Assembly (NCBI GenBank): GCA_021324775.1
Contig: JAJPIM010000043.1
Location: 1-64,000 of the forward strand
Direction of reading: 5' to 3'
DNA from: Gemmatimonadota bacterium
GTDB lineage: Bacteria; Gemmatimonadota; Gemmatimonadetes; Gemmatimonadales; Gemmatimonadaceae
Length of the DNA stretch: 64,000 nt
Part shown: positions 1-64,000 of the stretch, piece by piece
Layout: every line of letters starts with the position of its first letter
Numbering within the stretch: the stretch's first letter is position 1
The notes under the pieces: model-generated
What the model saw: the letters and a program-made list of their open reading frames with translations, nothing else
Databases searched by the model: none
Told to the model about the DNA's origin: nothing
Made by a program: the position numbers and the translations under genes

Positions 1-130
1 GGGGGGTGGGGGTGGGGGGGGGGGGTGGTGGGGCGGGGGGGGTGGGGGTTGGGGGTGGGGGGATTGGGTGGTGGGGTTGGGGGATAGGGGGGTTGGGGGT
101 TGGGCGTTGGGGGCGGCTTCACACAGATGC
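1..130. repeat. G/T-only low-complexity tract at window edge
   Basis: The first ~110 bases are almost only G with scattered T and single A or C. The tract could in principle form G-quadruplexes, but nothing like it occurs elsewhere in the window. It sits exactly where rpsB is normally found upstream of tsf. The likeliest explanation is a contig-end artefact (poly-G read tails). No gene is supported in it. Confidence 0.6.
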
Positions 131-139
131 GTGGTGACT

Positions 140-754
140 ATGACGACGACAAAGACGACGGCCGTGACGGCCAAAGAAGTCCAGGAGCTCCGCCAGCGGA
201 CCGGCGCGGGCATGATGGATAGCAAGCGGGCGCTCGAGGAAGCGAACGGTGACATGGAGCGCGCGGTCGACCTGCTGCGGAAGCGCGGTGCGGCCAAGGC
301 CGAGAAGCGGATGGACAAGGAAGCGCGAGAGGGAATGATCGGCCACTATCTGCACCACGACGGCAAGCTCGCGGTGCTGGTCGAGGTCAATTGCGAGACG
401 GATTTCGTGGCGCGCAATCCCGAGTTCCACACGCTTGTGCGGCACCTGGCCGAGCACATCGCGGCTGCGGCGCCATCGGCAATCGACAAGGATGGCGTGC
501 CACCCGATCGGGTGGAGCGCGAGCGGCGGCTGTTCGAGGAACAAGTGCGGGAGAGCGGCAAACCCGCGCACCTCCTCGACAAGATCGTGAGTGGCAAGAT
601 CGAATCGTTCTACAAGGACGTGGCGTTGCTGCACCAACGCTGGGTTCGCGACGACAAGATCGTCATCGGCGACCTGATCACGGAGTTCTCGGCCAAAGTT
701 GGCGAGCGCATCGTCGTACGCCGCTTCACCCGGTACCGGGTGGGCGAGGAGTAG
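140..754 (+). CDS. tsf: translation elongation factor Ts
   Basis: EF-Ts is the guanine nucleotide exchange factor that recycles EF-Tu-GDP during translation elongation in the cytoplasm. The 204-residue product opens with a UBA-like N-terminal domain carrying the family hallmark [12 protein letters not shown], then a core with [13 protein letters not shown], the standard EF-Ts signature. It is a short form of EF-Ts, lacking much of the second core subdomain found in the ~280-residue E. coli type. The ATG at 140 is chosen over an in-frame start at 68, because the extra 24 residues would come from the G-rich tract. It is followed after 8 bases by pyrH. The usual upstream partner rpsB is not visible. 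Confidence 0.95.
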
Positions 755-762
755 ACGCGCTC

Positions 763-1503
763 GTGACCGATGGCGCCGCGACGGGTGCGGCATCCGCCCT
801 CAAGTACCCGCGGGTGCTCCTCAAGCTGTCCGGGGAGGCGCTCGCAGGACCGAAGGGATTTGGATTCGATTTCGACGTCATCGAGGAGCTCGCCCGTGAG
901 ATCAACGACGCGGTCGCGCTTGGCGCGGAAATCGGGTTGGTGATCGGTGGCGGCAACATCGTGCGCGGCGCGCAGTTGCACGACATGGGGATGGACCGGG
1001 TGAGTGCCGACTACATGGGGATGCTTGGCACCGTCATCAATGCGCTCGCGCTGCAGGATGTGCTGGAGCGGCGCGGGCTCGAGACGCGGGTGATGACTGC
1101 GATCCGGATGGAGGAGTTGGCGGAGCCGTTCATCCGGCGGCGCGCCATCCATCACATGGAGCTGAAGCGCACCGTGATTTTTGCCGCCGGCACGGGCAAT
1201 CCCTATTTCACGACCGACACGGCCGCCGTCCTGCGCGCGATTCAGATGAAGGCCGATGTCATCATCAAGGCCACGAACGTCGACGGCGTGTATTCTGCCG
1301 ATCCGAAGCGCGATCCGACCGCGACGCGGTACGACGAGGTGAGCTACCGCGACGTGATGCGCGACGAGCTCGGCGTGATGGACCAGACCGCGATCACGCT
1401 GTGCAAAGAAAACGAGTTGCCACTGGTCGTCCTCAATATTCACTCGCCGGGGGCCGTACCCCGGGTCATCCGCGGCGAACGCGTCGGCACGCTTGTCCGG
1501 TGA
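763..1503 (+). CDS. pyrH: UMP kinase
   Basis: PyrH phosphorylates UMP to UDP with ATP, an essential step of pyrimidine nucleotide synthesis; it is a cytoplasmic hexamer of the amino-acid-kinase fold. Visible motifs in the 246-residue product are LLKLSGEAL near the N-terminus, the glycine-rich IGGGNIVRG loop, [12 protein letters not shown] and the ATP-side [12 protein letters not shown]. The GTG at 763 lies 8 bases after the tsf stop and gives the family's usual length; no ATG is available nearby in frame. The order tsf-pyrH-frr is conserved in many bacteria and suggests co-transcription. Confidence 0.95.
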
Positions 1504-1523
1504 GCGCTCGCTCCCGCGAGCGC
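1504..1523 (+). terminator. GC hairpin between pyrH and frr
   Basis: Directly after the pyrH stop, GCGCTCGC and GCGAGCGC form a perfect 8-bp stem with a 4-base loop (TCCC). There is no T-run, so it is unlikely to be a full intrinsic terminator. It may instead cause pausing or attenuation, or stabilise the mRNA between pyrH and frr. Confidence 0.4.
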
Positions 1524-1564
1524 CCCGGGCGGCGCTGGCGGCGTCCTAGTCTCCGGAGCACCGC

Positions 1565-2134
1565 ATGAGTCCCAGCACGACCACGACCATCCCGCAGATC
1601 CTCAAGGACTGCCGGACCGCCATGGAGAAGGCAGTGGAGAGCGCCCGCCGCGAACTGGGGTCGATCCGGAGTGGCAAGGCGACACCGGCGCTCCTCGATA
1701 CCGTTCGGGTCGACGCCTACGGGCAGATGATGCCGGTCAACCAGGTCGCGTCGGTCGCGGCACCGGAGCCACGGCTCCTCATCGTGACCCCGTGGGACAA
1801 GGGACTTGCCAGGGCCATCGAGAAAGCGATCCGCGAGTCGGATCTCGGGCTCGACCCGGCAGTCCAGGGAGCGATCATCCGCGTGCCGCTGCCATCGCTC
1901 AACGAGCAGCGGCGGCGCGATCTTGTGAAGATCGTGCACAAGCTGGCTGAGGAAGGGCGGGTGGGTGTGCGGCACGCGCGGACGGAATCGCGGGACCGTC
2001 TCAAGAAGATGGACAAGGTGTCGGAGGACGACGTCAAGCACGGCGAGAAAGAGTTGCAGAAAATGCACGACGACTTCGTGCGCAAGATCGATGAGACGCT
2101 GAAGGCTAAGGAAGCCGAGATCATGGAAGTGTGA
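1565..2134 (+). CDS. frr: ribosome recycling factor
   Basis: RRF acts with EF-G to split post-termination ribosomes. The 189-residue product matches the ~185-residue family length and carries ARRELGSIRSGKATPALLD, the central INQ/PWDK-type segment (IVTPWDKGLARAIEKAI), and the helical C-terminus RRRDLVKIVHKLAEEGRVGVR. A GGAG about 6 bases upstream of the ATG supports the start. The gene belongs to the tsf-pyrH-frr translation block; its stop overlaps the uppS start by one base (TGATG), suggesting translational coupling. Confidence 0.96.
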   Translation: MSPSTTTTIPQILKDCRTAMEKAVESARRELGSIRSGKATPALLDTVRVDAYGQMMPVNQVASVAAPEPRLLIVTPWDKGLARAIEKAIRESDLGLDPAVQGAIIRVPLPSLNEQRRRDLVKIVHKLAEEGRVGVRHARTESRDRLKKMDKVSEDDVKHGEKELQKMHDDFVRKIDETLKAKEAEIMEV

Positions 2135-2895
2135 TGACGGCGCCGGCTGAACCGACGGCAGACGAGCTGCTCGGGCGCATCCGCGTCCAGGGCGGCGTCC
2201 CGCGCCACGTGGCCATCATCATGGATGGCAACGGGCGGTGGGCGCGGGAGCGTCTCATGCCGCGTCCATACGGGCATCGGTCGGGGATGAAGGCCGTGCG
2301 GGACGTCGTGGAGGGTGCCGTCGAGTCGGGCCTGGAGGTGCTGTCGCTGTTCGCCTTTTCGCAGGAGAATTGGCAGCGGCCTCCCGTCGAGATCACGGCG
2401 CTGATGTCGCTGCTCGAGGAGTACATCGCGCGAGAAGCCGATGAGTTGCGCGATCGCGGCGTGCGGGTGCGCATCCTCGGCGATCTGGACCGCCTCACGC
2501 CGGCGGCGGCAAGCGCGGTCAACCGTGTCGTAGCCGAGACCGAGCACAACGACCGGCTCCGGCTCAATCTGTTCATTTCCTACGGTGGCCGGGCCGAGCT
2601 GGTGCGGGCGGCACAACTGCTGGCACGCGATGCTCAGGCCGGGCGCCTGGTCCCCGACGAGATCACCGAGGCCGACTTCCAGAGGCGATTGTATACGGCG
2701 GATTGCCCGGATCCCGATCTGCTGATCCGCACGTCGGGCGAGCAGCGGATCTCCAATTTCCTTCTCTGGCAGATGGCATACACCGAGTTGTTCATCTCAC
2801 CGGTCCTGTGGCCGGACTTCGGGCGGCGGGAGCTGTACGAGGCGATACTGGACTACCTCAATCGGGAACGCCGTTTCGGCCGCGTCTCCGCCTAG
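2134..2895 (+). CDS. uppS: isoprenyl transferase (undecaprenyl diphosphate synthase)
   Basis: This cis-prenyltransferase condenses isopentenyl diphosphate onto farnesyl diphosphate to make the C55 lipid carrier for peptidoglycan. Signatures are IMDGNGRWA with the metal-binding Asp, YGHRSGMK, FAFSQENWQRP, and the C-terminal RTSGEQRISNFLLWQ followed by YTELFI. Its length of 253 residues is typical. The ATG at 2134 shares one base with the frr stop; a GTG one codon earlier is an equally possible start. It is followed by cdsA and dxr, so lipid carrier, phospholipid and isoprenoid precursor genes are grouped. Confidence 0.95.
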   Translation: MTAPAEPTADELLGRIRVQGGVPRHVAIIMDGNGRWARERLMPRPYGHRSGMKAVRDVVEGAVESGLEVLSLFAFSQENWQRPPVEITALMSLLEEYIAREADELRDRGVRVRILGDLDRLTPAAASAVNRVVAETEHNDRLRLNLFISYGGRAELVRAAQLLARDAQAGRLVPDEITEADFQRRLYTADCPDPDLLIRTSGEQRISNFLLWQMAYTELFISPVLWPDFGRRELYEAILDYLNRERRFGRVSA

Positions 2896-2905
2896 GCGCG
2901 AGCCC

Positions 2906-2963
2906 ATGCGGCGGATGCCATGCGGCGCATGCCCATGAAGCGCATGCCCATGACGCGCGTGCG
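2906..2963 (+). repeat. 14-15 bp tandem copies of the cdsA start region
   Basis: Between uppS and cdsA the start segment of cdsA (ATGAGGCATATGCC) is preceded by four diverged copies, with ATGs at 2906, 2920, 2935 and 2950 (spacings 14, 15, 15, 14). The ATG at 2920 opens a 15-codon reading frame (MRRMPMKRMPMTRVR) that ends in a TGA overlapping the cdsA ATG as ATGA. The ATG at 2906 opens a 10-codon frame ending at 2938. The peptides mirror the CdsA N-terminus MRHMP. Confidence 0.75.
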
Positions 2964-3848
2964 ATGAGGCATATGCCGGAGTTGGCCCAGCGCATCGCCT
3001 TCGGTGCCGTCGCGGCGCCGCTCACCATCTGGATCATCATGATTGGCGGTGCGCCGCTGGTGGGGCTCCTCGCGCTGACGGGCGGGGTCGGCGCGTGGGA
3101 GTTGTTCCGGATCGCGCGGGCTGGCGGAGCGCGGCCGATCGAGGCCGCCGGCATTCCGCTGGCTGCCCTGATTCCGATCGTGCTGGCCGCGGAGCCCAGG
3201 GGTGTTTTCACCGTCGCGCCGGGCTTCGCCGCCGCCGTGCTGATGATCGTCATGGCGCTCGCCATCTGGATACGGAGGGACGACGGGCACGCCCTGTCGG
3301 CGGTGGCGACGACCCTGTTCGGCGCGTCGTATACGGGTGGTCTTCTCAGCTTCGCGTTCGCGATCCGCTACTATCGGTACGTGGCCGACGACCGGGCTGG
3401 CATTGCGCTCCTGCTGCTTCCACTGCTGCTCACGTGGGCCAACGACATCGGCGCGTACGCGGTGGGACGGGCACTTGGGCGCCGCAAGCTGATCCCGGCG
3501 ATAAGTCCCGGCAAGACCGTGGCGGGGGCCATCGGCGGTGTCGTCGTGACGGTCGCTGCGTGCTGGCTGTACGTCGGGCGCGTCCTCGTGCCATCGGCGG
3601 ATCTCGGTTTGAGTCTGTCGGGCATCGTGATCTTCGGCGTGGCCGTGAGCGTGGCGGCGCAGATCGGCGACCTCGCCGAATCACTGCTCAAGCGCGAGGC
3701 CGGCGTGAAGAACAGCTCCCGGCTGTTCCCGGGGCATGGCGGGGTGCTGGACCGCGTGGACAGCTTGTTGTTCGTGCTGCCCGTCGCGTACATCATGTTC
3801 GGCATCCCGGGCTTCCTGGTGATGTCGCCAATGAGCACCATTCGATGA
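2964..3848 (+). CDS. cdsA: phosphatidate cytidylyltransferase (CDP-diglyceride synthase)
   Basis: CdsA converts phosphatidic acid and CTP to CDP-diacylglycerol, the precursor of all phospholipids, in the inner membrane. The 294-residue product has about eight hydrophobic segments, and the C-terminal signature SLLKR....KN.......PGHGGVLDRVDS. One oddity: the family pattern has K-D after the K-R, and here the position is Asn (VKNSS). The HGG..DR.D core is intact. The start could be ATG 2964 or ATG 2973; 2964 is preferred because it makes an ATGA junction with the upstream mini-ORF. The stop overlaps a further ATGA that begins the array leading into dxr. Confidence 0.92.
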   Translation: MRHMPELAQRIAFGAVAAPLTIWIIMIGGAPLVGLLALTGGVGAWELFRIARAGGARPIEAAGIPLAALIPIVLAAEPRGVFTVAPGFAAAVLMIVMALAIWIRRDDGHALSAVATTLFGASYTGGLLSFAFAIRYYRYVADDRAGIALLLLPLLLTWANDIGAYAVGRALGRRKLIPAISPGKTVAGAIGGVVVTVAACWLYVGRVLVPSADLGLSLSGIVIFGVAVSVAAQIGDLAESLLKREAGVKNSSRLFPGHGGVLDRVDSLLFVLPVAYIMFGIPGFLVMSPMSTIR

Positions 3849-3886
3849 GCGCCGTTCCGTGAGCGCCGTTCCGTGAGCGCCCTTCG
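3845..3886 (+). repeat. three 14-bp mini-ORF units leading into dxr
   Basis: Three tandem 14-base units fill the cdsA-dxr gap: ATGAGCGCCGTTCC, GTGAGCGCCGTTCC and GTGAGCGCCCTTCG. The dxr start ATGAGC follows immediately at 3887. Each unit is a five-codon reading frame (MSAVP, MSAVP, MSALR) ending in a TGA that overlaps the next start as GTGA or ATGA. The cdsA stop itself overlaps the first ATG. Every junction between cdsA and dxr is therefore a 4-base stop-start overlap. Confidence 0.85.
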
Positions 3887-5107
3887 ATGAGCAGGCGAAT
3901 CCCTGGGGCTCCGGCTGTCCGGCACCTTGCCGGCGCCCGCATCCGCGGCGTCGCGGTGCTTGGCTCGACCGGCTCGATCGGGACGACCGCACTCCGGGTG
4001 CTCGAACGGCAGCGAGCGTCGTTTCGAGTCGATGCGCTGACCGCCTACGGGAATGCGCTGCTGCTCGAAGACCAGGCCGGTCGCTTCAGCCCTGCGTATG
4101 TAGGACTCGTCCAGAACGGCGGGACGTATCCCGCGGAGTGGCAGGTCGGCCCCGAATGTCTGGTGACAGCCGCGACGCTGCCGAGCGTGGACATCGTCGT
4201 GAATGCGGTGGTCGGCGCGGCCGGCCTGGATGCGACGCTCGCGGCATTGCGGGCAGGGAAGCGTGTCGCGCTCGCCAATAAAGAGACCCTCGTGACGGCC
4301 GGCGAGCTGGTGACTGCGGCCGCCACGTCGGGCGGCGGCGAGATCGTGCCGGTCGACAGTGAGCATTCGGCCATCCTGCAGTGTCTCGGACGGCGGCCGG
4401 CGAGTGACATCCGGCGGCTGATCTTGACCGCGTCAGGCGGGCCGTTCCGGGGATGGTCGCGAGATCAGCTCGAACGGGCAACGGTTGCCGACGCGCTACG
4501 CCATCCCACGTGGAGCATGGGTCGCAAGATCACCGTGGACAGCGCGACGCTCGCCAACAAGGCGCTCGAAGTCATCGAGGCGCACTATCTCTTCGGCGTA
4601 CCATACGATCGGATCGAGGTGGTCGTCCATCCACAGAGCGTGGTGCATTCGTTCGTGGAGTTCATCGATGGGAACGTACTGGCGCAGGTCGGGATGCCGA
4701 CGATGGAGCTGCCGGTGCTCTACGCGCTGACGCATCCCGAACGGCTGCCGGACGACGGGGTACCACCGTTCGATCCCGTGACCGCGTCACCGCTGACGTT
4801 CGAGCGGGTCCGGGTCGATGACTTCCCGGCGCTGGCGCTGGGGATGGCGGCGGGCCGAGCAGGCGGCGCCGCGCCGGCGATATTCAATGCGGCGAACGAG
4901 CAAGCCGTGGCGTTGTTTCTCGAGGGGTTGATGACTTTTGCCGGGATCGCGCGCGCGATCGAATCCGCACTCGGGTCGCTGGCCGGATTGCCAGCCGGCG
5001 ATCGGCAGGCGCTGAAAGCGGCCGATACCGCGGCGCGGGCGCATGTCCGCCAGCGGGCGGGTGGCGCGGTCGGCGCGAGCGCGATCCAGGGGGGAGCAGG
5101 GTGCTGA
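3887..5107 (+). CDS. dxr: 1-deoxy-D-xylulose-5-phosphate reductoisomerase
   Basis: Dxr converts DXP to 2-C-methylerythritol 4-phosphate with NADPH, the first committed step of the MEP isoprenoid pathway. The 406-residue product has the NADPH loop VLGSTGSIG near residue 25, ANKETLV, the metal-site segment DSEHSAI, ASGGPFR, and the substrate-binding block MGRKITVDSATLANKALE, followed by VHPQSVVHSF and MPTMELPVLYAL. It is full length. The N-terminus MSRRIP resembles the peptides of the upstream mini-ORFs. It overlaps rseP by 7 bases. Confidence 0.96.
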   Translation: MSRRIPGAPAVRHLAGARIRGVAVLGSTGSIGTTALRVLERQRASFRVDALTAYGNALLLEDQAGRFSPAYVGLVQNGGTYPAEWQVGPECLVTAATLPSVDIVVNAVVGAAGLDATLAALRAGKRVALANKETLVTAGELVTAAATSGGGEIVPVDSEHSAILQCLGRRPASDIRRLILTASGGPFRGWSRDQLERATVADALRHPTWSMGRKITVDSATLANKALEVIEAHYLFGVPYDRIEVVVHPQSVVHSFVEFIDGNVLAQVGMPTMELPVLYALTHPERLPDDGVPPFDPVTASPLTFERVRVDDFPALALGMAAGRAGGAAPAIFNAANEQAVALFLEGLMTFAGIARAIESALGSLAGLPAGDRQALKAADTAARAHVRQRAGGAVGASAIQGGAGC

Positions 5108-6282
5108 CGTTTCTTCGCGATCACGTGTCGTGGCTGGCGCCGGTCCTGGTGTTCGGCCTTCTCATATTCGTACACGAGCTCGGACACTTCATCGCCGCGA
5201 AGGCGACCGGCGTCTACGCGCCGCGGTTCTCGATCGGTTTCGGGCCCGCGCTGTGGGCGCGCCGCTGGGGTGAGACCGAGTACCAACTTGCCGTGTTCCC
5301 GCTCGGCGGCTACGTGCGCATGGCGTCTCGTGATGACGAGCCCGCGGCGATCCTCGAGGGAGGTTCGGAGGAATCGCCCGCGGCACAGGCCGCCCATCAG
5401 GATCCCAACGCGATGATGCCGTTCGGGCCGCGCCCGATTCCGCCCAACCGGTGGTTCGAGTCGAAGCCGCTGTGGGCGCGGCTCGTGATCATGCTGGGCG
5501 GCGTCACGATGAACGCCGTGCTCGCCTACGTGATCCTTGCCGGCATCAACCTGTACTACGGGCGGCCGGTGCCGTCGGACTCACCGGTGTTCGACTACGT
5601 CCTGCCGCAGAGCGCCGGTGCGGCGGTGGGACTCACAGGCGGGGACAGCGTGGTCGCTGTCGGTGGCCAACCGATCACGGGCTGGAAGGATCTGGTCGCG
5701 CACGTCTCGCCGTACCCGAACGTTCCCATCTCGATCACTGTGATGTCGCACGGCACGGCGCGGACCGTCACCGTGACGCCGCGGCCAACTCCCGACACGA
5801 ATTTCACATCGGGTGTGATCCGGACTGTCGGGAAGATCGGCGCCGCCCCGCGCCTGGACGGCCGCCGGCATCCGATGCCGCTGCCGCAGGCATTGACCCT
5901 GGCGTGGCGCGTCACCGGCAACATGGCGGGACTGATCTTTGTGTCGGTACACGATCTGGTGACGAGGAAGGAATCGCTCACCAGCCTGGCGGGCCCCGTT
6001 GGGATCGCGCGAATGTCCGTCGAGACAGCCCGAAGCGGTCTCGAGAGCCTGTGGACTCTGATCGCCCTGCTCAGCATAAATCTCGCGATCCTCAACCTGC
6101 TGCCGATCCCGATCCTCGACGGCGGCCAGATACTCGTGAACGTTCTCGAAGCGGTCAAAGGCCGCCCGTTCAGCCTTCGGACGCGCGAATACATCCTACG
6201 GGTCGGGCTCGTCGCGATCGGGGCGCTCTTCCTGCTCGTGATGTTCAACGACGGGTGCCGGGTCTTCAGCGGGCTCTGCTGA
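5101..6282 (+). CDS. rseP: RIP metalloprotease RseP (site-2 protease family)
   Basis: This intramembrane zinc metalloprotease cleaves membrane-bound anti-sigma factors and signal-peptide remnants. In the 393-residue product the zinc motif HELGH is at residues 25-29 inside the first membrane helix, a PDZ domain lies in the middle (around residues 180-240), and the second catalytic segment NLLPIPILDGGQ lies near the C-terminus, followed by further membrane helices. The GTG start overlaps dxr by 7 bases, a common arrangement of this pair. Which anti-sigma factor it cuts is unknown; the two membrane-anchored candidates in this window are distant. Confidence 0.94.
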   Translation: MLTFLRDHVSWLAPVLVFGLLIFVHELGHFIAAKATGVYAPRFSIGFGPALWARRWGETEYQLAVFPLGGYVRMASRDDEPAAILEGGSEESPAAQAAHQDPNAMMPFGPRPIPPNRWFESKPLWARLVIMLGGVTMNAVLAYVILAGINLYYGRPVPSDSPVFDYVLPQSAGAAVGLTGGDSVVAVGGQPITGWKDLVAHVSPYPNVPISITVMSHGTARTVTVTPRPTPDTNFTSGVIRTVGKIGAAPRLDGRRHPMPLPQALTLAWRVTGNMAGLIFVSVHDLVTRKESLTSLAGPVGIARMSVETARSGLESLWTLIALLSINLAILNLLPIPILDGGQILVNVLEAVKGRPFSLRTREYILRVGLVAIGALFLLVMFNDGCRVFSGLC

Positions 6283-6656
6283 CCGCGACCGCGGTCGCGG
6301 CCTTTTCTCTCTGGGCATCGGCGGCACGCGCGCAGTCGGCGTACGTGCGGTTCGATGTCGCGTCGGTCGCCGACACGACGTTTACCTTCGCGATCGTCGG
6401 CGCACGGTGGGTCTCGCCCGGCCAGGTCGGACTCGCGGTCGATCCCGCGCACCGTGACGCGCTGATCGCGCGGATTCGGATTGCCAATGTCGACAGCGGC
6501 GTGGCGACCGGGGTGGTCATGAGCCAGACCGCCCGCCTCAACACCTCATACGTTGTGCTGTTGTCACAGCCCAAGCGCCGGTTTTACGCGCAGCCCTGGT
6601 TTTGGGGGGCGGCGCTGGCCGGCGGCGTACTGGGGTATCTCGTGCACGGGCATTGA
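6255..6656 (+). CDS. small secreted or anchored protein of unknown function
   Basis: This 133-residue product is not recognised. Its N-terminus looks like a signal peptide: a short basic stretch, a hydrophobic run (LLTATAVAAFSLWASA) and an ARAQS cleavage-like site near residue 25. A ~75-residue domain with beta-strand-like alternation follows (ADTTFTFAIVGARWVSP), and the C-terminus has a hydrophobic segment (FWGAALAGGVLGYLVHGH) that could be a membrane anchor. The GTG at 6255 overlaps the 3' end of rseP by 28 bases in another frame, so the two are probably translationally coupled. A role with the RseP protease is inferred from position only. Confidence 0.65.
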   Translation: MPGLQRALLTATAVAAFSLWASAARAQSAYVRFDVASVADTTFTFAIVGARWVSPGQVGLAVDPAHRDALIARIRIANVDSGVATGVVMSQTARLNTSYVVLLSQPKRRFYAQPWFWGAALAGGVLGYLVHGH

Positions 6657-6725
6657 GCGTGGGGCTGCCCGGCTGTGGCGGCGAACGCCGGCTAATGCTG
6701 CGACAGGTCCGTGTTAGGTACCGCG

Positions 6726-8282
6726 TCAGGTACCGCACACGAGCTTGATGCGAACCGACGTCGCGGGCTGGTTGGCCTGGACGTGCAGCGTGTCCCGATA
6801 CGAGGCGCAGTACCGGGCCGAGATCTCGATAGCGTAGTCGCCGACGGGCAGGGTGAGCGGGGTGGCGGTAGGCGTGGTGCCCCTGATCACATGGCCATCG
6901 TCGAGCGCCTGGAGGGTGTAGCTGGCCCCCGCGGGGTCCGCTTCGAGGCTCACGGTGCCCGACCCGCGCGCACTCGGTTCGGCGGCGACCGCCGGCGTGG
7001 GGGTTCTGGAGTGGGAGGCCTTGCTGGAACGCGCGTGGGCCGGGCGGGTCGAGGCTCCCCGATGCAAGGGCGAGGACTCGCTCGGGGATTTCGACCCCGG
7101 CACCGGAACCTGGTCCGGAATCCGGCTGGACGAGGCAGCGGTGGTGTCCGGGGGCGTGGCGGTGGTCGAGGTTGCCGGCGGGTTTGAGGTGCCGGGGTCG
7201 GTGGCCGAGGGTTCCGTCGCGGCCAGTGGCACCCCGTCGGCGGCCGTTTGGCCGGGAGTCGTGTCGTGGGCCGCCGAGCCACGGCGCGCCAGGTAGACGC
7301 CGCCCCAGGCCAGGGCGGCCAGCAGCCCCACGGTGACGGCGCCGGCCGCAACGCGGCGCCGGGACGTGGCACGTAGGGTCTCCCAGACTCTCGGGCTCGT
7401 GGGTGTGCCCGACGTCCCGATCGGCGGTGTGCTGCGCATGGCGATTGTCTCGTTGCGCTCGAAACTCAACGCTCCCAACGCCTGGCACAGCGCCTCGCCC
7501 GTCTGGAACCGCGCGGCCGGGTCCTTCTCGAGGCACCGCATGATCACGCGCTCGATATCGCGGGAGAGCAACGAGTTGTGGACCCGCGGCTTGGCTGGCT
7601 TGTCCTCGACGTGCTGGCGCGCGATCTCGTACCAGTCGTCCCCGGTAAACGGCAGGACTCCCGTGGCGGCCCGATAGAGGGTGACGCCGAGCGAGTAGAT
7701 GTCGGCGCGGCCATCGAGTGCCATCCCGCGCGCCTGCTCCGGCGAAAAATACTGCGGAGTGCCGACGACCATGTTCGTGCCGGTCTGCTGCACATAGTTC
7801 GAGACGGCGCGGGCGATGCCGAAATCGGCCACGATCGCATTGCCGTGGTCATCGAACAGGATGTTGTCGATCTTGATGTCGCGGTGGACGACGCCTTCGC
7901 GGTGAGCGAAGCCGAGCGCACTCGCGACGTCGATGCCCATGCGGATGAGGACCGGTTCGGGCAGCTTGGTGACGACCTCCAGGCGGTCGGGCAGTCCCTG
8001 TGGCAGGAAGTCCATGGCGAAGTAGACGGCCTCGCCGTCTTTGCCCACCGCGAAAATCTTGATGATGTTCGGGTGGCGGAGGCGCGCTGCAGTCGCGGCC
8101 TCGCGGCGGAAGCGCTGCTCGAACTGTTCGTCGCCGGCGTACTGGGGCTTGAGGACCTTGAGCGCGACCGGGATCTCGAGCTCGGGGTCGAACGCCTTGT
8201 AGACCCACGCGAAGCCGCCGGTGCCGATGATCGCATCGATGCGGAACTTGCCCAGCGTGCGCCCTAGAAATCGTTCAGGCAC
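6726..8282 (-). CDS. membrane-anchored serine/threonine protein kinase with PEGA-like tail
   Basis: The 518-residue Hanks-type kinase has the glycine loop GTGGFAWVYKA (residues 20-30), ATP-binding Lys42, catalytic HRDIKIDN (133-140; Ile replaces the usual Pro) and DFG (153-155). A basic stretch then a transmembrane helix (about 312-332) follows, then a long Pro/Thr/Ser-rich extracytoplasmic linker. The last ~75 residues resemble a PEGA domain (VSLEADPAGASY....GTTP....LPVGDYAIEI). This architecture fits a cell-envelope sensor kinase. The start is GTG. It is convergent with the upstream gene and divergent from rpsO; its substrate is unknown. Confidence 0.88.
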   Translation of the reverse strand: MPERFLGRTLGKFRIDAIIGTGGFAWVYKAFDPELEIPVALKVLKPQYAGDEQFEQRFRREAATAARLRHPNIIKIFAVGKDGEAVYFAMDFLPQGLPDRLEVVTKLPEPVLIRMGIDVASALGFAHREGVVHRDIKIDNILFDDHGNAIVADFGIARAVSNYVQQTGTNMVVGTPQYFSPEQARGMALDGRADIYSLGVTLYRAATGVLPFTGDDWYEIARQHVEDKPAKPRVHNSLLSRDIERVIMRCLEKDPAARFQTGEALCQALGALSFERNETIAMRSTPPIGTSGTPTSPRVWETLRATSRRRVAAGAVTVGLLAALAWGGVYLARRGSAAHDTTPGQTAADGVPLAATEPSATDPGTSNPPATSTTATPPDTTAASSSRIPDQVPVPGSKSPSESSPLHRGASTRPAHARSSKASHSRTPTPAVAAEPSARGSGTVSLEADPAGASYTLQALDDGHVIRGTTPTATPLTLPVGDYAIEISARYCASYRDTLHVQANQPATSVRIKLVCGT

Positions 8283-8421
8283 AGCGGGGGACCGGCGAGC
8301 GGGTGGGAATCGGGGGAGATCGCGGGAAAAGCGGGCTGGGGGGCACAGGAGGCGGCCGAAGGCTCGGCGCCCGCGCCGCCATGCACTACATCTCGCATGA
8401 AAACGCGAGCCGTGACATCCT

Positions 8422-8450
8422 TTACAGCAGTCTGCAACTCCAGTAAACTT
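8422..8450 (+). promoter_or_regulatory. sigma70-type promoter upstream of rpsO
   Basis: TTTACA and TAAACT are separated by exactly 17 bases in the 224-bp gap between the divergent kinase gene and rpsO. The downstream 56-base leader would carry any S15 autoregulatory structure. The element is read from consensus similarity only. Confidence 0.5.
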
Positions 8451-8506
8451 CTAGGCTTATTGAACTTTGGCGAGGAGCGCGCGACCGCGCGCCGGGAATA
8501 TATCAC

Positions 8507-8767
8507 ATGGCGTTTGAAAAAGCACCGACGATACAGCAGTTCCACGAGCACGAGACGGACACGGGATCGAGCCGAGTCCAGGTTGCGGTCCTGACCGCTC
8601 GAATCAACTATCTGACCGATCACTTCCGGACGCATCCCAAGGATCACCACAGCCGTCAGGGATTGCTGAAGATGGTCGGCCGGCGGCGGCGCCTGCTCAA
8701 TTATATGAAGCGCACCGACGTCGATGGATACCGGTCGCTCATCGACACATTGGGGCTGCGGTATTAG
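8507..8767 (+). CDS. rpsO: 30S ribosomal protein S15
   Basis: S15 binds 16S rRNA in the central domain and is a primary small-subunit assembly protein. The 86-residue product has the expected length and the conserved stretches [29 protein letters not shown] and [13 protein letters not shown]. The rpsO-pnp order is conserved; in E. coli S15 represses its own translation, and PNPase acts on the shared transcript. No strong Shine-Dalgarno precedes the ATG. Confidence 0.96.
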
Positions 8768-8845
8768 CGATCGCGCAGTCAACTGGGCGTGGCGGGCGGC
8801 CGGGTCAAGGCCGCTAGTGACGCCACTTCTTTTTTTCGGACAATC

Positions 8846-10996
8846 ATGCCACGTGTAGAGCGTACGTTCGCCGGACGGCGTCTGGTCATCGAGACCGGCC
8901 GGATGGCGAAGCAAGCGGCCGGTTCAGCGGTCGTCACCTTTGGCGAGACGATGGTTCTCGCCGCCGTCACCGTCAGCGACAATATCAGTCCGCTTCCATT
9001 CTTTCCTCTGACGGTCGAATACAAGGAGCGGACCTACGCCGCGGGCAAGATCCCCGGCGGTTTCATCAAGCGGGAAGGACGCCCGCAGGACGGAGAGATC
9101 CTCTCCGCGCGCATCATCGACCGGTCGATCCGGCCGCTGTTTCCCGAAGGGTTCAAGAACGAGATCCAGGTCTTCATTTACGTGATCTCGGCCGACCAGC
9201 AGAACGACGCCGATGTGCTGGCCCTCATCGCGACGTCGGTCGCGCTCAACAGCTCGAAGATTCCGTTTCTCGGCCCGATCGGCGGGGTCCGCGTGGGCCG
9301 CCTCGAGAACAAGTGGGTGCTCAACCCGACCTTCCAGCAGATCGCCTACACGGACATCGATCTCGTGGTCGCGGGCAATCGCGATTCGCTACTGATGGTC
9401 GAGGGCGAAGCGCTCGAAGTCACCGAAGACGCGGTCGTCGATGCGCTGCAGGTCGCGCACGGCGGGATCCGGGAGGTGATCGGCGCGCAGGAAGAGCTGC
9501 TCAAGCAACTGCCGCCGGTTGCGAAGATGGCATGGACCAAGCCCACCCTGCCGCCGGGCCTCGAGCCCCGCGTGCGGGACATGGCTCAATCGGAGATCCG
9601 CGAGGCGATCAACGCCAAGGACAAGGCGTCGCGCGCCGGGCAGATCGAGAAGGTCAAGAAGTCCATCGCCGAGCGGTTGGCGGCCGACTTCCCGGAGAAC
9701 GGGCGCGACATCGGCAACCTCGTCGGCGACGTCGAGTACGAGGCGCTGCGCGAGCAGGTGCTCAACACGGGACACCGGGTCGATGGGCGGACACCGGTCG
9801 AGATCCGCACGATCTCGACCGAGGTGGGTCTTCTGCCGCGTGCGCATGGATCGGCACTCTTCACCCGCGGCCAGACGCAGGCGCTGGTGGCCGTGACACT
9901 CGGGACGGCGAACGACGTGCAGCGTCTCGATTCGATCGACGACGCCAGCGAGACCACGAAGTCCTTCATGCTGCACTACAACTTCCCGCCGTTCTCGACG
10001 GGTGAAGTCCGTCCGGTGCGAGGCACGAGCCGCCGTGAAATCGGCCACGGTAATCTCGCGGAGCGGGCGTTGCAGCGGATGCTTCCAGAGTTCGAGGATT
10101 TCCCCTACACGATCCGTGTGGTGGCCGACATTCTCGAATCCAACGGATCATCGTCGATGGCCTCGGTCTGCGGCGGGTCGCTGGCGCTCTTCGATGCGGG
10201 CGTCCCGATGCGCGGCGCGGTCGCCGGGGTCGCCATGGGTCTCATCAAAGAGGGCGATCGCTACGCGGTGCTGAGCGACATCCTCGGCACCGAAGACCAC
10301 CTGGGCGACATGGATTTCAAGGTGGCCGGCACGGCTGATGGCATCACGTCGATCCAGATGGACATCAAGATTCAGGGTCTGGACGTGTCGATCATGAAAG
10401 AGGCCCTCGCACAGGCACGGGACGGCCGGCTCCACATCCTCGGCGAGATGCGCAAGGCGCTGGCCGAGCCGCGGTCCGACCTGTCGCAGTACGCGCCCCG
10501 CATCGTCACGATGAACATCAATCCCGAGAAAATCGGCGACCTGATTGGGCCGAAGGGGAAGACGATCCGCGGCATTCAGGACGAGACGGGCGCCGAGCTG
10601 ACGGTCGATGACACGGGTCTCGTAACGATCGCCGCTGTCGGCGGCGAGGCGATGGCCCGGGCCAAGCAGATGGTCCAGGCGGTGACCGCCGAACCCGTGG
10701 TAGGCGAGGTTTACGAAGGGACGGTGAAGAGCACGACAGCGTTCGGCGCTTTCATCGAGATCATGCCGGGCACCGAGGCCCTGCTTCATATCTCCGAGCT
10801 GCGGTGGGGACGGACCGACAAGACGGAGGACGTGGTCAAGCGGGGCGACCGGGTCAAGGTCAAGCTCATCGATCGCGATGAGCGGGGTCGCCTCCGGTTG
10901 TCGATGAAGGCGTTGCAGCCCAAGCCTGAAGGAGTGGAGGAAGGCAACGGCGATGGCGGCGGGGCGCCCCGGGCGTCCGCTCGTCGGCGCGAGTGA
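8846..10996 (+). CDS. pnp: polyribonucleotide nucleotidyltransferase (PNPase)
   Basis: PNPase is a phosphorolytic 3'-5' exoribonuclease of mRNA decay. The 716-residue product shows two RNase PH domains (about residues 10-220 and 310-540), the second with FDAGVPM and LGTEDHLGDMDFKVAGT, then a KH domain (IGDLIGPKGKTIRGI) and a C-terminal S1 domain (YEGTVKSTTAFGAFIEIMPG). The ATG at 8846 is preferred to an in-frame GTG at 8789, because homologues begin at the RVERTFAGR segment. It overlaps the next gene by 4 bases (GTGA). Confidence 0.96.
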   Translation: MPRVERTFAGRRLVIETGRMAKQAAGSAVVTFGETMVLAAVTVSDNISPLPFFPLTVEYKERTYAAGKIPGGFIKREGRPQDGEILSARIIDRSIRPLFPEGFKNEIQVFIYVISADQQNDADVLALIATSVALNSSKIPFLGPIGGVRVGRLENKWVLNPTFQQIAYTDIDLVVAGNRDSLLMVEGEALEVTEDAVVDALQVAHGGIREVIGAQEELLKQLPPVAKMAWTKPTLPPGLEPRVRDMAQSEIREAINAKDKASRAGQIEKVKKSIAERLAADFPENGRDIGNLVGDVEYEALREQVLNTGHRVDGRTPVEIRTISTEVGLLPRAHGSALFTRGQTQALVAVTLGTANDVQRLDSIDDASETTKSFMLHYNFPPFSTGEVRPVRGTSRREIGHGNLAERALQRMLPEFEDFPYTIRVVADILESNGSSSMASVCGGSLALFDAGVPMRGAVAGVAMGLIKEGDRYAVLSDILGTEDHLGDMDFKVAGTADGITSIQMDIKIQGLDVSIMKEALAQARDGRLHILGEMRKALAEPRSDLSQYAPRIVTMNINPEKIGDLIGPKGKTIRGIQDETGAELTVDDTGLVTIAAVGGEAMARAKQMVQAVTAEPVVGEVYEGTVKSTTAFGAFIEIMPGTEALLHISELRWGRTDKTEDVVKRGDRVKVKLIDRDERGRLRLSMKALQPKPEGVEEGNGDGGGAPRASARRRE

Positions 10997-12321
10997 GTAG
11001 AGGCACCGACCGGTTCGCTCCTCAGCCGGCTCGGGGTACTATCTCGACCCCACCCCGACCGGCTGGTACGGCCTCAAGCGACGGAACGACTCTCCAGTCG
11101 ACCCGGTTGTCCAACGGCCTCACGGTCATATCGGAGCACATGCCCGGGGTCCGGTCCGTGGCGATCGGAGCCTGGATCCGGGCGGCATCGCTCCACGAGC
11201 AGCGCGACTCCATGGGCGTATCGCACCTGCTGGAGCACATGGTGTTCAAAGGCACTGCCCGGCGGACGGCCAAAGAAATCGCGCTGGCGCTCGAAACCCT
11301 CGGCGGGTCGCTCGATGCCTACACCGGACGCGAGCATACGGCCTTCCAGGCGCGCGTGCTCGACATCCATGTGCGGGAAGCCGCCGATGTTCTGGTCGAT
11401 CTCGTCTATCGCCCGATCCTCCGGGCGAGCGACCTCCAGACCGAGCGCAAGGTCGTGCTGGAGGAGATCAGCACGGTGGAAGACACCCCCGATGACCTTG
11501 TCTTCGAGCTGCACAACGAGGCGCTGTGGGGCTCGCATCCCTACGGATATTCCATCCTCGGCACACGGGACACCGTGGGCCGGCTCGCGATCTCGGACCT
11601 CCAGACATTGCACGCGCGCGCCTATCACCCGGGGCAGACCGTGGTGGCGGCGGCCGGCAATATCGTCCACGAGGAACTGATCGGCATTGTCGGCGCGACC
11701 GGCTGGGCTGAGCTCGAACCTGGGCCGGACGGGCGCATGATCGCGCCTCCCGCCGTACCGGTCGCGCCGCACCGGCGGCACGTCGAGCGTGAGGGAGCGC
11801 AAACCCACGTCGTTTTCGGGTCCCCGGCGGTCGCGCACGGCGATCCTCGGCGGTATACGCTGGCGCTGGTGAGCACACTGCTGGGCGGCGGCATGAGCTC
11901 ACGGCTCTTCCAGCGCGTCCGCGAAGAGCTGGGGCTGGCCTACGCCGTCTACTCGTTTCAGACGTTTCATGCGGACACCGGCACCCACGGCGTCTACGTG
12001 GGGACCGCCCCCGAGACTGCCTCGGAGGCAGTCGCGGCGATCACCGATGAGCTGGACCGTGTCGCGGGTGAGGGCCTGCCGGCCGCGGAAATCGAGGCTG
12101 GGAAGAATCAGCTCAAAGGGCAAGTGACGCTTTCATTGGAGAGCGTGACCGCGCGCATGTACCGCGCGGCGTCGACCGAGCTCTATGGCGAGCCATTTCA
12201 ATCGCTGGACGCGGTCCTCGCCGAGATCGACCGCATCGACCCCACCGCCGTGCGGGCGGTGTGCCAGGAATTCTTTTCGCCGGACCGGCAGACGATCGTG
12301 ACGCTGGGTCCCACGACGTAG
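10993..12321 (+). CDS. M16 family zinc peptidase (pitrilysin/processing-peptidase type)
   Basis: This 442-residue protein has the inverted zinc motif HLLEH (residues 78-82) in VSHLLEHMVFKGTARRTAKEI, with the downstream Glu in ERKVVLEEIS, followed by the catalytically inactive second half typical of M16B enzymes (RVREELGLAYAVYSF). Pnp followed by an M16 peptidase of the YmxG type is a common neighbourhood in Bacillus and other phyla. The enzyme probably degrades small peptides; cellular location is unclear, as no signal peptide is visible. The GTG start overlaps the pnp stop as GTGA. Confidence 0.88.
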   Translation: MSRGTDRFAPQPARGTISTPPRPAGTASSDGTTLQSTRLSNGLTVISEHMPGVRSVAIGAWIRAASLHEQRDSMGVSHLLEHMVFKGTARRTAKEIALALETLGGSLDAYTGREHTAFQARVLDIHVREAADVLVDLVYRPILRASDLQTERKVVLEEISTVEDTPDDLVFELHNEALWGSHPYGYSILGTRDTVGRLAISDLQTLHARAYHPGQTVVAAAGNIVHEELIGIVGATGWAELEPGPDGRMIAPPAVPVAPHRRHVEREGAQTHVVFGSPAVAHGDPRRYTLALVSTLLGGGMSSRLFQRVREELGLAYAVYSFQTFHADTGTHGVYVGTAPETASEAVAAITDELDRVAGEGLPAAEIEAGKNQLKGQVTLSLESVTARMYRAASTELYGEPFQSLDAVLAEIDRIDPTAVRAVCQEFFSPDRQTIVTLGPTT

Positions 12322-12329
12322 CGCTGGCC

Positions 12330-12380
12330 GGCATACTGCCGGCTGGCATACTGCCGGCTGGCATGCTGCCGGCAGGCATC
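12330..12380 (+). repeat. 15-bp tandem repeat before ald
   Basis: Three copies of GGCATACTGCCGGCT (12330, 12345, and 12360 with ATA changed to ATG) plus a partial fourth fill most of the gap between the M16 peptidase gene and ald. The copy at 12360 holds an ATG in frame with ald, so an N-terminal extension MLPAGINL... is formally possible. Confidence 0.7.
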
Positions 12381-12410
12381 AACCTTCACCAACGACAGAC
12401 CTCTCGAGCC

Positions 12411-13526
12411 ATGAAAATCGGCGTACCGAAGGAAATCAAAACCAACGAGAATCGCATCGCCCTCGTACCGGCTGGCGCCGAGTCGCTGGTCTCGGCTGGA
12501 CACTCGGTGTTCATCGAGCGGGGAGCCGGGGAGGGCAGCGGATTCTCCGATGAGCTCTACACGCGCGTGGGTGCGGCCATCGCCCCGGACGCCGACGCCG
12601 TGTGGCGGGAAGCCGAGATGATTCTGAAGGTGAAGGAGCCGATCGCGCCGGAGTGGCCTCGCATCCGGAAGGGGCAGGTGCTGTTCACCTATTTCCACTT
12701 CGCGGCGGATGAAGCGCTGACGCGCGCACACCTGAAGAGTGGCGCGGTGTGCATTGCGTACGAGACCGTCGAGCTGCCGTCCCGCGAGTTGCCCTTGCTG
12801 ACCCCCATGTCGGAAGTCGCCGGACGGATGGCGGTCCAGGAGGGCGCGAAATACCTCGAGAAACTCTACGGGGGCCGTGGTGTGCTCCTCGGCGGCGTTC
12901 CCGGAGTCGCACCGGCCAGAGTCGTGGTCCTCGGCGGCGGGATCGTCGGGATCAACGCCGCGAAGATGGCCGCTGGGATGGGCGCGTCGGTGGTAGTGCT
13001 CGACATCTCGCTCGAGCGACTCCGCTACCTCTCGGATGTGATGCCCGCGAACGTGGTGCTGATCCATTCGAACCGGCACAACATCCTGGAACAACTGGCC
13101 TCAGCCGACCTCGTAGTCGGGGCGGTTCTGGTGACCGGCGCCAAGGCGCCGCGTCTGGTCCGGCGTGAGGATCTGCGGTTGATGCGTCCGGGTTCGGTGA
13201 TCGTCGATGTGGCGATCGATCAGGGCGGCTGCGTCGAGACCATCCACGCGACCACCCACGAAAACCCGACCTACGTCGTCGACGGCGTGATACACTACGG
13301 TGTCGCGAACATGCCCGGAGGCGTCCCGCGGACGTCGACGCTCGCGCTGACGAACGCCACCTTCCCGTACGCGCTGCAACTGGCGAACAAAGGATGGAAA
13401 CGGGCGCTCGCGTCGCAGCCGGCCCTGCTCAAGGGCCTCAACATCGTGGACGGGCACGTCACCTACCCGGGCGTCGCCGAGGCGTTCGGCATCGCCTATG
13501 AGGATCCGGCGAAGTTTGTCGCATGA
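12411..13526 (+). CDS. ald: alanine dehydrogenase
   Basis: Ald interconverts L-alanine and pyruvate plus ammonia with NAD+. The 371-residue product matches family length. It opens with MKIGVPKEIKTNENRIALVP, has the conserved active-site Lys75 (KVKEP) and His96 (YFHFA), a Rossmann NAD-binding loop VVLGGGIVGINAAKMA, and the conserved tail segment YGVANMPGGVPRTST. The ATG at 12411 is chosen because the family starts at this MKIGVPKE segment. It is a single-gene unit between the pnp cluster and the rod-shape operon. Confidence 0.95.
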   Translation: MKIGVPKEIKTNENRIALVPAGAESLVSAGHSVFIERGAGEGSGFSDELYTRVGAAIAPDADAVWREAEMILKVKEPIAPEWPRIRKGQVLFTYFHFAADEALTRAHLKSGAVCIAYETVELPSRELPLLTPMSEVAGRMAVQEGAKYLEKLYGGRGVLLGGVPGVAPARVVVLGGGIVGINAAKMAAGMGASVVVLDISLERLRYLSDVMPANVVLIHSNRHNILEQLASADLVVGAVLVTGAKAPRLVRREDLRLMRPGSVIVDVAIDQGGCVETIHATTHENPTYVVDGVIHYGVANMPGGVPRTSTLALTNATFPYALQLANKGWKRALASQPALLKGLNIVDGHVTYPGVAEAFGIAYEDPAKFVA

Positions 13527-13580
13527 GCCGCTGCGTGGGGCGGAAGCGGCCGGTGGCGGCCGTGGTGCCGATCATTTCTC

Positions 13581-13609
13581 TTGATCGTCATCGGGGGGTG
13601 GACTAGCTT
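13581..13609 (+). promoter_or_regulatory. candidate promoter of the mreB operon
   Basis: TTGATC and TAGCTT are separated by 17 bases in the 197-bp ald-mreB gap, leaving a leader of about 105 bases. The -10 match is partial. The same TTGATC -35 hexamer is seen upstream of tmRNA. Confidence 0.4.
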
Positions 13610-13723
13610 AACGCTCGCCGTCGCGACGCGCTCGACGCACGATCGCGTATGTCATAGACGCCTCTCCGACGACCCTACGCACGGGCGCCGGCCCCGGCGT
13701 TCGGACGTGAATCCAAAGACGTA

Positions 13724-14767
13724 ATGCGCTGGCCCTTCTTCAAGACCGGATCGCGGTCCCTGTTTCCCGCAAACGCGATCGCTGTCGATCTCGGCACCGC
13801 GAACACCCTCGTCTACGTCAAAGGCGAGGGCATCGTGCTCAATGAGCCCTCCGTGGTCGCCATCGACCGCGAGACGAAGAAGATCAAAGGGGTCGGGCTG
13901 GAGGCGAAGCGCATGCTGGGGCGCACGCCCGACGGCATCCTTGCCGTCCGGCCGATGAAGGACGGCGTCATTGCCGACTTCGACGTCACCGAGAAGATGC
14001 TGCGGTACTTCCTGACCCTGATCATCGAGAACCACGTGTTCAAGGTGAAGCCACGGGTCATCGTCTGCGTCCCATCCGGCATCACGGAAGTCGAGCGGCG
14101 CGCGGTCCGGGACTCGGCGCTCGGCGCCGGCGCCAAGGAAGTGTTCATGGTCGCCGAGCCGATGGCGGCGGCGATCGGGGTGGGTCTTCCGGTGGAGACG
14201 CCCACTGGCAACATGGTGATCGACATCGGCGGCGGAACGACCGAGATCGCGGTCATCGCGCTCTCGGGGATCGTGAGCGATACCTCGATTCGCACGGGCG
14301 GCGATGAGCTGGACATGGCGATCGTCCAGTTCATGCGCAAGAACTACAACCTCCTGATCGGCGAGCCCACGGCGGAGCTGATCAAGATCCAGATCGGGTC
14401 GGCCGCGCCGGTGGGTGAGGAGCGGGAGATGGAGGTCAAGGGGCGCGACCTGGTGTCGGGGATACCCAAGACCGTGCGCGTGCATTCGGCCGAGATTCGC
14501 GAGGCCATTCAGGAGCCGATCCAGCAGATCGTGGACGCCGTCCGGCGTGCGCTGGAGATCACACCGCCGGAGCTGGCGAGTGACATCGTGGACCGCGGAA
14601 TCGTCATGACGGGCGGCGGCGCGTTGATCCGGGGTCTGGATCTGCTCCTGAGCCAGGAGACAAGCTTGCCGATCCACGTCGACGAGGATCCTCTCACGTG
14701 TGTCGTTCGCGGGACTGGACGGATTCTCGACGACGAGGACAAGTACTGGTCGGTCTTGAGCAGTTGA
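13724..14767 (+). CDS. mreB: rod shape-determining protein MreB
   Basis: MreB is the bacterial actin that positions the elongasome under the inner membrane. The 347-residue product has the actin-type phosphate loop [15 protein letters not shown], the second nucleotide motif [15 protein letters not shown], the adenosine motif [15 protein letters not shown], and an amphipathic N-terminus (MRWPFFKT) suited to membrane contact. It heads the cluster mreB-mreC-mreD-mrdA-rodA. The 23-bp gap to mreC holds three TGAGC copies. Confidence 0.96.
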
Positions 14768-14790
14768 GCCCTGAGCGTCTGAGCTGATCG

Positions 14791-15798
14791 ATGGCGCGTG
14801 CCGTCGCCAGCGGGATCCGAGCGGACTTCGGGCTGCTCGCACTTTCCGTCTCCCTCTCATTGGCTGCGCTCGCGCTCCCGGCACATCTGCGTGATCCCGT
14901 CACATCGTTGCTCCGGCGTGTCTTCATCGCGCCGCTGGTCGCCTTGCAGAGCGACGCCGAGCTGGCTCGGCGCGCGATCGTTCGCCACGACGCCGATACG
15001 GATGCGCGGGACAGCATCGCCTTGCGGGCCCTCGAAGTACCTGCGCTCGAAGCCGAGAACGACCGTCTCCGCCGCGCGCTCGGGCTGGGCCGCTCGCTCG
15101 GTTGGGGGTTCGTGCCTGCCGAGGCCCTGCACAGCCGGGCCCTAGGGGAGGAATACACCCTCACACTCACCCGCGGCTCGCGTGCGGGGATCCGGACGTT
15201 CAGCCCGGTCGTGGCGCCAGAAGGACTCGTCGGGATGGTCGAGACCGTGGATCCGACAATGAGCCTCGCGATCACCTGGTCGCACCCCGACTTTCGGGTG
15301 AGCGCGATGGCGGCGGACGGGAGCGCCTTCGGGATCGTCAAGGCGCATCTCGGATCGGGCCCCGAGCGATATCTGCTCGAACTGAGCGGCGTGCAAATGA
15401 GCGCGACGCTCTCCCCCGGGACGGAGATCGTGAGTTCGGGTGTGGGGGGGGTGTATCCGCGCGGCATCCCGGTCGGGACCGTGATCGGCGAGGTGAAGAC
15501 CTCCGAAGGGTGGGCCCGGACGTACCTCGTGCAGCCAGCGGTGAAGCCGTTCGACGTATCGTCGATCCTCGTACTCGAGCCGAAGCGGGTGCTGGCGGGT
15601 ATGCAGTCGGTGTGGGCGGGCGAGGATTCGGCCCACCGCACGGTAGCGCCTCCGGGCGACTCCGCGGCGCATCGAGGCGGGATCATCATCCCGCGCGACA
15701 CCGTGCCTGAAACACCTGCGGACAGTGCCGATGCGGCCGACTCGGGTGCCGGGGGGGCCGGCGGGGGTGCCGGCGGGGGCGGGAGGGGGCAGCCATGA
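14791..15798 (+). CDS. mreC: rod shape-determining protein MreC
   Basis: MreC is a single-pass periplasmic scaffold of the elongasome that activates PBP2. The 335-residue product has an N-terminal membrane helix (about residues 12-32), a helical coiled-coil stretch (ALEVPALEAENDRLRRALGL), and a two-beta-barrel domain with VGMVETVDPTMSLAITWSHP and ISSGVGGVYPRGIPVG-like sequence. The C-terminus is a low-complexity Asp/Ala/Gly-rich tail, which is unusual and may be disordered. The stop overlaps the mreD ATG by 4 bases (ATGA). Confidence 0.93.
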   Translation: MARAVASGIRADFGLLALSVSLSLAALALPAHLRDPVTSLLRRVFIAPLVALQSDAELARRAIVRHDADTDARDSIALRALEVPALEAENDRLRRALGLGRSLGWGFVPAEALHSRALGEEYTLTLTRGSRAGIRTFSPVVAPEGLVGMVETVDPTMSLAITWSHPDFRVSAMAADGSAFGIVKAHLGSGPERYLLELSGVQMSATLSPGTEIVSSGVGGVYPRGIPVGTVIGEVKTSEGWARTYLVQPAVKPFDVSSILVLEPKRVLAGMQSVWAGEDSAHRTVAPPGDSAAHRGGIIIPRDTVPETPADSADAADSGAGGAGGGAGGGGRGQP

Positions 15799-16283
15799 CC
15801 ATGGCCGGGACGATCCGGACGGCGGTCGCGTTCGCGATCCTCGTGCTCCTGCACTACTCGCTCCGCCCACTGCTCGGCTGGCGGGCGGAGATCGACTTCC
15901 TGCTGATCGCGCTCCTGCTCGTGGCGGTGCGTGTGCGTCCCGGCGCGGCCGCGGTCATCGGGCTCGCCCTCGGGCTGGCTGCCGATTCACTGACCCCGAG
16001 TGCCTTCGGGGCGGGCGCACTGGCGATGAGCATGGTGGGGTTCGGGGCGTCGTGGCTCAAGGCCGCGTTCTTCGCCGACAACCTCGCGCTCAACGGCTTC
16101 TTTTTCTTCGCGGGCCGGTGGGCGTTCGCGATCATCTACGTGCTGGCCGAGCATCAGCAGCGGGGGATCGAGCTGGCGCAGGAGATGTTCGTGTGGGCGC
16201 CGTTGTCAGGGGCCGTGACCGCGATCGCGGGTGTGATCGCGCTCGCCGTCATGCGGCCGCTTCTGGAGCCACAGTCCACGTGA
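15795..16283 (+). CDS. mreD: rod shape-determining protein MreD
   Basis: This 162-residue polytopic membrane protein has about five hydrophobic segments and the family-typical segment (GLALGLAADSLTPSAFGAGALAMSMVGF compares with the usual G...G...D......G......). MreD bridges MreC with the PBP2-RodA synthase in the inner membrane. Assignment rests on position between mreC and mrdA and on membrane topology, because MreD sequences are weakly conserved. The ATG overlaps the mreC stop. Confidence 0.88.
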   Translation: MTMAGTIRTAVAFAILVLLHYSLRPLLGWRAEIDFLLIALLLVAVRVRPGAAAVIGLALGLAADSLTPSAFGAGALAMSMVGFGASWLKAAFFADNLALNGFFFFAGRWAFAIIYVLAEHQQRGIELAQEMFVWAPLSGAVTAIAGVIALAVMRPLLEPQST

Positions 16284-16305
16284 GGCGCAGGGGCCTCCGG
16301 CGGCT

Positions 16306-16361
16306 ATGAGCGTCCAGCCATGAGCATCCAGCCATGAGCATCCACCCATGAGCATCCAGCG
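16306..16361 (+). repeat. four 14-bp mini-ORF units leading into mrdA
   Basis: Four tandem 14-base units start at 16306, 16320, 16334 and 16348: ATGAGCGTCCAGCC, ATGAGCATCCAGCC, ATGAGCATCCACCC, ATGAGCATCCAGCG. The mrdA start ATGAGCTTCCATCC at 16362 is itself a fifth copy. Each unit reads as a five-codon ORF (MSVQP, MSIQP, MSIHP, MSIQR) whose TGA overlaps the next ATG as ATGA. The mrdA product begins MSFHP, so the array is a reiteration of its own start. Confidence 0.88.
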
Positions 16362-18137
16362 ATGAGCTTCCATCCCAATGAAGTCGCCAGGCGGGCGCGG
16401 GTCGCGACTGGTGGGCTGGTGGTCGCCTTTGTTCTGCTGCTGGGTGCTTTCTTCCGGACCCAGGTGCTGCAGAACTCGCAGTACGTGTTGCAGAGCGAGA
16501 CCAATCGCCTGCGTGAGGTGCCGCTGCCGGCCCCGCGCGGGATCATCTACGACCGGAACGGCAAAGTCATCGCGGAGAACGTTCCCGGGTACTCCGTGTC
16601 GGTGCTGGCGCCGACCGCGGACTCCCTCCGGGCGATGCTGCACCGGCTGAGCGAGACGATCCCGCTGAGCCCCGACCAGATCGAAGTGGCGGTGCGCCGG
16701 TATCGCCGCGCTCCGAACCGGCCGACCGCCATTCTCGGCGACGCATCGTTCGACATCGTGTCGGTGCTCGAGGAGCACCGCGTCGAGTTTCCGGGGTTGG
16801 TGATCCAATCCGCGCCCAAGCGGCACTATCCGGACGGCGCGGCGGTTGCCGCCTTCGTCGGCTATACCGGTGAAATCACCGAAGGCGAGCTTGCCTCCCG
16901 GTCATACCGCGGATACAAGGCGGGACAGCAGGTCGGAAAGGGCGGCCTGGAGAGAGAATACGAAGACAAACTCCGCGGCAAGGAAGGCATCCGGTTCGTG
17001 GAAGTCGACGCGCGCGGCCGGGTGGTCCGCGAGGCCGGCGCACGCGAGGACCTGCTGCCCGAGGGTGCTCCACCCCTCTACACGAACATCGATCTCGATC
17101 TGCAGCGCTACATGGTGTCCCTGTTCGGCGATTCGCTCCAGGGGGGCGCGATCGCCCTCGATCCGGTCACGGGCGAAGTGCTGGCGCTGCACAGCGCGCC
17201 CACCTTCGATCCGAACCGCTTCATCGGTGGCATCCCGGCCGACTACTGGCGTGAGTTGAACACCGATCCGCGTCGCCCGCTGTACAACAAAGTGATTCAA
17301 GGCCGGTATCCGCCCGGCTCGACGTGGAAGCTGGCGACCGCGACGTGGGCGATCGAGAACGGGATCGTGACCCTCGACGATGTGATGCCGACACCGTGCA
17401 CGGGCGGATACCAGTTCGGCAACCGGTATTTCCACGACTGGGACCCGCACGGACACGGCAGCATTACGCTGGCCAAGGCGATCGAAGTCTCGTGCGAGGT
17501 CTACTTCTACCAGCTCGGACTGAAGATCGGGATCACGCGGCTCGTGGCGGGCGGCGTCGCGCTCGGATTCCGCGAGCGGACGGGGATCGACCTCCCCAAC
17601 GAATCCACGCCGTTGTTTCCGTATTCCGAGGACTACTACAACAAACGGTTCGGCCCGCACGGGTGGAACACGTCTGTCGTGCTCAATCTCGCGACCGGGC
17701 AGGGAGAGAACTCGCAGACGGTCGCCAGCATGGCGCGGTTCTACACGGCGCTGGCGACCGACGGCGAAGCGGTTCGCCCGTCGATCGTCCGCCGCACGCA
17801 GCCGCAGCGGACGCGCCTGTTCCAACTGACGGACGCGCAGATGTCGGGATTGCGCCGCGCGCTCACCGGCGTGGTCTCGGCGGGCGGGACCGCGGCGGCC
17901 TCGCATGTCGAGGGTCTCGTCATCGCGGGCAAGACCGGCACGGCGCAGAACACCGAAGACCAGACCAAGAACCACGCGTGGTTCGTGGGGTTCGCGCCCG
18001 CCGACCATCCCAGGATCGTCGTCGCGGTGCTCCTGGAACTCGGCGGGCACGGCGGCCACGCTGCCCGCCTCGCGTCGGCGATCATGGCGCGCTACCTCAA
18101 GGCGACCCCGGTGTCTATCCCACCGACGACGGGTTGA
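16362..18137 (+). CDS. mrdA: penicillin-binding protein 2 (elongasome transpeptidase)
   Basis: PBP2 crosslinks peptidoglycan during cell elongation as partner of RodA. The 591-residue product has one N-terminal membrane helix (about 15-31), a dimerisation domain with RGIIYDRNGKVIA, and a transpeptidase domain with SxxK (Ser320-Thr-Trp-Lys323 in PPGSTWK) and KTG (524-526, AGKTGTAQN). The second motif reads Ser377-Cys-Glu where PBP2 usually has Ser-x-Asp/Asn, a notable substitution. It lies 78 bases after mreD, and rodA begins on the next base after its stop. The ATG at 16362 is the last of five reiterated ATGs. Confidence 0.94.
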   Translation: MSFHPNEVARRARVATGGLVVAFVLLLGAFFRTQVLQNSQYVLQSETNRLREVPLPAPRGIIYDRNGKVIAENVPGYSVSVLAPTADSLRAMLHRLSETIPLSPDQIEVAVRRYRRAPNRPTAILGDASFDIVSVLEEHRVEFPGLVIQSAPKRHYPDGAAVAAFVGYTGEITEGELASRSYRGYKAGQQVGKGGLEREYEDKLRGKEGIRFVEVDARGRVVREAGAREDLLPEGAPPLYTNIDLDLQRYMVSLFGDSLQGGAIALDPVTGEVLALHSAPTFDPNRFIGGIPADYWRELNTDPRRPLYNKVIQGRYPPGSTWKLATATWAIENGIVTLDDVMPTPCTGGYQFGNRYFHDWDPHGHGSITLAKAIEVSCEVYFYQLGLKIGITRLVAGGVALGFRERTGIDLPNESTPLFPYSEDYYNKRFGPHGWNTSVVLNLATGQGENSQTVASMARFYTALATDGEAVRPSIVRRTQPQRTRLFQLTDAQMSGLRRALTGVVSAGGTAAASHVEGLVIAGKTGTAQNTEDQTKNHAWFVGFAPADHPRIVVAVLLELGGHGGHAARLASAIMARYLKATPVSIPPTTG

Positions 18138-19394
18138 ATGCGAGTCGAGCGCAAGGCAATCCCCGACTTTCCGCTGGCGGCCGTCGCGCTGTTGCTGTCG
18201 GTGTACGGCATCCTGATGGTCTACTCAGCCGGCCAGACCGACGTGCCGACGGTCGTCGCGCGGCTGTACAAATCACAGATCATCTGGCTCGGCGTGTCGC
18301 TCGTCGGCGCGTTCGCGATCAGCCGCGCATCCGTGCGGTTTCTCGAATGGGCGGCGTGGCCCGCGTATCTGGGGACGCTGGTGGTGCTCGCGTCGCTCTT
18401 CGTACTCGGCAGCGGCGCCGGCGACGCGGCGAGCTCCAAGAGTTGGCTGACGATCGGCGGGCATCGCATCGGCCAGCCGTCCGAGCTGGCGAAGATCACG
18501 GTCGTGCTGATGCTCGCCCGTGTACTCGCGAGCGTCCGCGAGCCGCCAAAGTTGCTCGTCGAGTTGTGGCGCCCCGCCGTGGTTGTCGGCGTGCCGATGG
18601 TGCTGATCCTGGCCGCGGGGGACCTGGGCAGCTCGATCGTGTTCGTGGGGATTCTCTTCGCGATGTTGTTCTGGGCCGGCGTGCCGTGGCTCACGCTCGT
18701 CCTCCTCGCGAGCCCGATCGTGAGCCTCATCGGCGCTTCGAGCACGTGGGTGTGGGGAGCGTGGTTCTTCCTGCTGATCGTGCTCGTCTGGCGGTACCGG
18801 CCATACCTGATCGAGGGCATCGGCGTCGTCCTCGCCAACGTCTTCATGGGCATCATTGCCCCCATAATCTGGGACCACAAGCTCAAGGCCTACCAGCGAC
18901 AGCGCCTGCTGGTGTTTCTGGACCCGTCGAGCGACCCGCGCGCGTCAGGGTATCACGTGATCCAGTCGCAGGTCGCCATCGGCTCCGGCGGGTGGCTCGG
19001 CAAGGGCTTCACAATGGGTACCCAGAAGCGGCTCGCGTTCCTGCCGGCCCAGCATACCGACTTCATCTTTTCGGTGGTAGGCGAGGAGCTGGGGTTCATC
19101 GGCGTCGCGCTGGCGCTGTCTCTGTTCCTGGTCTTGTTCCTTCGTTCGGTGCGGATCGCGACCCGGGCCAACGACTCGTTCAGCAGCCTGGTCGCTTTCG
19201 GGCTCGCGGCAAGCTGGTTCGTGCACGTGGGCGAGAATGTGGGGATGACGCTCAACCTGATGCCGATCACGGGGATTCCGCTCCCGTTCTTCAGCTACGG
19301 CGGCTCGTTCATGCTGGCTAGCTGGCTGGCCGTGGGAATCCTGCTCCGGATCTCCAGCGAAGGGCGGGGGCGGGCCGATACACTGGCGATCTGA
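18138..19394 (+). CDS. rodA: peptidoglycan polymerase RodA (SEDS family)
   Basis: RodA is the SEDS glycosyltransferase that polymerises lipid II in the elongasome. The 418-residue product has about ten membrane helices, and the SEDS signatures SSKSWLTIGG, QPSELAKITVVLMLA, the loop KAYQRQRLLVFLDP, QSQVAIGSGGWLGKGF, LPAQHTDFIFSVVGEELGF and PITGIPLPFFSYGGS. The ATG follows the mrdA stop directly with no gap (TGAATG), consistent with coupled synthesis of the RodA-PBP2 pair. It ends the mre operon; accD starts 24 bases on. Confidence 0.95.
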   Translation: MRVERKAIPDFPLAAVALLLSVYGILMVYSAGQTDVPTVVARLYKSQIIWLGVSLVGAFAISRASVRFLEWAAWPAYLGTLVVLASLFVLGSGAGDAASSKSWLTIGGHRIGQPSELAKITVVLMLARVLASVREPPKLLVELWRPAVVVGVPMVLILAAGDLGSSIVFVGILFAMLFWAGVPWLTLVLLASPIVSLIGASSTWVWGAWFFLLIVLVWRYRPYLIEGIGVVLANVFMGIIAPIIWDHKLKAYQRQRLLVFLDPSSDPRASGYHVIQSQVAIGSGGWLGKGFTMGTQKRLAFLPAQHTDFIFSVVGEELGFIGVALALSLFLVLFLRSVRIATRANDSFSSLVAFGLAASWFVHVGENVGMTLNLMPITGIPLPFFSYGGSFMLASWLAVGILLRISSEGRGRADTLAI

Positions 19395-19418
19395 GCCGCA
19401 GCCGGGCACATTACATCG

Positions 19419-20291
19419 ATGTCCTGGTGGCGCAAGGATAAGAAGCCGCGGCGCCCCCGTCGCGAGAGCGTCGAACGGCTCGAGATCCCGCCGGATGTCT
19501 GGGAGAAGTGCGAGGCCTGCGGCCATACCGATTTGCGGGACAAGTTCGCCCGTAATCTCAATGTCTGCCCGGCGTGCGACTATCACCGCCGGATCCGCGC
19601 GCACGAATACGTCTCGATCCTGCTCGACGAGGGCAGCTCCAAAGAGGTCGACGCGAATCTCCGGTCGACCGACCCGCTGGGGTTCCCCGAATATCCGCAA
19701 CGGCTGAAGAAGGCGTCCGCCGCATCCGGTAGCGGCGACGCGATGCTCGCCGCATCGGGCACGCTCGGCGACATGCCCGTCAACCTCGGCGTCATGGACT
19801 TCGGGTTCATGGGCGGCTCGATGGGGTCCGTCGTCGGCGAAAAGATCGCGCGGCTGGGACAGCGCTCGCTCGAGCGGAAGTACCCGCTCGTACTGGTCTC
19901 GGCGTCCGGCGGCGCGCGGATGCAGGAAGGCGTGCTCTCGCTCATGCAGATGGCCAAGGCGTCGGCCCTCCTGTCGCAGCTCGGCGAGCGGCGGATTCCT
20001 TACGTCTCGATTCTCACGAATCCGACGATGGGCGGAGTGAGCGCGAGTTTCGCCATGCTGGGCGATGCGATACTCGCCGAGCCGGGAGCGGTGATCGGGT
20101 TCGCGGGGCCTCGCGTCATCAAGCAGACGATGGGCCAGGACCTGCCCGAGGGATTTCAGGCCGCGGAGTTTCTGCTCGACCACGGCATCGTGGACGACGT
20201 GGTTCATCGCCGCGATCTGAAGAAGACGGTTGGACAGTTGCTCCGGCATATGAGCGGCAAGCCGGCGCTGACGGGGTGGTCGGCGCCCTGA
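19419..20291 (+). CDS. accD: acetyl-CoA carboxylase carboxyltransferase subunit beta
   Basis: AccD is half of the carboxyltransferase that makes malonyl-CoA for fatty acid synthesis. The 290-residue product has an N-terminal zinc ribbon (Cys31, Cys34, Cys50, Cys53) and the crotonase-fold block with SASGGARMQEGVLSLMQMAK, LTNPTMGGVSASFAMLGD and FAGPRVI. Its length matches E. coli AccD. The partner accA is not in the window. The accD-folC order is common in bacteria. Confidence 0.95.
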   Translation: MSWWRKDKKPRRPRRESVERLEIPPDVWEKCEACGHTDLRDKFARNLNVCPACDYHRRIRAHEYVSILLDEGSSKEVDANLRSTDPLGFPEYPQRLKKASAASGSGDAMLAASGTLGDMPVNLGVMDFGFMGGSMGSVVGEKIARLGQRSLERKYPLVLVSASGGARMQEGVLSLMQMAKASALLSQLGERRIPYVSILTNPTMGGVSASFAMLGDAILAEPGAVIGFAGPRVIKQTMGQDLPEGFQAAEFLLDHGIVDDVVHRRDLKKTVGQLLRHMSGKPALTGWSAP

Positions 20292-20347
20292 GCGCCACAC
20301 GTCCCGCAGGGCACGCCGAGTCCGCAGGCCCCCTGGCGGACAAATCC

Positions 20348-21682
20348 GTGGACATGCCGGGCCGCAAGAGTGCGTATCACGAAGCGCTCGAATATCTGTT
20401 CGCGCGGACGACCGGGAAATGGCGTCTCGGGCTGGAACGGATGGATGCGCTGCTCCGGGCGATCGGCCAGCCACAGGAGTCGCTGCGTGCGTTCCACGTC
20501 GGGGGGACCAACGGGAAGGGAAGCGTCTGCGCGACGCTTGAAGCCATACTCCGCGCGCGCGGGTTCAGGACCGGTTTCTACAGCTCGCCGCACCTGATCG
20601 ATTTTCGCGAGAGGTTTCTGGTCGACGGCGTGCCGATCTCGGAGCACGAGGTGGTGTCCTGGATCGAACGCCGCACCCCACTCGTCGAGCAACTGCACGC
20701 GACATTCTTCGAGGCGACGACGGCGATGGCGTTCGAGCTGTTCGCGCAGGCGGGCCTCGACGTCGCGGTCGTCGAGGTCGGACTCGGTGGGCGGCTCGAT
20801 GCCACGAACATGCTGTCGCCGCTGGTCGCAGGCGTCGCATCCATCGGGATCGACCATGTGGAGTTCCTGGGAAACACCCGGGAGCAGATCGCGTGGGAGA
20901 AAGCCGGCATCTTCAAGCCCGGTCGTCCGGCGGTCATCGGCGAACGCGATCCCGCGATACGGGATCTTCTCGCGCGGTTCGCGCGTGAGGCGGGCGCGGA
21001 CCCCGTGCACGTGGTGACGGACGAGTGCACGATCTCGGACGTCGAGCTTCGCGGCGAGCTTCAGCCGGCCGCCCGCGCCGATCCAGCCGCCGGCTGGGGT
21101 ACCTGGTTCACGCTGGAGCTGGCCGGGGAGCGCGCGCGGCTGCACACCCCGCTCGCGGGCCTGCACCAAGCGGCCAACACCGCGATGGCGCTCGTGATGC
21201 TCGATGCGGCTGGCCCGCCATACGCCACCTCGTTGGCCGGCGCGGGGGCGGCGCTGGTGCAGGTGCACCTGCCGGGGCGGTTCCACCGGTATGGCAAATA
21301 CATCTTCGATGTCGCCCACAATCCGGATGGCGCCTCGGTACTGGCGCAGACCATTGAAGCGATCCGGCCGCCAGCGCCGATCGTGGCCGTCCTGACGGTG
21401 CTGGGGGACAAGGATTGGCGCGGCATCATGGAGCAGTTGTCCCGCGTGGTCTCACAATTCGTGGTGACGACGGCGCCGACGGCGCCGGCCAGCCGGGCAT
21501 GGGACCCCGATGCGGCGCGGGCGTTCGCGGAGTCGCGTGGATGGTCCGTGCGCCTCGAACCGGATTTCGATCGCGCGCTGGCGGACGCCGAGAGAGCGGG
21601 GGCGACGGTGCTGGTCACCGGCTCGTTTCACACCGTAGGCGACGCCATGTCGCGCTTGCAGGCTCCTCCGTTACACACGTAA
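20348..21682 (+). CDS. folC: bifunctional folylpolyglutamate/dihydrofolate synthase
   Basis: FolC adds glutamate to dihydropteroate and folates in the cytoplasm. The product, about 444 residues, has the Mur-ligase type P-loop GGTNGKGSVCATLEAIL, SSPHLIDFRERF, VEVGLGGRLDATN, and the later IGIDHVEFLGNTREQIAWEKAGI and FDVAHNPDGA. The start is uncertain: GTG 20348 has a GGCGGA seven bases upstream, ATG 20354 gives a normal N-terminus, and an in-frame GTG at 20276 would overlap accD by 16 bases. The SPHL/GRLDATN core is complete. Confidence 0.93.
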   Translation: MDMPGRKSAYHEALEYLFARTTGKWRLGLERMDALLRAIGQPQESLRAFHVGGTNGKGSVCATLEAILRARGFRTGFYSSPHLIDFRERFLVDGVPISEHEVVSWIERRTPLVEQLHATFFEATTAMAFELFAQAGLDVAVVEVGLGGRLDATNMLSPLVAGVASIGIDHVEFLGNTREQIAWEKAGIFKPGRPAVIGERDPAIRDLLARFAREAGADPVHVVTDECTISDVELRGELQPAARADPAAGWGTWFTLELAGERARLHTPLAGLHQAANTAMALVMLDAAGPPYATSLAGAGAALVQVHLPGRFHRYGKYIFDVAHNPDGASVLAQTIEAIRPPAPIVAVLTVLGDKDWRGIMEQLSRVVSQFVVTTAPTAPASRAWDPDAARAFAESRGWSVRLEPDFDRALADAERAGATVLVTGSFHTVGDAMSRLQAPPLHT

Positions 21683-21690
21683 GTTCCGTG

Positions 21691-23001
21691 ATGTCGACGG
21701 GAGCACTCCCCGGGTTCCGCGATTTTTATCCACAGGAGTTCGCCGAACGGGCCGCCCTCGCCCGGTCGTGGCGTGACGTTGCGCGCCGGTACGGGTTCAC
21801 CGAGTACGACGGACCCCCTCTCGAACCGACCGAGCTCTATACGAAGAAAAGTGGCGAGGAGATCGTCGGCCAACTGTACGCGTTCACCGACAAGGGTGGC
21901 CGCGCGGTCGCGTTGCGCCCGGAAATGACGCCGACGTTTGCGAGGATGGTAGCCGCGCGCGCGAACACGTTGCCCAAGCCAGTGCGCTGGTTCTCGATTC
22001 CGCAACTGTTCCGCTACGAGCGCCAGCAGCGCGGTCGTTTGCGCGAGCACTTTCAGCTCAACGTCGACATCGTCGGCGAACCCGGTGTCCGTGCAGATGC
22101 GGAGCTCGTGTGCTGCGCGCTCGATGTGATGCGGTCGCTGGGCCTGACGAGCGACGACGTCGTCGCCCGATTCTCCGATCGCCGGGTCCTGAGCCTGATC
22201 CTCCTCAACCATCGCGTGCCGCGTGCGGCGCTGCCCGCCGTGTACGCGGTGCTCGACAAGTTCCACCGCCAGCCTCGCGACGTGTCGGCGGAGAAACTCG
22301 CCGCGGCCGGGCTCACGACGGCGCAGACGGACGCGCTGTTCGCCGACGTGGACACAGTCGCGTCGACGGGAGGCGGAATCTCGCCGGCCACCGGCGATGC
22401 GGCTGAAGACCGTGCCGGCGCGGAGGTGCTGGCGGCGATCGAGCAGTACCAGACCCATATCGGGGCCTTGATGGGGGCACCGGCCCGTGACTGGGTACAA
22501 TGGGATCTGACCATCGTGCGCGGGCTCGCGTATTACACGGGGATCGTGTTCGAGATCTTCGACCGCCGTGGCCAATTGCGAGCGGTGTGCGGCGGCGGGC
22601 GATACGATGGACTTCTCGCTGCCGCTGGCGGACCGGATCTGCCCGGGCTCGGGTTCGGCATGGGGGACGTGGTGCTCACGGAGCTGCTGCGGGATCGGGG
22701 ACTGCTCAAGCCGGACCTCGCGCGCCTCGACTACTGGGTCGCGGCCGACGCGGTTGATGCCGGGAGTGCGCTAGCGGTGGCGTCGATCGCGGGGCAGCTC
22801 CGGCGCGCGGGCCGGTCCGTGGAATACGCGTTTCGGTGGTCGTCGCTCGCGCGGCAGCTCAAAGCGGCATCCACGGCCCACGCCCGGCGCGCCGTCATCG
22901 TCAAACAGGGCGCGGCGGGCAGTGGCGTCGTGACGGTCAAGGATCTCGATACGGGGGACGAGGAAACGGTGCGGCTCGAGTCCTGGATCGCCCAGGCATG
23001 A
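21691..23001 (+). CDS. hisS: histidine--tRNA ligase
   Basis: HisRS is a class II synthetase charging tRNA-His. The 436-residue product has class II motif 2 (RYERQQRGRLREHFQLNVDIVG), the histidine-specific segments LRPEMTPTFARM, RGLAYYTGIVFEIF and GGGRYDGL, motif 3 (GLGFGMGDVVL), and a C-terminal anticodon-binding domain. HisZ is less likely, because the catalytic motifs and C-terminal domain are intact. The ATG at 21691 follows the folC stop by 8 bases; an adjacent GTG at 21688 is an alternative. Confidence 0.93.
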   Translation: MSTGALPGFRDFYPQEFAERAALARSWRDVARRYGFTEYDGPPLEPTELYTKKSGEEIVGQLYAFTDKGGRAVALRPEMTPTFARMVAARANTLPKPVRWFSIPQLFRYERQQRGRLREHFQLNVDIVGEPGVRADAELVCCALDVMRSLGLTSDDVVARFSDRRVLSLILLNHRVPRAALPAVYAVLDKFHRQPRDVSAEKLAAAGLTTAQTDALFADVDTVASTGGGISPATGDAAEDRAGAEVLAAIEQYQTHIGALMGAPARDWVQWDLTIVRGLAYYTGIVFEIFDRRGQLRAVCGGGRYDGLLAAAGGPDLPGLGFGMGDVVLTELLRDRGLLKPDLARLDYWVAADAVDAGSALAVASIAGQLRRAGRSVEYAFRWSSLARQLKAASTAHARRAVIVKQGAAGSGVVTVKDLDTGDEETVRLESWIAQA

Positions 23002-23032
23002 ACCACTCTTCATTGCAATTTACGGTACTGGC

Positions 23033-24490
23033 ATGGCAGACGATCAGAAGCTGACGACGCGAGAAGCGGACTTCGGCGCGTGGTACAATGAGCTCGTGCT
23101 CAAGGCCGAACTCGCGGACTACAGTGCCGTGCGAGGGTGCATGGTAATTCGTCCGAACGGGTACGGGATCTGGGAGCGGTCCCAGCGCGCCCTCGACGAC
23201 ATGTTCAAGGAGACGGGCGTCGAGAATGCGTACTTCCCGCTGTTCATTCCCGAGAGCTATCTGAAGAAGGAGGCGGAGCACGTCGAGGGATTCGCTCCTG
23301 AGACGGCGGTCGTGACCATCGGTGGCGGCAAGACGCTCGAGGAGCCTCTCGTCGTGCGGCCCACGTCGGAGACGATCATCTACTCGAGCTTCGCGAAATG
23401 GGTGCAGAGCTATCGTGACCTCCCCCTCCTGGTCAATCAGTGGTGCAACGTCGTGCGGTGGGAGATGCGCACGCGGCTCTTCCTTCGCACGATGGAGTTC
23501 CTCTGGCAGGAGGGCCATACGGCGCACGCCACGTATGATGAAGCGGAGGCAAAGACCCGGCAGATGCTCGGCATCTATCGCCGCTACATGGAAGAATGGG
23601 GCGCCATGCCCGTGATCACCGGGCGCAAGACCGAGTCGGAGAAGTTCGCCGGGGCCCTCCGGACGTACGCCTGCGAAGCGATGATGCAGGACAACAAAGC
23701 CCTGCAGGCCAACACCTCGCACAACCTCGGGCAGAACTTCTCCAAGGCATTCGGGCTCAGCTTCCAGACGGAGGCAGGGGCCAGCGAGTTCGCATGGAGT
23801 ACGAGCTGGGGTCTCTCGACGCGAGTGATCGGCGGGCTGGTGATGACCCACGGCGATGACATCGGACTTCGCATCCCACCCCGCCTGGCGCCGACCGAGC
23901 TCGTGATCGTGCCCATCTATCGTGCCGAGGAGCAGCGCGCACAGGTGCTGTCGGTCGCGAGCGGGATACGAGCCGAGCTGGCCAAGTCGGCGACGCCGAT
24001 CCGCGTGCGTGTGGATGCCCGCGAGAACATGACGCCAGGGGCGAAGTACTACGACTGGGAGCTGCGTGGCGTGCCGCTTCGCCTGGAGTTGGGGCCCCGG
24101 GATCTGGAGAAGGGCCAGGGCGTCCTGGTTCGCCGCGATACGCGTGAGAAGCGGCCGGTTCCACTCGGCGAACTGGCGCGCACTGCGGCCGATCTTCTGG
24201 TCACGATCCAGCGCGACATGTTCGAGTCGGCGCGGGCACGGCGGGAAGCGCACAGCCTCCGCGGGCCGATCACCTACGATCGGTTCCGCCAGGTAATGGA
24301 CGGCGAGGGTGGATTCGTGTACGCCGGTTGGTGCGGATCCGATGCGTGTGAGTCGGCGATCAAGGATGAGACCAAGGCGACCATTCGCGTGCTGCCGGAC
24401 CCTGAGTTCCGGTCGCCGGAAGCACCCCGTACGTGCATGAAATGTGGCAAGGACGCGACAGCCGAGGCGATGTGGGCGAAGGCGTATTGA
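23033..24490 (+). CDS. proS: proline--tRNA ligase (archaeal/eukaryote-like type)
   Basis: ProRS charges tRNA-Pro. The 485-residue product is of the shorter type without the INS editing insertion. It starts with the typical FGAWYNELVLKAELADYSAVRGCMVIRP and has VRPTSETIIYSSFAKWVQSYRDLPLLVNQW, motif 2 VRWEMRTRLFLRTMEFLWQEGHTAH, and a C-terminal extension with a probable zinc site (Cys pairs in YAGWCGSDACESAI and RTCMKCGKDA) ending in the conserved WAKAY. It is adjacent to hisS (31-bp gap) and almost abuts lysA. Confidence 0.95.
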   Translation: MADDQKLTTREADFGAWYNELVLKAELADYSAVRGCMVIRPNGYGIWERSQRALDDMFKETGVENAYFPLFIPESYLKKEAEHVEGFAPETAVVTIGGGKTLEEPLVVRPTSETIIYSSFAKWVQSYRDLPLLVNQWCNVVRWEMRTRLFLRTMEFLWQEGHTAHATYDEAEAKTRQMLGIYRRYMEEWGAMPVITGRKTESEKFAGALRTYACEAMMQDNKALQANTSHNLGQNFSKAFGLSFQTEAGASEFAWSTSWGLSTRVIGGLVMTHGDDIGLRIPPRLAPTELVIVPIYRAEEQRAQVLSVASGIRAELAKSATPIRVRVDARENMTPGAKYYDWELRGVPLRLELGPRDLEKGQGVLVRRDTREKRPVPLGELARTAADLLVTIQRDMFESARARREAHSLRGPITYDRFRQVMDGEGGFVYAGWCGSDACESAIKDETKATIRVLPDPEFRSPEAPRTCMKCGKDATAEAMWAKAY

Positions 24491-24492
24491 GC

Positions 24493-25845
24493 GTGGCCGC
24501 ATCGAGCCTCGGGAGAGAGGCATCGGCGTCTCCCGGGGGCAGCGTGCCGAAGCGGCCGGCCGGCACCGACACGGTGTTTCCGCGAATGGGCGGAACCGTG
24601 CAGTGCGAAGGGGTGCCGCTGCCGGAGATCGCGGCAGCGGCGGGGACGCCCGTGTACGTCTATAGTACTGCGGGGATCACGAGCCAATACCGCGCGCTCG
24701 ATACCGCATTCAGTGCGGTGCCGCACCGGATCCACTACAGCGTCAAAGCCAACGGCAATCTCGCGATTCTCCGTCTGCTGCGATCGCTGGGTGCCGGGGT
24801 CGACATCGTTTCTGGCGGCGAGCTGTATCGGGCACTGCGGGCCAACTATAGCGGCCGTGATGTCGTATTCAGCGGCGTGGGGAAGACAGCCACCGAAATC
24901 GGCGAGGCGCTGGCGGCCGGCGTGCGGCTCATCAATGCCGAATCAGAAGCCGAGTTGACCATAGTCAACGATGAGGCGTCGCGCGCGGGCGTCGTCGCCG
25001 ATATCGCGCTTCGGGTGAACCCGGAGGTGACGGTCTCCACCCCGCACCCGTACATCAAGACCGGAGAGCGCGGCAACAAGTTCGGGATCGCGTACGACGA
25101 GATCCCGGATGTCGCCCGGCGCGCCAATCGCCTGTCATCCGTGCGAATCCGTGGGCTGGACATGCACCTGGGCTCACAGATCGCCGGCACGGAGCCATAC
25201 CGGGAGGGGATGCAACGACTTCTGGAGTTGTGTCGCATCCTCGCTGCCGATGGGACGGCGCAACTCGAGTACCTCGACGTCGGCGGCGGATTGGCGGTGA
25301 CCTACGAGGGCGAGGACGCGGCCGATCCGGCGGCGCTGGCGGCGGTCGTCGCGCCGGTCCTTCCGCCGGGCGTTACGCTCCTGCTCGAGCCCGGCCGGTA
25401 TCTCGTCGCCAATGCCGGCGTCCTGCTGACTCGGGTCCTTTTTCGCAAGCGGACCGGCGGCAAGACATACATTATTACGGATGCCGGCATGACCGATCTG
25501 CTTCGGCCATCTCACTACAGCGCGTATCACCGGATCGAGCCGGTCAGTGCGCGCGTTGGCGGACAGGACGGGGGTTCAGCCGTAGTCGACGTGGTGGGGC
25601 CCGTGTGTGAGAGTGGTGACTTCTTTGCGCTCGATCGCCGGATGGACGACGTGCAGCCCGGCGATCTGCTGGTCATCTACTCCGCGGGTGCGTATGGATT
25701 CGCCATGGCATCCAACTACAATGCCCGGCCGCGGCCGGCCGAAGTTCTGGTAGATGGGCGACGATTCGCCGTGGTGACGACCCGGGAGTCGTACGAGGAT
25801 CTCGTACGGCACGAGCAGCCGGCCCTCGCGTGGAGGGATGCCTGA
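24493..25845 (+). CDS. lysA: diaminopimelate decarboxylase
   Basis: LysA makes L-lysine from meso-diaminopimelate with PLP. The product, about 450 residues, has the PLP-lysine segment HYSVKANGNLAILRLL, the barrel motif GLDMHLGSQI, phosphate-binding LDVGGGLAV, and the C-terminal catalytic Cys segment GPVCESGDFFA followed by GAYGFAMASNYNARPRPAEVLV. Start uncertain: GTG 24493 lies 2 bases after the proS stop, giving about 30 residues more than typical LysA; ATG 24586 is an alternative. The stop overlaps the next ATG by one base. Confidence 0.93.
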   Translation: MAASSLGREASASPGGSVPKRPAGTDTVFPRMGGTVQCEGVPLPEIAAAAGTPVYVYSTAGITSQYRALDTAFSAVPHRIHYSVKANGNLAILRLLRSLGAGVDIVSGGELYRALRANYSGRDVVFSGVGKTATEIGEALAAGVRLINAESEAELTIVNDEASRAGVVADIALRVNPEVTVSTPHPYIKTGERGNKFGIAYDEIPDVARRANRLSSVRIRGLDMHLGSQIAGTEPYREGMQRLLELCRILAADGTAQLEYLDVGGGLAVTYEGEDAADPAALAAVVAPVLPPGVTLLLEPGRYLVANAGVLLTRVLFRKRTGGKTYIITDAGMTDLLRPSHYSAYHRIEPVSARVGGQDGGSAVVDVVGPVCESGDFFALDRRMDDVQPGDLLVIYSAGAYGFAMASNYNARPRPAEVLVDGRRFAVVTTRESYEDLVRHEQPALAWRDA

Positions 25846-26402
25846 TGCGCGTCGGAGTGATGGCCGACAGCCACGACCGGGTTCCGGCGATCGAGGAGCT
25901 GCTCCGGCGGATGTCGGCGGCGGGCGTGGGGCTGGTCCTCCATGCTGGCGACTATTGCTCACCGTTCGCGCTCAATCCGTTTCGCGACCTCAACATGGCA
26001 CTGGCCGGAGTTTTCGGGAACAACGATGGCGATCGCGAGGGGATCAAGGCGATCGCCGCCGTCGGAGTGGGTGGAGAGCTGTACGATTCGCCTCACAGCG
26101 TCGAGCTGGAAGGGAAGCGGTTGCTGATCGTGCACGAGATGAGCGAAGCCGCGGTGCACTCGGTCGAGCATCACCGGGTCGTCGTGCACGGGTACACGCA
26201 TCGCCGTGAAGTGCGGACCCGCGGCGGTGCGCTCATCATCAACCCCGGCGAGGCGTGCGGATGGCTATTCGGGACACCGAGTGCTGCCATCCTCGACCTG
26301 GACACCATGGAGGTCGAGTTCATCGAGCTGACCGGTCCACCCTGGCAGGAATCGCGGCGGGCGAGCGAAGCAGCGCAGGGCCGCACCGAGGCGCGCGGCT
26401 GA
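25845..26402 (+). CDS. YfcE/MJ0936-family metallophosphoesterase
   Basis: This 185-residue calcineurin-like phosphodiesterase has the metal-binding motifs MADSHDR (residues 6-12), [14 protein letters not shown], the His in IVHEM, and [11 protein letters not shown] followed by NPGEACGW. The family includes broad-specificity phosphodiesterases (MJ0936, YfcE); the physiological substrate is unknown. The ATG overlaps the lysA stop (TGATG), and guaA begins one base after its own stop, so lysA, this gene and guaA probably form one transcript. Confidence 0.87.
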
Positions 26403-26403
26403 A

Positions 26404-27960
<1,557 letters not shown>

Positions 27961-27990
27961 GGCCGGCCTCTCGGAGGCTATCGCCGATCG

Positions 27991-28031
27991 TGCCTTGAAT
28001 ATTGAGCGGCGTGCGCTCAATATTCAAGGCA
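27991..28031. promoter_or_regulatory. 17-bp-arm palindrome at the start of the AAA ATPase gene
   Basis: The arms TGCCTTGAATATTGAGC (27991-28007) and GCTCAATATTCAAGGCA (28015-28031) are perfect inverted repeats around a 7-base loop. The last base of the right arm is the A of the ATPase start codon, so the AAGG before the ATG would be sequestered in an mRNA hairpin. The AT-rich core stands out from the GC-rich surroundings. It may be a protein operator, a translational switch, or a bidirectional stop for guaA. Confidence 0.7.
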
Positions 28032-29170
28032 TGGTGAGACGAGCCCACCTCTTGGCTCGGCTGCGCTCAGGCCTACAGGTGGGTCCAGCAGTGGCGTTGC
28101 TGGGTCCCCGCCAGTGCGGCAAAACTACTCTCGCGCGGCAGCTGGCAGAGGGATCGAAGAGCACGTACTTCGATCTGGAAAATCCAGTTGATCTCGCGCG
28201 GCTGTCCGAGCCCATGACGGCGCTTGAATCATTGCGCGGGCTGATCGTGATCGATGAGGTGCAGCGCCAGCCCGAGCTGTTTCCGATGCTCAGGGTATTG
28301 TTGGATCGGAAGCCGGTTCGGGCGCGATTTCTCATCCTGGGGAGCGCCTCGCCGGAGTTGTTGCGGCAGAGTTCTGAAACGCTGGCGGGCTGGATAACAA
28401 TCCTTGAGATGGGCGGTTTCACGGTTGAGGAGCTCGAGAGGCAGGATCTCAATCGTTTATGGTTGCGCGGCGGGCTCCCGCGGTCGTTTCTGGCCCGAAC
28501 GGACGCTGCAAGCACCATCTGGCGCGAAGATTTCATTCGCACATTCCTAGAGCGTGACTTGGCTCAGCTCGGCGTGCGAGTGCCGTCGGGAACGATGCGC
28601 AGATTCTGGACCATGACCGCGCATCATTCGGGCGGTGTTTGGAACAGCTCGGAGATTGGGCGATCCCTCGGAGAGGCGCACACGACCGTCAAGCGCCATC
28701 TTGACGCTCTATCTGGTGCGCTCGTCGTGCGTGTCCTCGAGCCTTGGTACGCCAATGTCGGTAAGCGGTTGGTCAAGTCTCCCAAGGTGTACATTCGGGA
28801 TTCGGGGCTCCTGCACACGTTACTCGGAATCGGGGAGCGCCGGCAACTCGAGGGGCATCCTGTGGCTGCTGGATCATGGGAAGGGTTCGTCATCGAGCAA
28901 CTGCTTGCCCATTTGCCCAACGCCAACGCCTATTACTGGCGAACGCAAGCCGGCGCAGAACTCGATCTGCTGTTGTTTCTGAGGGGCCGGCGCATCGGCA
29001 TTGAGATCAAACGCGCTGACGCGCCGAAGATGACTCCGTCGATGGATTCGGCGCTCGAGGACCTTGCATTGCACCGGTTGTTGGTGGTCTATCCGGGCAC
29101 GACTCGCTATACGCTCCGTTCCAATGTCGAGGTCATGTCGCTGGCGCAGTGCGTGGCAGATCTAGCTTGA
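28031..29170 (+). CDS. AAA_14/DUF4143 family ATPase
   Basis: The 379-residue product has Walker A GPRQCGKT (residues 25-32), Walker B LIVIDEVQ (71-78), a sensor segment FLILGSASPELLRQ, and a C-terminal DUF4143 domain ending with a PD-(D/E)XK-like core (GAELDLLLFLRGRRIGIEIKRA). Members of this family are common in accessory DNA; their cellular role is not settled. The ATG at 28031 is embedded in a palindrome; an in-frame ATG-like start at 27995 would add 12 residues encoded by the palindrome. Base composition is less GC-rich than the flanking core genes, consistent with acquisition. Confidence 0.85.
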   Translation: MVRRAHLLARLRSGLQVGPAVALLGPRQCGKTTLARQLAEGSKSTYFDLENPVDLARLSEPMTALESLRGLIVIDEVQRQPELFPMLRVLLDRKPVRARFLILGSASPELLRQSSETLAGWITILEMGGFTVEELERQDLNRLWLRGGLPRSFLARTDAASTIWREDFIRTFLERDLAQLGVRVPSGTMRRFWTMTAHHSGGVWNSSEIGRSLGEAHTTVKRHLDALSGALVVRVLEPWYANVGKRLVKSPKVYIRDSGLLHTLLGIGERRQLEGHPVAAGSWEGFVIEQLLAHLPNANAYYWRTQAGAELDLLLFLRGRRIGIEIKRADAPKMTPSMDSALEDLALHRLLVVYPGTTRYTLRSNVEVMSLAQCVADLA

Positions 29171-29232
29171 CGATGAGACGCCGATTCTGAACCGTTGACA
29201 AGAGCATCGCTCGCTCGTGACCTCGAGGTGCC

Positions 29233-30033
29233 ATGCGCCCCTCTCCATTTCTGATCGGCGTTGGGTTCGTCACCAACTTTCTGGATGCGCTAGGGATCGG
29301 CTCCTTCGCTACCACAACGGCTGCGTTCAAGGCCAGCGGCACGGTTGCCGACGAGCGGATTCCGGGAACGCTCAACGTGGGGGGAAGCGTGCCCACGGTG
29401 GTCGAAGCCGCGATCTACATGACCGTGATCAGTGTGGACCGGCTCACGCTGTGGTCCCTCATCGCCTCGTCCGTCGTCGGGGCGTGGCTCGGCGCCGGTG
29501 TCGTGAGTCGCTGGCCTCGCCGCCGGGTGCAGCGCGGGATGGCCATCGCGCTGTTGTTGACCGGTCTCTTCACCGTCCTCCGTTTGCTGCACCTGTTCCC
29601 GGCCGGCAGTGATGCGCTCGGGCTGTCCGGTGCCCCCCTGCTTCTGGCCGTCGTCGCGAACGGCGTCTTCGGCGCACTCATGACGCTCGGCGTCGGATTG
29701 TATGCGCCCTGCATGGGCACCGTTGCTCTCCTGGGCATGAACCCGGCGGCGGCGTTTCCGATCATGATGGGGTCGTGCGCGTTCCTCATGCCGGTGGCCA
29801 GCGCGCGGTTCATCCGCGCGGGGGCGTTCGACCGTCGCGCGGCTCTCGGTCTGACCATCGGAGGTGTTCCCGGCATCGTGCTCGCGGCCTGGCTCGTGAA
29901 ATCACTCCCGCTCGACGCCGTCCGGTGGCTGGTCGTCGTCGTGGTGCTCTATACGGCGGTGACCATGTGGCGTTCGAGTTTGGCGGACGCGGCCGTGACG
30001 AGAGCCGTCCTCCTGGCCGACGAACGCCGGTAG
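29233..30033 (+). CDS. TauE/SafE (TSUP) family membrane transporter
   Basis: The 266-residue polytopic protein has about eight hydrophobic segments. The N-terminal GVGFVTNFLDALGIGSFATTTAAFKA and the second-half repeat GALMTLGVGLYAPCMGTVALLGMNP match the duplicated layout of sulfite/sulfonate/organic-anion exporters of the TSUP family. The substrate cannot be told from sequence. It lies in the guaA-flanked island, convergent with the broken decarboxylase gene. Confidence 0.8.
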   Translation: MRPSPFLIGVGFVTNFLDALGIGSFATTTAAFKASGTVADERIPGTLNVGGSVPTVVEAAIYMTVISVDRLTLWSLIASSVVGAWLGAGVVSRWPRRRVQRGMAIALLLTGLFTVLRLLHLFPAGSDALGLSGAPLLLAVVANGVFGALMTLGVGLYAPCMGTVALLGMNPAAAFPIMMGSCAFLMPVASARFIRAGAFDRRAALGLTIGGVPGIVLAAWLVKSLPLDAVRWLVVVVVLYTAVTMWRSSLADAAVTRAVLLADERR

Positions 30034-30056
30034 CCGTCCACCTGGCGAAGAGGCGC

Positions 30057-31444
30057 CTATCGAGCGGGGGTAGGAGCCGCGGCGCGGGCGACAGCGTCGA
30101 TCAGCGCACGAATGTCCTCGGGGCCGGTCTCGTGGTGCGTGATGCACGCGCGGAGGGCGCGCACGCCATTGATGAGCCGCAACTCCGAGACCCAGGCAGC
30201 CCCCTCCGCCGCAACGGCACGAGCGATTGCGGCCGCTCCGGTCGGAGGCAAGTCATCGCGTGTGAAGCAGACGAGTGGAAGCGGTGTGTCGTTGATGATG
30301 CGCCACCCAGCCTGAGCGAGTTCAACGCGCAGCAGATTCGCCATGGCTGTCTGTCTCTCGACGAGTGCCGAGACGCCGGTCTCCCCGAGCTCGGCCAGCG
30401 TGACGAAGACCTTGAGCCCGATGAAGCGCCGCGACCACTGAAGCGTGTGTTGATACGCGTCGCGTGTGCCCGGCTCTGGATTAGGGACATACCCGGTATG
30501 GACGGAAAACACCGCCTCGGCCGGTGCGCCCCACCGGGAGAAGAACATCCCGCGCCCATCGGCACGGGCAGCACTTTATGGGCATCCAGAGTGACCGAGT
30601 CCCCAAGCTCGATGCCCGCGACATATCCTCGGAGTGCATCGGACAGGATCGCAAGCCCTCCCCATGCCGCATCCACGTGGAACCACAGACCCTCCGTTGC
30701 GCAGAGTGCGGCAAGCTGTGGGAGCGGGTCGATCGCGCCCGTCGCGGTCGTCCCTGCCGTCCCGACCACGAGGAAAGGTTCGTGACCGTCCGCTCGGTCG
30801 CGCGCGATCGCCTGGCGTAGCGCACCGACGTCCATTTGCTGCCGGGCGTCGCTGGCCACACGCCGGAGCGCATCCCGACCGAGCCCCGTGACGCTCGCAA
30901 TCTTGGCGAGGGAATCGTGCGCCTGGTCCGACGCGTAGAACACGGGGTGACGGTCGAGCGCTTGGAGTCCGCCCGTCACAAATACCGGAAACGCCCGCGC
31001 GAGAGCCGCCAACACCCCAGTCAGGTTCGCCTCGGCCCCGCCGGTCGTGAACGATCCTGACGTCTCCGGCCCGGCGAACCCGATGCGCCGTTGGAAGTAC
31101 CGGAGCGTGTGACGCTCGACCTCGGCCGCCGCGGGCGCGTGCCACCAGGCTCCCACCTGCGGGTTGTAGAGTGCCGCGAGCGCGTCGGCGGCCACCCCAG
31201 CCGCTCGTACCCCGGGATTGAACAGCCCGAAATAGCGGGGATGCGTCGAGTGCAGCGTCCCCTGTTCGAGCAGATCCGCCATGTCGCTGACCACGTTCTG
31301 GAGGGTGCACGGATGCGTGAAGTCATAGCGGGCGAGCCGTCGGAGGATCGCCGAGCGAGAGAGCCGCGGTGTCGTTGCAACGTCACGCACGCGCCCGGGC
31401 CATTCCGCCAAACGGCGGGCGACGACCGCTAGTGGAGAATCCAT
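30057..31444 (-). pseudogene. frameshifted PLP-dependent group II decarboxylase
   Basis: The 5' two thirds (start ATG at 31444) encodes a group II aminotransferase-fold decarboxylase with HPRYFGLFNPG, SFTTGGAEANLTG, HVDAAWGG and the PLP-lysine segment LDAHKVLPVPMGAG. Just after this, near 30548-30553, the frame is lost, and the rest continues in another frame as MFFSRWGAPAEAVFSVHTGYVPNPEPG and on to the natural C-terminus at 30057. A single base is missing, probably in a run of G. It is either a pseudogene or a sequencing indel. It is divergent from the Lrp-type regulator. Confidence 0.8.
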
Positions 31445-31488
31445 ATTTGGCGATGCTGTGCTACAAAGGACGATTGTTCGACCACGAG

Positions 31489-31498
31489 GAATATATTC
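31489..31498. promoter_or_regulatory. AT-rich palindrome between decarboxylase and Lrp regulator
   Basis: GAATATATTC is a perfect 10-bp palindrome in the 113-bp divergent intergenic region. The AT-rich setting contrasts with the GC-rich neighbours. Lrp/AsnC proteins usually bind AT-rich palindromes between themselves and their divergent target, so this is a candidate operator. Confidence 0.4.
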
Positions 31499-31557
31499 AG
31501 GATAATTGCAGGCACACGGCGCAGCCAGCGAATCATTTACGGAGCGGAGCGCACGGG

Positions 31558-32100
31558 ATGACACTAGACCGAATCGATCTCGAGATAATCGCGGCGTTGC
31601 AGAAGAATGCTCGGCTTTCCAACAAGGAGCTCGCTGCAAGGGCCGGCCTCGCCCCATCGAGCTGCCACGCGCGAGTCCGCGCGCTCACTCGTGCCGGGGT
31701 GCTCGCAGGGTATCACGCCCAGGTCACAACGGGCGCGCTGGGGGTCACGCTCGAGGCCCTCGTCGCGGTGCGCATGGTCAAGCATTCGCAGGGGGCGTTC
31801 CGCGCGCTCTACGACCACATGCAATCGCTGGAGGAGGTATTGGCGATCTATCACGTCAGCGGCGTCAACGATCTCCAGGTCCACGTCGCCGTTCGCGACA
31901 TTCGGCATCTCCGTGACCTCATCGTGGAGCGATTCGCGAACCGCCCGGAGGTCGACCATTGCGAGACCGCCGTCATCTACGATCTGTTCCAGAAGTACGC
32001 GTTGCCGTGCTATCTCCCAGCGCCGAAGCCACCGGGCGCAGGCAAGGGCGAATCCAGATCAAACGCACCGCGGCGACGGCGTGGCGGCACTCGGCGTTGA
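31558..32100 (+). CDS. Lrp/AsnC family transcriptional regulator
   Basis: The 180-residue product opens with the family winged-helix domain (LDRIDLEIIAALQKNARLSNKELAARAGLAPSSCHARVRALTRAGVLAGYHAQV), followed by a RAM effector-binding domain (residues ~65-145) and a basic C-terminal tail rich in Arg. Such regulators respond to amino acids. The gene is divergent from the PLP decarboxylase and probably controls it. A GGAG-rich stretch lies before the ATG at 31558. The C-terminal Arg-rich extension is unusual. Confidence 0.88.
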   Translation: MTLDRIDLEIIAALQKNARLSNKELAARAGLAPSSCHARVRALTRAGVLAGYHAQVTTGALGVTLEALVAVRMVKHSQGAFRALYDHMQSLEEVLAIYHVSGVNDLQVHVAVRDIRHLRDLIVERFANRPEVDHCETAVIYDLFQKYALPCYLPAPKPPGAGKGESRSNAPRRRRGGTRR

Positions 32101-32182
32101 TGGGTACGCTCCCCTGAGCGACGTTCGGGCCGTTCGGCGCCGTCACCCCCGGGTGAATGGCACGGCGCTTAGCGCGGGCCGC

Positions 32183-32257
32183 GACGAGGAGCCTGGCTGG
32201 GACCGTGTCGTCTGCGATGTGAGCTCGAAGCCACCCGCCACGATCGAGTGGGAGTGA
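32183..32257 (+). pseudogene. duplicated 3' fragment of guaA
   Basis: In one frame this stretch encodes [19 protein letters not shown] followed by TIEWE and a TGA, closely matching the GuaA C-terminus ([24 protein letters not shown]). There is no start and no upstream guaA body. The DNA differs from the real guaA end at scattered positions except for exact blocks of 14 and 20 bases. It is best explained as the right-hand junction left by integration of an element that carried its own guaA end. Confidence 0.75.
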
Positions 32258-32259
32258 GG
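32240..32259 (+). repeat. right direct repeat (att-like) copy of guaA 3' end
   Basis: An exact 20-base copy of 27943-27962 (ACGATCGAGTGGGAGTGAGG). Downstream follows a purine-rich run (GGGAGAGAGAGTAGAGGG) unlike the sequence after guaA itself. Confidence 0.6.
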
Positions 32260-32305
32260 GAGAGAGAGTAGAGGGTCGAGAGTACAAAGTAGACAGCGGC
32301 AAAAG

Positions 32306-33163
32306 TCAAAAACGAATACGCTTCCGGCGCGTCCGCGTCTGCTTCGACGCGGATGCGAGCAGCGCGCGGATCTTGTCCGCATCCGCCGTGGTCGCCGGAT
32401 TGTAAATCACCATCGTGAGATCGGGCCGCCCATCGACCGCGAACCCCGAAAACTCCAGTGAGAGCTTCCCGGCCACCGGGTGGTGCAGGACTTTCAGTCC
32501 GTCGCCATGCGCCTGCACGTCGTTGTCGCGCCACATTGCCGCGAACTCTGGACTGGTGGCGCATAACTCGTCGACCAGCGAACGCACATCAGACGCCGCG
32601 CCGGCTCGTGCCACATCGGCGCGGAAGGACGCCACCACGTATCGCGCCACCCCTTGCCAATTGGCCTGCGCGGCGCGGACGCGCGAGTCGCGAAACATCA
32701 TCCGCAGCACATTGCGCTGTCCCGCCGCCAGCGCCCCGTAGTCCGTCAGCACTGCGGCGGCGGCCTTGTTCCACGCGATCACATCCCAGGTCGCCGTCCG
32801 GATGATCGCGGGACTGTGGTCCAGGGTGTCCAGCACGTGTTGCAGCCGAGGCGTAATGCCCTGGGGCGCGCGATAGCGGACTTCCGGCGGCCGCCCCAGC
32901 CCAAGCAGAAAGAGGTGCTCACGCTCCGCATCGGTCAGCATCATGGCGCGGGCGATGCGCTCCAGTACATCGGCCGAGGGGGCGCCGCCGCGCCCTTGCT
33001 CCAGCCACGTGTACCAGGTGGCGCTCACATTGGCGCGATGCGCCACCTCCTCGCGGCGGAGCCCCGGCGTGCGCCGCCGGGCGAGCGAAAAGCCGAACGT
33101 CGCAGGATCGAGCTTGGAGCGCCGGTCCTTCAGATAGGTCCCGAGTGGGCTCGCGTCGGTCAT
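32306..33163 (-). CDS. XRE-family regulator with MmyB-like ligand-binding domain
   Basis: The 285-residue product starts with a helix-turn-helix domain typical of this family (LGTYLKDRRSKLDPATFGF, RRTPGLRREEVAHRANVSATWYTWLEQGR) and continues with the MmyB-like ligand-binding domain (ITPRLQHVLDTLDHSPAIIRTATWDVIAWNKAAA). Such proteins commonly sit divergent from a short-chain dehydrogenase or epimerase that they repress, as here with the gene at 33255. The ligand is unknown. A palindrome lies 12 bases upstream of its start. Confidence 0.88.
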   Translation of the reverse strand: MTDASPLGTYLKDRRSKLDPATFGFSLARRRTPGLRREEVAHRANVSATWYTWLEQGRGGAPSADVLERIARAMMLTDAEREHLFLLGLGRPPEVRYRAPQGITPRLQHVLDTLDHSPAIIRTATWDVIAWNKAAAAVLTDYGALAAGQRNVLRMMFRDSRVRAAQANWQGVARYVVASFRADVARAGAASDVRSLVDELCATSPEFAAMWRDNDVQAHGDGLKVLHHPVAGKLSLEFSGFAVDGRPDLTMVIYNPATTADADKIRALLASASKQTRTRRKRIRF

Positions 33164-33174
33164 CCTGTTGGTGA

Positions 33175-33188
33175 TTATACCTGTATAA
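33175..33188. promoter_or_regulatory. operator-like palindrome between XRE regulator and epimerase
   Basis: TTATAC-CT-GTATAA is a perfect 6-bp inverted repeat with a 2-base spacer, flanked by GTGA on the left and TCAC two bases out on the right, so the symmetry extends with a small bulge. It lies centrally in the 91-bp divergent region and is AT-rich. It is a good candidate binding site for the XRE regulator, overlapping both promoters. Confidence 0.55.
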
Positions 33189-33254
33189 GATCACTACTTT
33201 ACCCCGATGAACAGCATAGCAGATTTCCGCCCGTCTGAACAGGGAGGAGTTCTT

Positions 33255-34139
33255 ATGCGCGTGTTCATCACGGGTGCGGCCGGCTTCATCGGCACGGTGA
33301 CGACCCAGGAATTGATTGCAAACGGCCACCAGGTGTTGGGCCTTGCTCGCTCCGACGAGAATGCCGAGGCGCTCAAGGCATTGGGTGCGGATGTCCATCG
33401 CGGGTCGCTCGAGGATCTGGACAGCCTGCGGGCGGGCGCCAGGCACAGCGACGGCACCATCCATTTGGCCTTCATCCACGACTTCTCGAAGTTCGCGGAG
33501 AACGGGCAGATCGATAAGCGGGCCATCGATGCCATGGGCGAGGTTCTCGCGGGGTCGGGCAAGCCGTTCATCGTCACGTCCGGTACGCTGTCTGTCGCGC
33601 CGGGGCGGATTGCGACGGAAACGGATCCGGCGATGCCCGGCGTGCCTCGGGTATCGGAAATCGCCGGACTTTCCTTTGCCGCGCGCGGTGTGCGCGCGAT
33701 GGCAGTTCGGTTACCGCAGGTGCATGGTGGCGACGGCAAGTGTGGTCTCGTCAACTGGCTGCTCAACATCGCGCGGGAGAAAGGCGTGTCCGCCTATGTT
33801 GGCGACGGCCGCACCCGTTGGGCGGGGGCACACCGGCTGGACGTGGCGCGGGTGTATCGGCTGGCGCTGGAAAAGGGCCTGCCCGGCACCAGCTATCACG
33901 CAGTAGGGGAGGAAGGGGTGACCGGGCGGGACATTGCTGAGATCATCGGCCGTGTCTTGAAGGTACCGGTGGCATCGATCTCGCCAGACGACGTTTCTGC
34001 GCACTTCGGCGTGATGGCCCTGTTCGCCGGAAGGGACGGCGCCGCGTCCAGTGCGCTCACGCAACAATGGTTGGGATGGGCGCCGACGCAGATCGGCATG
34101 ATCGCAGACATCAGCCGGCCAGGTTACTTCAAGTTGTGA
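33255..34139 (+). CDS. NAD-dependent epimerase/dehydratase family protein (extended SDR)
   Basis: The 294-residue product has the Rossmann dinucleotide loop FITGAAGFIGTVTTQEL at the N-terminus, a TSGTLSVAPG segment in place of the classical catalytic SDR region, and a C-terminal NmrA/epimerase-like part with DGRTRWAGAHRLDVARVYRLALEKG. It belongs to the group of extended SDRs often found next to XRE-MmyB regulators. The catalytic YxxxK pair is not evident. The ATG at 33255 is preceded by AGGGAGGAG, a strong ribosome-binding site. The substrate is unknown. Confidence 0.82.
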   Translation: MRVFITGAAGFIGTVTTQELIANGHQVLGLARSDENAEALKALGADVHRGSLEDLDSLRAGARHSDGTIHLAFIHDFSKFAENGQIDKRAIDAMGEVLAGSGKPFIVTSGTLSVAPGRIATETDPAMPGVPRVSEIAGLSFAARGVRAMAVRLPQVHGGDGKCGLVNWLLNIAREKGVSAYVGDGRTRWAGAHRLDVARVYRLALEKGLPGTSYHAVGEEGVTGRDIAEIIGRVLKVPVASISPDDVSAHFGVMALFAGRDGAASSALTQQWLGWAPTQIGMIADISRPGYFKL

Positions 34140-34162
34140 ACGGCGGGTGGAGGTTCGCCGTC

Positions 34163-34807
34163 TCAGGTGGCCGAGGAGGCGCGCCGGGGGCGGCGGACGA
34201 CTCTGATCTTTCCGGTCTTGCCACCGCCGCAGTACAGCCGATCGCCGCCGTCGGATTCGAGTCCGGACACGCCTGCGCCAGGCGGCATCTCGAGCCGCTC
34301 CAGCACCTCACTGGTGCGGGGGTCGACGCGCCTCAGATCGCTCTCGTCGCCTTCCCACGTGGCGTGCCAGAGCTCACCGTCGACCCATGTCACGCCGGTG
34401 ACGAATCGGTTCGACTCGATCGTGCGAAGGACCGCGCCGGTCTGCGGATCGAGCTGGTGGATCTTCCCTCCCCGATGATCGCCCACCCAGAGCGCCCCTT
34501 CGGCCCACGTCAGCCCGGCGGCGCTACTGGGCGCCGGGATTGAGGCGAGCACATCCCCTGTCGCCGGATCGATCTTCTGGATGCGACCCTCTGCGACCTG
34601 ATAGAAATGGTGGCCATCGAATGCCGTCCCCGCGTCTGCGACCGCGTCGATGGTGCGTATCATCTCGCCGGTCGCCGGATCGAACGCATTCAACCGGTCT
34701 CCACTCGCGAACCAGACGTTCCGCCCGTCGAACGTCACACCGTTGACCTTCCCGGCATCGGGGAACGGCCCGTACTCACAGAGGATCTCGGCCGCGGACC
34801 GTTTCAT
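34163..34807 (-). CDS. beta-propeller protein, glutamine-cyclotransferase/YncE-like
   Basis: The 214-residue product consists of repeated blade-like units (FDPATGEMIRTIDA, IDPATGDVLASIPA, LDPQTGAVLRTIES, VDPRTSEVLERLEM), each with a preceding LW/FW motif (VWFASG, ALWVGDH, ELWHATW). This fits a small beta-propeller like glutaminyl cyclotransferase or YncE. There is no signal peptide, and the catalytic residues of cyclotransferases cannot be confirmed. It lies 9 bases downstream of the TPR-HTH regulator gene, in one transcription unit. Confidence 0.75.
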   Translation of the reverse strand: MKRSAAEILCEYGPFPDAGKVNGVTFDGRNVWFASGDRLNAFDPATGEMIRTIDAVADAGTAFDGHHFYQVAEGRIQKIDPATGDVLASIPAPSSAAGLTWAEGALWVGDHRGGKIHQLDPQTGAVLRTIESNRFVTGVTWVDGELWHATWEGDESDLRRVDPRTSEVLERLEMPPGAGVSGLESDGGDRLYCGGGKTGKIRVVRRPRRASSAT

Positions 34808-34816
34808 GCCCTCATC

Positions 34817-36037
34817 CTAGTCGCTCGGCAGCGGGCCGGGGAGTAACAAGGTTGTCGGGAAACCGGGCACCGGCGGTGTCATCCAACGGCGCGCTCGTCC
34901 CCGTCCGACCGCTTGCGCCTTTCCCGCCGCGGCAAGCGAATCGAGCGCCCGCTGCACGGTGCGTGGGCTCGCGCCAATCGCGATCGCCAGGGCCGAGCTT
35001 GGCCATGACTCGCCGTCGGCGAGCAACGCGAGGACAGAGGCATGCTGATCTTCGACGGGCGGCGCCAGCACGACGACGTCGCTTCCGCGGCGCGGCACCA
35101 GCGCAAAGCCTTCCCTGCTCGCGCGGATATCTGCCAGCGGCCGAACTCTGGCGCGAAGGCGTCCGATCTCCACCCGCAGCCGCGCGCGATGCGATGCATC
35201 GACGTGGCGCGCTCCGAAGGCGCGGGCCAGCAGGGTGCTTCTCGGGACGCCTTCGGGCCACGCTTCCGCCAATGCGCGTGCGAGGGCGAACAAGACCGGG
35301 CGGGTCGCCAGCGGTACCGTGATATGCGCGTTGCGCACGACGTGACGGCAGGCGTCCACGACGAGCGTGCCGGACGTCATCAGCGCTTCTACCTCCTCGA
35401 GCAGGAGAGGGCGTTCCTGACCGCGGGCGATCATGCGGGCGGCGGGCGTATCCAGGACAACTGACGTGCACTCGACCTCCGCGCCCAGCGCGGGGATGCC
35501 GGCATCGCGCGCCGCGCGCGCGGCGCGAACGAGGGCAGTCCGCGCGGTCTTCGTCTGGAGCCGGCGTATCGCGATGCCTGCAATGACCAGCTCGTGGGCG
35601 CATCGCAACGCGGGCGGAAGTGGTGCCGGTTCCAGCTCGGCCAGTCGCTCCTCGGCGTCGCCGAGGCGGCCGATCACGACCAGGCGCCGGATCTCGAGAT
35701 GTCGCGCGTGGGCAGCATTGGCGTGATCGCCGTGCGCCTCGAGCGTCGTTCGGGCCGTATCGAGCGTTTTCTCTGGCCAGCTCAAGTCGCGTGAGACGAG
35801 TGCGATCTCGGCCGCGGCGACCGTGCATCGCGCGCGGGCCACGGCTTCCCGTGGGCCGAATGCGCGCGCGGCGCGGCGCAGAAGGATTTTCGCGCGAGCG
35901 AGATCTCCGAGCTGGGCCATCGCGATGCCCCGTAGCGCGAGTGCCGGCGCATCATCGCGCAGGGCGATGCGTTTCAGAGCGCCGAGGGGATCGCCGGCCG
36001 CGAGCGCGCGCCCTGCCGCGGTGATCAATGAGTCCAT
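34817..36037 (-). CDS. TPR-like protein with C-terminal winged-helix domain
   Basis: The 406-residue product has an N-terminal alpha-helical repeat region (about 1-180, e.g. LALRGIAMAQLGDLARAKILLRRAARAFG) and a C-terminal half with two DNA-binding-like segments: RSTLLARAFGARHVDASHRARLRVEIGRLRARV, of OmpR/BTAD type, and a wHTH (SSALAIAIGASPRTVQRALDSLAAAGKA). It is likely a transcriptional regulator of the divergent DUF899 gene and the downstream propeller gene. Ala/Arg-rich. No known name. Confidence 0.72.
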   Translation of the reverse strand: MDSLITAAGRALAAGDPLGALKRIALRDDAPALALRGIAMAQLGDLARAKILLRRAARAFGPREAVARARCTVAAAEIALVSRDLSWPEKTLDTARTTLEAHGDHANAAHARHLEIRRLVVIGRLGDAEERLAELEPAPLPPALRCAHELVIAGIAIRRLQTKTARTALVRAARAARDAGIPALGAEVECTSVVLDTPAARMIARGQERPLLLEEVEALMTSGTLVVDACRHVVRNAHITVPLATRPVLFALARALAEAWPEGVPRSTLLARAFGARHVDASHRARLRVEIGRLRARVRPLADIRASREGFALVPRRGSDVVVLAPPVEDQHASVLALLADGESWPSSALAIAIGASPRTVQRALDSLAAAGKAQAVGRGRARRWMTPPVPGFPTTLLLPGPLPSD

Positions 36038-36127
36038 CGGAATCCCGTCACACTTGTCACTCCCACCATTCGATACTCTGGCGCTAAGTCTATCTCACGA
36101 CGGTCAACTACAGCTTCGGAGGCTGCG

Positions 36128-36919
36128 ATGAGCAAGATGTCACCACCTGAGACGATCTCGAAAGAAGGGACGCATGCCATGCATACGCCGCCAGTTGTGC
36201 AGGCGAGAGAATGGGAGGCTGCGCGCGAGCAGCTTCTCGTCAAGGAGAAGGCGTTGACACACGCCCGTGACGCGCTGGCGGCGGAGCGGCGGCGGATGCC
36301 GTGGGTGGAGGTGGAGAAGGACTACGTGTTCGAAGGACCGAACGGACCGGTGAGCCTCCTCGATCTCTTTCAGGGCCGGCGCCAACTGATTGTGTACCGC
36401 GCTTTCTTCGAGCCCGGTGTTCACGGGTGGCCGGAGCATGCCTGCATTGGGTGCTCGCTGGGTGCCGACCAGGTTTCGCATCTCTCCCATCTGAATGCCC
36501 GCGACACCACGCTCGTCTATGCGTCGCGTGCATCGCAGGCTGATATCGCGCGACTCAAGGCGCGGATGGGCTGGGAGCGCATTCCCTGGTATACCATCAC
36601 CGACAGCTTCGACGTGGATCACGGGGTAGATCAGTGGCACGGGCATAACGCGTTCTTCCGTGACGGAGACCGCGTGTTCCGCACCTACTTCATCAACAAT
36701 CGTGGCGATGAGGCGATGGGCACGGTGTGGAGCTACCTCGACCTGACCGCGCTGGGGCGCCAGGAAGCGTGGGAGGACTTGCCGGAGGGGTACCCCAAGA
36801 GCCGGCCGTACAAGTGGTGGAACTGGCATGACAGCTACGTTCCCGACACCGCGCCCGATCCGAAATGGGTTCAGGTGTCGGACGTTGGCGAAGCTGCCTT
36901 TCGGAAGCGTGAGGGCTAG
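36128..36919 (+). CDS. DUF899 family (thioredoxin-like) protein
   Basis: The 263-residue product matches the DUF899 family: WEAAREQLLVKEKALTHARDALAAERRRMPWVEVEKDYVFEGPNG, LLDLFQGRRQLIVYRAFFEPG, CIGCSLGADQ and FINNRGDEAMGTVWSYLDLT, ending in KWWNWHDSY. The fold is thioredoxin-like with a Cys pair (ACIGCS). The enzymatic activity of the family is not established. A GGAGG sits 5 bases before the ATG at 36128. It is divergent from the TPR-HTH gene and 4 bases upstream of a small membrane protein gene. Confidence 0.85.
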   Translation: MSKMSPPETISKEGTHAMHTPPVVQAREWEAAREQLLVKEKALTHARDALAAERRRMPWVEVEKDYVFEGPNGPVSLLDLFQGRRQLIVYRAFFEPGVHGWPEHACIGCSLGADQVSHLSHLNARDTTLVYASRASQADIARLKARMGWERIPWYTITDSFDVDHGVDQWHGHNAFFRDGDRVFRTYFINNRGDEAMGTVWSYLDLTALGRQEAWEDLPEGYPKSRPYKWWNWHDSYVPDTAPDPKWVQVSDVGEAAFRKREG

Positions 36920-36923
36920 CCCG

Positions 36924-37238
36924 ATGACAGGCGCCGACCGTGTGCTGTCGTTCGCTGCTGCGCCGGTGTTCGCGGTCATGGCCATCCTGACCGGCATTCC
37001 GTTGGGAGGAATGCCGGTGATGGCCTGCTCATCCAGCCACGACCCATCGCCGCTCAGCGGAATGGCGCTGATGTATCTGCTGATGGGCGCACTGCATTTG
37101 GGGCCCTGGCTCCGGCGCATCACTTTGCGCCGCGGTCCAGCGGCGGGTCCCGAATGTAGGGACACCGGCAATCTGGCCGGCACGCAGATGCTTCACACAG
37201 TCTGGGAGCGTCCTGGCGCGATAGATTTGAGCGCATGA
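36924..37238 (+). CDS. small membrane protein following DUF899
   Basis: This 104-residue product has two hydrophobic segments: VLSFAAAPVFAVMAILTGIP near the N-terminus and LSGMALMYLLMGALHLGPWL in the middle. A Cys and small residues lie between them. The MALMYLLM..LH..PWL pattern resembles small proteins I recall beside DUF899 genes elsewhere, but no function is known. It starts 4 bases after the DUF899 stop and overlaps the next gene by 4 bases (ATGA), so the three are likely co-translated. The C-terminal ~35 residues look poorly structured. Confidence 0.6.
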   Translation: MTGADRVLSFAAAPVFAVMAILTGIPLGGMPVMACSSSHDPSPLSGMALMYLLMGALHLGPWLRRITLRRGPAAGPECRDTGNLAGTQMLHTVWERPGAIDLSA

Positions 37239-38272
37239 AATCCTGGTCAACTGTCGCCGGATGGCAGCCACCGCCCGGCTGGCTCAAGCTCACCACGCTC
37301 GACATGCACACGGGCGGAGAGCCACTCCGCGTGATCACCGGTGGCCTGCCGCCTCTCACCGGGCGCACGGTGCTCGAGAAGCGCAGCGCGTTTCGAGAGC
37401 ACTACGACCACATTCGCACCGGATTGATGTGGGAACCACGCGGCCACGCTGACATGTACGGCGCCGTGGTGACGCCGTCAGCCGACGCCGATCTCGACGT
37501 GTTCTTTCTGCACAACGAGGGCTACAGCACGATGTGCGGGCACGCGATCATCGCGCTGACGACACTCGCGTATCGCACCGGGTTGATCGAGACGACAGCG
37601 GGATCCGGGCGCATCAGCTTCAACGTGCCTGCGGGACGCATCGAGGCCTCGGTCCAGACCGAGGGCGGAGAACTGCGCCAAGCGTCCTTTCGGAATGTGC
37701 CCTCGTATCTGTATCTCAGAGACAAAGCTGTGGACGTGCGCGGCGTCGGCCGTGTGCGCTTTGACGTCGCCTACGGGGGAGCGTACTACGCGTTCGTGGA
37801 GGCGGAGCCGCTCGCCCTCGTGCTCGCGCCCGAGGCCTACAACCAGCTCATCGACTACGGACGCCGGATCAAACGTGCGGTCATGGCGGAGTTCGCGATC
37901 GAGCATCCGTTCGAGAAAGCGCTCAGCTTCCTCTACGGTACGATTTTCACCAGCCGCGCCCACAATCCCGCGCACCATAGCCGGAATGTCTGCATCTTCG
38001 CAGAGGGCGAGGTCGATCGCTCGCCGACGGGCTCCGGTATCAGCGCCCGCGCTGCACTGCATCATGCGAAGGGGGAATTACCGCTGGGCGAGACGGTGAC
38101 GATCGAGAGCATCCTCGGTACCACCATGACAGTGCAGGCGGCAGAGCGCACGACGTTCGGCCCCTACGAGGCCGTCATTCCCGAAGTCAGCGGGACGGCG
38201 TTCATCACCGGGCGCCACGAGTTCTGGTTCGATCCGCGAGACCCACTGAGGACGGGTTTCATTTTTCGTTAG
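37235..38272 (+). CDS. trans-3-hydroxy-L-proline dehydratase (proline racemase family)
   Basis: The 345-residue product belongs to the proline racemase superfamily: MHTGGEPLRVI, MWEPRGHADMYGA, catalytic Cys101 in STMCGHAIIALTT, and the second site DRSPTGSGISA, where racemases have Cys but this protein has Thr265. The Cys/Thr pair is characteristic of trans-3-hydroxy-L-proline dehydratase, which makes pyrroline-2-carboxylate. The reductase that normally follows in the pathway is not in the window. The ATG overlaps the upstream small membrane gene by 4 bases. Confidence 0.87.
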   Translation: MKSWSTVAGWQPPPGWLKLTTLDMHTGGEPLRVITGGLPPLTGRTVLEKRSAFREHYDHIRTGLMWEPRGHADMYGAVVTPSADADLDVFFLHNEGYSTMCGHAIIALTTLAYRTGLIETTAGSGRISFNVPAGRIEASVQTEGGELRQASFRNVPSYLYLRDKAVDVRGVGRVRFDVAYGGAYYAFVEAEPLALVLAPEAYNQLIDYGRRIKRAVMAEFAIEHPFEKALSFLYGTIFTSRAHNPAHHSRNVCIFAEGEVDRSPTGSGISARAALHHAKGELPLGETVTIESILGTTMTVQAAERTTFGPYEAVIPEVSGTAFITGRHEFWFDPRDPLRTGFIFR

Positions 38273-38301
38273 GGACGGACGGCGACTGGTTCCCCAGGCG
38301 T

Positions 38302-38754
38302 TCAGACGCCTTTCTCGGCGAGCAGCGCCATGAACTGGGCGGGCTCGCTGATTTGCAGCAGCCGCTGGGGCACGTCCTGCTCTTTGCTGAACTGCGCAAT
38401 CTTGCCCAGCACCGGCAGGTATTGGTTCGAGACCTCGAGTGGCGGCGCGACGATGAGGAAGAAGAAAAAGACCGGCTTCTCATCGATTGCCTTGAAATCC
38501 ACGCCAGCGGGCTTCCGGCCGAACGCGACGCGGAGCTTGTTGACCACGAGCGAGCGGCAGTGCGGGATCGCGATCCCGCGACCGATGCCCGTGGAGCCGA
38601 GGTTTTCCCGGCGCTTGAGCATCTTGAAGAGCATGCCGTCGGACTTGTCATCGAGCTTGAGCAAGCCAATCAGCTCGCGAAGGATGTCGTCCTTGGTGGT
38701 GCCTTCGAGCTGGAGCTTGATGGCATCCTCGGAGAAGAACTCGCGTAACTCCAT
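38302..38754 (-). CDS. PTS EIIA (PtsN/fructose-type) domain protein
   Basis: The 150-residue product is a stand-alone EIIA domain: LREFFSEDAIKLQLEGTTKDDILRELIGLL, then RENLGSTGIGRGIAIPHCRS with the phosphorylatable His, and a C-terminal LGKIAQFSKEQDVPQRLLQI. In bacteria lacking sugar-transporting PTS these proteins act in nitrogen/potassium-type regulation. It is convergent with the dehydratase gene and divergent from dus. No EI or HPr gene is in the window. Confidence 0.85.
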   Translation of the reverse strand: MELREFFSEDAIKLQLEGTTKDDILRELIGLLKLDDKSDGMLFKMLKRRENLGSTGIGRGIAIPHCRSLVVNKLRVAFGRKPAGVDFKAIDEKPVFFFFLIVAPPLEVSNQYLPVLGKIAQFSKEQDVPQRLLQISEPAQFMALLAEKGV

Positions 38755-38895
38755 GCAGCCTCACGGGTCTCAGTATGCCGGGCGAACACGCTGCCGGCAG
38801 CGGCGGGCAGTGGGGGCGTAAATTAGAGAGGCCCGCAAGTCGTGTCAAATCTTCACGTTGCACGCTTTTTCGCGGGCCGTTACCTTGAAAACGCG

Positions 38896-39939
38896 ATGCC
38901 ATTTCCATACCGGGTGACCGAGCGGGTCCCGTTGTATCTGGCCCCCATGGCTGGGGTGTCGGAATCGCCGTTCCGCCGGCTGTGCCGGTCGTTCGGCGCG
39001 GATGTGGTCGTGACCGAGTTTCTGTCGGCCGAGGGCATTCGCCGCGAGAACCCGGCCACCATCGACAAGCTGCGCTTCGGTCCGGACGAACGCCCCATCG
39101 GCGTGCAGATCTTCGGAGCAGATGCGGAAGCGATGGGAGACGCGGCGGGGCTCGTGACCGAGGTCTTCGCCCCCGAGTTCATCGACATCAATTTCGGCTG
39201 CCCGGTCAAGAAAGTCGTGAAGCGCAACGGCGGCTCGGGATGCCTCAAGGATCTCGGACTGGTCGAGAGCGTGATTCGCGCGGTCGCGGCGCACACCCAT
39301 CTCCCGGTCACGGTGAAGATCCGGAGCGGATGGAGCGAGGAGTTGCGTGATCCGGTCGCGATCGCGCTCCGGTGCCAGGACGCGGGTGCCCGGGCGATCA
39401 CGTTGCACCCTCGCACGCGCGCGCAGATGTATACGGGCGCGGCGCGCTGGGACGAGATCGCGGCGTTGGTTGCGGCGCTCGAGATCCCGGTGATCGGGAA
39501 CGGGGATATCCGGACGGCGGAGGATGCCGTGCGGATGTATCGCGAGACGGGATGCGCGGGAGTCATGATTGCGCGAGGCTCGTTCGGCCAGCCGTGGATC
39601 TTCACCCAGGCACGGGCGATCCTGAACGGGACTCCGGTCCCGCCTACCCCTCCGGTGGCGGAGCGTTTCGCGGTCGCGATCCGGCACGCGCGGATGGCCG
39701 CGGACTACGAAGCGGATCCGCGCGGAGCGGCGATCGAGTTCCGGAAGCACTTGGGCTGGTACGTCAAGGGCATCCCCGGGTCGGCGGAGCTTCGGCAGCG
39801 GCTCCACGCGGTGGATTCGTTCGACCAGGTGGCTGAGTTGTTCGCAGAATACCTGGAGGACGCCGGCCGGTATGGCGCGAGGGGAGTGTCGTCCGACCTC
39901 GGTGAAGAGCTCGTGGGTGCCGAACCCGCCCAGCTCTGA
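38896..39939 (+). CDS. dus: tRNA-dihydrouridine synthase
   Basis: This FMN-dependent reductase makes dihydrouridine in the D-loop of tRNAs. In the 347-residue product the visible elements are LAPMAGVSESPFRRLCRSFGA, GVQIFGAD, DINFGCPVKKVVKRNGGSG with the catalytic Cys, VTVKIRSGW, LHPRTRAQMYTGAARW and IGNGDI, then a C-terminal helical domain. It is DusB-like in length and motifs. The ATG at 38896 is preferred over an upstream in-frame start at 38842. It overlaps larB. Confidence 0.93.
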   Translation: MPFPYRVTERVPLYLAPMAGVSESPFRRLCRSFGADVVVTEFLSAEGIRRENPATIDKLRFGPDERPIGVQIFGADAEAMGDAAGLVTEVFAPEFIDINFGCPVKKVVKRNGGSGCLKDLGLVESVIRAVAAHTHLPVTVKIRSGWSEELRDPVAIALRCQDAGARAITLHPRTRAQMYTGAARWDEIAALVAALEIPVIGNGDIRTAEDAVRMYRETGCAGVMIARGSFGQPWIFTQARAILNGTPVPPTPPVAERFAVAIRHARMAADYEADPRGAAIEFRKHLGWYVKGIPGSAELRQRLHAVDSFDQVAELFAEYLEDAGRYGARGVSSDLGEELVGAEPAQL

Positions 39940-40708
39940 CCAGGACGTGATCCCCGATCGTGCACTGGCGCTCCTCCGCCAGGTAGCCGATGGAGTGGTG
40001 CGACCCGAGCAGGCCCTTGCCGCATTGGTGGAGGAACCGGGAGGGGAGGCGCTCGATTTCGCGACTATCGACTATCACCGGGCCCTTCGCCAGGGCTATC
40101 CCGAAATCATTTTCGCCCAGGGAAAAACCCCGGAGCAGGTGGTGACGATAGCAGACCGGCTGGCCGCGGGCGGCGATGGTTTCCTCGCCACCCGGACGGA
40201 TTCGGGCCACCAGGAGGCGCTGAGGCGCCGGTTCGAGCGGGTCGAGATCAATCCGGTGGCGCGGACTGCCTATCTCGCGGGTGACGTGCCGCTCTCGCTG
40301 CGGAGCGGCGAGATCATGATCGTCACGGCTGGGACGAGCGACGGGGGTGTCGCCGAAGAGGCCGCGGTGACGGCTGGGGCGCTGGGGCATCGGGTCGCGC
40401 GGGCGGCCGATGTGGGTGTCGCGGGACTGCACCGGATCTTTGCGCACCGAGCGGCATTGGCGGCCGCGTCGGTCGTCATCGTCATCGCGGGGATGGATGG
40501 TGCGCTGCCGTCCGTCGTCGGCGGCCTGGTGGGAGTGCCGGTGATCGCCGTTCCGACCAGTGTCGGGTATGGAGCCAGCTTCGGCGGAGTGGCCGCCCTC
40601 CTGGCGATGCTGAATAGTTGCGCGTCGGGGGTGACCGTCGTGAACATCGACAACGGGTTTGGCGCGGCGATGGCCGCGGCGCGGATCCTCAGAGCGCGAG
40701 AGACGTGA
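39917..40708 (+). CDS. larB: nickel-pincer cofactor biosynthesis protein LarB
   Basis: LarB carboxylates and hydrolyses nicotinic acid adenine dinucleotide to begin nickel-pincer nucleotide synthesis. The product has the N-terminal LARB segment (ALDFATIDYHRALRQGYPEIIFAQGKTPEQV) and a C-terminal PurE/AIR-carboxylase-like domain (VTAGTSDGGVAEEAAVTAGALGHRV, IAGMDGALPSVVGGLVGVPVIAVPTSVGYG). The start is ambiguous: ATG 39872, GTG 39917 or GTG 39947. The middle one is used here; 39947 would give the most typical length. LarC, LarE and LarA genes are absent nearby, so the pathway would need other loci. Confidence 0.9.
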   Translation: MPNPPSSDQDVIPDRALALLRQVADGVVRPEQALAALVEEPGGEALDFATIDYHRALRQGYPEIIFAQGKTPEQVVTIADRLAAGGDGFLATRTDSGHQEALRRRFERVEINPVARTAYLAGDVPLSLRSGEIMIVTAGTSDGGVAEEAAVTAGALGHRVARAADVGVAGLHRIFAHRAALAAASVVIVIAGMDGALPSVVGGLVGVPVIAVPTSVGYGASFGGVAALLAMLNSCASGVTVVNIDNGFGAAMAAARILRARET

Positions 40709-40820
40709 GCGCAGGGTGAGCAGGCAGCTATCTAGAAAATAGTTTAGGTGGGTAGCGTAACCGGTTGTAGGGTTGGATCGTACGATGCACGTTTTGATGT
40801 GGATTGTGCCAATCTGCCCA

Positions 40821-40848
40821 TTGATCCTGCGGCCTGTGGTGCTAGATT
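40821..40848 (+). promoter_or_regulatory. promoter of tmRNA gene
   Basis: TTGATC and TAGATT are separated by 16 bases, with the -10 ending 18 bases before the mature tmRNA 5' end. The remaining 112 bases between larB and this element contain no gene; they include a short CTAT...ATAG inverted repeat. Confidence 0.5.
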
Positions 40849-40866
40849 AAAGGGAGTTGTGCACAT

Positions 40867-41221
40867 GGGGGCGAACTAGGCTCGACATGTGTTGTGCAGC
40901 TGGTGTGGCGTGCCCAGGTCCTCGGGTCCCTGGTAAAACACTCGGGAAAATCACAAAAGCCAACAACAACCTGGCTCTGGCTGCGTAACTTCGGTTGCGC
41001 GCCTTGCCGCTGAGGAAGCCCGCCCGGGGCGGCCACGGCGGTATCGAAAATCTGGGCTAGCCTGCGGTCGCGTCTTCCGGCAGCGGGCGAAATTCTAGAA
41101 GACTTGCTCAGCCGTGGGTTGCTTGCTCGCCAGCGGCTGGAGACCTCAAGTAGCAAGCTACGCACGTAGACGCGCTGGTGAATCGACGGCATGGACCGGG
41201 GGGCAGTACCCCGCGCCTCCA
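40867..41221 (+). ncRNA. ssrA: transfer-messenger RNA (tmRNA)
   Basis: tmRNA rescues stalled ribosomes with SmpB and tags the nascent peptide for proteolysis. The 5' end GGGGGCG pairs with the 3' CGCCTCC (41214-41220) to form the tRNA-like acceptor stem, and A41221 is the discriminator. The tag reading frame starts at GCC 40959 and reads ANNNLALAA before TAA at 40986-40988, a classical tag ending in LAA. Total length of about 355 bases is typical. CCA is not encoded. The T-arm is CGGGG/CCCCG with the loop GGCAGTA, which departs from the usual TTCRANY. Confidence 0.93.
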
Positions 41222-41232
41222 TCACGCGGTAC

Positions 41233-41266
41233 GGAGGGCCAGTTCCCTGACAGGGGCTGGCCCTCC
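41233..41266 (+). terminator. hairpin downstream of tmRNA
   Basis: GGAGGGCCAG (41233-41242) pairs perfectly with CTGGCCCTCC (41257-41266), and inside it CCCT pairs with AGGG. It starts 12 bases after the tmRNA 3' end and is probably its terminator, although only a TTT follows. The remaining bases to 41407 hold no supported gene. Confidence 0.55.
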
Positions 41267-41407
41267 GGTGCGTTTGCGGCTCTCCGAGTCGATCGTACTC
41301 GGGGGCAGTGCCTGTTACACCGTGCTTCTCGGCGGCGTCTCTCGCAGGAGCGGGTTCAGGAGCCGTTCAACGCGCTCCGCAGGTTCGAACCGCATGCCTG
41401 AGGGCTG

Positions 41408-42754
41408 ATGAGACTCTGGGGTCTGGCCACAAGAATCGCTGCGATCGTCGCCTTCGTGGTCCTGGCTGGGATCACCACCGCCGGCGTGCTCGCGTGGCGC
41501 CTGGGATCGCGGGAGACCGCTGAGTGGGTCGTGTCGTCGGGACTCCTTGTGGTGGCGCTGGCATGCGTGGCCCTCCTGTATCTGACCCGCGGGGTGCTGC
41601 TCCGGTTGGAGACGATCCGTCAGGCGGCGGCCCGGATAGCGGCGGGCGATCTCACGGCCCGTGCCTGTATCGAGGGTCAGGGGGAGATTGCGGAGCTGGG
41701 CGGCGTGTTCGACGCAATGGCCTCGCAGATCCAGGCGTTGAACGAGCGCATCGTGACGTCGACCGAGCAGCTCACGGCGTCGAGCAAGCAAGTAGACGCG
41801 GCGGTGGCGGCGGCGGCGGTGGCGACGCAGCAGGTCGCGACGTCGATCGGCGAAGTGTCGCAGGGCGCGGCGGAGTCGGCCAACCGGGTGGACGAGGCGA
41901 CCAAGCAGGCGCACCAGGCGCTGGAGCATGTGCGCGCAATCCGGGGCGAGGTCGATCGGGCGCTCGAGGAAGCGCGATCCACGGGCGCCCTGGCGTCCGA
42001 CGGGCACGCGCAGGTCTCGCGGACGCTGGCGGTCAGCGATGGGGTGCGTGCGGCGGTGGAGCGGGCCCGTCTCGTGATGGGTGAGCTGGAGGATCAGGCC
42101 CGCCGGATCGAGTCGATCGTGGCGATCATCAAGCGCATCGCGTCGCAGACGAATTTGCTCGCGCTGAACGCGGCGATCGAAGCAGCGCGAGCGGGTGAGG
42201 CCGGGCGTGGCTTCGCGGTCGTGGCGAGCGAGGTCCGGGCGCTGGCGGACGAAGTGCGGACTTCGTCGGACGGCATTGGAGCGATTGTCGCCGAGACCAA
42301 GTCGCGGACAGCGAGTGCGTCGGCATTGATGGCCGAGGTAGATGCGGAGACGCTGGCGGGTGCGGACGCGGCGCGGGCGAGCGATGAGGCGTTCGGCCGG
42401 ATCGGCACCGCGATCGAGCATCTCACCTCACAGGTGAACTCGATCAAGGGTGCGGCCGAATCCGTCGCCGCGGCAGTCGCGCAGCTGGATGGGGCGATCG
42501 CGGGGGTGGCGGCGATCGCGCAGCAGAGTGCGGCGACGAGCCAGGAAGTGTCGGCGCTCGCGCAGGAGCAGAGCGCGACCTTCACCGAGATTACGCGCGA
42601 GATTCACGACGTGTCGAGCATGGCGCAGGAGCTACGCGCGGTGGTATCGCGTGGCATGATGACGACCGTGGAGTTCGCGGTGCCGGCGACGTCGGGCCCG
42701 GTGGGTCCGTCTCGGGTGGTGCCTGGCGTCTCGGCGCCGCCGGTGCCGGCGTAA
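41408..42754 (+). CDS. methyl-accepting chemotaxis protein without a periplasmic sensor domain
   Basis: The 448-residue product has two membrane helices (about 7-29 and 42-61) separated by only ~12 residues, so there is no extracellular ligand domain. A HAMP-like region follows ([45 protein letters not shown]), then a long coiled coil with the MCP signalling tip [41 protein letters not shown]. It may sense membrane state or cytoplasmic cues, or work as a non-chemotactic signalling unit. No che genes are in the window. Confidence 0.88.
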
Positions 42755-42811
42755 GCCGTCCCACATTGGTGCGCTCGTGCAGAGCGTACGAGTGGTGCCG
42801 TCAGCGCTGGC

Positions 42812-42839
42812 TTGACACCATGGGGGGCCGGGCTAGGTT
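42812..42839 (+). promoter_or_regulatory. promoter of initiator tRNA
   Basis: TTGACA (a perfect -35) and TAGGTT are separated by 16 bases, and the -10 ends 11 bases before tRNA-fMet. It is one of the clearest promoters in the window. Confidence 0.6.
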
Positions 42840-42850
42840 ACGGTATCTGG

Positions 42851-43123
<273 letters not shown>

Positions 43124-43141
43124 CAAAAGGAGTTGAATGAT

Positions 43142-43173
43142 GGGGCCACCTCGACAGGGGTGGCCCTTTTTTT
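43142..43173 (+). terminator. intrinsic terminator of the tRNA-fMet unit
   Basis: GGGCCACC (43143-43150) pairs with GGTGGCCC (43159-43166) and is followed by seven T. It is the strongest intrinsic terminator seen in the window, and closes the tRNA-fMet-repeat transcript. Confidence 0.88.
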
Positions 43174-43188
43174 GTGCCTCGAAAGGGA

Positions 43189-43224
43189 ACCGCCGCGCTC
43201 CCCGATTGAAGGGAACGCGGCGGT
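43189..43224 (-). terminator. hairpin downstream of the lipoprotein gene
   Basis: ACCGCCGCG (43189-43197) and CGCGGCGGT (43216-43224) form a 9-bp stem. It lies downstream of the minus-strand lipoprotein gene, ending 59 bases past its stop; on that strand a short CCCTTT follows, so termination is plausible but not certain. Confidence 0.45.
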
Positions 43225-43282
43225 CCGAAATCCTGGTACTCGTGAGCACGGCTGATACGGCCGCGCCCCGTCAGCGAGAAGG

Positions 43283-43975
43283 CTAGTGCGCCCAGATGAC
43301 CATGTACCCCTGGCCTGCGGCGCCGCCCGCGTTGCTGCTGCAGTAGCTGCCCGCGAACTCCTCCCACTGGTCGCCCACCGGCATCGTCGCAAAGGAATAC
43401 TCGAGGCGATACTGGGTGTTGGCGCGCTTGGCAGCGTAGTCGGCCTGCACCGATCCGGTGACGTCCAGCGACTTCCAGCCGGAGGTGGTGTCACGTGCCA
43501 GCGTCCCGATGTTGGCCTGAAGGGTCTGGCTTCCCCAGGACAACGAGTCCTGAAAGACGGCGCCCCAATTCACGTGGTCGACCACGATCGAGTCGCTGAA
43601 CGTATTACCGCCGTGGCCGCACGCGTAGTTGTACATCTTCGCGCTGTCAACGACGCCCTTGCCGGAGAGCTTCGGGAGGGTGTACTGGATCAGAAGGCGG
43701 TAGTTGTCGAAGTCCCCCGAGCCATCGAGATCCGTCTGTACGAAATTGCCGTCCCCCGCGCCGTTGTACGAGTAGTACCCGGAATCGGCGCTCCCGGTGT
43801 TCGCCCACCAATCGAGGACAGTCACATTGCTCTCGTCGAGCGAGACGGTGTCCGACGCGGCCACGGACGCTGGTGCGGCCGCCTTGTCTGTGCTACATGC
43901 AGTGGAGAGAAAGATCGCTGGAATGGCGACGGCAGTTGCGGCCGCGATCCAGCGCGAGCGAGAGCGGAGTGACAT
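43283..43975 (-). CDS. lipoprotein of unknown function
   Basis: The 230-residue product has a basic N-terminus and a lipobox-type signal peptide ending LSTAC around residue 27, so it is probably lipid-anchored. The mature part (DNYRLLIQYTLPKLSGKGVVDSAKMYNY..., WGSQTLQANIGTLARDTTSGWKSLDVTGSVQADYAAKR) resembles the beta-sandwich DNRLRE/CBM96-like domains found in surface proteins, in which a paired strand pattern and a ...W...DVT..V segment recur. The match is by pattern only. It is convergent with the tRNA-fMet unit. Confidence 0.7.
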   Translation of the reverse strand: MSLRSRSRWIAAATAVAIPAIFLSTACSTDKAAAPASVAASDTVSLDESNVTVLDWWANTGSADSGYYSYNGAGDGNFVQTDLDGSGDFDNYRLLIQYTLPKLSGKGVVDSAKMYNYACGHGGNTFSDSIVVDHVNWGAVFQDSLSWGSQTLQANIGTLARDTTSGWKSLDVTGSVQADYAAKRANTQYRLEYSFATMPVGDQWEEFAGSYCSSNAGGAAGQGYMVIWAH

Positions 43976-44139
43976 GTGGGATGGGGCTGAAGAGTGGGTG
44001 GCGCGTGCGCGATTGTGCCGCAGACGTCGTTTCCGAGCAGACGGCCGCGCCGATCAGCCCGTCACGTTAGCATTTCCTTATCTGGGGCCCCGTGAACTCC
44101 GGGTGGGAGAGTAGGGGCCTAACCCGAGGTGTCAGGCGT

Positions 44140-44715
44140 ATGCAGCCAAGATTGGCAGTCATCGCCCTCTGGATCGGATGGCTCCTGTCATGGATGGCGG
44201 CGGCGGGGTGGCAGAAGACGACGGTCAAGCGGGTTGCCGCCGGCGCGGAGATCCGGTACCGCCTGGTGCTGATCATCGGCGGCTTGCTGCTCGCGATCCC
44301 CGCTCGCCGCTATGCGGGGCCGCTTCGCCTCTATCGCGTCACCTGGGCTGAAGCCTGGATCTGTGTCGGCCTCATCGCGCTGGGTATTGCGTTCGCGTGG
44401 TGGGCTCGGATCCATCTCGGGCCGCTGTGGTCAGGGAGCGTTACGAGAAAAGAGGACCATCGGGTGGTGGATTCCGGCCCCTATGGCATTGTGCGTCACC
44501 CGATCTACACGGGCCTGCTCCTGGCCGTCCTCGCCACGGCGGCCATCAAGGGGACCATTCTGGGGTTTGCGGGAGCACTCATCATCGTCATCGGTCTCGT
44601 GATGAAGGCGCGTGTGGAGGAGCAGTGGCTTCGGGAAGAACTCGGCGCGGAGGCCTACGATGCATATCGCCGCCGGGTGCCGATGGTGGTGCCATTCTTG
44701 CCGGCGGCGGGGTAG
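44140..44715 (+). CDS. isoprenylcysteine carboxyl methyltransferase family membrane protein
   Basis: The 191-residue product has about five hydrophobic segments. Near the C-terminus it has the ICMT/NnrU-type signature RVVDSGPYGIVRHPIYTGLLLAVLA, followed by EEQWLREELGAEAYDAYRRRVP. Bacterial members are membrane methyltransferases of mostly unknown substrate. The ATG at 44140 is preferred to 44092, which would add a hydrophilic leader. The aldo/keto reductase gene follows after 68 bases. Confidence 0.8.
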   Translation: MQPRLAVIALWIGWLLSWMAAAGWQKTTVKRVAAGAEIRYRLVLIIGGLLLAIPARRYAGPLRLYRVTWAEAWICVGLIALGIAFAWWARIHLGPLWSGSVTRKEDHRVVDSGPYGIVRHPIYTGLLLAVLATAAIKGTILGFAGALIIVIGLVMKARVEEQWLREELGAEAYDAYRRRVPMVVPFLPAAG

Positions 44716-44783
44716 GGGCGCCGACAGGACTCATTTCCGCCGTCCAGGGCTTCGCCAGCAGACATCTCCGGAGGGTATTCCAC

Positions 44784-45779
44784 GTGGAGTACGTACGACT
44801 TGGTACCACGGGCATGCACGTGTCGCGCATCTGCCTCGGCTGCATGAGCTACGGAAAATCCCCGTCGGCGATGCTCCAGTGGCCCTGGACATTGACCGAG
44901 GAGGACAGCCGCCCGTTCATCAAGACCGCGATCGAGCGCGGGGTGAATTTTTTCGACACCGCAAACGTGTATTCGGGCGGCGCAAGCGAGACAGTGCTCG
45001 GCCGTGCGATCCGGGACTACACCCGCCGCGACGAAGTGGTGATCGCGACGAAAGTGAACGGCCCCATGCGGCCGGATGCCAACGGCAAGGGCCTGTCGCG
45101 GAAATCGATTCTGACCGAGGTCGATGACAGCCTGCGCCGGCTGGGCACCGACTATATCGATCTCTACATCATCCACCGGTACGACAAGGACACCCCGCTG
45201 GAGGAGACGCTCGAGACCCTCAACGACATCGTGCGCTCCGGCAAGGCGCGGTATATCGGTGCGTCGTCCATGTACACGTGGCAGTTCATGAAGGCGATCG
45301 GCATCCAGCGCGCGAACCACTGGGCGACGTTCGTGTCGATGCAGAACTACTACAACCTCCTGTATCGCGAGGAGGAGCGGGAGATGCTCCGCCTCTGTCT
45401 CGCCGAGGGGATTGGCGTGACACCATGGTCGCCGCTCGACCGCGGCCGGCTGACGCGCCCGTGGTCGGACACGCCCGTGACGGACCGCGCCAAGAATGAC
45501 GCGTTTGCGAAGCGGATCTTCGCGAAGTCGGTGGCGCTGGACAAGCCCGTCGTCGACCGGGTGATGGACGTGGCTCGCGAGCACGGCGTCCCGCCGTCGC
45601 AGATCGCGCTCGCGTGGCTGCTGCGCAATCCGGTCATCTCGTCCCCCATCGTGGGCGCCACCAAACCGCAGCACCTCGAGGATGCGGTCGGCTCGCTGTC
45701 GGTCAGGCTCTCCGACGAGGAAGTGGTGCGGCTGGAGGAGTTGTACCAGCCGCACCCGCCGACCGAGGCATTTTCGTAG
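44784..45779 (+). CDS. aldo/keto reductase
   Basis: The 331-residue NADPH-dependent reductase has the AKR fold signatures: VRLGTTGMHVSRICLGCMSYGK at the start, catalytic Asp/Tyr in GVNFFDTANVYSGGASETVLGRAI, Lys in VVIATKVNG, DYIDLYIIHRYDKDTPLEETLETL, and the cofactor segment SPIVGATKPQHLEDAV. The family handles aldehydes and quinones; the substrate is unknown. The GTG at 44784 has GGAGGG 9 bases upstream. Confidence 0.88.
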   Translation: MEYVRLGTTGMHVSRICLGCMSYGKSPSAMLQWPWTLTEEDSRPFIKTAIERGVNFFDTANVYSGGASETVLGRAIRDYTRRDEVVIATKVNGPMRPDANGKGLSRKSILTEVDDSLRRLGTDYIDLYIIHRYDKDTPLEETLETLNDIVRSGKARYIGASSMYTWQFMKAIGIQRANHWATFVSMQNYYNLLYREEEREMLRLCLAEGIGVTPWSPLDRGRLTRPWSDTPVTDRAKNDAFAKRIFAKSVALDKPVVDRVMDVAREHGVPPSQIALAWLLRNPVISSPIVGATKPQHLEDAVGSLSVRLSDEEVVRLEELYQPHPPTEAFS

Positions 45780-45875
45780 GATCGCGGCTTGCGGCGGGCC
45801 GTCCATGTAGTCAGGCCGGTGTGGAGGGGGCCTCTTCGTTTTCGAGGGACTGGCCACTCCGCGGCGGCGACATTG

Positions 45876-45889
45876 GGTTACATGTAACC
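45876..45889. promoter_or_regulatory. 14-bp perfect palindrome
   Basis: GGTTACATGTAACC is a perfect palindrome 15 bases upstream of the small ORF at 45905. It resembles a dimeric repressor site and could belong to a lost toxin-antitoxin promoter. Confidence 0.45.
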
Positions 45890-45904
45890 TAGCGGATCAC
45901 GATT

Positions 45905-46063
45905 ATGACATCACGGTCGAAGCCCAAGTCCTCCCGAACCAAGGTGCGCGAACATCGTCAGCGCCTGCGTTTACAGGACGACGAGGATCTCCTGCGGCTC
46001 AATCGGGCGATTCTCGTGTTCCTTGGGCTGGCCGCCGGTTCGAGGACGAAACGTAAAGTATAG
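45905..46063 (+). CDS. small ORF with MazE-like (DUF3018-like) N-terminus, probably a remnant
   Basis: A 52-codon ORF begins MTSRSKPKSSRTKVREHRQR and continues LRLQDDEDLLRLNRAILVFL before ending GLAAGSRTKRKV. Residues ~10-24 (SRTKVREHRQRLRLQ) resemble the start of DUF3018 MazE-type antitoxins, which normally continue with GLRPIQIWVPD; that part is absent, and no MazF toxin gene follows. There is no clear ribosome-binding site. It may be a truncated antitoxin or a chance ORF. Confidence 0.35.
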   Translation: MTSRSKPKSSRTKVREHRQRLRLQDDEDLLRLNRAILVFLGLAAGSRTKRKV

Positions 46064-46078
46064 GCTGCGGAGAAGTCG

Positions 46079-47203
46079 TTACGCCGACGCGCGGACCGGC
46101 ATGCGGCTCTTTGCGACCTTGACGAGCACCGTGTATTCCGTGTCGACGATCTGGATGATCGACGCCTTGGTGTTCTGCGACACGAACTGGTACGCATCGA
46201 CATCGCCGAGGCCAGTCTGTTCGCGCACCCATCCGACGGCCGCCTTGAACGCGACGCGGGCGGCGTCTTCGAGCGGGCGGCCGGCGCCGACGAACATGAC
46301 GTCGTCGGCGTTCTCGATCCGGGGGATGGCGGCGTGTTTGCCTTTGACGAGGTCCACGACGACGTCGACGTTCATCGCGCCTTCGACAGCCGCGCCCATG
46401 ATCTCGCCTTCGCCCATCTCGTAGTGACCGTCGCCGAATGAGAGGAGACCGCCGGGCATGTTGACGCCGAGGTAGACCGTATTGCCGGCGCGGACCTCCC
46501 AGCAGTCCATGTTCCCGCCGAAGGTGCCGGGCGCGATGGTCGTGCGGACTTCGCCGCCCGCGGGCGCGACGCCCAGACAGCCGAGGAAGGGTGCGAGGGG
46601 GACTTCCCAGGCGAGTTTGCCGGTGGTGGAGGTTGTGCGGGCGACGTTGCGTTTGGTGTCGACGTCGTAGCGCCAGGTGGTTTCCGGGAAATCGGGGCCG
46701 AGCATGGCCGTGCGGTCGGTGCCGACGAGCGCACCGAAGCCTGGGGAGAACGACGACACGCCGTAACTGCGGGCGGGTGTGAGCGAGAGGATGTGGACGG
46801 CGAGGGTATCGCCGGGTTCCGCGCCTTCGATCCAGAACGGGCCCGTTTGCGGGTTGTCGTGGCCGGCAGGCATGACCTTGCTGGGCAGGTCCGCGGCGGT
46901 CTTGACGACGCCGTCGAAGCAGTCTTCGGTCCACGTGATGATGCGGGTGCCGGGCTGGATGCGCTGGCGGGCGGATGCGCCGCCGAAGGTGTAGACCAGC
47001 TCATCGTGCTTCGGTACCCACCGGAGCACGGGGCCGGTGGTGGTCGCGGCGGCCGTGGCGGCGGGCACTGGTGCGGTCGCGGCAGTGGATCCGGAGTCCG
47101 CGGCGGCCGCCGGGGCGGGATGTTGCTCGTCGAGCCGGCACGCGGCGAGGACGCCGAGTAGTCCGATGGGGGCGTCAGCCACGAATTGCCTACGAGTACG
47201 CAC
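46079..47203 (-). CDS. exported acetamidase/formamidase family protein
   Basis: The product of about 374 residues belongs to the FmdA/AmdA amidase family: ITWTEDCFDGVV, NPQTGPFWIEGAEPGDTLAVHIL, PGTFGGNMDCWEVRAGNTVYLGVNMPGGLLSFGDGHYEMGEGE and CLGVAP. Such enzymes hydrolyse short-chain amides. The N-terminus RTRRQFVADAPIGLLGVLAAC has a twin-arginine-like pair and a lipobox-like LAAC, then an Ala/Thr-rich linker, so it is probably exported and lipid-anchored, unusual for the family. The GTG at 47203 has GGAG nearby; an ATG-type start at 47236 would add 11 residues. Confidence 0.83.
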   Translation of the reverse strand: MRTRRQFVADAPIGLLGVLAACRLDEQHPAPAAAADSGSTAATAPVPAATAAATTTGPVLRWVPKHDELVYTFGGASARQRIQPGTRIITWTEDCFDGVVKTAADLPSKVMPAGHDNPQTGPFWIEGAEPGDTLAVHILSLTPARSYGVSSFSPGFGALVGTDRTAMLGPDFPETTWRYDVDTKRNVARTTSTTGKLAWEVPLAPFLGCLGVAPAGGEVRTTIAPGTFGGNMDCWEVRAGNTVYLGVNMPGGLLSFGDGHYEMGEGEIMGAAVEGAMNVDVVVDLVKGKHAAIPRIENADDVMFVGAGRPLEDAARVAFKAAVGWVREQTGLGDVDAYQFVSQNTKASIIQIVDTEYTVLVKVAKSRMPVRASA

Positions 47204-47366
47204 GACGTGTGTCTCCGAATGGGTGAGGGCGTACAATATGGCACGGCTGGAGGTCCAATGCGCTGGGCAACGGGCGGCGGTGATTGGCGGTTCGCGCTCT
47301 TTCAGAGCGGCGCACGTCGTCTAGGTGCGCCTCGATTTCCCGAGAGCTCGCGGCGATTGATCGGGC

Positions 47367-48011
47367 TCAGGGACGCGCCGCCGCGCGACGAACCAGGACG
47401 ATTGACGCCGCGAGCGCCGCGGCTTTGTGGTCCTTGGTCCACGGTGGGCCGATCGAGCCGCCGGCCTGCGAGATCGTGTGCACTACGCGCGTTGCCGTCC
47501 TCCCAAATGCGGCCGCGGCGCGCGCATCGAGATCTCGTTCTCTCATCGCCGTCACGGCGACCGCCAAACGTTCACACGCAATGGTGACCGCCTGCCGAAA
47601 GAATTCGCCCTCCGCCGTATGGATCAGGGGGTGCGACGCAAGTATGGCCGGCAAAGCGGGCAGGGGACGACCCGCCGCCATGAGCATCGCAGCTCCCGTC
47701 GTTCGATATCCGCGTCCCTTCAGTGCCTGGATCGCCTTTGCGACCGCCCTCCGAGACAAACGCAGCGAGACGACTGCTTGGTCCGCGAGGTATTGCGCCG
47801 ACTCCGGGAGCTCGAGGTTCGCGGCATGGTGGTAGGGCTGGTTCCCACCCGGGGCCTGTGGGTCCGCGACGACGATCCGCCTCCGGTCGATCACGGCAAG
47901 GGAACGCGCATCGCCGGAGACCGCTACGAGCACTCCCCACCCGGAATGCATGCGTATCCCAATAGCTGCACGCTGCATGTCGAGAAGTGTACCGGTTCGG
48001 GTGCCATCCAT
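47367..48011 (-). CDS. conserved hypothetical protein
   Basis: The 214-residue product is not assigned a function. Visible features are an N-terminal segment GIRMHSGWGVLVAVSGDARSLAVIDRRRIVVADPQAPGGNQPYHHA that I recall from uncharacterised bacterial proteins, a helical middle (SLRLSRRAVAKAIQALKGRGY) and a C-terminal Ala/Arg-rich helix with HTISQAGGSIGPPWTKDHK. No signal peptide or membrane segment. An internal ATG (MQRAAIG) 11 residues in may be the true start. Confidence 0.65.
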   Translation of the reverse strand: MDGTRTGTLLDMQRAAIGIRMHSGWGVLVAVSGDARSLAVIDRRRIVVADPQAPGGNQPYHHAANLELPESAQYLADQAVVSLRLSRRAVAKAIQALKGRGYRTTGAAMLMAAGRPLPALPAILASHPLIHTAEGEFFRQAVTIACERLAVAVTAMRERDLDARAAAAFGRTATRVVHTISQAGGSIGPPWTKDHKAAALAASIVLVRRAAARP

Positions 48012-48097
48012 GCTACCAATCCGTCACCCGGTCCACCACTTTATACGGCGGGTCGAGCCAGTCCCGCGGAAGTACCCACGCTCCCAGATGAGCGGCC

Positions 48098-48268
48098 TCA
48101 GGAAGGGTGCTTGAGGAATCTCAGGTAGAAAGCTCCGAACACCAGGACAATGCCAATATTCACTGTCAGCCGTTCCCAGAATCTGTTTCTGAAGAATGCC
48201 AGATCCACACCGACGATGATGGCTGCCATCGCCAACGCGTACAGCACAACAGTTACGTGTTTGCCCAT
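48098..48268 (-). CDS. small two-helix membrane protein
   Basis: A 56-residue product with two hydrophobic segments (VTVVLYALAMAAIIVGVDLAFF and LTVNIGIVLVFGAFYLRFL) joined by a short basic loop (RNRFWERL). This helix-RNRFWERL-helix layout is a plausible small inner-membrane protein. The longer in-frame extension to 48484 would read antisense through the tRNA-Met gene, so the ATG at 48268 is chosen. Confidence 0.55.
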   Translation of the reverse strand: MGKHVTVVLYALAMAAIIVGVDLAFFRNRFWERLTVNIGIVLVFGAFYLRFLKHPS

Positions 48269-48451
48269 TTCAGATTGATCCGTTGAAGACCGCGTAATAT
48301 TCTGGGTGGGGCTCAATTTTGCGAGTTTGGTATTCCCGGAACAGCGCGCGACATTCAGTACGTCTGTTTTCCGCCGATGGGTCTGGGCGATGTCGCAACG
48401 GGATTGTACCTGGTGCTGTTTGCGGTCACGACCGAAAACGCGCACACCGTT

Positions 48452-48525
48452 GGCAGGGTAGCTCAGCTGGTTAGAGCACGGCACTCATAATGCCGGGGTC
48501 GCGGGTTCGAGTCCCGCCCCTGCTA
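48452..48525 (+). tRNA. elongator tRNA-Met(CAT)
   Basis: A 74-base cloverleaf: acceptor GGCAGGG/CCCTGCT (with a G1-T72 wobble), D-arm GCTC...GAGC, anticodon stem-loop CGGCA-CTCATAA-TGCCG, T-arm GCGGG-TTCGAGT-CCCGC, discriminator A, no encoded CCA. The CAT anticodon could also be tRNA-Ile2 (lysidine-modified), but the ACTCATAAT loop context and D-arm fit Met better. A similar but broken arm set occurs at 53121. Confidence 0.88.
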
Positions 48526-48562
48526 TTTAGCAAGCCAGAGTAGTGGCTGGAGTCAGGAAATT

Positions 48563-48587
48563 GCGGCCCGGGACCGCCACGGGCCGC
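48563..48587 (+). terminator. hairpin downstream of tRNA-Met
   Basis: GCGGCCCG (48563-48570) pairs with CGGGCCGC (48580-48587), followed by GCTGCTTTG. It is the likely terminator of the tRNA-Met transcript, with a weak T-run. Nothing else is supported between 48526 and 48761. Confidence 0.5.
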
Positions 48588-48761
48588 GCTGCTTTGTGTG
48601 CCACAGGGTCTACCACCGCTCTTACTCATCCGGCGGCTGGCTCGCTGCCGTTGATGCCGGCTGGCCGGTCGTCACCGAACGTTGGCATCGGCGACCCGAG
48701 GGGATCTGATCCCAAACCAGCGGTAATGTCTCAGTTTGGTTTTCTCGGCTCGCGCAGCGCT

Positions 48762-49112
48762 CTATGCCGGAACTTCGCCGCCACGAGGTCCGTAAAATAC
48801 GCGCCACAGGGCCAAATCGTCCGTAGTGTCCTCGAATTGATGCTCGGTCCCTGCAGCCACGAACAGGATGTCGCCTGACTCAAACGGGTCCCGCTTGCTG
48901 TCGTGAAGGAGGAAGCCTCTCCCGCGAATGATGAAATAAAGCTCGTCCTGTGCGTGTGGTGTCTGTTGTTGGCTCGGGCGCTGAGGGAGGGAAAGGGCTA
49001 CATCAAGAGGGCCACGCCGCAGGACAACAACGGCACGCTCGCCTGCCGGGCCGGGGATACGCGCTTGACCATCGGCAAGACGCATAACGCAGCTACGATC
49101 TGGTTTGCTCAT
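48762..49112 (-). CDS. cupin domain protein
   Basis: The 116-residue product is a single-domain cupin: HAQDELYFIIRGRGFLLHDS with the first metal-binding His/Glu pattern, and DILFVAAGTEHQFEDTTDDLALWRVFYG with the second His. Cupins of this size are often metal-dependent dioxygenases, isomerases or small-molecule sensors; the role is unknown. It is divergent from the reductase-like gene at 49243. Confidence 0.78.
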   Translation of the reverse strand: MSKPDRSCVMRLADGQARIPGPAGERAVVVLRRGPLDVALSLPQRPSQQQTPHAQDELYFIIRGRGFLLHDSKRDPFESGDILFVAAGTEHQFEDTTDDLALWRVFYGPRGGEVPA

Positions 49113-49242
49113 GCTTCACTCCTGTAAGGCCCCCGGGACTTCACCCCCAGCTCCAGCCAATTCTGGAGCGAATCTCAACTGCGAGCCACGGCGCGTCATC
49201 CAGAGTGAAATCCGGCACGACATCTGGAACTAGGAGACCACA

Positions 49243-49854
49243 ATGAGAAAGATCATTGCCACTGCATTTGCTTCGCTCGATGGCGTGATGCAAGGTCCTG
49301 GCGGCACATCGGAAGATCCGAGCGGTGGGTTCGATCTTGGCGGATGGACCGTGAAATACTCGGATGAGAAATCCGGTGCCGCCGTAATGCGGCTCGTAGG
49401 CACCCTCGCCAAGCCAAATGACCTGCTGCTCGGCCGCAAGACGTACGACATCTTCGCCAGTCATTGGCCACATGTTCCCGCGGACGATCCCATTGGGCCT
49501 GTGTTCACAAAGGCCAACAAGTATGTGGCGACCAGCGGCACCGGGACCTTTGCGTGGGCCAATAGCCACCAGCTGCGCGGCATTGACGAATTGAAGAAGG
49601 TCAAAGCTGGCAACGGGCCTGACATTGTCCTGTGGGGCAGCTCAACCCTCTATCCACAGTTGCTGGAGGCCAATCTCATCGACCGCCTTCTGCTGCTGAC
49701 ATTTCCCTTGGTGCTCGGAAGGGGTAAGAAGCTCTTCGGAGGCACCACGCATCCAGTCGAGATGAAGCTTCTGGCGAGCGAAGTGACGTCGACTGGCGTC
49801 ATCATGGCGACTTACGCCTATGAACCGCCATCGTTCAGCAACTACCGCGTGTAA
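49243..49854 (+). CDS. dihydrofolate reductase family protein (RibD C-terminal-like)
   Basis: The 203-residue product has the DHFR-like start RKIIATAFASLDGVMQGPGG, the LLLGRKTYDIFASHWP segment and the later DIVLWGSSTLYPQLLEANLIDRLLLLTFPLVLGRGKKLF. This matches the RibD_C group of small reductases, common in accessory regions of soil bacteria and distinct from FolA. The substrate is unknown. GAGACC lies just upstream of the ATG. Confidence 0.85.
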   Translation: MRKIIATAFASLDGVMQGPGGTSEDPSGGFDLGGWTVKYSDEKSGAAVMRLVGTLAKPNDLLLGRKTYDIFASHWPHVPADDPIGPVFTKANKYVATSGTGTFAWANSHQLRGIDELKKVKAGNGPDIVLWGSSTLYPQLLEANLIDRLLLLTFPLVLGRGKKLFGGTTHPVEMKLLASEVTSTGVIMATYAYEPPSFSNYRV

Positions 49855-50018
49855 CGGTCGTCACCGACGCTGACAATGTACACGCCGGCGGAGCGGGTTA
49901 GCTCGGGCGCGCCCGGTCGACGCTAGGTTGTAGCAGTCTCGCCGGGCGTCTGGGTGCCACGTCCCTTGGTGGCCGCTCCCGTGCTGTTTCCCTGCAGTGC
50001 CGGCAACGGAGGAACCTC

Positions 50019-50333
50019 ATGAAGTGGTATCACTACCTCGCGTACTTTCTCGGTGGCGCCTTCCTCGTGAACTCCGTTCCGCACATCGTGAATGGTGTCT
50101 CGGGACGTTCCTTCCCAAGCCCATTTTCGTCGCCGCCGGGGCAAGGCCTGTCTCCAGCGTGGGTCAACGTCCTCTGGGGCCTTTTCAACTTGCTGATCGG
50201 CTATCTGCTTGTGTGCCGTGTGGGCGCCTTCAGTCTCCGGAAGACACGCGACGTTGGCGTTGCCGGGATCGGCGCGCTGGTCATGGCGTTGATGCTGGCT
50301 CAGTCGTTCTCGCACGTATTCGCGGGCAAGTAG
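50019..50333 (+). CDS. small membrane protein of unknown function
   Basis: The 104-residue product has three hydrophobic segments: YHYLAYFLGGAFLVNSVPHIV, NVLWGLFNLLIGYLLV and IGALVMALMLAQSFSHVF. The N-terminal KWYHYLAYFLGGAFLVNSVPHI..GVSG..F..PF.SPPG.G.SP resembles small DoxX-like or hypothetical proteins I recall with PH..NGVSG..FQSPFA patterns; the function is unknown. It ends just before a short AAGTAGCCA direct repeat. Confidence 0.6.
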   Translation: MKWYHYLAYFLGGAFLVNSVPHIVNGVSGRSFPSPFSSPPGQGLSPAWVNVLWGLFNLLIGYLLVCRVGAFSLRKTRDVGVAGIGALVMALMLAQSFSHVFAGK

Positions 50334-50371
50334 CCACAAGTAGCCATGAGTCGCAGGCCGCAGCTCCGGCT

Positions 50372-51601
50372 CTACCCCAGCTGGTCGCGGCGACGCCTCA
50401 GGTGGGCGATTTCGGCGCTGTTGCCCGCCAACTCGATGGCTTTGTCGTATGCCGCGCGCGACTCCCGGCTGTAGTCCAGCCGGCGAAGCAGGTCGGCGCG
50501 GGTCGCATGGTAGGCGTGATAGCCGGCCAACTTGTCCTCAAGACGGTCGACGACCGCCAGTGCCGCGCGCGGGCCGTCAAGCTCGGCGAGCGCGATGGCG
50601 CGGTTGAGGGCGACGATTGGCGAGGAGTCGAGGCGGACGAGCAGGTCGTAGAGTGCGACGACCTGCGACCAGTCGGTCTCGCTTACGTGGCGGGCAGAGG
50701 TGTGCACCCCGTTGATCGCGGCGAGGATCTGATAGCGGCCCGGAGCTACCCCGGCGGCCAGGCGTTCGCGCACCAGCCGATGCCCCTCGGCGACCAGCGC
50801 GGCGTCCCAGGCCCCACGGTCCTGCTCCTCGAGAGTGACCAGTTCGCCGCTCGCTGAAAGCCGCGCGGTCCGGCGGGCCTCGATGAGGAGCATCAGCGCC
50901 AGCAGTCCGGCCACCTCACCGTCCTCCGGCATGAGGCCACGGACCAGGCGCGTCAGCCGGATCGCCTCGGCGGTCAGCTCGTGACGAATGGGATCAGTGT
51001 CGGGGCCCGTCGCCAGGTAACCCTCGTTGAAGACGAGGAAGAGAACGGCGAGTACTCCTGAGACACGTGCCGGCAGATCCTCCGCGGATGGCACCCGATA
51101 CGGGATGCGAGCCGCCTTGATCTTCGCCTTCGCGCGGGTGATCCGCTGCCCCATGGTGGACTCCTGCACGAAGAACGCACGGGCGATCTCGGGCATCGTC
51201 AGACCGCCGACCATCCGCAGTGTCAGCGCGATGCGCGTCTCCATCGCGAGCGCAGGGTGACAGCAGGTGAAGATCAGCCGAAGCCGGTCGTCGTCGATGG
51301 CGCCGAGAGGCTCAGGGGGGTGGTCGTACAACATCTGAGCCTCCTTGTGCTTGTCGTCCCGCTTGTTCTCGCGCCGGATCCGGTCGATGGCCTTGCGGGT
51401 GGCGGTGGTGGTCAGCCAGGCGCCGGGGTTGGGGGGGACGCCGTCGGCCGGCCACCGCCCGACGGCGGTCGCGAACGCCTCGGCCGTCGCCTCCTCGGCG
51501 ATATCGAGGTCACCGAACCGCCTGGTCAGGGAGGCGACCACCCGCGCCCACTCCTCGTGGTGGGCGTGGGTAATCGCCTCCCGAACGTCGGTCACGTTCA
51601 C
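50372..51601 (-). CDS. ECF42-type RNA polymerase sigma factor with C-terminal extension
   Basis: The 409-residue product has sigma2 (EEWARVVASLTRRFGDLDIAEEATAEAFATAVGRWP) and sigma4 regions (RIALTLRMVGGLTMPEIARAFFVQESTMGQRITRAKAKI), then a long helical TPR-like extension (DUF6596) ending ELAGNSAEIAHLRRRRDQLG. This is the ECF42 layout, in which the extension replaces an anti-sigma factor. ECF42 genes are typically paired with DGPF/YCII proteins, and one lies 3 bases upstream in the same direction. Confidence 0.93.
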   Translation of the reverse strand: MNVTDVREAITHAHHEEWARVVASLTRRFGDLDIAEEATAEAFATAVGRWPADGVPPNPGAWLTTTATRKAIDRIRRENKRDDKHKEAQMLYDHPPEPLGAIDDDRLRLIFTCCHPALAMETRIALTLRMVGGLTMPEIARAFFVQESTMGQRITRAKAKIKAARIPYRVPSAEDLPARVSGVLAVLFLVFNEGYLATGPDTDPIRHELTAEAIRLTRLVRGLMPEDGEVAGLLALMLLIEARRTARLSASGELVTLEEQDRGAWDAALVAEGHRLVRERLAAGVAPGRYQILAAINGVHTSARHVSETDWSQVVALYDLLVRLDSSPIVALNRAIALAELDGPRAALAVVDRLEDKLAGYHAYHATRADLLRRLDYSRESRAAYDKAIELAGNSAEIAHLRRRRDQLG

Positions 51602-51604
51602 TCC

Positions 51605-51931
51605 TCAAGTATGGAACGGCCGCAGCTCGAGCTTCCGATTGCAGGCTTTCGACCCCTCGGCGGCGAGCTTCAGCGCCACGTCGAGGTTGGGAGCCTCGAT
51701 GATCCAGAAGCCGGCGAGGAACTCCTTCGACTCCAGGAAGGGACCGTCCGTGAAGACCGGCTCCTCACCGCGACCGTCGATGAGGGTGGCCGTGCTTGGC
51801 GCCGCCAGGCCGTTGGCGTACACCCAGGAGCCCTGGGCCTGGAGGCGTTCGTTGAACGCGTCGATGGCAGCCTCTTCGCCCGGGGTGGCCAATTCGGTGC
51901 CGTCAGCGATCACAGAAACGAGGTACTGCAT
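51605..51931 (-). CDS. DGPF/YCII family protein paired with ECF42
   Basis: The 108-residue product has the family's DGPF-type motif (PVFTDGPFLESKEFLAGFWIIEAPNLDVALKLAAEG) and ends RKLELRPFH. The gene precedes the ECF42 sigma gene with a 3-base gap, the standard arrangement. These proteins may be targets of or partners for the sigma factor. Confidence 0.9.
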   Translation of the reverse strand: MQYLVSVIADGTELATPGEEAAIDAFNERLQAQGSWVYANGLAAPSTATLIDGRGEEPVFTDGPFLESKEFLAGFWIIEAPNLDVALKLAAEGSKACNRKLELRPFHT

Positions 51932-52231
51932 CTCGGGTCATCTCCTGTGTTTGGGGGCGCCCTTCGTGGGCGCCGCTCACCACTACTACGAACAGCTCCG
52001 CCCCAATCCGACGCCGCCTCCCGGATTTCTTTCAAGGACTTTCGATCGTACTCGCGTGGCGTTTGGCGGCGCTCCTCCGCGCCGACGGCGGCCAGAGGCA
52101 TTAGCATTGGGGGCGCCGAGGGGACGGGATACGCCGGCGATGGTGCGGCACTCATGGTGGTGGCGACGAACCCGCCGTCCGTCCGCGACGAATACGAATC
52201 CAGGCGCCCTGCGTGGGTTGGGCCCAAGGGC
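51932..52231. other. intergenic region without a supported gene
   Basis: The 300 bases between the DGPF gene and the DUF2442 gene hold no convincing ORF on either strand; the candidates are compositionally biased and have no recognisable motif. Just upstream of the DGPF gene (about 51957-51978) GGGGGCGCCC...GGGCGCC can form a short GC hairpin. No promoter is evident. Confidence 0.5.
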
Positions 52232-52675
52232 TTACCGGGCGACAGGCGCGAGCCTTTTTCGGGGCCGACCGCCCTTCGCCCCATTCTTCTTCGCTGCGCG
52301 CCGCTTGCGCGGGCTGCTGACGCGGCCGGCGATGCGAGCAAGCTCACTCTTCCACGCAGTTGGGCCGATCAGGGTAATCAGCAATTTGGGGACGCGATAG
52401 TCTGCGTTGAGGCGCTCCCAGTGCAGGGCCTCACCAGACGGGCTGACTTCCACGGCTTCGACATCTTCTATCGACGCATGCCGGAGCTCCGGGATTCGCC
52501 AGACCGGGATAGCAAACTGGCCCCCATCGATGAGATCCACATGGATTCTTTCCGCGGCGCGATCATACGTCGCCGCCAGCGCTCGGGGCTCCCTCTGGCG
52601 CGCGTAGCGTTCTCGTGCGCGCGCGGCGGGAATCTGCGCAAGGATGTCGCGGTCCGTAACGTGGTATTTAGCCAT
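52232..52675 (-). CDS. DUF2442 domain protein
   Basis: The 147-residue product carries a DUF2442-like core (ERIHVDLIDGGQFAIPVWRIPELRHASIEDVEAVEVSPSGEALHWERLNADYRVPKLL) and a basic C-terminal tail (SSPRKRRAAKKNGAKGGRPRKR) suggesting nucleic-acid contact. DUF2442 genes usually follow a DUF4160 gene, and the pair is toxin-antitoxin-like in distribution; here the DUF4160 partner is broken. The ATG at 52675 is chosen because GGAGG lies 7 bases before it, whereas an upstream ATG would place the SD inside the ORF. Confidence 0.82.
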   Translation of the reverse strand: MAKYHVTDRDILAQIPAARARERYARQREPRALAATYDRAAERIHVDLIDGGQFAIPVWRIPELRHASIEDVEAVEVSPSGEALHWERLNADYRVPKLLITLIGPTAWKSELARIAGRVSSPRKRRAAKKNGAKGGRPRKRLAPVAR

Positions 52676-52915
52676 GGTATTTCCTCCACTCATCCATCAG
52701 CAGGGCGTGATGCTCCAGAACGATCCGATAGGCTTTCACAACGTCGGCATCGCGCATTTGAAAGACGCGTTCCACGCTTGGCGGGCCGACTCCGTTCCGA
52801 GATGGATCTTCACCTCGCCTCCAGCCCGTACGACGTGGACCTGAGGAGGACTATGCTCCCGGGGTGGCAAATAGATACGCAGCGCGAATCCGTGCTCGCG
52901 GAATACCGCCGGCAT
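52668..52915 (-). pseudogene. DUF4160 pseudogene (two frameshifts)
   Basis: Read on the minus strand, the start ATG at 52915 gives MPAVFREHGFALRIYLP, then after a shift near 52862 the frame EHSPPQVHVVRAGGEVKIHL (the DUF4160 PPHVHV core), then after a second shift near 52755 the frame DADVVKAYRIVLEHHALLMD ending EWRKYHG and TAA, overlapping the DUF2442 start. Both shifts correspond to one missing base. Three consecutive matching pieces with the right order and spacing make this a decayed DUF4160 gene rather than chance. Confidence 0.8.
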
Positions 52916-53120
52916 GGTAAAAATAAGCCATCTGTTAGGTTATTGCAACACTTGCAGCGACCATCTGGCGTGCTGACCAATTCAGGGGGAGCGCGCTCGA
53001 TTGACTACGGACGTGTTCGCGTGCCGAAGCGGGGTAACAGCGTGCACGATGACAGTTGGCGCGGAGTGGAATTGTACGGGGCGAGAACAGGAGGAACGAC
53101 ATCCTTTCGCGGCACGATTC

Positions 53121-53170
53121 GGCACTCATGATGCCGGGAGCGCGGGGTCAAATCCCCGCGGTGCTTGCAG
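53121..53170 (+). pseudogene. tRNA-Met 3'-half remnant
   Basis: CGGCACTCATGATGCCG (53121-53137) is an anticodon arm with CAT anticodon, almost identical to that of tRNA-Met at 48452. It is followed by a T-arm-like GCGGGG-TCAAAT-CCCCGC, which has lost one base from the T loop. No D-arm or paired acceptor stem is present, so it cannot be functional. It fits a tRNA 3' fragment left by an integration event. Confidence 0.65.
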
Positions 53171-53228
53171 GACGACGAGTTACCTCTGATCGGCGTACTC
53201 TCACGGTCCACAAGACCGGAGCACCTCA

Positions 53229-53267
53229 CACAATGCCCGGTGCTTAGACGGCACACCGGGCATTGTG
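53229..53267. terminator. 14-bp-arm inverted repeat
   Basis: CACAATGCCCGGTG (53229-53242) and CACCGGGCATTGTG (53254-53267) are perfect arms around an 11-base loop. It lies 25 bases beyond the stop of the DUF4242 gene on the minus strand and could be its terminator; there is no T-run on either side. The region 52916-53228 otherwise contains only the tRNA fragment. Confidence 0.5.
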
Positions 53268-53291
53268 GACGCCAAGCTGAACGCCGAGCCG

Positions 53292-53594
53292 CTACGCCCT
53301 CGCGGTCGCTGCGAGCGTATTCGTCTCCGCTGTCGTCGGGTCGATGATCGTCGCCACCTCCAGCACACGATCCGCCGGGAAATCTCCCCGTCTCGCGTGC
53401 GACCGGATCAGGTCGGCGTTTGGGGCGATATACACGCAGGTGATCTTGTCCTCTGTCACGTAACTCTGCACCCACTGGATGCTGGGGCCGAGCTCGCGCA
53501 GCACGGCGCAGGAGCGTTGCGAGATGGCCTTCAAGTCCGCCGGAGAGAGGGCCCCGGCATGCGGAATCTCGCGCTCGATGATGTACTTTGGCAT
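53292..53594 (-). CDS. DUF4242 domain (SCO4226-like) protein
   Basis: The 100-residue product matches DUF4242: KYIIEREIPHAGALSPADLKAISQRSCAVLRELGPSIQWVQSYVTEDKITCVYIAPN. SCO4226 of this family binds nickel. The ferredoxin-like fold and the HAG...SC...W..SYV..DK..C pattern are intact. The function in this organism is unknown. It lies 30 bases downstream of a lipoprotein gene on the same strand and may be co-transcribed. Confidence 0.85.
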   Translation of the reverse strand: MPKYIIEREIPHAGALSPADLKAISQRSCAVLRELGPSIQWVQSYVTEDKITCVYIAPNADLIRSHARRGDFPADRVLEVATIIDPTTAETNTLAATARA

Positions 53595-53624
53595 TTGGCT
53601 CTTCAGTTGAGGTGTCGGGCGGCG

Positions 53625-54275
53625 TCAGTGCGCCATGCTGGCGACGTCGGTGGTGAACTCACATGTCACCCGCGGGTTCCAGGGCGCGAACAGCCCGCTC
53701 GGGTTGTCCTTCCATATCCATGCGTGGAGACCCCAGACCTGAAACGCGTCGAACTGCATGAACTGCTGACCCAGCAGAACCGGCGGCGCGGCATCGCGGC
53801 TGTGGAAGCTGTATGGAATGATGTACTCCACGGCCACGAGACGGAGCCGGCCGTTCCGCTCCGGCTCATAGAGGAGCAGTTGCGGCTTGTCCACGTGAGC
53901 CGTGCCGTTGATCAGGGGTGCGTTACCGTAGTGGAAGCCCATTGCGCCGGGGCCAGCAGGATTGGTCAGGCAGGCGGTGATCTCTGTTGACCACCCGGCA
54001 GCGGTTGCCGCGGCGAAGTCGCGGAATGGCGCCGTCACCCGCCGGATGGTCGCGAGCTCTTCGCGGAGCGTGGATCGGCCTCGGCCCTCGAATCTCTCCT
54101 CCGTCTGCAGATTCGCGGCTGTCGCGGGCCGAACCTGAGCGCATCCGCCTGCTCTCGCGGCGCAAAGCGGTGCATCTGCGACATCTGCGGGCAGGGAAGT
54201 ACCGGTGGGGATTTGCTCGCCGCCGCATGCACTCAGCAGTGCAATCCCGGCAAGCAGGTGGACTGATCGTCTCAT
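53625..54275 (-). CDS. lipoprotein of unknown function
   Basis: The 216-residue product has a lipoprotein signal peptide (MRRSVHLLAGIALLSACGG). The mature part has a conserved-looking core: TAPFRDFAAATAAGWSTEITACLTNPAGPGAMGFHYGNAPLINGTAHVDKPQLLLYEPERNGRLRLVAVEYIIPYS, ending with a WIWKDNPSGLFAPWNP segment. I recall similar lipoproteins in soil bacteria but with no known role. It is divergent from the BTAD regulator at 54388, which may control it. Confidence 0.72.
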   Translation of the reverse strand: MRRSVHLLAGIALLSACGGEQIPTGTSLPADVADAPLCAARAGGCAQVRPATAANLQTEERFEGRGRSTLREELATIRRVTAPFRDFAAATAAGWSTEITACLTNPAGPGAMGFHYGNAPLINGTAHVDKPQLLLYEPERNGRLRLVAVEYIIPYSFHSRDAAPPVLLGQQFMQFDAFQVWGLHAWIWKDNPSGLFAPWNPRVTCEFTTDVASMAH

Positions 54276-54387
54276 CGTCGCCTCCTATGTGGGTTATCTT
54301 TGTCCCCGGGCGCGAAACATGAGGCGGACCGATTAACTGCTTCTTGCGTTCCGAGTTAGCTGTGGATTAGCTGGCGGCCGAGACGCC

Positions 54388-56511
54388 ATGATCAACGTCC
54401 AATTGCTGGGCGGGGCGTGTCTGCGGTCCGGGGATGCGCCTGTCGATGGGCCGCCGGCCCAGCGCCATCGTATTGCGCTGTTGACGCTCATCGTTGCGGC
54501 ATGGCCGCAGCCGCTCTCCCGCGACCGAGCGATGGCCCTGCTGTGGCCCGAGCGAGACCTGGCCAACTCGCGCCGGCTGCTCAACCTCGCGGTGCACGTC
54601 CTGCGGTCGGCACTTGGCGAAGGCGCGATTGCTTCGACGGGCGATGGGCTGCTGCTGGATCCCTCACAGGTGAGCTGCGACCTGCACGCATTGCGCGCCG
54701 CGGTCGCCGCCGGCGCGAGCGAGCGCGTGGTTCAGCTCTACACCGGACCGCTGCTGGATGGATTTCACTTGAGTGAGTCGGTCGAATTCGCCTACTGGCT
54801 CGATGAGCATCGGAATGAGCTGGCCCACGCGTACGTCGGCGCGCTGTTCGAGGTTGCAGAGCGTCAAGGGGAGTCCGGCGATGTGCTTGGCAGGGTGCGC
54901 ACGTGCCTCAAGCTAGTGGCCGCCGACCCGCACTCGGGGAAGCATGCGCAGGCAATGATGCTCGCGCTCGACGCGGCGGGTGACCGGGTGGGCGCGATTC
55001 AGCACGCGAGCGAGCATGCGCGCCGCCTGCGTGCGGATCTCAATCTCGAGCCGGACGAGAGCGTGATGGTGCTGGCGAAAGATCTGCGCGACGCAGGGGC
55101 GAAGCGCCGGTCGCGGCCAGATGACTCTGGTGGCGCTCGGCTCTCATCCGTCGCGGTGCTGCCGTTTCTCAACCTGAGCGCGGGCCACGAGCAGGAGCAT
55201 TTTGCCGACGGCATCACCGAGGATGTGATCGCACATCTATCGAAGATCCGGGCGCTCAAAGTCATCTCGCGTGCTTCCGTGATGGCGTTCAAGGAGCGAC
55301 AGCAGAGTCTGAAGCAGATCGGGGCAACCCTCGGCGCCATGACCCTGCTCGACGGAAGCATTCGGTGTGCCGGAGACCGCGTGCGTATCGTGGCAAAGCT
55401 CATCGACGTCGAGACTGACCAGCACCTGTGGGCCGACACGTACGACCGGCAGCTCACCGACATCTTCTCGATCCAGACCGATGTCGCGCTTCACATCGCA
55501 GCCGCGCTCAGGGCGGAGCTCTCGCCAGATGAGCAGACACGCGTGCGGAGGGAGCCGACGAGAGACATCCACGCCTACCAGCTCTTTCTGCAGGGTCAGC
55601 ATTGGTTCATCCAGCACACCACGGAGGCGCTCACGCGCTCGATCGAGTACTTCGACCGGGCGATCGCGCGTGATCCGGCCTTTGCCCTCGCCTATGCGCA
55701 CCTCGGATTGGTGTACACCCAGTTAGCCGAGCATGGTGCCATGGCGCCGGACCTTGCATATGGCCGGGCGGGGGAAGCGGCGACGAGGGCGCTGCGGCTC
55801 GATCCTCTTCTGGGCGTCGCGCATTGCACGATGGGGCAGCTGCAAGCGGCGTACGAGTTCGACTGGCCGGGTGCTGAGGAGAGCTTCAAGCGGGCGCTGG
55901 AACTGAGCCCGAGCGACGCCCACGCCCATAATCTTTACGGACGTTTCTGTGCCGCGCTCGAGCGCCACGATGAGGCGATCGCGCTCCAGCGTCGCGCCCG
56001 GGAATTGGACCCACTGGTTCACCGGATGGATCTCGTCACGACGCTCCTGCGTGCCGGGCAGTACGGCGAGGGCGTCGCCGACGCCGAGTCTGCCGTGGAA
56101 CTGGATCCCGACCATGATCGCACGCGGGCCACCCTCGGGTGGGCGTACTTTCTCAGCGGAAGACGCGATGAGGGTTTGGCCCAGATGGAGCGGGCGGTCT
56201 CTCTCTCCCGGGACGACACACAGTGGTTGGGCCAACTGGGAGAGGCCTACGGCTTGGCCGGTAACGTCGCGAGGGCACGAGAGATATTGGAGGAACTTGA
56301 GAGTCGAGCGCGAGGCGGCTTTGTCTCGCCGTACCATTTCGCGTATGTCTACACCGGTCTCGGCGACTTCGACCGGGCGATGGACTGGCTGGAGCGCGCT
56401 GTGGCATTGCGCGGGGGGGGCGCCTACAGCATCAAAGGATCGTTCCTTTTGGCCCCACTCCACATGCATCCCAGATTTCGCGTGTTGCTCCATCAGATGA
56501 AACTGGAGTAG
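54388..56511 (+). CDS. BTAD-type regulator with TolB-like and TPR domains
   Basis: The 707-residue product has an N-terminal SARP-like region (ALLWPERDLANSRRLLNLAVHVLRSAL, typical of BTAD proteins, residues ~1-245), a TolB_N/FlgO-like segment (VAVLPFLNLSAGHEQEHFADGITEDVIAHLSKI...GSIRCAGDRVRIVAKLIDVETDQHLWADTYDRQL, ~250-390), and about seven TPR repeats to the C-terminus. This is a common Gemmatimonadota/Acidobacteriota architecture for large soluble regulators. A DNA-binding winged helix in the N-terminal part is inferred. It is divergent from the lipoprotein gene. Confidence 0.88.
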   Translation: MINVQLLGGACLRSGDAPVDGPPAQRHRIALLTLIVAAWPQPLSRDRAMALLWPERDLANSRRLLNLAVHVLRSALGEGAIASTGDGLLLDPSQVSCDLHALRAAVAAGASERVVQLYTGPLLDGFHLSESVEFAYWLDEHRNELAHAYVGALFEVAERQGESGDVLGRVRTCLKLVAADPHSGKHAQAMMLALDAAGDRVGAIQHASEHARRLRADLNLEPDESVMVLAKDLRDAGAKRRSRPDDSGGARLSSVAVLPFLNLSAGHEQEHFADGITEDVIAHLSKIRALKVISRASVMAFKERQQSLKQIGATLGAMTLLDGSIRCAGDRVRIVAKLIDVETDQHLWADTYDRQLTDIFSIQTDVALHIAAALRAELSPDEQTRVRREPTRDIHAYQLFLQGQHWFIQHTTEALTRSIEYFDRAIARDPAFALAYAHLGLVYTQLAEHGAMAPDLAYGRAGEAATRALRLDPLLGVAHCTMGQLQAAYEFDWPGAEESFKRALELSPSDAHAHNLYGRFCAALERHDEAIALQRRARELDPLVHRMDLVTTLLRAGQYGEGVADAESAVELDPDHDRTRATLGWAYFLSGRRDEGLAQMERAVSLSRDDTQWLGQLGEAYGLAGNVARAREILEELESRARGGFVSPYHFAYVYTGLGDFDRAMDWLERAVALRGGGAYSIKGSFLLAPLHMHPRFRVLLHQMKLE

Positions 56512-56556
56512 CCGAGCGAACACGACCGGCGGGTGCGCAAACCGGGCGCCGCCCGC

Positions 56557-57018
56557 TCATTCTTCGAATCGTGACACCTCGATGTGCCCTCCCCATTTCC
56601 TAAAGGGGCAGGTGGCCGCGATTCGCGCCGCGTCCGAGTCGTTCGCGGCCCGGATCAAAAACAACCCACCGACCTGGCCCGGCCCGATCACACGGCCGCC
56701 ACGTTCGAACTTCCCCGCCGCGTCGAGACTGTCCGCCCACCGCGCAACCTCGGCGACTCGCTCCGCACCATGGCCCTCGGGCGCAGGACGATACGTCGAG
56801 TCCTCGTCGAGCATCACCACATACGTGTTGCCGGGCGCCAGAGTGTGCTTGGGACGCAACTGTGACACGCCGATCGCGAACACGATCACTGCGGCGGCCG
56901 CTGCGACCCACAACGGCCACGTGCGCCGGCGCCGGACGAGCCCCGCCGCGACCAGCGTAGACACGACGCGCTCCTCCAGCGCCCGTTCCGGCTGTCTTTC
57001 CCGCAGCAGATCGGTCAT
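56557..57018 (-). CDS. membrane anti-sigma-like protein with C-terminal YCII domain
   Basis: The 153-residue product has a cytoplasmic N-terminus (LLRERQPERALEERVVSTLVAAGLVRRR), one membrane helix (TWPLWVAAAAAVIVFAIGV, ~34-52), and an outer domain that looks like YCII (YVVMLDEDSTYRPAPEGHGAERVAEVARWADSLDAAGKFERGGRVIGPGQVGGLFLIRAANDSDAARIAATCP.RK.GGHIEV). Genes right after ECF sigma factors in this way usually encode the anti-sigma factor. A YCII domain joined to a membrane anchor is unusual. It overlaps the sigma gene by 4 bases. Confidence 0.75.
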   Translation of the reverse strand: MTDLLRERQPERALEERVVSTLVAAGLVRRRRTWPLWVAAAAAVIVFAIGVSQLRPKHTLAPGNTYVVMLDEDSTYRPAPEGHGAERVAEVARWADSLDAAGKFERGGRVIGPGQVGGLFLIRAANDSDAARIAATCPFRKWGGHIEVSRFEE

Positions 57019-57521
57019 GGCAGCGAGCTCCGGAGCAGGTTCCGAGCACGGGTGAGTTGGCTCTTCGACGTGCCTTCCGCGACGCCCAGCAACTCGGCGA
57101 TCTCTCGATGCGTGTACCCATAGACGTCATGGAGGACAAACACGTCGCGGGCGCCCTCCGGCAACGCGCCGATCGCGCGCTCCAGATCGAGCGCGTCATC
57201 GGGGGCACCGGCGTCCGCGGCCGGCTCGATGTCGGGTGCATCGACTCTGCGCCAGTCGGCCCGTATGCGCTCCCGCCGGACATTCACCAGCAATCCGCAC
57301 AACCACGTGCGCAGCGCTGACCGCGCGCGGAACGATGACAAGGCCCGCACGGCCCGGACCCAGCTCTCCTGCACCAGATCCTCCGCCTCGCTTTGATCGC
57401 CGCCCGTGAGGCGCAACGCCAGCGCATAGAGCGCCGGCGTGTGCGCCCGATACAGCGCCCGAAATGCGTCTTCGCCGCGCGCTCGAAGAAACCGCTCAAC
57501 GAGCGCGAGGTCGTCCGTCAC
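57015..57521 (-). CDS. ECF RNA polymerase sigma factor
   Basis: The 168-residue product has sigma2 (RGEDAFRALYRAHTPALYALALRLTGGDQSEAEDLVQESWVRAVRAL) and sigma4 (ERAIGALPEGARDVFVLHDVYGYTHREIAELLGVAEGTSKSQLTRARNLLR). It is a classical ECF sigma factor. The GTG at 57521 overlaps the upstream stop (GTGA), and the gene overlaps its putative anti-sigma partner by 4 bases (ATGA), giving a three-gene operon. A longer in-frame start at 57545 is possible. Confidence 0.93.
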   Translation of the reverse strand: MTDDLALVERFLRARGEDAFRALYRAHTPALYALALRLTGGDQSEAEDLVQESWVRAVRALSSFRARSALRTWLCGLLVNVRRERIRADWRRVDAPDIEPAADAGAPDDALDLERAIGALPEGARDVFVLHDVYGYTHREIAELLGVAEGTSKSQLTRARNLLRSSLP

Positions 57522-58153
57522 GGAGCCTTGTTGGGGTCCACCCAATCACGCATGACCACGACGAGCGCGGACATCGGCGTGTCCTCCTGGACCATACTCG
57601 GGACGTCCATGCTCTTCGACGCGACGATGCCCATTGAACTGGTCTTCATGAACGGATAATACACCATGAGGTGCGGCATGAATCGGGAGCGGACCTTCCC
57701 GGCCGGGTCGGTGAGCACCTGTGACGACGACACCATGTACACTAGCGCGGGACGCTTCGGCGACCGGAACCGGCCCGAGGCCAGACCACCATCAACCTCC
57801 GCCTTGATCTCGTCCTCTGATTTGCCGGCGATCCGCTGCTCGGTCCGGAAGCGCTCGACGGCCAACACCGTCGCGTCCGCCTCGGCGTCACCACATTCCG
57901 GCTCGAACGATGTCGGGGAGTTCCGGCCCACCACGCACGCGATACCCGACGTGCCCTGTTCCGCGACGACGTAGTGACCGTTCTCCAGCACCCACACCTT
58001 GGCATCCTTCGATATCTCCGTCGGCGCAGCGCTTTTCGCGTATCGGATCTCATCCGCGCGCGACAGATTCGCCGGAGCCGTTGGCGGTGGTGGATCCTGC
58101 TGGGCCACGACGGCGGCGGGGACCAGCAAAGTCGCCATGATCCATGCACGCAT
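57518..58153 (-). CDS. secreted protein of unknown function, first gene of the ECF operon
   Basis: The 211-residue product has a short signal peptide (MRAWIMATLLVPAAVVAQQ) and a mature domain with NLSRADEIRYAKSAAPTEISKDAKVWVLENGHYVVAEQGTSGIACVVGRNSPTSFEPECGDAEADATVL, a pattern I recall from secreted proteins of unknown role in Gemmatimonadota and Acidobacteriota. It ends overlapping the ECF sigma gene by 4 bases, so it may be a sensor or target of the sigma/anti-sigma pair. Confidence 0.68.
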   Translation of the reverse strand: MRAWIMATLLVPAAVVAQQDPPPPTAPANLSRADEIRYAKSAAPTEISKDAKVWVLENGHYVVAEQGTSGIACVVGRNSPTSFEPECGDAEADATVLAVERFRTEQRIAGKSEDEIKAEVDGGLASGRFRSPKRPALVYMVSSSQVLTDPAGKVRSRFMPHLMVYYPFMKTSSMGIVASKSMDVPSMVQEDTPMSALVVVMRDWVDPNKAP

Positions 58154-58280
58154 TGAACGCTCCTCACCGTTGAAGTTATCAGTGAGTGACGTTCGGCCGC
58201 CGAAGGGTTGGAACGCGATTCGTCATCAGCGCGGCCTGTTCGTTCCGAACGACCTGATACGCAGCCGGGTCCAACTATCC

Positions 58281-58673
58281 TCAGGAGCGCGCGGCAAGCG
58301 TGCGGCCTGCGACCGACAGGCCCGCAACCTCAAGGAACAGAAGAATCCAGACGCTGATCTTGAACGGCATGGCCCAGTCACCGTTGCCGACGTCGAACAC
58401 GTTGTTCGGGCCAGCGACAAAAAAGTGCTCGGCGCTCCCGATGACCAGCCCCACAACGAAGACGGCGATGAGCACGAGCGATCCGATTTTCGGTCGCCGT
58501 GTCCACAGCAGCGCCAGGCCCGCGACCGTCAGCGTACCGGCGATGACCGCGATCCGCACAGCCTCTTCGGCCGGCAGCGCGGGGTTGACCTTTTCGGCCA
58601 GGTAAGCGTGCCAGACGGTGACGGCATAATTCGCCAACGCCGCGACCGATAGCAAGACTCTCATGTTTCTCAT
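58281..58673 (-). CDS. small polytopic membrane protein of unknown function
   Basis: The 130-residue product has four hydrophobic segments: VLLSVAALANYAVTVWHAYLA, AVRIAVIAGTLTVAGLALLW, IGSLVLIAVFVVGLVIG and FKISVWILLFLEVAGL. No enzyme motif is seen. The start could be any of three nearby Met; 58673 is used. It is divergent from the antiporter gene. Confidence 0.6.
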   Translation of the reverse strand: MRNMRVLLSVAALANYAVTVWHAYLAEKVNPALPAEEAVRIAVIAGTLTVAGLALLWTRRPKIGSLVLIAVFVVGLVIGSAEHFFVAGPNNVFDVGNGDWAMPFKISVWILLFLEVAGLSVAGRTLAARS

Positions 58674-58897
58674 CCTAATCCTCCGACGGGCACCCAACCG
58701 GCAGGGAGCAGGAAGGATAGCGAATGAGGACTCACTATACTACGAGGGGCGCGGTGGCGAGATGCGCCGCGCCGAGTACTCCACGCTCCCAGCGGCGGGC
58801 TCGCGGAGGTTCTGCGATACGCGATTGATCAGATCGTCCGCTCCGGAGAGGAAGAACCTGAGTATCGGCGAGGCGTTCCCACTCATCTCTCCCGCCA

Positions 58898-60604
58898 GTG
58901 ACTGGCCTTGAACTGATCCTGGTACTGCTCGCCGTCGCCGTCGTGCTGCGCATGATGGCGGACCGGCTGCGTACACCGTACGCGACGCTGCTCGTGGTGG
59001 GCGGGCTTTTGCTGGCGTTTCTGCCAGGGCTGCCCGACGTGGCGCTCTCGCCCGACACGCTGTTCCTGGTGTTTGTCCCTCCGTTGCTCTACGCGGGATC
59101 TCGCCGATTTCCGCTGCGCGATTTCCGGCGGCAGGCGGGTCCAATCATACGTCTTTCGGTGGTGATGGTCGCCGTCTCGACGGTGGCGGTCGCCGTTGTG
59201 GCACACAGTCTCGATCCCGCCTTTACGTGGCCGGCGGCGGTGACGCTGGGCGCGGTCGTGTCACCGCCCGACCCGGTGGCCGTGTTGTCCGTGATGCGCT
59301 CTGTCCGCCCACCGCAGGCGGTCGAGAGCATTCTCGAAGGCGAAGGCTTGCTCAACGACGCGACCGCACTCGTCATCTACCGCATCGCCGTCGGTGTGGC
59401 GGTCACCGGCGTGTTTTCTGCCCGGAGCGCCACCGCGCAGTTCCTGTTTGGCGGGGCCGGGGGGATTGCCATCGGCCTCGTGATGGCCGTGATCGTCTTG
59501 CGCCTCCAGCGGTGGGTCAGGTCGGTGCCGGTGGTCGAGAGTACCGTGTCGTTGCTGACGCCGTTCGCCGTCTACCTGTTGGCCGAGTCGTTGGGCGCAT
59601 CGGGCGTACTCGCCGTCGTGGCTGCCGGGATGTACATCGGTCGTGTCGCTGCTCGTGTTGTCAGCCCCGAGACGCGGCTCCAGAACGAGGCGATGTGGAC
59701 GATTGTCACCTTTCTGCTGGAGAGCCTCGTGTTCATTCTGGTCGGGACCGAGCTGCGATACGTCAGGGGTGCGCTTCAGCACTATTCACTGGCGGCGTTG
59801 CTACGCGAGGCCGCCGTGGTGAGCCTGTGTGTGGTGTTGGTTCGACTGGCGTGGGTGATGCCGAGCAGCCTCATCGGACGGTATGTTGGTCGCTGGCTCC
59901 GCCACAGCCACGAGCCGCTGCCCCCGTGGCGATGGGTGGCCTTCATTGGCTGGGCGGGACTGCGTGGTGGCGATTCGCTGGTGATAGCACTCGCGGTCCC
60001 TCTGGCGACTGCGTCAGGTGCACCGTTCCCCGCGCGGGATCAGATCCTCTTCATCACCTTTGCCGTGATCTTCGTGACACTCGTGCTGCAGGGGCCGACT
60101 CTCACACCGCTCATCCGCGCGCTCGCGGTCCGCGACGACGAGCGTGAGGAGGACGACGAGGAGGCCCATGCGCGTCTCGTCGCGTTGGAGGCCGCGCTCC
60201 GCGCGCTCGCTGACCCAGCGGTCACGCGGTCCCCCCATCCCGAGATCGTGCGTTACCTCGAGCAACGTTACCGGCAGCGCGCCCGCCGGTGGGCCGCGCG
60301 CGAGTCAGAGCAGCTCGAGGGACGCGGGCATGAGTTCGCGCAGGGGCACTCCGTCGCCGCGCCATCGCACGCAGCGGGAGCGCTCGACGAGGAGCGTGTC
60401 CTCGAGTATCGCCGGCTCCGGTCCCAGTCGATCGATGCCGAGCGCCGCGCCGTGATCGCGCTACGCGACCAGAGCATCATCGGCGACGGCGTGATGCGAC
60501 GGATCCAGCGGGACCTCGATCTCGAGGCCATGCTGCTCGACACGCGCGAGCCTGTCGTCGAGCTCCCGAGCGAGGGGCCGTCGTCGCTCGAAGGCGGCGA
60601 CTGA
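58898..60604 (+). CDS. Na+/H+ antiporter (CPA1 family)
   Basis: The 568-residue product has about twelve membrane helices followed by a long cytoplasmic C-terminal tail (about 390-568, rich in charged residues). Family signatures are LVFVPPLLYAGSRRFPLRDFRRQ, GAVVSPPDPVAVLSVMR with the cation-site Asp, ESILEGEGLLNDATALVIY, and GWAGLRGGDSLVIALAVPLA. It probably exchanges Na+ or K+ for H+ at the inner membrane. The GTG start at 58898 is used. Confidence 0.92.
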   Translation: MTGLELILVLLAVAVVLRMMADRLRTPYATLLVVGGLLLAFLPGLPDVALSPDTLFLVFVPPLLYAGSRRFPLRDFRRQAGPIIRLSVVMVAVSTVAVAVVAHSLDPAFTWPAAVTLGAVVSPPDPVAVLSVMRSVRPPQAVESILEGEGLLNDATALVIYRIAVGVAVTGVFSARSATAQFLFGGAGGIAIGLVMAVIVLRLQRWVRSVPVVESTVSLLTPFAVYLLAESLGASGVLAVVAAGMYIGRVAARVVSPETRLQNEAMWTIVTFLLESLVFILVGTELRYVRGALQHYSLAALLREAAVVSLCVVLVRLAWVMPSSLIGRYVGRWLRHSHEPLPPWRWVAFIGWAGLRGGDSLVIALAVPLATASGAPFPARDQILFITFAVIFVTLVLQGPTLTPLIRALAVRDDEREEDDEEAHARLVALEAALRALADPAVTRSPHPEIVRYLEQRYRQRARRWAARESEQLEGRGHEFAQGHSVAAPSHAAGALDEERVLEYRRLRSQSIDAERRAVIALRDQSIIGDGVMRRIQRDLDLEAMLLDTREPVVELPSEGPSSLEGGD

Positions 60605-60730
60605 CCCGGCGAGCCCCGAGAAACGACGTCGGAAGCTCGCGCCCATTTGTTCGTCCACGCAGCGCGTGAGCCGCGACGTCAGCCCGGCGCTGGCGGTGCA
60701 AGACAGGAATGGTATTGTTGATGGCGAGCA

Positions 60731-63394
60731 ATGTCTGACCCGAATTCCGCAACCAGCCTGCTACAGCGGCTCCAGACGGCTCTGCCCGAACGCTATCGAA
60801 TCGAGCGCCAGCTCGGTGAAGGCGGTATGGCCGTCGTGTTTCGCGCGACCGACCTGAAGCACGACCGCCAGGTGGCCGTCAAGGTGCTACGCCCGGAGCT
60901 GTCCGCGATAGTCGGAGCGGAGCGCTTTCTGCGGGAGATTCAAGTCACCGCGCAGCTCCAACACCCGCACATCCTGCCGCTCTTTGACTCGGGTGTCGCT
61001 GCGGAACTGCTCTACTACGTGATGCCGCTGATCCAGGGTGAGTCCCTCCGGGAGCGCCTGACGCGGCAAACACAGCTCTCCGTAGACGAGGCGGTTTCGA
61101 TCACCCGAGCGCTCGCCGGCGCCCTCGACTACGCCCATCGCCAGGGGGTGCTGCATCGGGACATCAAGCCGGAGAACATCCTGCTACACGATGGCCAGCC
61201 GTTGCTGGCCGACTTCGGGATCGCGCTCGCGGTGAGTGCGGCGGGCGGTGATCGGCTGACCCACACGGGCCTTTCGATCGGCACTCCGAGCTACATGAGT
61301 CCCGAGCAAATGGCGGGGGACAGGGTGCTCGATGCCCGCAGCGACATCTACGCCCTCGGCTGCGTCGCCTACGAGACCCTGGCGGGAGAACCGCCATTCA
61401 CCGGTCCGACTCACCAGGCGGTCGTCGCCGCAGTGATGATCGGCGGGCCGAAACCGCTGGCCGAGCGCCGCCACACCGTGCCGGAGGTTGTGTCCGCGGC
61501 CATCCAGCGCGCGTTGGAACTGTTGCCGGCCGACCGCTTCTCGACGGCGGCCGAATTCGCAGCGGCCTTGACCGCCGAGTCTCGCCCTCGGCTCCGCCGG
61601 CGGCGGCCGAAATTTCGTGCTAACGCAACCGTGGCCCTGGCTCTCGGAGCCGGCATGGCCGTGGGTTTGCTGGCCGCTCGCCTCTTGGCGCCGGCCACTC
61701 ATCCCAACCCACGGCGCTGGAACATAGTCCTCCCCGAGAACGCGCCGGTGGCGCTCGGGGGAGCCGACTCGCCATCGGGACCGCAGACGGCGATCGCGCT
61801 GTCGCCGTCTGGCGATCGGCTCGCCTACGTAGCCCCGCGCGGCAACACCACCATGCTTGCTGTGCGGCCCTTGGACAGCGACTTGGCGGCGACGCTGCCC
61901 GGGACCGAGGGCGCGTATCACCCGTTTTTCTCGCCGGACGGGGCCTGGATCGGATTTTTCTCTGGAAATCTCCTACGCAAAGTGCCGGCGGCTGGCGGAA
62001 GCCCGGTCACGCTCGTGGGAGTAGATCGGATTACGGGAGCGAGTTGGGTGACCGCCGACCGCATTCTGGTACTTGAAAGCGAGGGCTTCGACCTCCACTG
62101 GATTTCCGCGTCCGGAGCACGTCCTGACTCGACGGTGCACCTCGCCACGCAATTCGTCACACCCGATGTGTTGCCGGGCGGTGAGTGGGCGGTGGGGCAG
62201 CTCAGCTCCGGGCAACTGGCCCTGTTGTCGTTGACGAACGGCACCGAGCTCGCGATCACCAGGCGCGGCGTCCTTCCGGTGGATTCGGTTCAGCAGGCCG
62301 ACTTGCTCTTTGGAACCAGTCCGCGCTGGCTCTCACCCGGATACATCGTGTACGGTGCCGGCGACGGTGTCCTCACGGCCATGCCGTTCGACGGGACAAA
62401 TCGTAAGGTGTTGGGCGAGCCGATATCGCTGATCTCTGGAATGCGGATGGAGGCGGGCTTCGGCTACGCGGAGTTTACCATCTCCGGGGACGGAACGCTG
62501 GTATACGTTCCCGGACGCAACCAACTGTACGTGAACATCGCGTTCGTCTCGCCCAACGGTGGGATCGACACTCTCCCATTTCCCCCGGGACCCTACACCC
62601 AGCCGCGGCTCTCGCCCGACGGTACTCAGCTTGCCGCGCAGGCTCGGAACCCCCTGGGAGGCTGGGAAATACTGCTCATGAACCTCGTCACCGGCGGACG
62701 GCAGAAGGTGGAGGTTCGGGGCAATTATCGGGCGTTTCCGGCGTCCTGGCTCCCATCCGGGCGGGAGCTCATGATCGGCCTCTGGGATCCGGTGCAGTTC
62801 GTGAACTACGGCGCACGGATTCAGTCGCTCGAAACGGGGAAGTGGACCGACATCCGTCTCACCGGCGCGTCGTACATGACGGTATCGCGCGACGGACGTT
62901 TGTTCGTCTTCTCGGATTGGCGTACGGGAGATCTGTACCTCCGATCGATGGGGGCAGATACGACGCGGATACCGATCCCGGCTCGCGGTTTCGCGGCGAG
63001 TTTTTCTCCGAATGGCCGTTGGGTTGCCTGGGGCGGAGTAAATGGCACAGTGGCGGTGTCACCGGTCCCACCGACCGGAGCGATCTACCAGGTCGCGGAG
63101 CGGGGGCAAATGCCGCTGTGGACCCCGAAAGGAGATGGCGTCATTTTCCGCGACGGCTCCCGCTATTTCGCGGCACCGATCTCGTTCGTCGGGGGATTCC
63201 ACGCCGGCCGGCCCCGGCTGTTGGCGCAGGGCCCATTTCTCTGGACCTTCGCGTGGAACTACGACGTCGCCCCCGACGGGCGCCTGCTAGTCTTGCTGAG
63301 CAGCCCTGAGCAGGAGGCCGGGACCCTGGGCGTAATCACCGGCCTCCCCGGCGCCGTCGCGCGGATCGCCGCAGCCGGGCCCAAAGTCCCCTAA
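60731..63394 (+). CDS. serine/threonine protein kinase with TolB-like propeller sensor
   Basis: The 887-residue product has a Hanks-type kinase domain (GEGGMAVVF 29-37, Lys51, HRDIKPEN 142-149, DFG 161-163), a membrane helix (about 299-320) and an extracytoplasmic WD40/TolB-like propeller with repeated SPDG and SPSG motifs (AIALSPSGDRLAYVAP, PFFSPDGAWIGFFSG, LSPDGTQLAAQA). This kinase-propeller fusion is typical of Gemmatimonadota and is predicted to be a one-component signal receptor. It stands as a single gene downstream of the antiporter. Confidence 0.92.
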   Translation: MSDPNSATSLLQRLQTALPERYRIERQLGEGGMAVVFRATDLKHDRQVAVKVLRPELSAIVGAERFLREIQVTAQLQHPHILPLFDSGVAAELLYYVMPLIQGESLRERLTRQTQLSVDEAVSITRALAGALDYAHRQGVLHRDIKPENILLHDGQPLLADFGIALAVSAAGGDRLTHTGLSIGTPSYMSPEQMAGDRVLDARSDIYALGCVAYETLAGEPPFTGPTHQAVVAAVMIGGPKPLAERRHTVPEVVSAAIQRALELLPADRFSTAAEFAAALTAESRPRLRRRRPKFRANATVALALGAGMAVGLLAARLLAPATHPNPRRWNIVLPENAPVALGGADSPSGPQTAIALSPSGDRLAYVAPRGNTTMLAVRPLDSDLAATLPGTEGAYHPFFSPDGAWIGFFSGNLLRKVPAAGGSPVTLVGVDRITGASWVTADRILVLESEGFDLHWISASGARPDSTVHLATQFVTPDVLPGGEWAVGQLSSGQLALLSLTNGTELAITRRGVLPVDSVQQADLLFGTSPRWLSPGYIVYGAGDGVLTAMPFDGTNRKVLGEPISLISGMRMEAGFGYAEFTISGDGTLVYVPGRNQLYVNIAFVSPNGGIDTLPFPPGPYTQPRLSPDGTQLAAQARNPLGGWEILLMNLVTGGRQKVEVRGNYRAFPASWLPSGRELMIGLWDPVQFVNYGARIQSLETGKWTDIRLTGASYMTVSRDGRLFVFSDWRTGDLYLRSMGADTTRIPIPARGFAASFSPNGRWVAWGGVNGTVAVSPVPPTGAIYQVAERGQMPLWTPKGDGVIFRDGSRYFAAPISFVGGFHAGRPRLLAQGPFLWTFAWNYDVAPDGRLLVLLSSPEQEAGTLGVITGLPGAVARIAAAGPKVP

Positions 63395-63581
63395 GAAGTC
63401 GAGTGGCGAACCGGCCGCACCCGTGACCACTGCGGCCGACTCTTTGGTGTGTTACACAGGTGGTTCGGTGACGCTGTTGTTACAGCAAACCAAGGTCGCC
63501 CTATGGTGACGGTCCATGGCGTCCGATACTCTGCATCCTGGCATCTGGCGTGGCGGTGATACAGCAGTCGTTGGAGCGTCC

Positions 63582-63707
63582 ATGCGGTTACTGGTCCGTC
63601 GAGCGGTAGCCTGTCTCGTAGCCGGCGCGATCGCGGGCTGCGCGGGTGGCCGCCCGGGCGGGGGTCCCGCACCATCCGCACCGATCGTGATCGCGCCGGC
63701 GACATGA
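63582..63707 (+). CDS. very small putative lipoprotein
   Basis: A 41-residue ORF MRLLVRRAVACLVAGAIAGC followed by AGGRPGGGPAPSAPIVIAPAT has a lipobox (AGAIAGC) and a Gly/Pro-rich tail. Its TGA overlaps the next gene's ATG as ATGA, which supports real translation. An upstream ATG at 63516 would add a non-signal leader and is rejected. Function unknown. Confidence 0.5.
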   Translation: MRLLVRRAVACLVAGAIAGCAGGRPGGGPAPSAPIVIAPAT

Positions 63708-64000
63708 CTCATCGTGCGCAGGTCGCCGTAGTCGGTGGCGGGATGCTCGGTCTCGCGCATGCGTATCTGGCCGCGAAGCAGGGTCGTTCGGTCGTGCTGT
63801 TCGAACGCGGTGTACGAGCGGCCGGAGCGTCGCTGCGCAACTTCGGCATGATCTGGCCCATTGGCCAGCCAGCAGGAGAGATGCATGAGATGGCGCTGCG
63901 CAGTCGTGCCCTCTGGATCGAGGCACTTTCCGAGGCGAAACTGCCGAGCCGGCCGACCGGGTCGCTGCACCTTGCCCACTATCAAGACGAGCTTGACGTG
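63704..64000 (+). CDS. FAD-dependent oxidoreductase, partial (cut by window end)
   Basis: The first 99 codons run to the window edge without a stop. The sequence opens with an FAD-binding Rossmann motif (VAVVGGGMLGLAHAYLAAKQGRSVVLFERG), then AAGASLRNFGMIWPIGQPAGEMHEMALRSRALWIEAL and GSLHLAHY. This resembles the TIGR03364 group (HpnW-like, associated with phosphonate metabolism) as I recall it; the rest is not visible. The ATG overlaps the lipoprotein stop as ATGA. Confidence 0.78.
   Translation, partial: MTHRAQVAVVGGGMLGLAHAYLAAKQGRSVVLFERGVRAAGASLRNFGMIWPIGQPAGEMHEMALRSRALWIEALSEAKLPSRPTGSLHLAHYQDELDV

Follow-up and report, generated by a model that had tools for sequence, protein, structure and literature searches.

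A chain of overlapping stop and start codons leads into mrdA, and similar arrays in related genomes follow a reading-frame rule

The PBP2 gene mrdA of a bacterium of the family Gemmatimonadaceae is preceded by an unbroken chain of overlapping stop and start codons, most of it a 14-bp tandem array that ends on the mrdA start codon itself. Such stop–start relays are not specific to mrdA, and in related genomes arrays of this type that lie between co-directional genes mostly end on gene starts when the period is 2 mod 3, and in no case when it is 1 mod 3. We consider it likely that the array is the tandem expansion of a coupled stop–start junction, of a kind retained only if termination–reinitiation is preserved.

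Within the window, that is, the whole 64,000-nt stretch of contig analysed here, inspection of the sequence at 16306–16375 gives five 14-base units, each opening with ATGAGC, as the original prediction had described. Units 1–4 encode MSVQP, MSIQP, MSIHP and MSIQR, each terminating at a TGA that forms ATGA together with the following ATG, and unit 5 (MSFHP) is the start of mrdA at 16362. The chain is also longer than predicted and reaches back to the stop codon of mreD: this stop sits within a GTGA at 16280, and the ORF opened by its GTG (VRRRGLRRL) closes on the first ATGA (16306), such that mreD and mrdA, 78 nt apart, are joined without a break by hops of 26, 14, 14, 14 and 14 nt. Every junction from 16280 to 16362 is a stop/start overlap as RTGA, the form of a junction coupled by termination–reinitiation (Table 1). 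With a Tandem Repeats Finder (TRF) score of 106, the array ranks top among the arrays of the window located at a gene start. The mrdA start is supported by the Pfam PBP_dimer and Transpeptidase domains and by an MSFHPN start conserved in relatives, and the Pfam matches around the array are those of mreB, mreC, PBP2 and RodA. A 194-residue ORF (15725–16309) runs over mreD in another frame and likewise ends on the first ATGA; it is probably spurious and misleads automatic junction calls.

Table 1. Features of the two relays and of the array before cdsA (window positions)
Feature	Position	Strand	Remarks
mreD	15795..16283	+	ORF between mreC (PF04085) and mrdA; MreD by position and membrane-like sequence, without Pfam match
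mreD stop TGA	16281-16283	+	Within GTGA
Mini-ORF 1, VRRRGLRRL-stop	16280..16309	+	Opens on GTG overlapping mreD stop; 26-nt hop
Mini-ORF MSVQP-stop, unit 1 of 14-bp array	16306..16323	+	
Mini-ORF MSIQP-stop, unit 2	16320..16337	+	
Mini-ORF MSIHP-stop, unit 3	16334..16351	+	
Mini-ORF MSIQR-stop, unit 4	16348..16365	+	Stop overlaps mrdA start
mrdA (PBP2)	16362..18137	+	PF03717 and PF00905; first 14 bases are unit 5
Second relay	3831..3890	+	3' end of cdsA carries unit 1; mini-ORFs at 3845, 3859 and 3873 lead to dxr at 3887
dxr, target of the second relay	3887..5107	+	PF02670, PF08436, PF13288
Array of mixed 14/15-bp units before cdsA	2906..2967	+	

The window holds a second relay, in which the stop of cdsA forms an ATGA at 3845 and three 14-nt hops then reach dxr. 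Upstream of cdsA itself, the array of mixed units carries eight ATG or GTG codons, each of which reads into the ATGA at 2935 or the ATGA at 2964, the latter being the cdsA start. Elsewhere in the same genome, further relays lead into ispG (GcpE), a biotin-carrier gene, an FAD oxidoreductase gene, ssb (by three 14-nt hops and one 92-nt hop) and one uncharacterised gene, and the unit sequences differ from locus to locus. The cluster that houses the second relay, frr-uppS-cdsA-dxr (1565–5107), includes the gene for ribosome recycling factor (frr), which bears on reinitiation; this is probably a coincidence.

Across 179 genomes of the family, we looked for four RTGA words repeated with a fixed period of 10, 11, 13, 14, 15, 16 or 17. 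One procedure served to classify the distinct arrays, about 24–30 for each period (13 for period 17 and 23 for period 13). Arrays were counted if they lay between two genes in the direction of the array, repeats of half the period being left out, and were taken to end on a gene start if the last RTGA was at most 20 nt from the start of the next gene; usually the match was exact. Among arrays with a period of 2 mod 3 (11, 14 and 17), 26 of 35 end on a gene start and nine end elsewhere, against 0 of 23 for periods of 1 mod 3 (10, 13 and 16; Fisher P = 3.2e-9); one of the 26 is a single locus in two near-identical contigs, which leaves the result unaffected. Period-15 arrays lie mostly within genes. 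The gene starts used for the sampled genomes are those of a simple gene caller, and most of the comparison genomes are draft assemblies; for several downstream genes, however, protein domains begin at residues 2–11, which fixes their starts. The genes that such arrays precede are unrelated and include dxr, ispG, ssb, the biotin-carrier gene, kinases and response regulators.

The spacing at starts is thus constrained by frame, as termination–reinitiation would have it, and because neither DNA elements nor RNA structure know a reading frame, the placement of the arrays points to their translation. Indeed, the frame-keeping repeat lengths in related genomes suggest that ribosomes really read these chains. 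Units of random length at the starts of relatives, which would have spoken against a relay, were looked for in this comparison, and the outcome favours the relay. The claim that a 14-base period is uniquely needed proved wrong, however: any period of 2 mod 3 serves, and periods of 11 and 17 occur in relatives.

Further counts give the rule independent support. In about 1.9 Mb from six genomes, with gene starts taken at offset 0 as called, complete chains that link a gene's stop to the start called for its neighbour number 25 in the true frame and 6 per shifted frame, and single-hop bridges with dissimilar flanks are likewise enriched in the true frame. Distances between RTGA words in same-strand gaps, summed over distances of 6–26, number 74, 37 and 27 for 2, 0 and 1 mod 3, the corresponding figures on the antisense strand being 24, 27 and 22. 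When adjacent units are compared across six arrays of this genome, the TGA differs at 0 of 63 sites and other positions at 52 of 210, a contrast that is much weaker once the last units are left out (about 0.01, an estimate). The raw number of arrays forms no part of this evidence. Triplets of RTGA spaced 14 apart number 23 in this genome and 36 in a reversed control, an absence of excess that reflects a genome rich in short tandem repeats; what goes beyond chance is where the arrays lie, that they obey the frame rule and that TGA is retained. The spacing between a gene start and the RTGA words before it was left unused, since overlap with upstream genes, through their codon phase, confounds it.

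Intergenic tandem repeats whose period is 7 or a multiple of it (for example CTACTTT, CCCCAAT, TCCCCTT) are numerous in stretches of the same genome (L054–L093), and repeats of this type are a general source of 14-bp repeats here. Other repeats in the window are of different character. A 15-bp tandem array (GGCTGGCATACTGCC, 3.6 copies, 12326–12379) lies about 30 bp before the start of ald; it does not abut that start, is out of register with the start codon and forms no relay. At 42906–43123, a 65-bp tandem repeat of 3.3 copies begins within the 3' end of a tRNA (42851–42924), as though through tandem duplication of the tRNA end, and the G-rich stretch of low complexity with which the contig opens (1–113) is possibly an assembly end.

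The original prediction could be checked against the gap between mreD and mrdA in other genomes. By protein search, mrdA was located in 59 of 60 genomes, each of them from a relative, and in none of the 29 junctions inspected, those of two congeners included, were 14-bp units present. About 20 of the 29 have a direct 4-nt RTGA overlap between mreD and mrdA, and in one relative that is more distant there is a single hop of 11 nt. The 26-nt hop of the window recurs in the congener G002 with RTGA at both ends, the TGA unchanged at both while 10 of 32 nt have changed; the automatic label of direct overlap was set aside for G002, since alignment places its mreD stop opposite the mreD stop of the window, and its mrdA start lies 26 nt 3' of that stop. 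In the other congener, G001, mreD stops with TAA and a 21-nt gap without any RTGA chain follows. At least one close relative thus does without coupling at this junction, and independent initiation of mrdA may occur as well. At cdsA–dxr, both congeners have a direct RTGA overlap without units. Relatives that lack the units and mostly retain direct overlaps indicate that the mrdA units are, on this comparative evidence, of recent origin and were laid over a junction that was already coupled.

The history that we favour would run as follows. In the ancestor, mreD and mrdA would have shared a 4-nt RTGA overlap at which a ribosome ending mreD restarted on mrdA. A short gap would then have opened between the two genes in this lineage, bridged by a single 9-codon mini-ORF, after which the first 14 bases of mrdA would have been tandemly duplicated four times upstream. 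With a length of 2 mod 3, every 14-base copy reads from its own ATG to a TGA overlapping the next ATG, and a terminating ribosome could restart five times before mrdA despite the 78 nt that separate it from mreD. Termination–reinitiation requires very short distances, an additional 14 nt costing 40–80% and an additional 38 nt nearly abolishing it (PMC10666635), so a 78-nt gap should uncouple mreD and mrdA unless the intermediate starts are used. Ribosomes would reinitiate at each step, and the expression of mrdA would depend on their doing so. Selection would be mainly purifying and act on the first duplication: one of 1 mod 3 would send the restarted ribosome across the true start out of frame, one of 0 mod 3 would extend the protein, and one of 2 mod 3 would keep the coupling. 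Duplications at a junction would survive only with a length that keeps the chain, and this filter alone would suffice for only 2 mod 3 arrays to accumulate at starts. The null model considered earlier, the simple tandem duplication of an ancestral ATGA start, accounts for the origin of the array; what the frame rule adds is that such duplications would be tolerated only where coupling is preserved.

The same frame rule is predicted by a reading in which the repeats are neutral and merely filtered by frame. The downstream gene would initiate mostly alone, the relay would bring few ribosomes, and arrays of 1 mod 3 would be purged because restarted ribosomes would cross the true start out of frame and interfere. 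This fits G001 with its unchained mreD–mrdA junction, the restriction of arrays to particular lineages, and an origin of units by ordinary short tandem duplication, which is common in this genome. Single-hop bridges with dissimilar flanks are nevertheless enriched in the true frame, and together with the direct overlap kept in most relatives they suggest that delivery of ribosomes matters; moreover, no Shine–Dalgarno-like motif was found by inspection in the units of the mrdA array. On balance, we regard this reading as unlikely. An element acting at the DNA or RNA level, such as binding sites, a promoter or an RNA structure that just happens to contain ATGA, would find a parallel in other RTGA arrays of period 11 that lie in divergent intergenic regions, often near where the opposite-strand gene begins, and resemble helically phased binding sites. 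A reading-frame rule would be meaningless for such an element, however, and 14 bp is out of helical phase; the RNA of the mrdA array folds no better than shuffles (z +1.1), and an Rfam search of the window returned a tmRNA and two tRNAs only, with no family at the array. We therefore hold such an element to be highly improbable.

A more ambitious proposal, made in the original prediction, is that the array is a translational tuner for elongasome synthesis: a fixed fraction of ribosomes would be lost at each hop, the number of units would set mrdA output, and slippage would vary that number within populations as at a contingency locus. The units are near-identical, and copy number can indeed change in whole units with the chain unbroken, as had been anticipated, although this was seen once and at another relay than that of mrdA. 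The relay into a protein-kinase gene has five units in one genome and four in another, in contigs that are 99.2% identical over 3 kb; the single 14-nt gap is exactly one unit, and the chain is intact in both. Against this, units are absent from mreD–mrdA in all relatives inspected and similar arrays precede unrelated genes. Lineage-specific arrays before unrelated genes lead us not to favour selection of unit number as a tuner; the evidence does not support a tuner dedicated to the elongasome, and an adaptive contingency locus seems quite unlikely. The strongest version, in which ribosomes reinitiate processively through at least five serial junctions and a unit number changed by slippage is a heritable rheostat on translation of the gene that follows, in this case an essential transpeptidase of the cell wall, is improbable.

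The 11-bp arrays require separate mention. Intergenic RTGA words recur every 11 bp in L236 (2352–2454, up to 10 units) and near the centres of L241, L255 and L239, and further such arrays occur in L240, L242, L243, L245, L247 and L248, the units being otherwise unrelated. Mostly they lie 18–130 bp upstream of an opposite-strand gene (one of which begins MFSTLLESQ) and are conserved in three related genomes; they are perhaps binding sites in helical phase (read on the opposite strand, TCAY recurs every 11 bp). Diverged 11-bp arrays were dropped as proof of selection for relays, because most of them sit between divergent genes, upstream of a gene on the opposite strand.

It is disputed whether the bacterial ribosome remains a 70S on termination and restarts locally, and how efficient each such event is (PMC10666635). 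Where two to eight near-identical restart sites follow one another in a natural chain, the reinitiation efficiency would be multiplied and would become measurable from the number of units. Furthermore, the frame rule offers a purely genomic signature of intergenic mini-ORFs being read, applicable to uncultured bacteria, and would explain why important genes are not silenced when tandem repeats invade the operon junctions before them.

A full-text literature search, in which subscription journals are thinly covered, returned no account of such short serial relays. Arrays of five ATGA units sought in all genomes and viral contigs were mostly heptad repeats among the matches listed; among these same matches, a small number of 14-bp arrays run up to and end at a gene, in an Actinomycetota metagenome-assembled genome (MAG), in Kitasatospora and in an alphaproteobacterial MAG, and thus the kind is not confined to this family. 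Termination–reinitiation at ATGA overlaps agrees with the present junctions in junction word, −4 spacing and direction (PMC6728339, PMC10666635), although the known cases are single junctions between two genes, whereas here junctions follow in series through mini-ORFs without evident coding purpose. Bicistronic and uORF designs similarly have a short ORF hand the ribosome to the next start (PMC12548453); what is seen here, however, is natural, serial and variable in unit number, and takes off from an upstream gene's stop and not from a 5' leader.

The closest known system is that of the mycobacterial MIRUs, for example in senX3-regX3. According to PMC12548453, which cites Supply 1997, MIRUs are tandem intergenic repeats within an operon, each ORF being coupled to the next gene by a 4-nt stop–start overlap, and the ends of the repeat ORFs in the mrdA array overlap neighbouring ORFs by 4 nt in the same way. 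The units of 77 and 53 bp reported for senX3-regX3 (PMC4213456) are, by our own arithmetic, both 2 mod 3. MIRU units, however, are about 50–100 bp of conserved sequence interspersed at many loci, apparently mobile mycobacterial elements that insert at start codons, whereas the mrdA units are 14 bp and locus-specific, and the present units in general are shorter, at 11, 14 or 17 bp, copied from the gene's own start and encoding peptides of about 4–6 residues.
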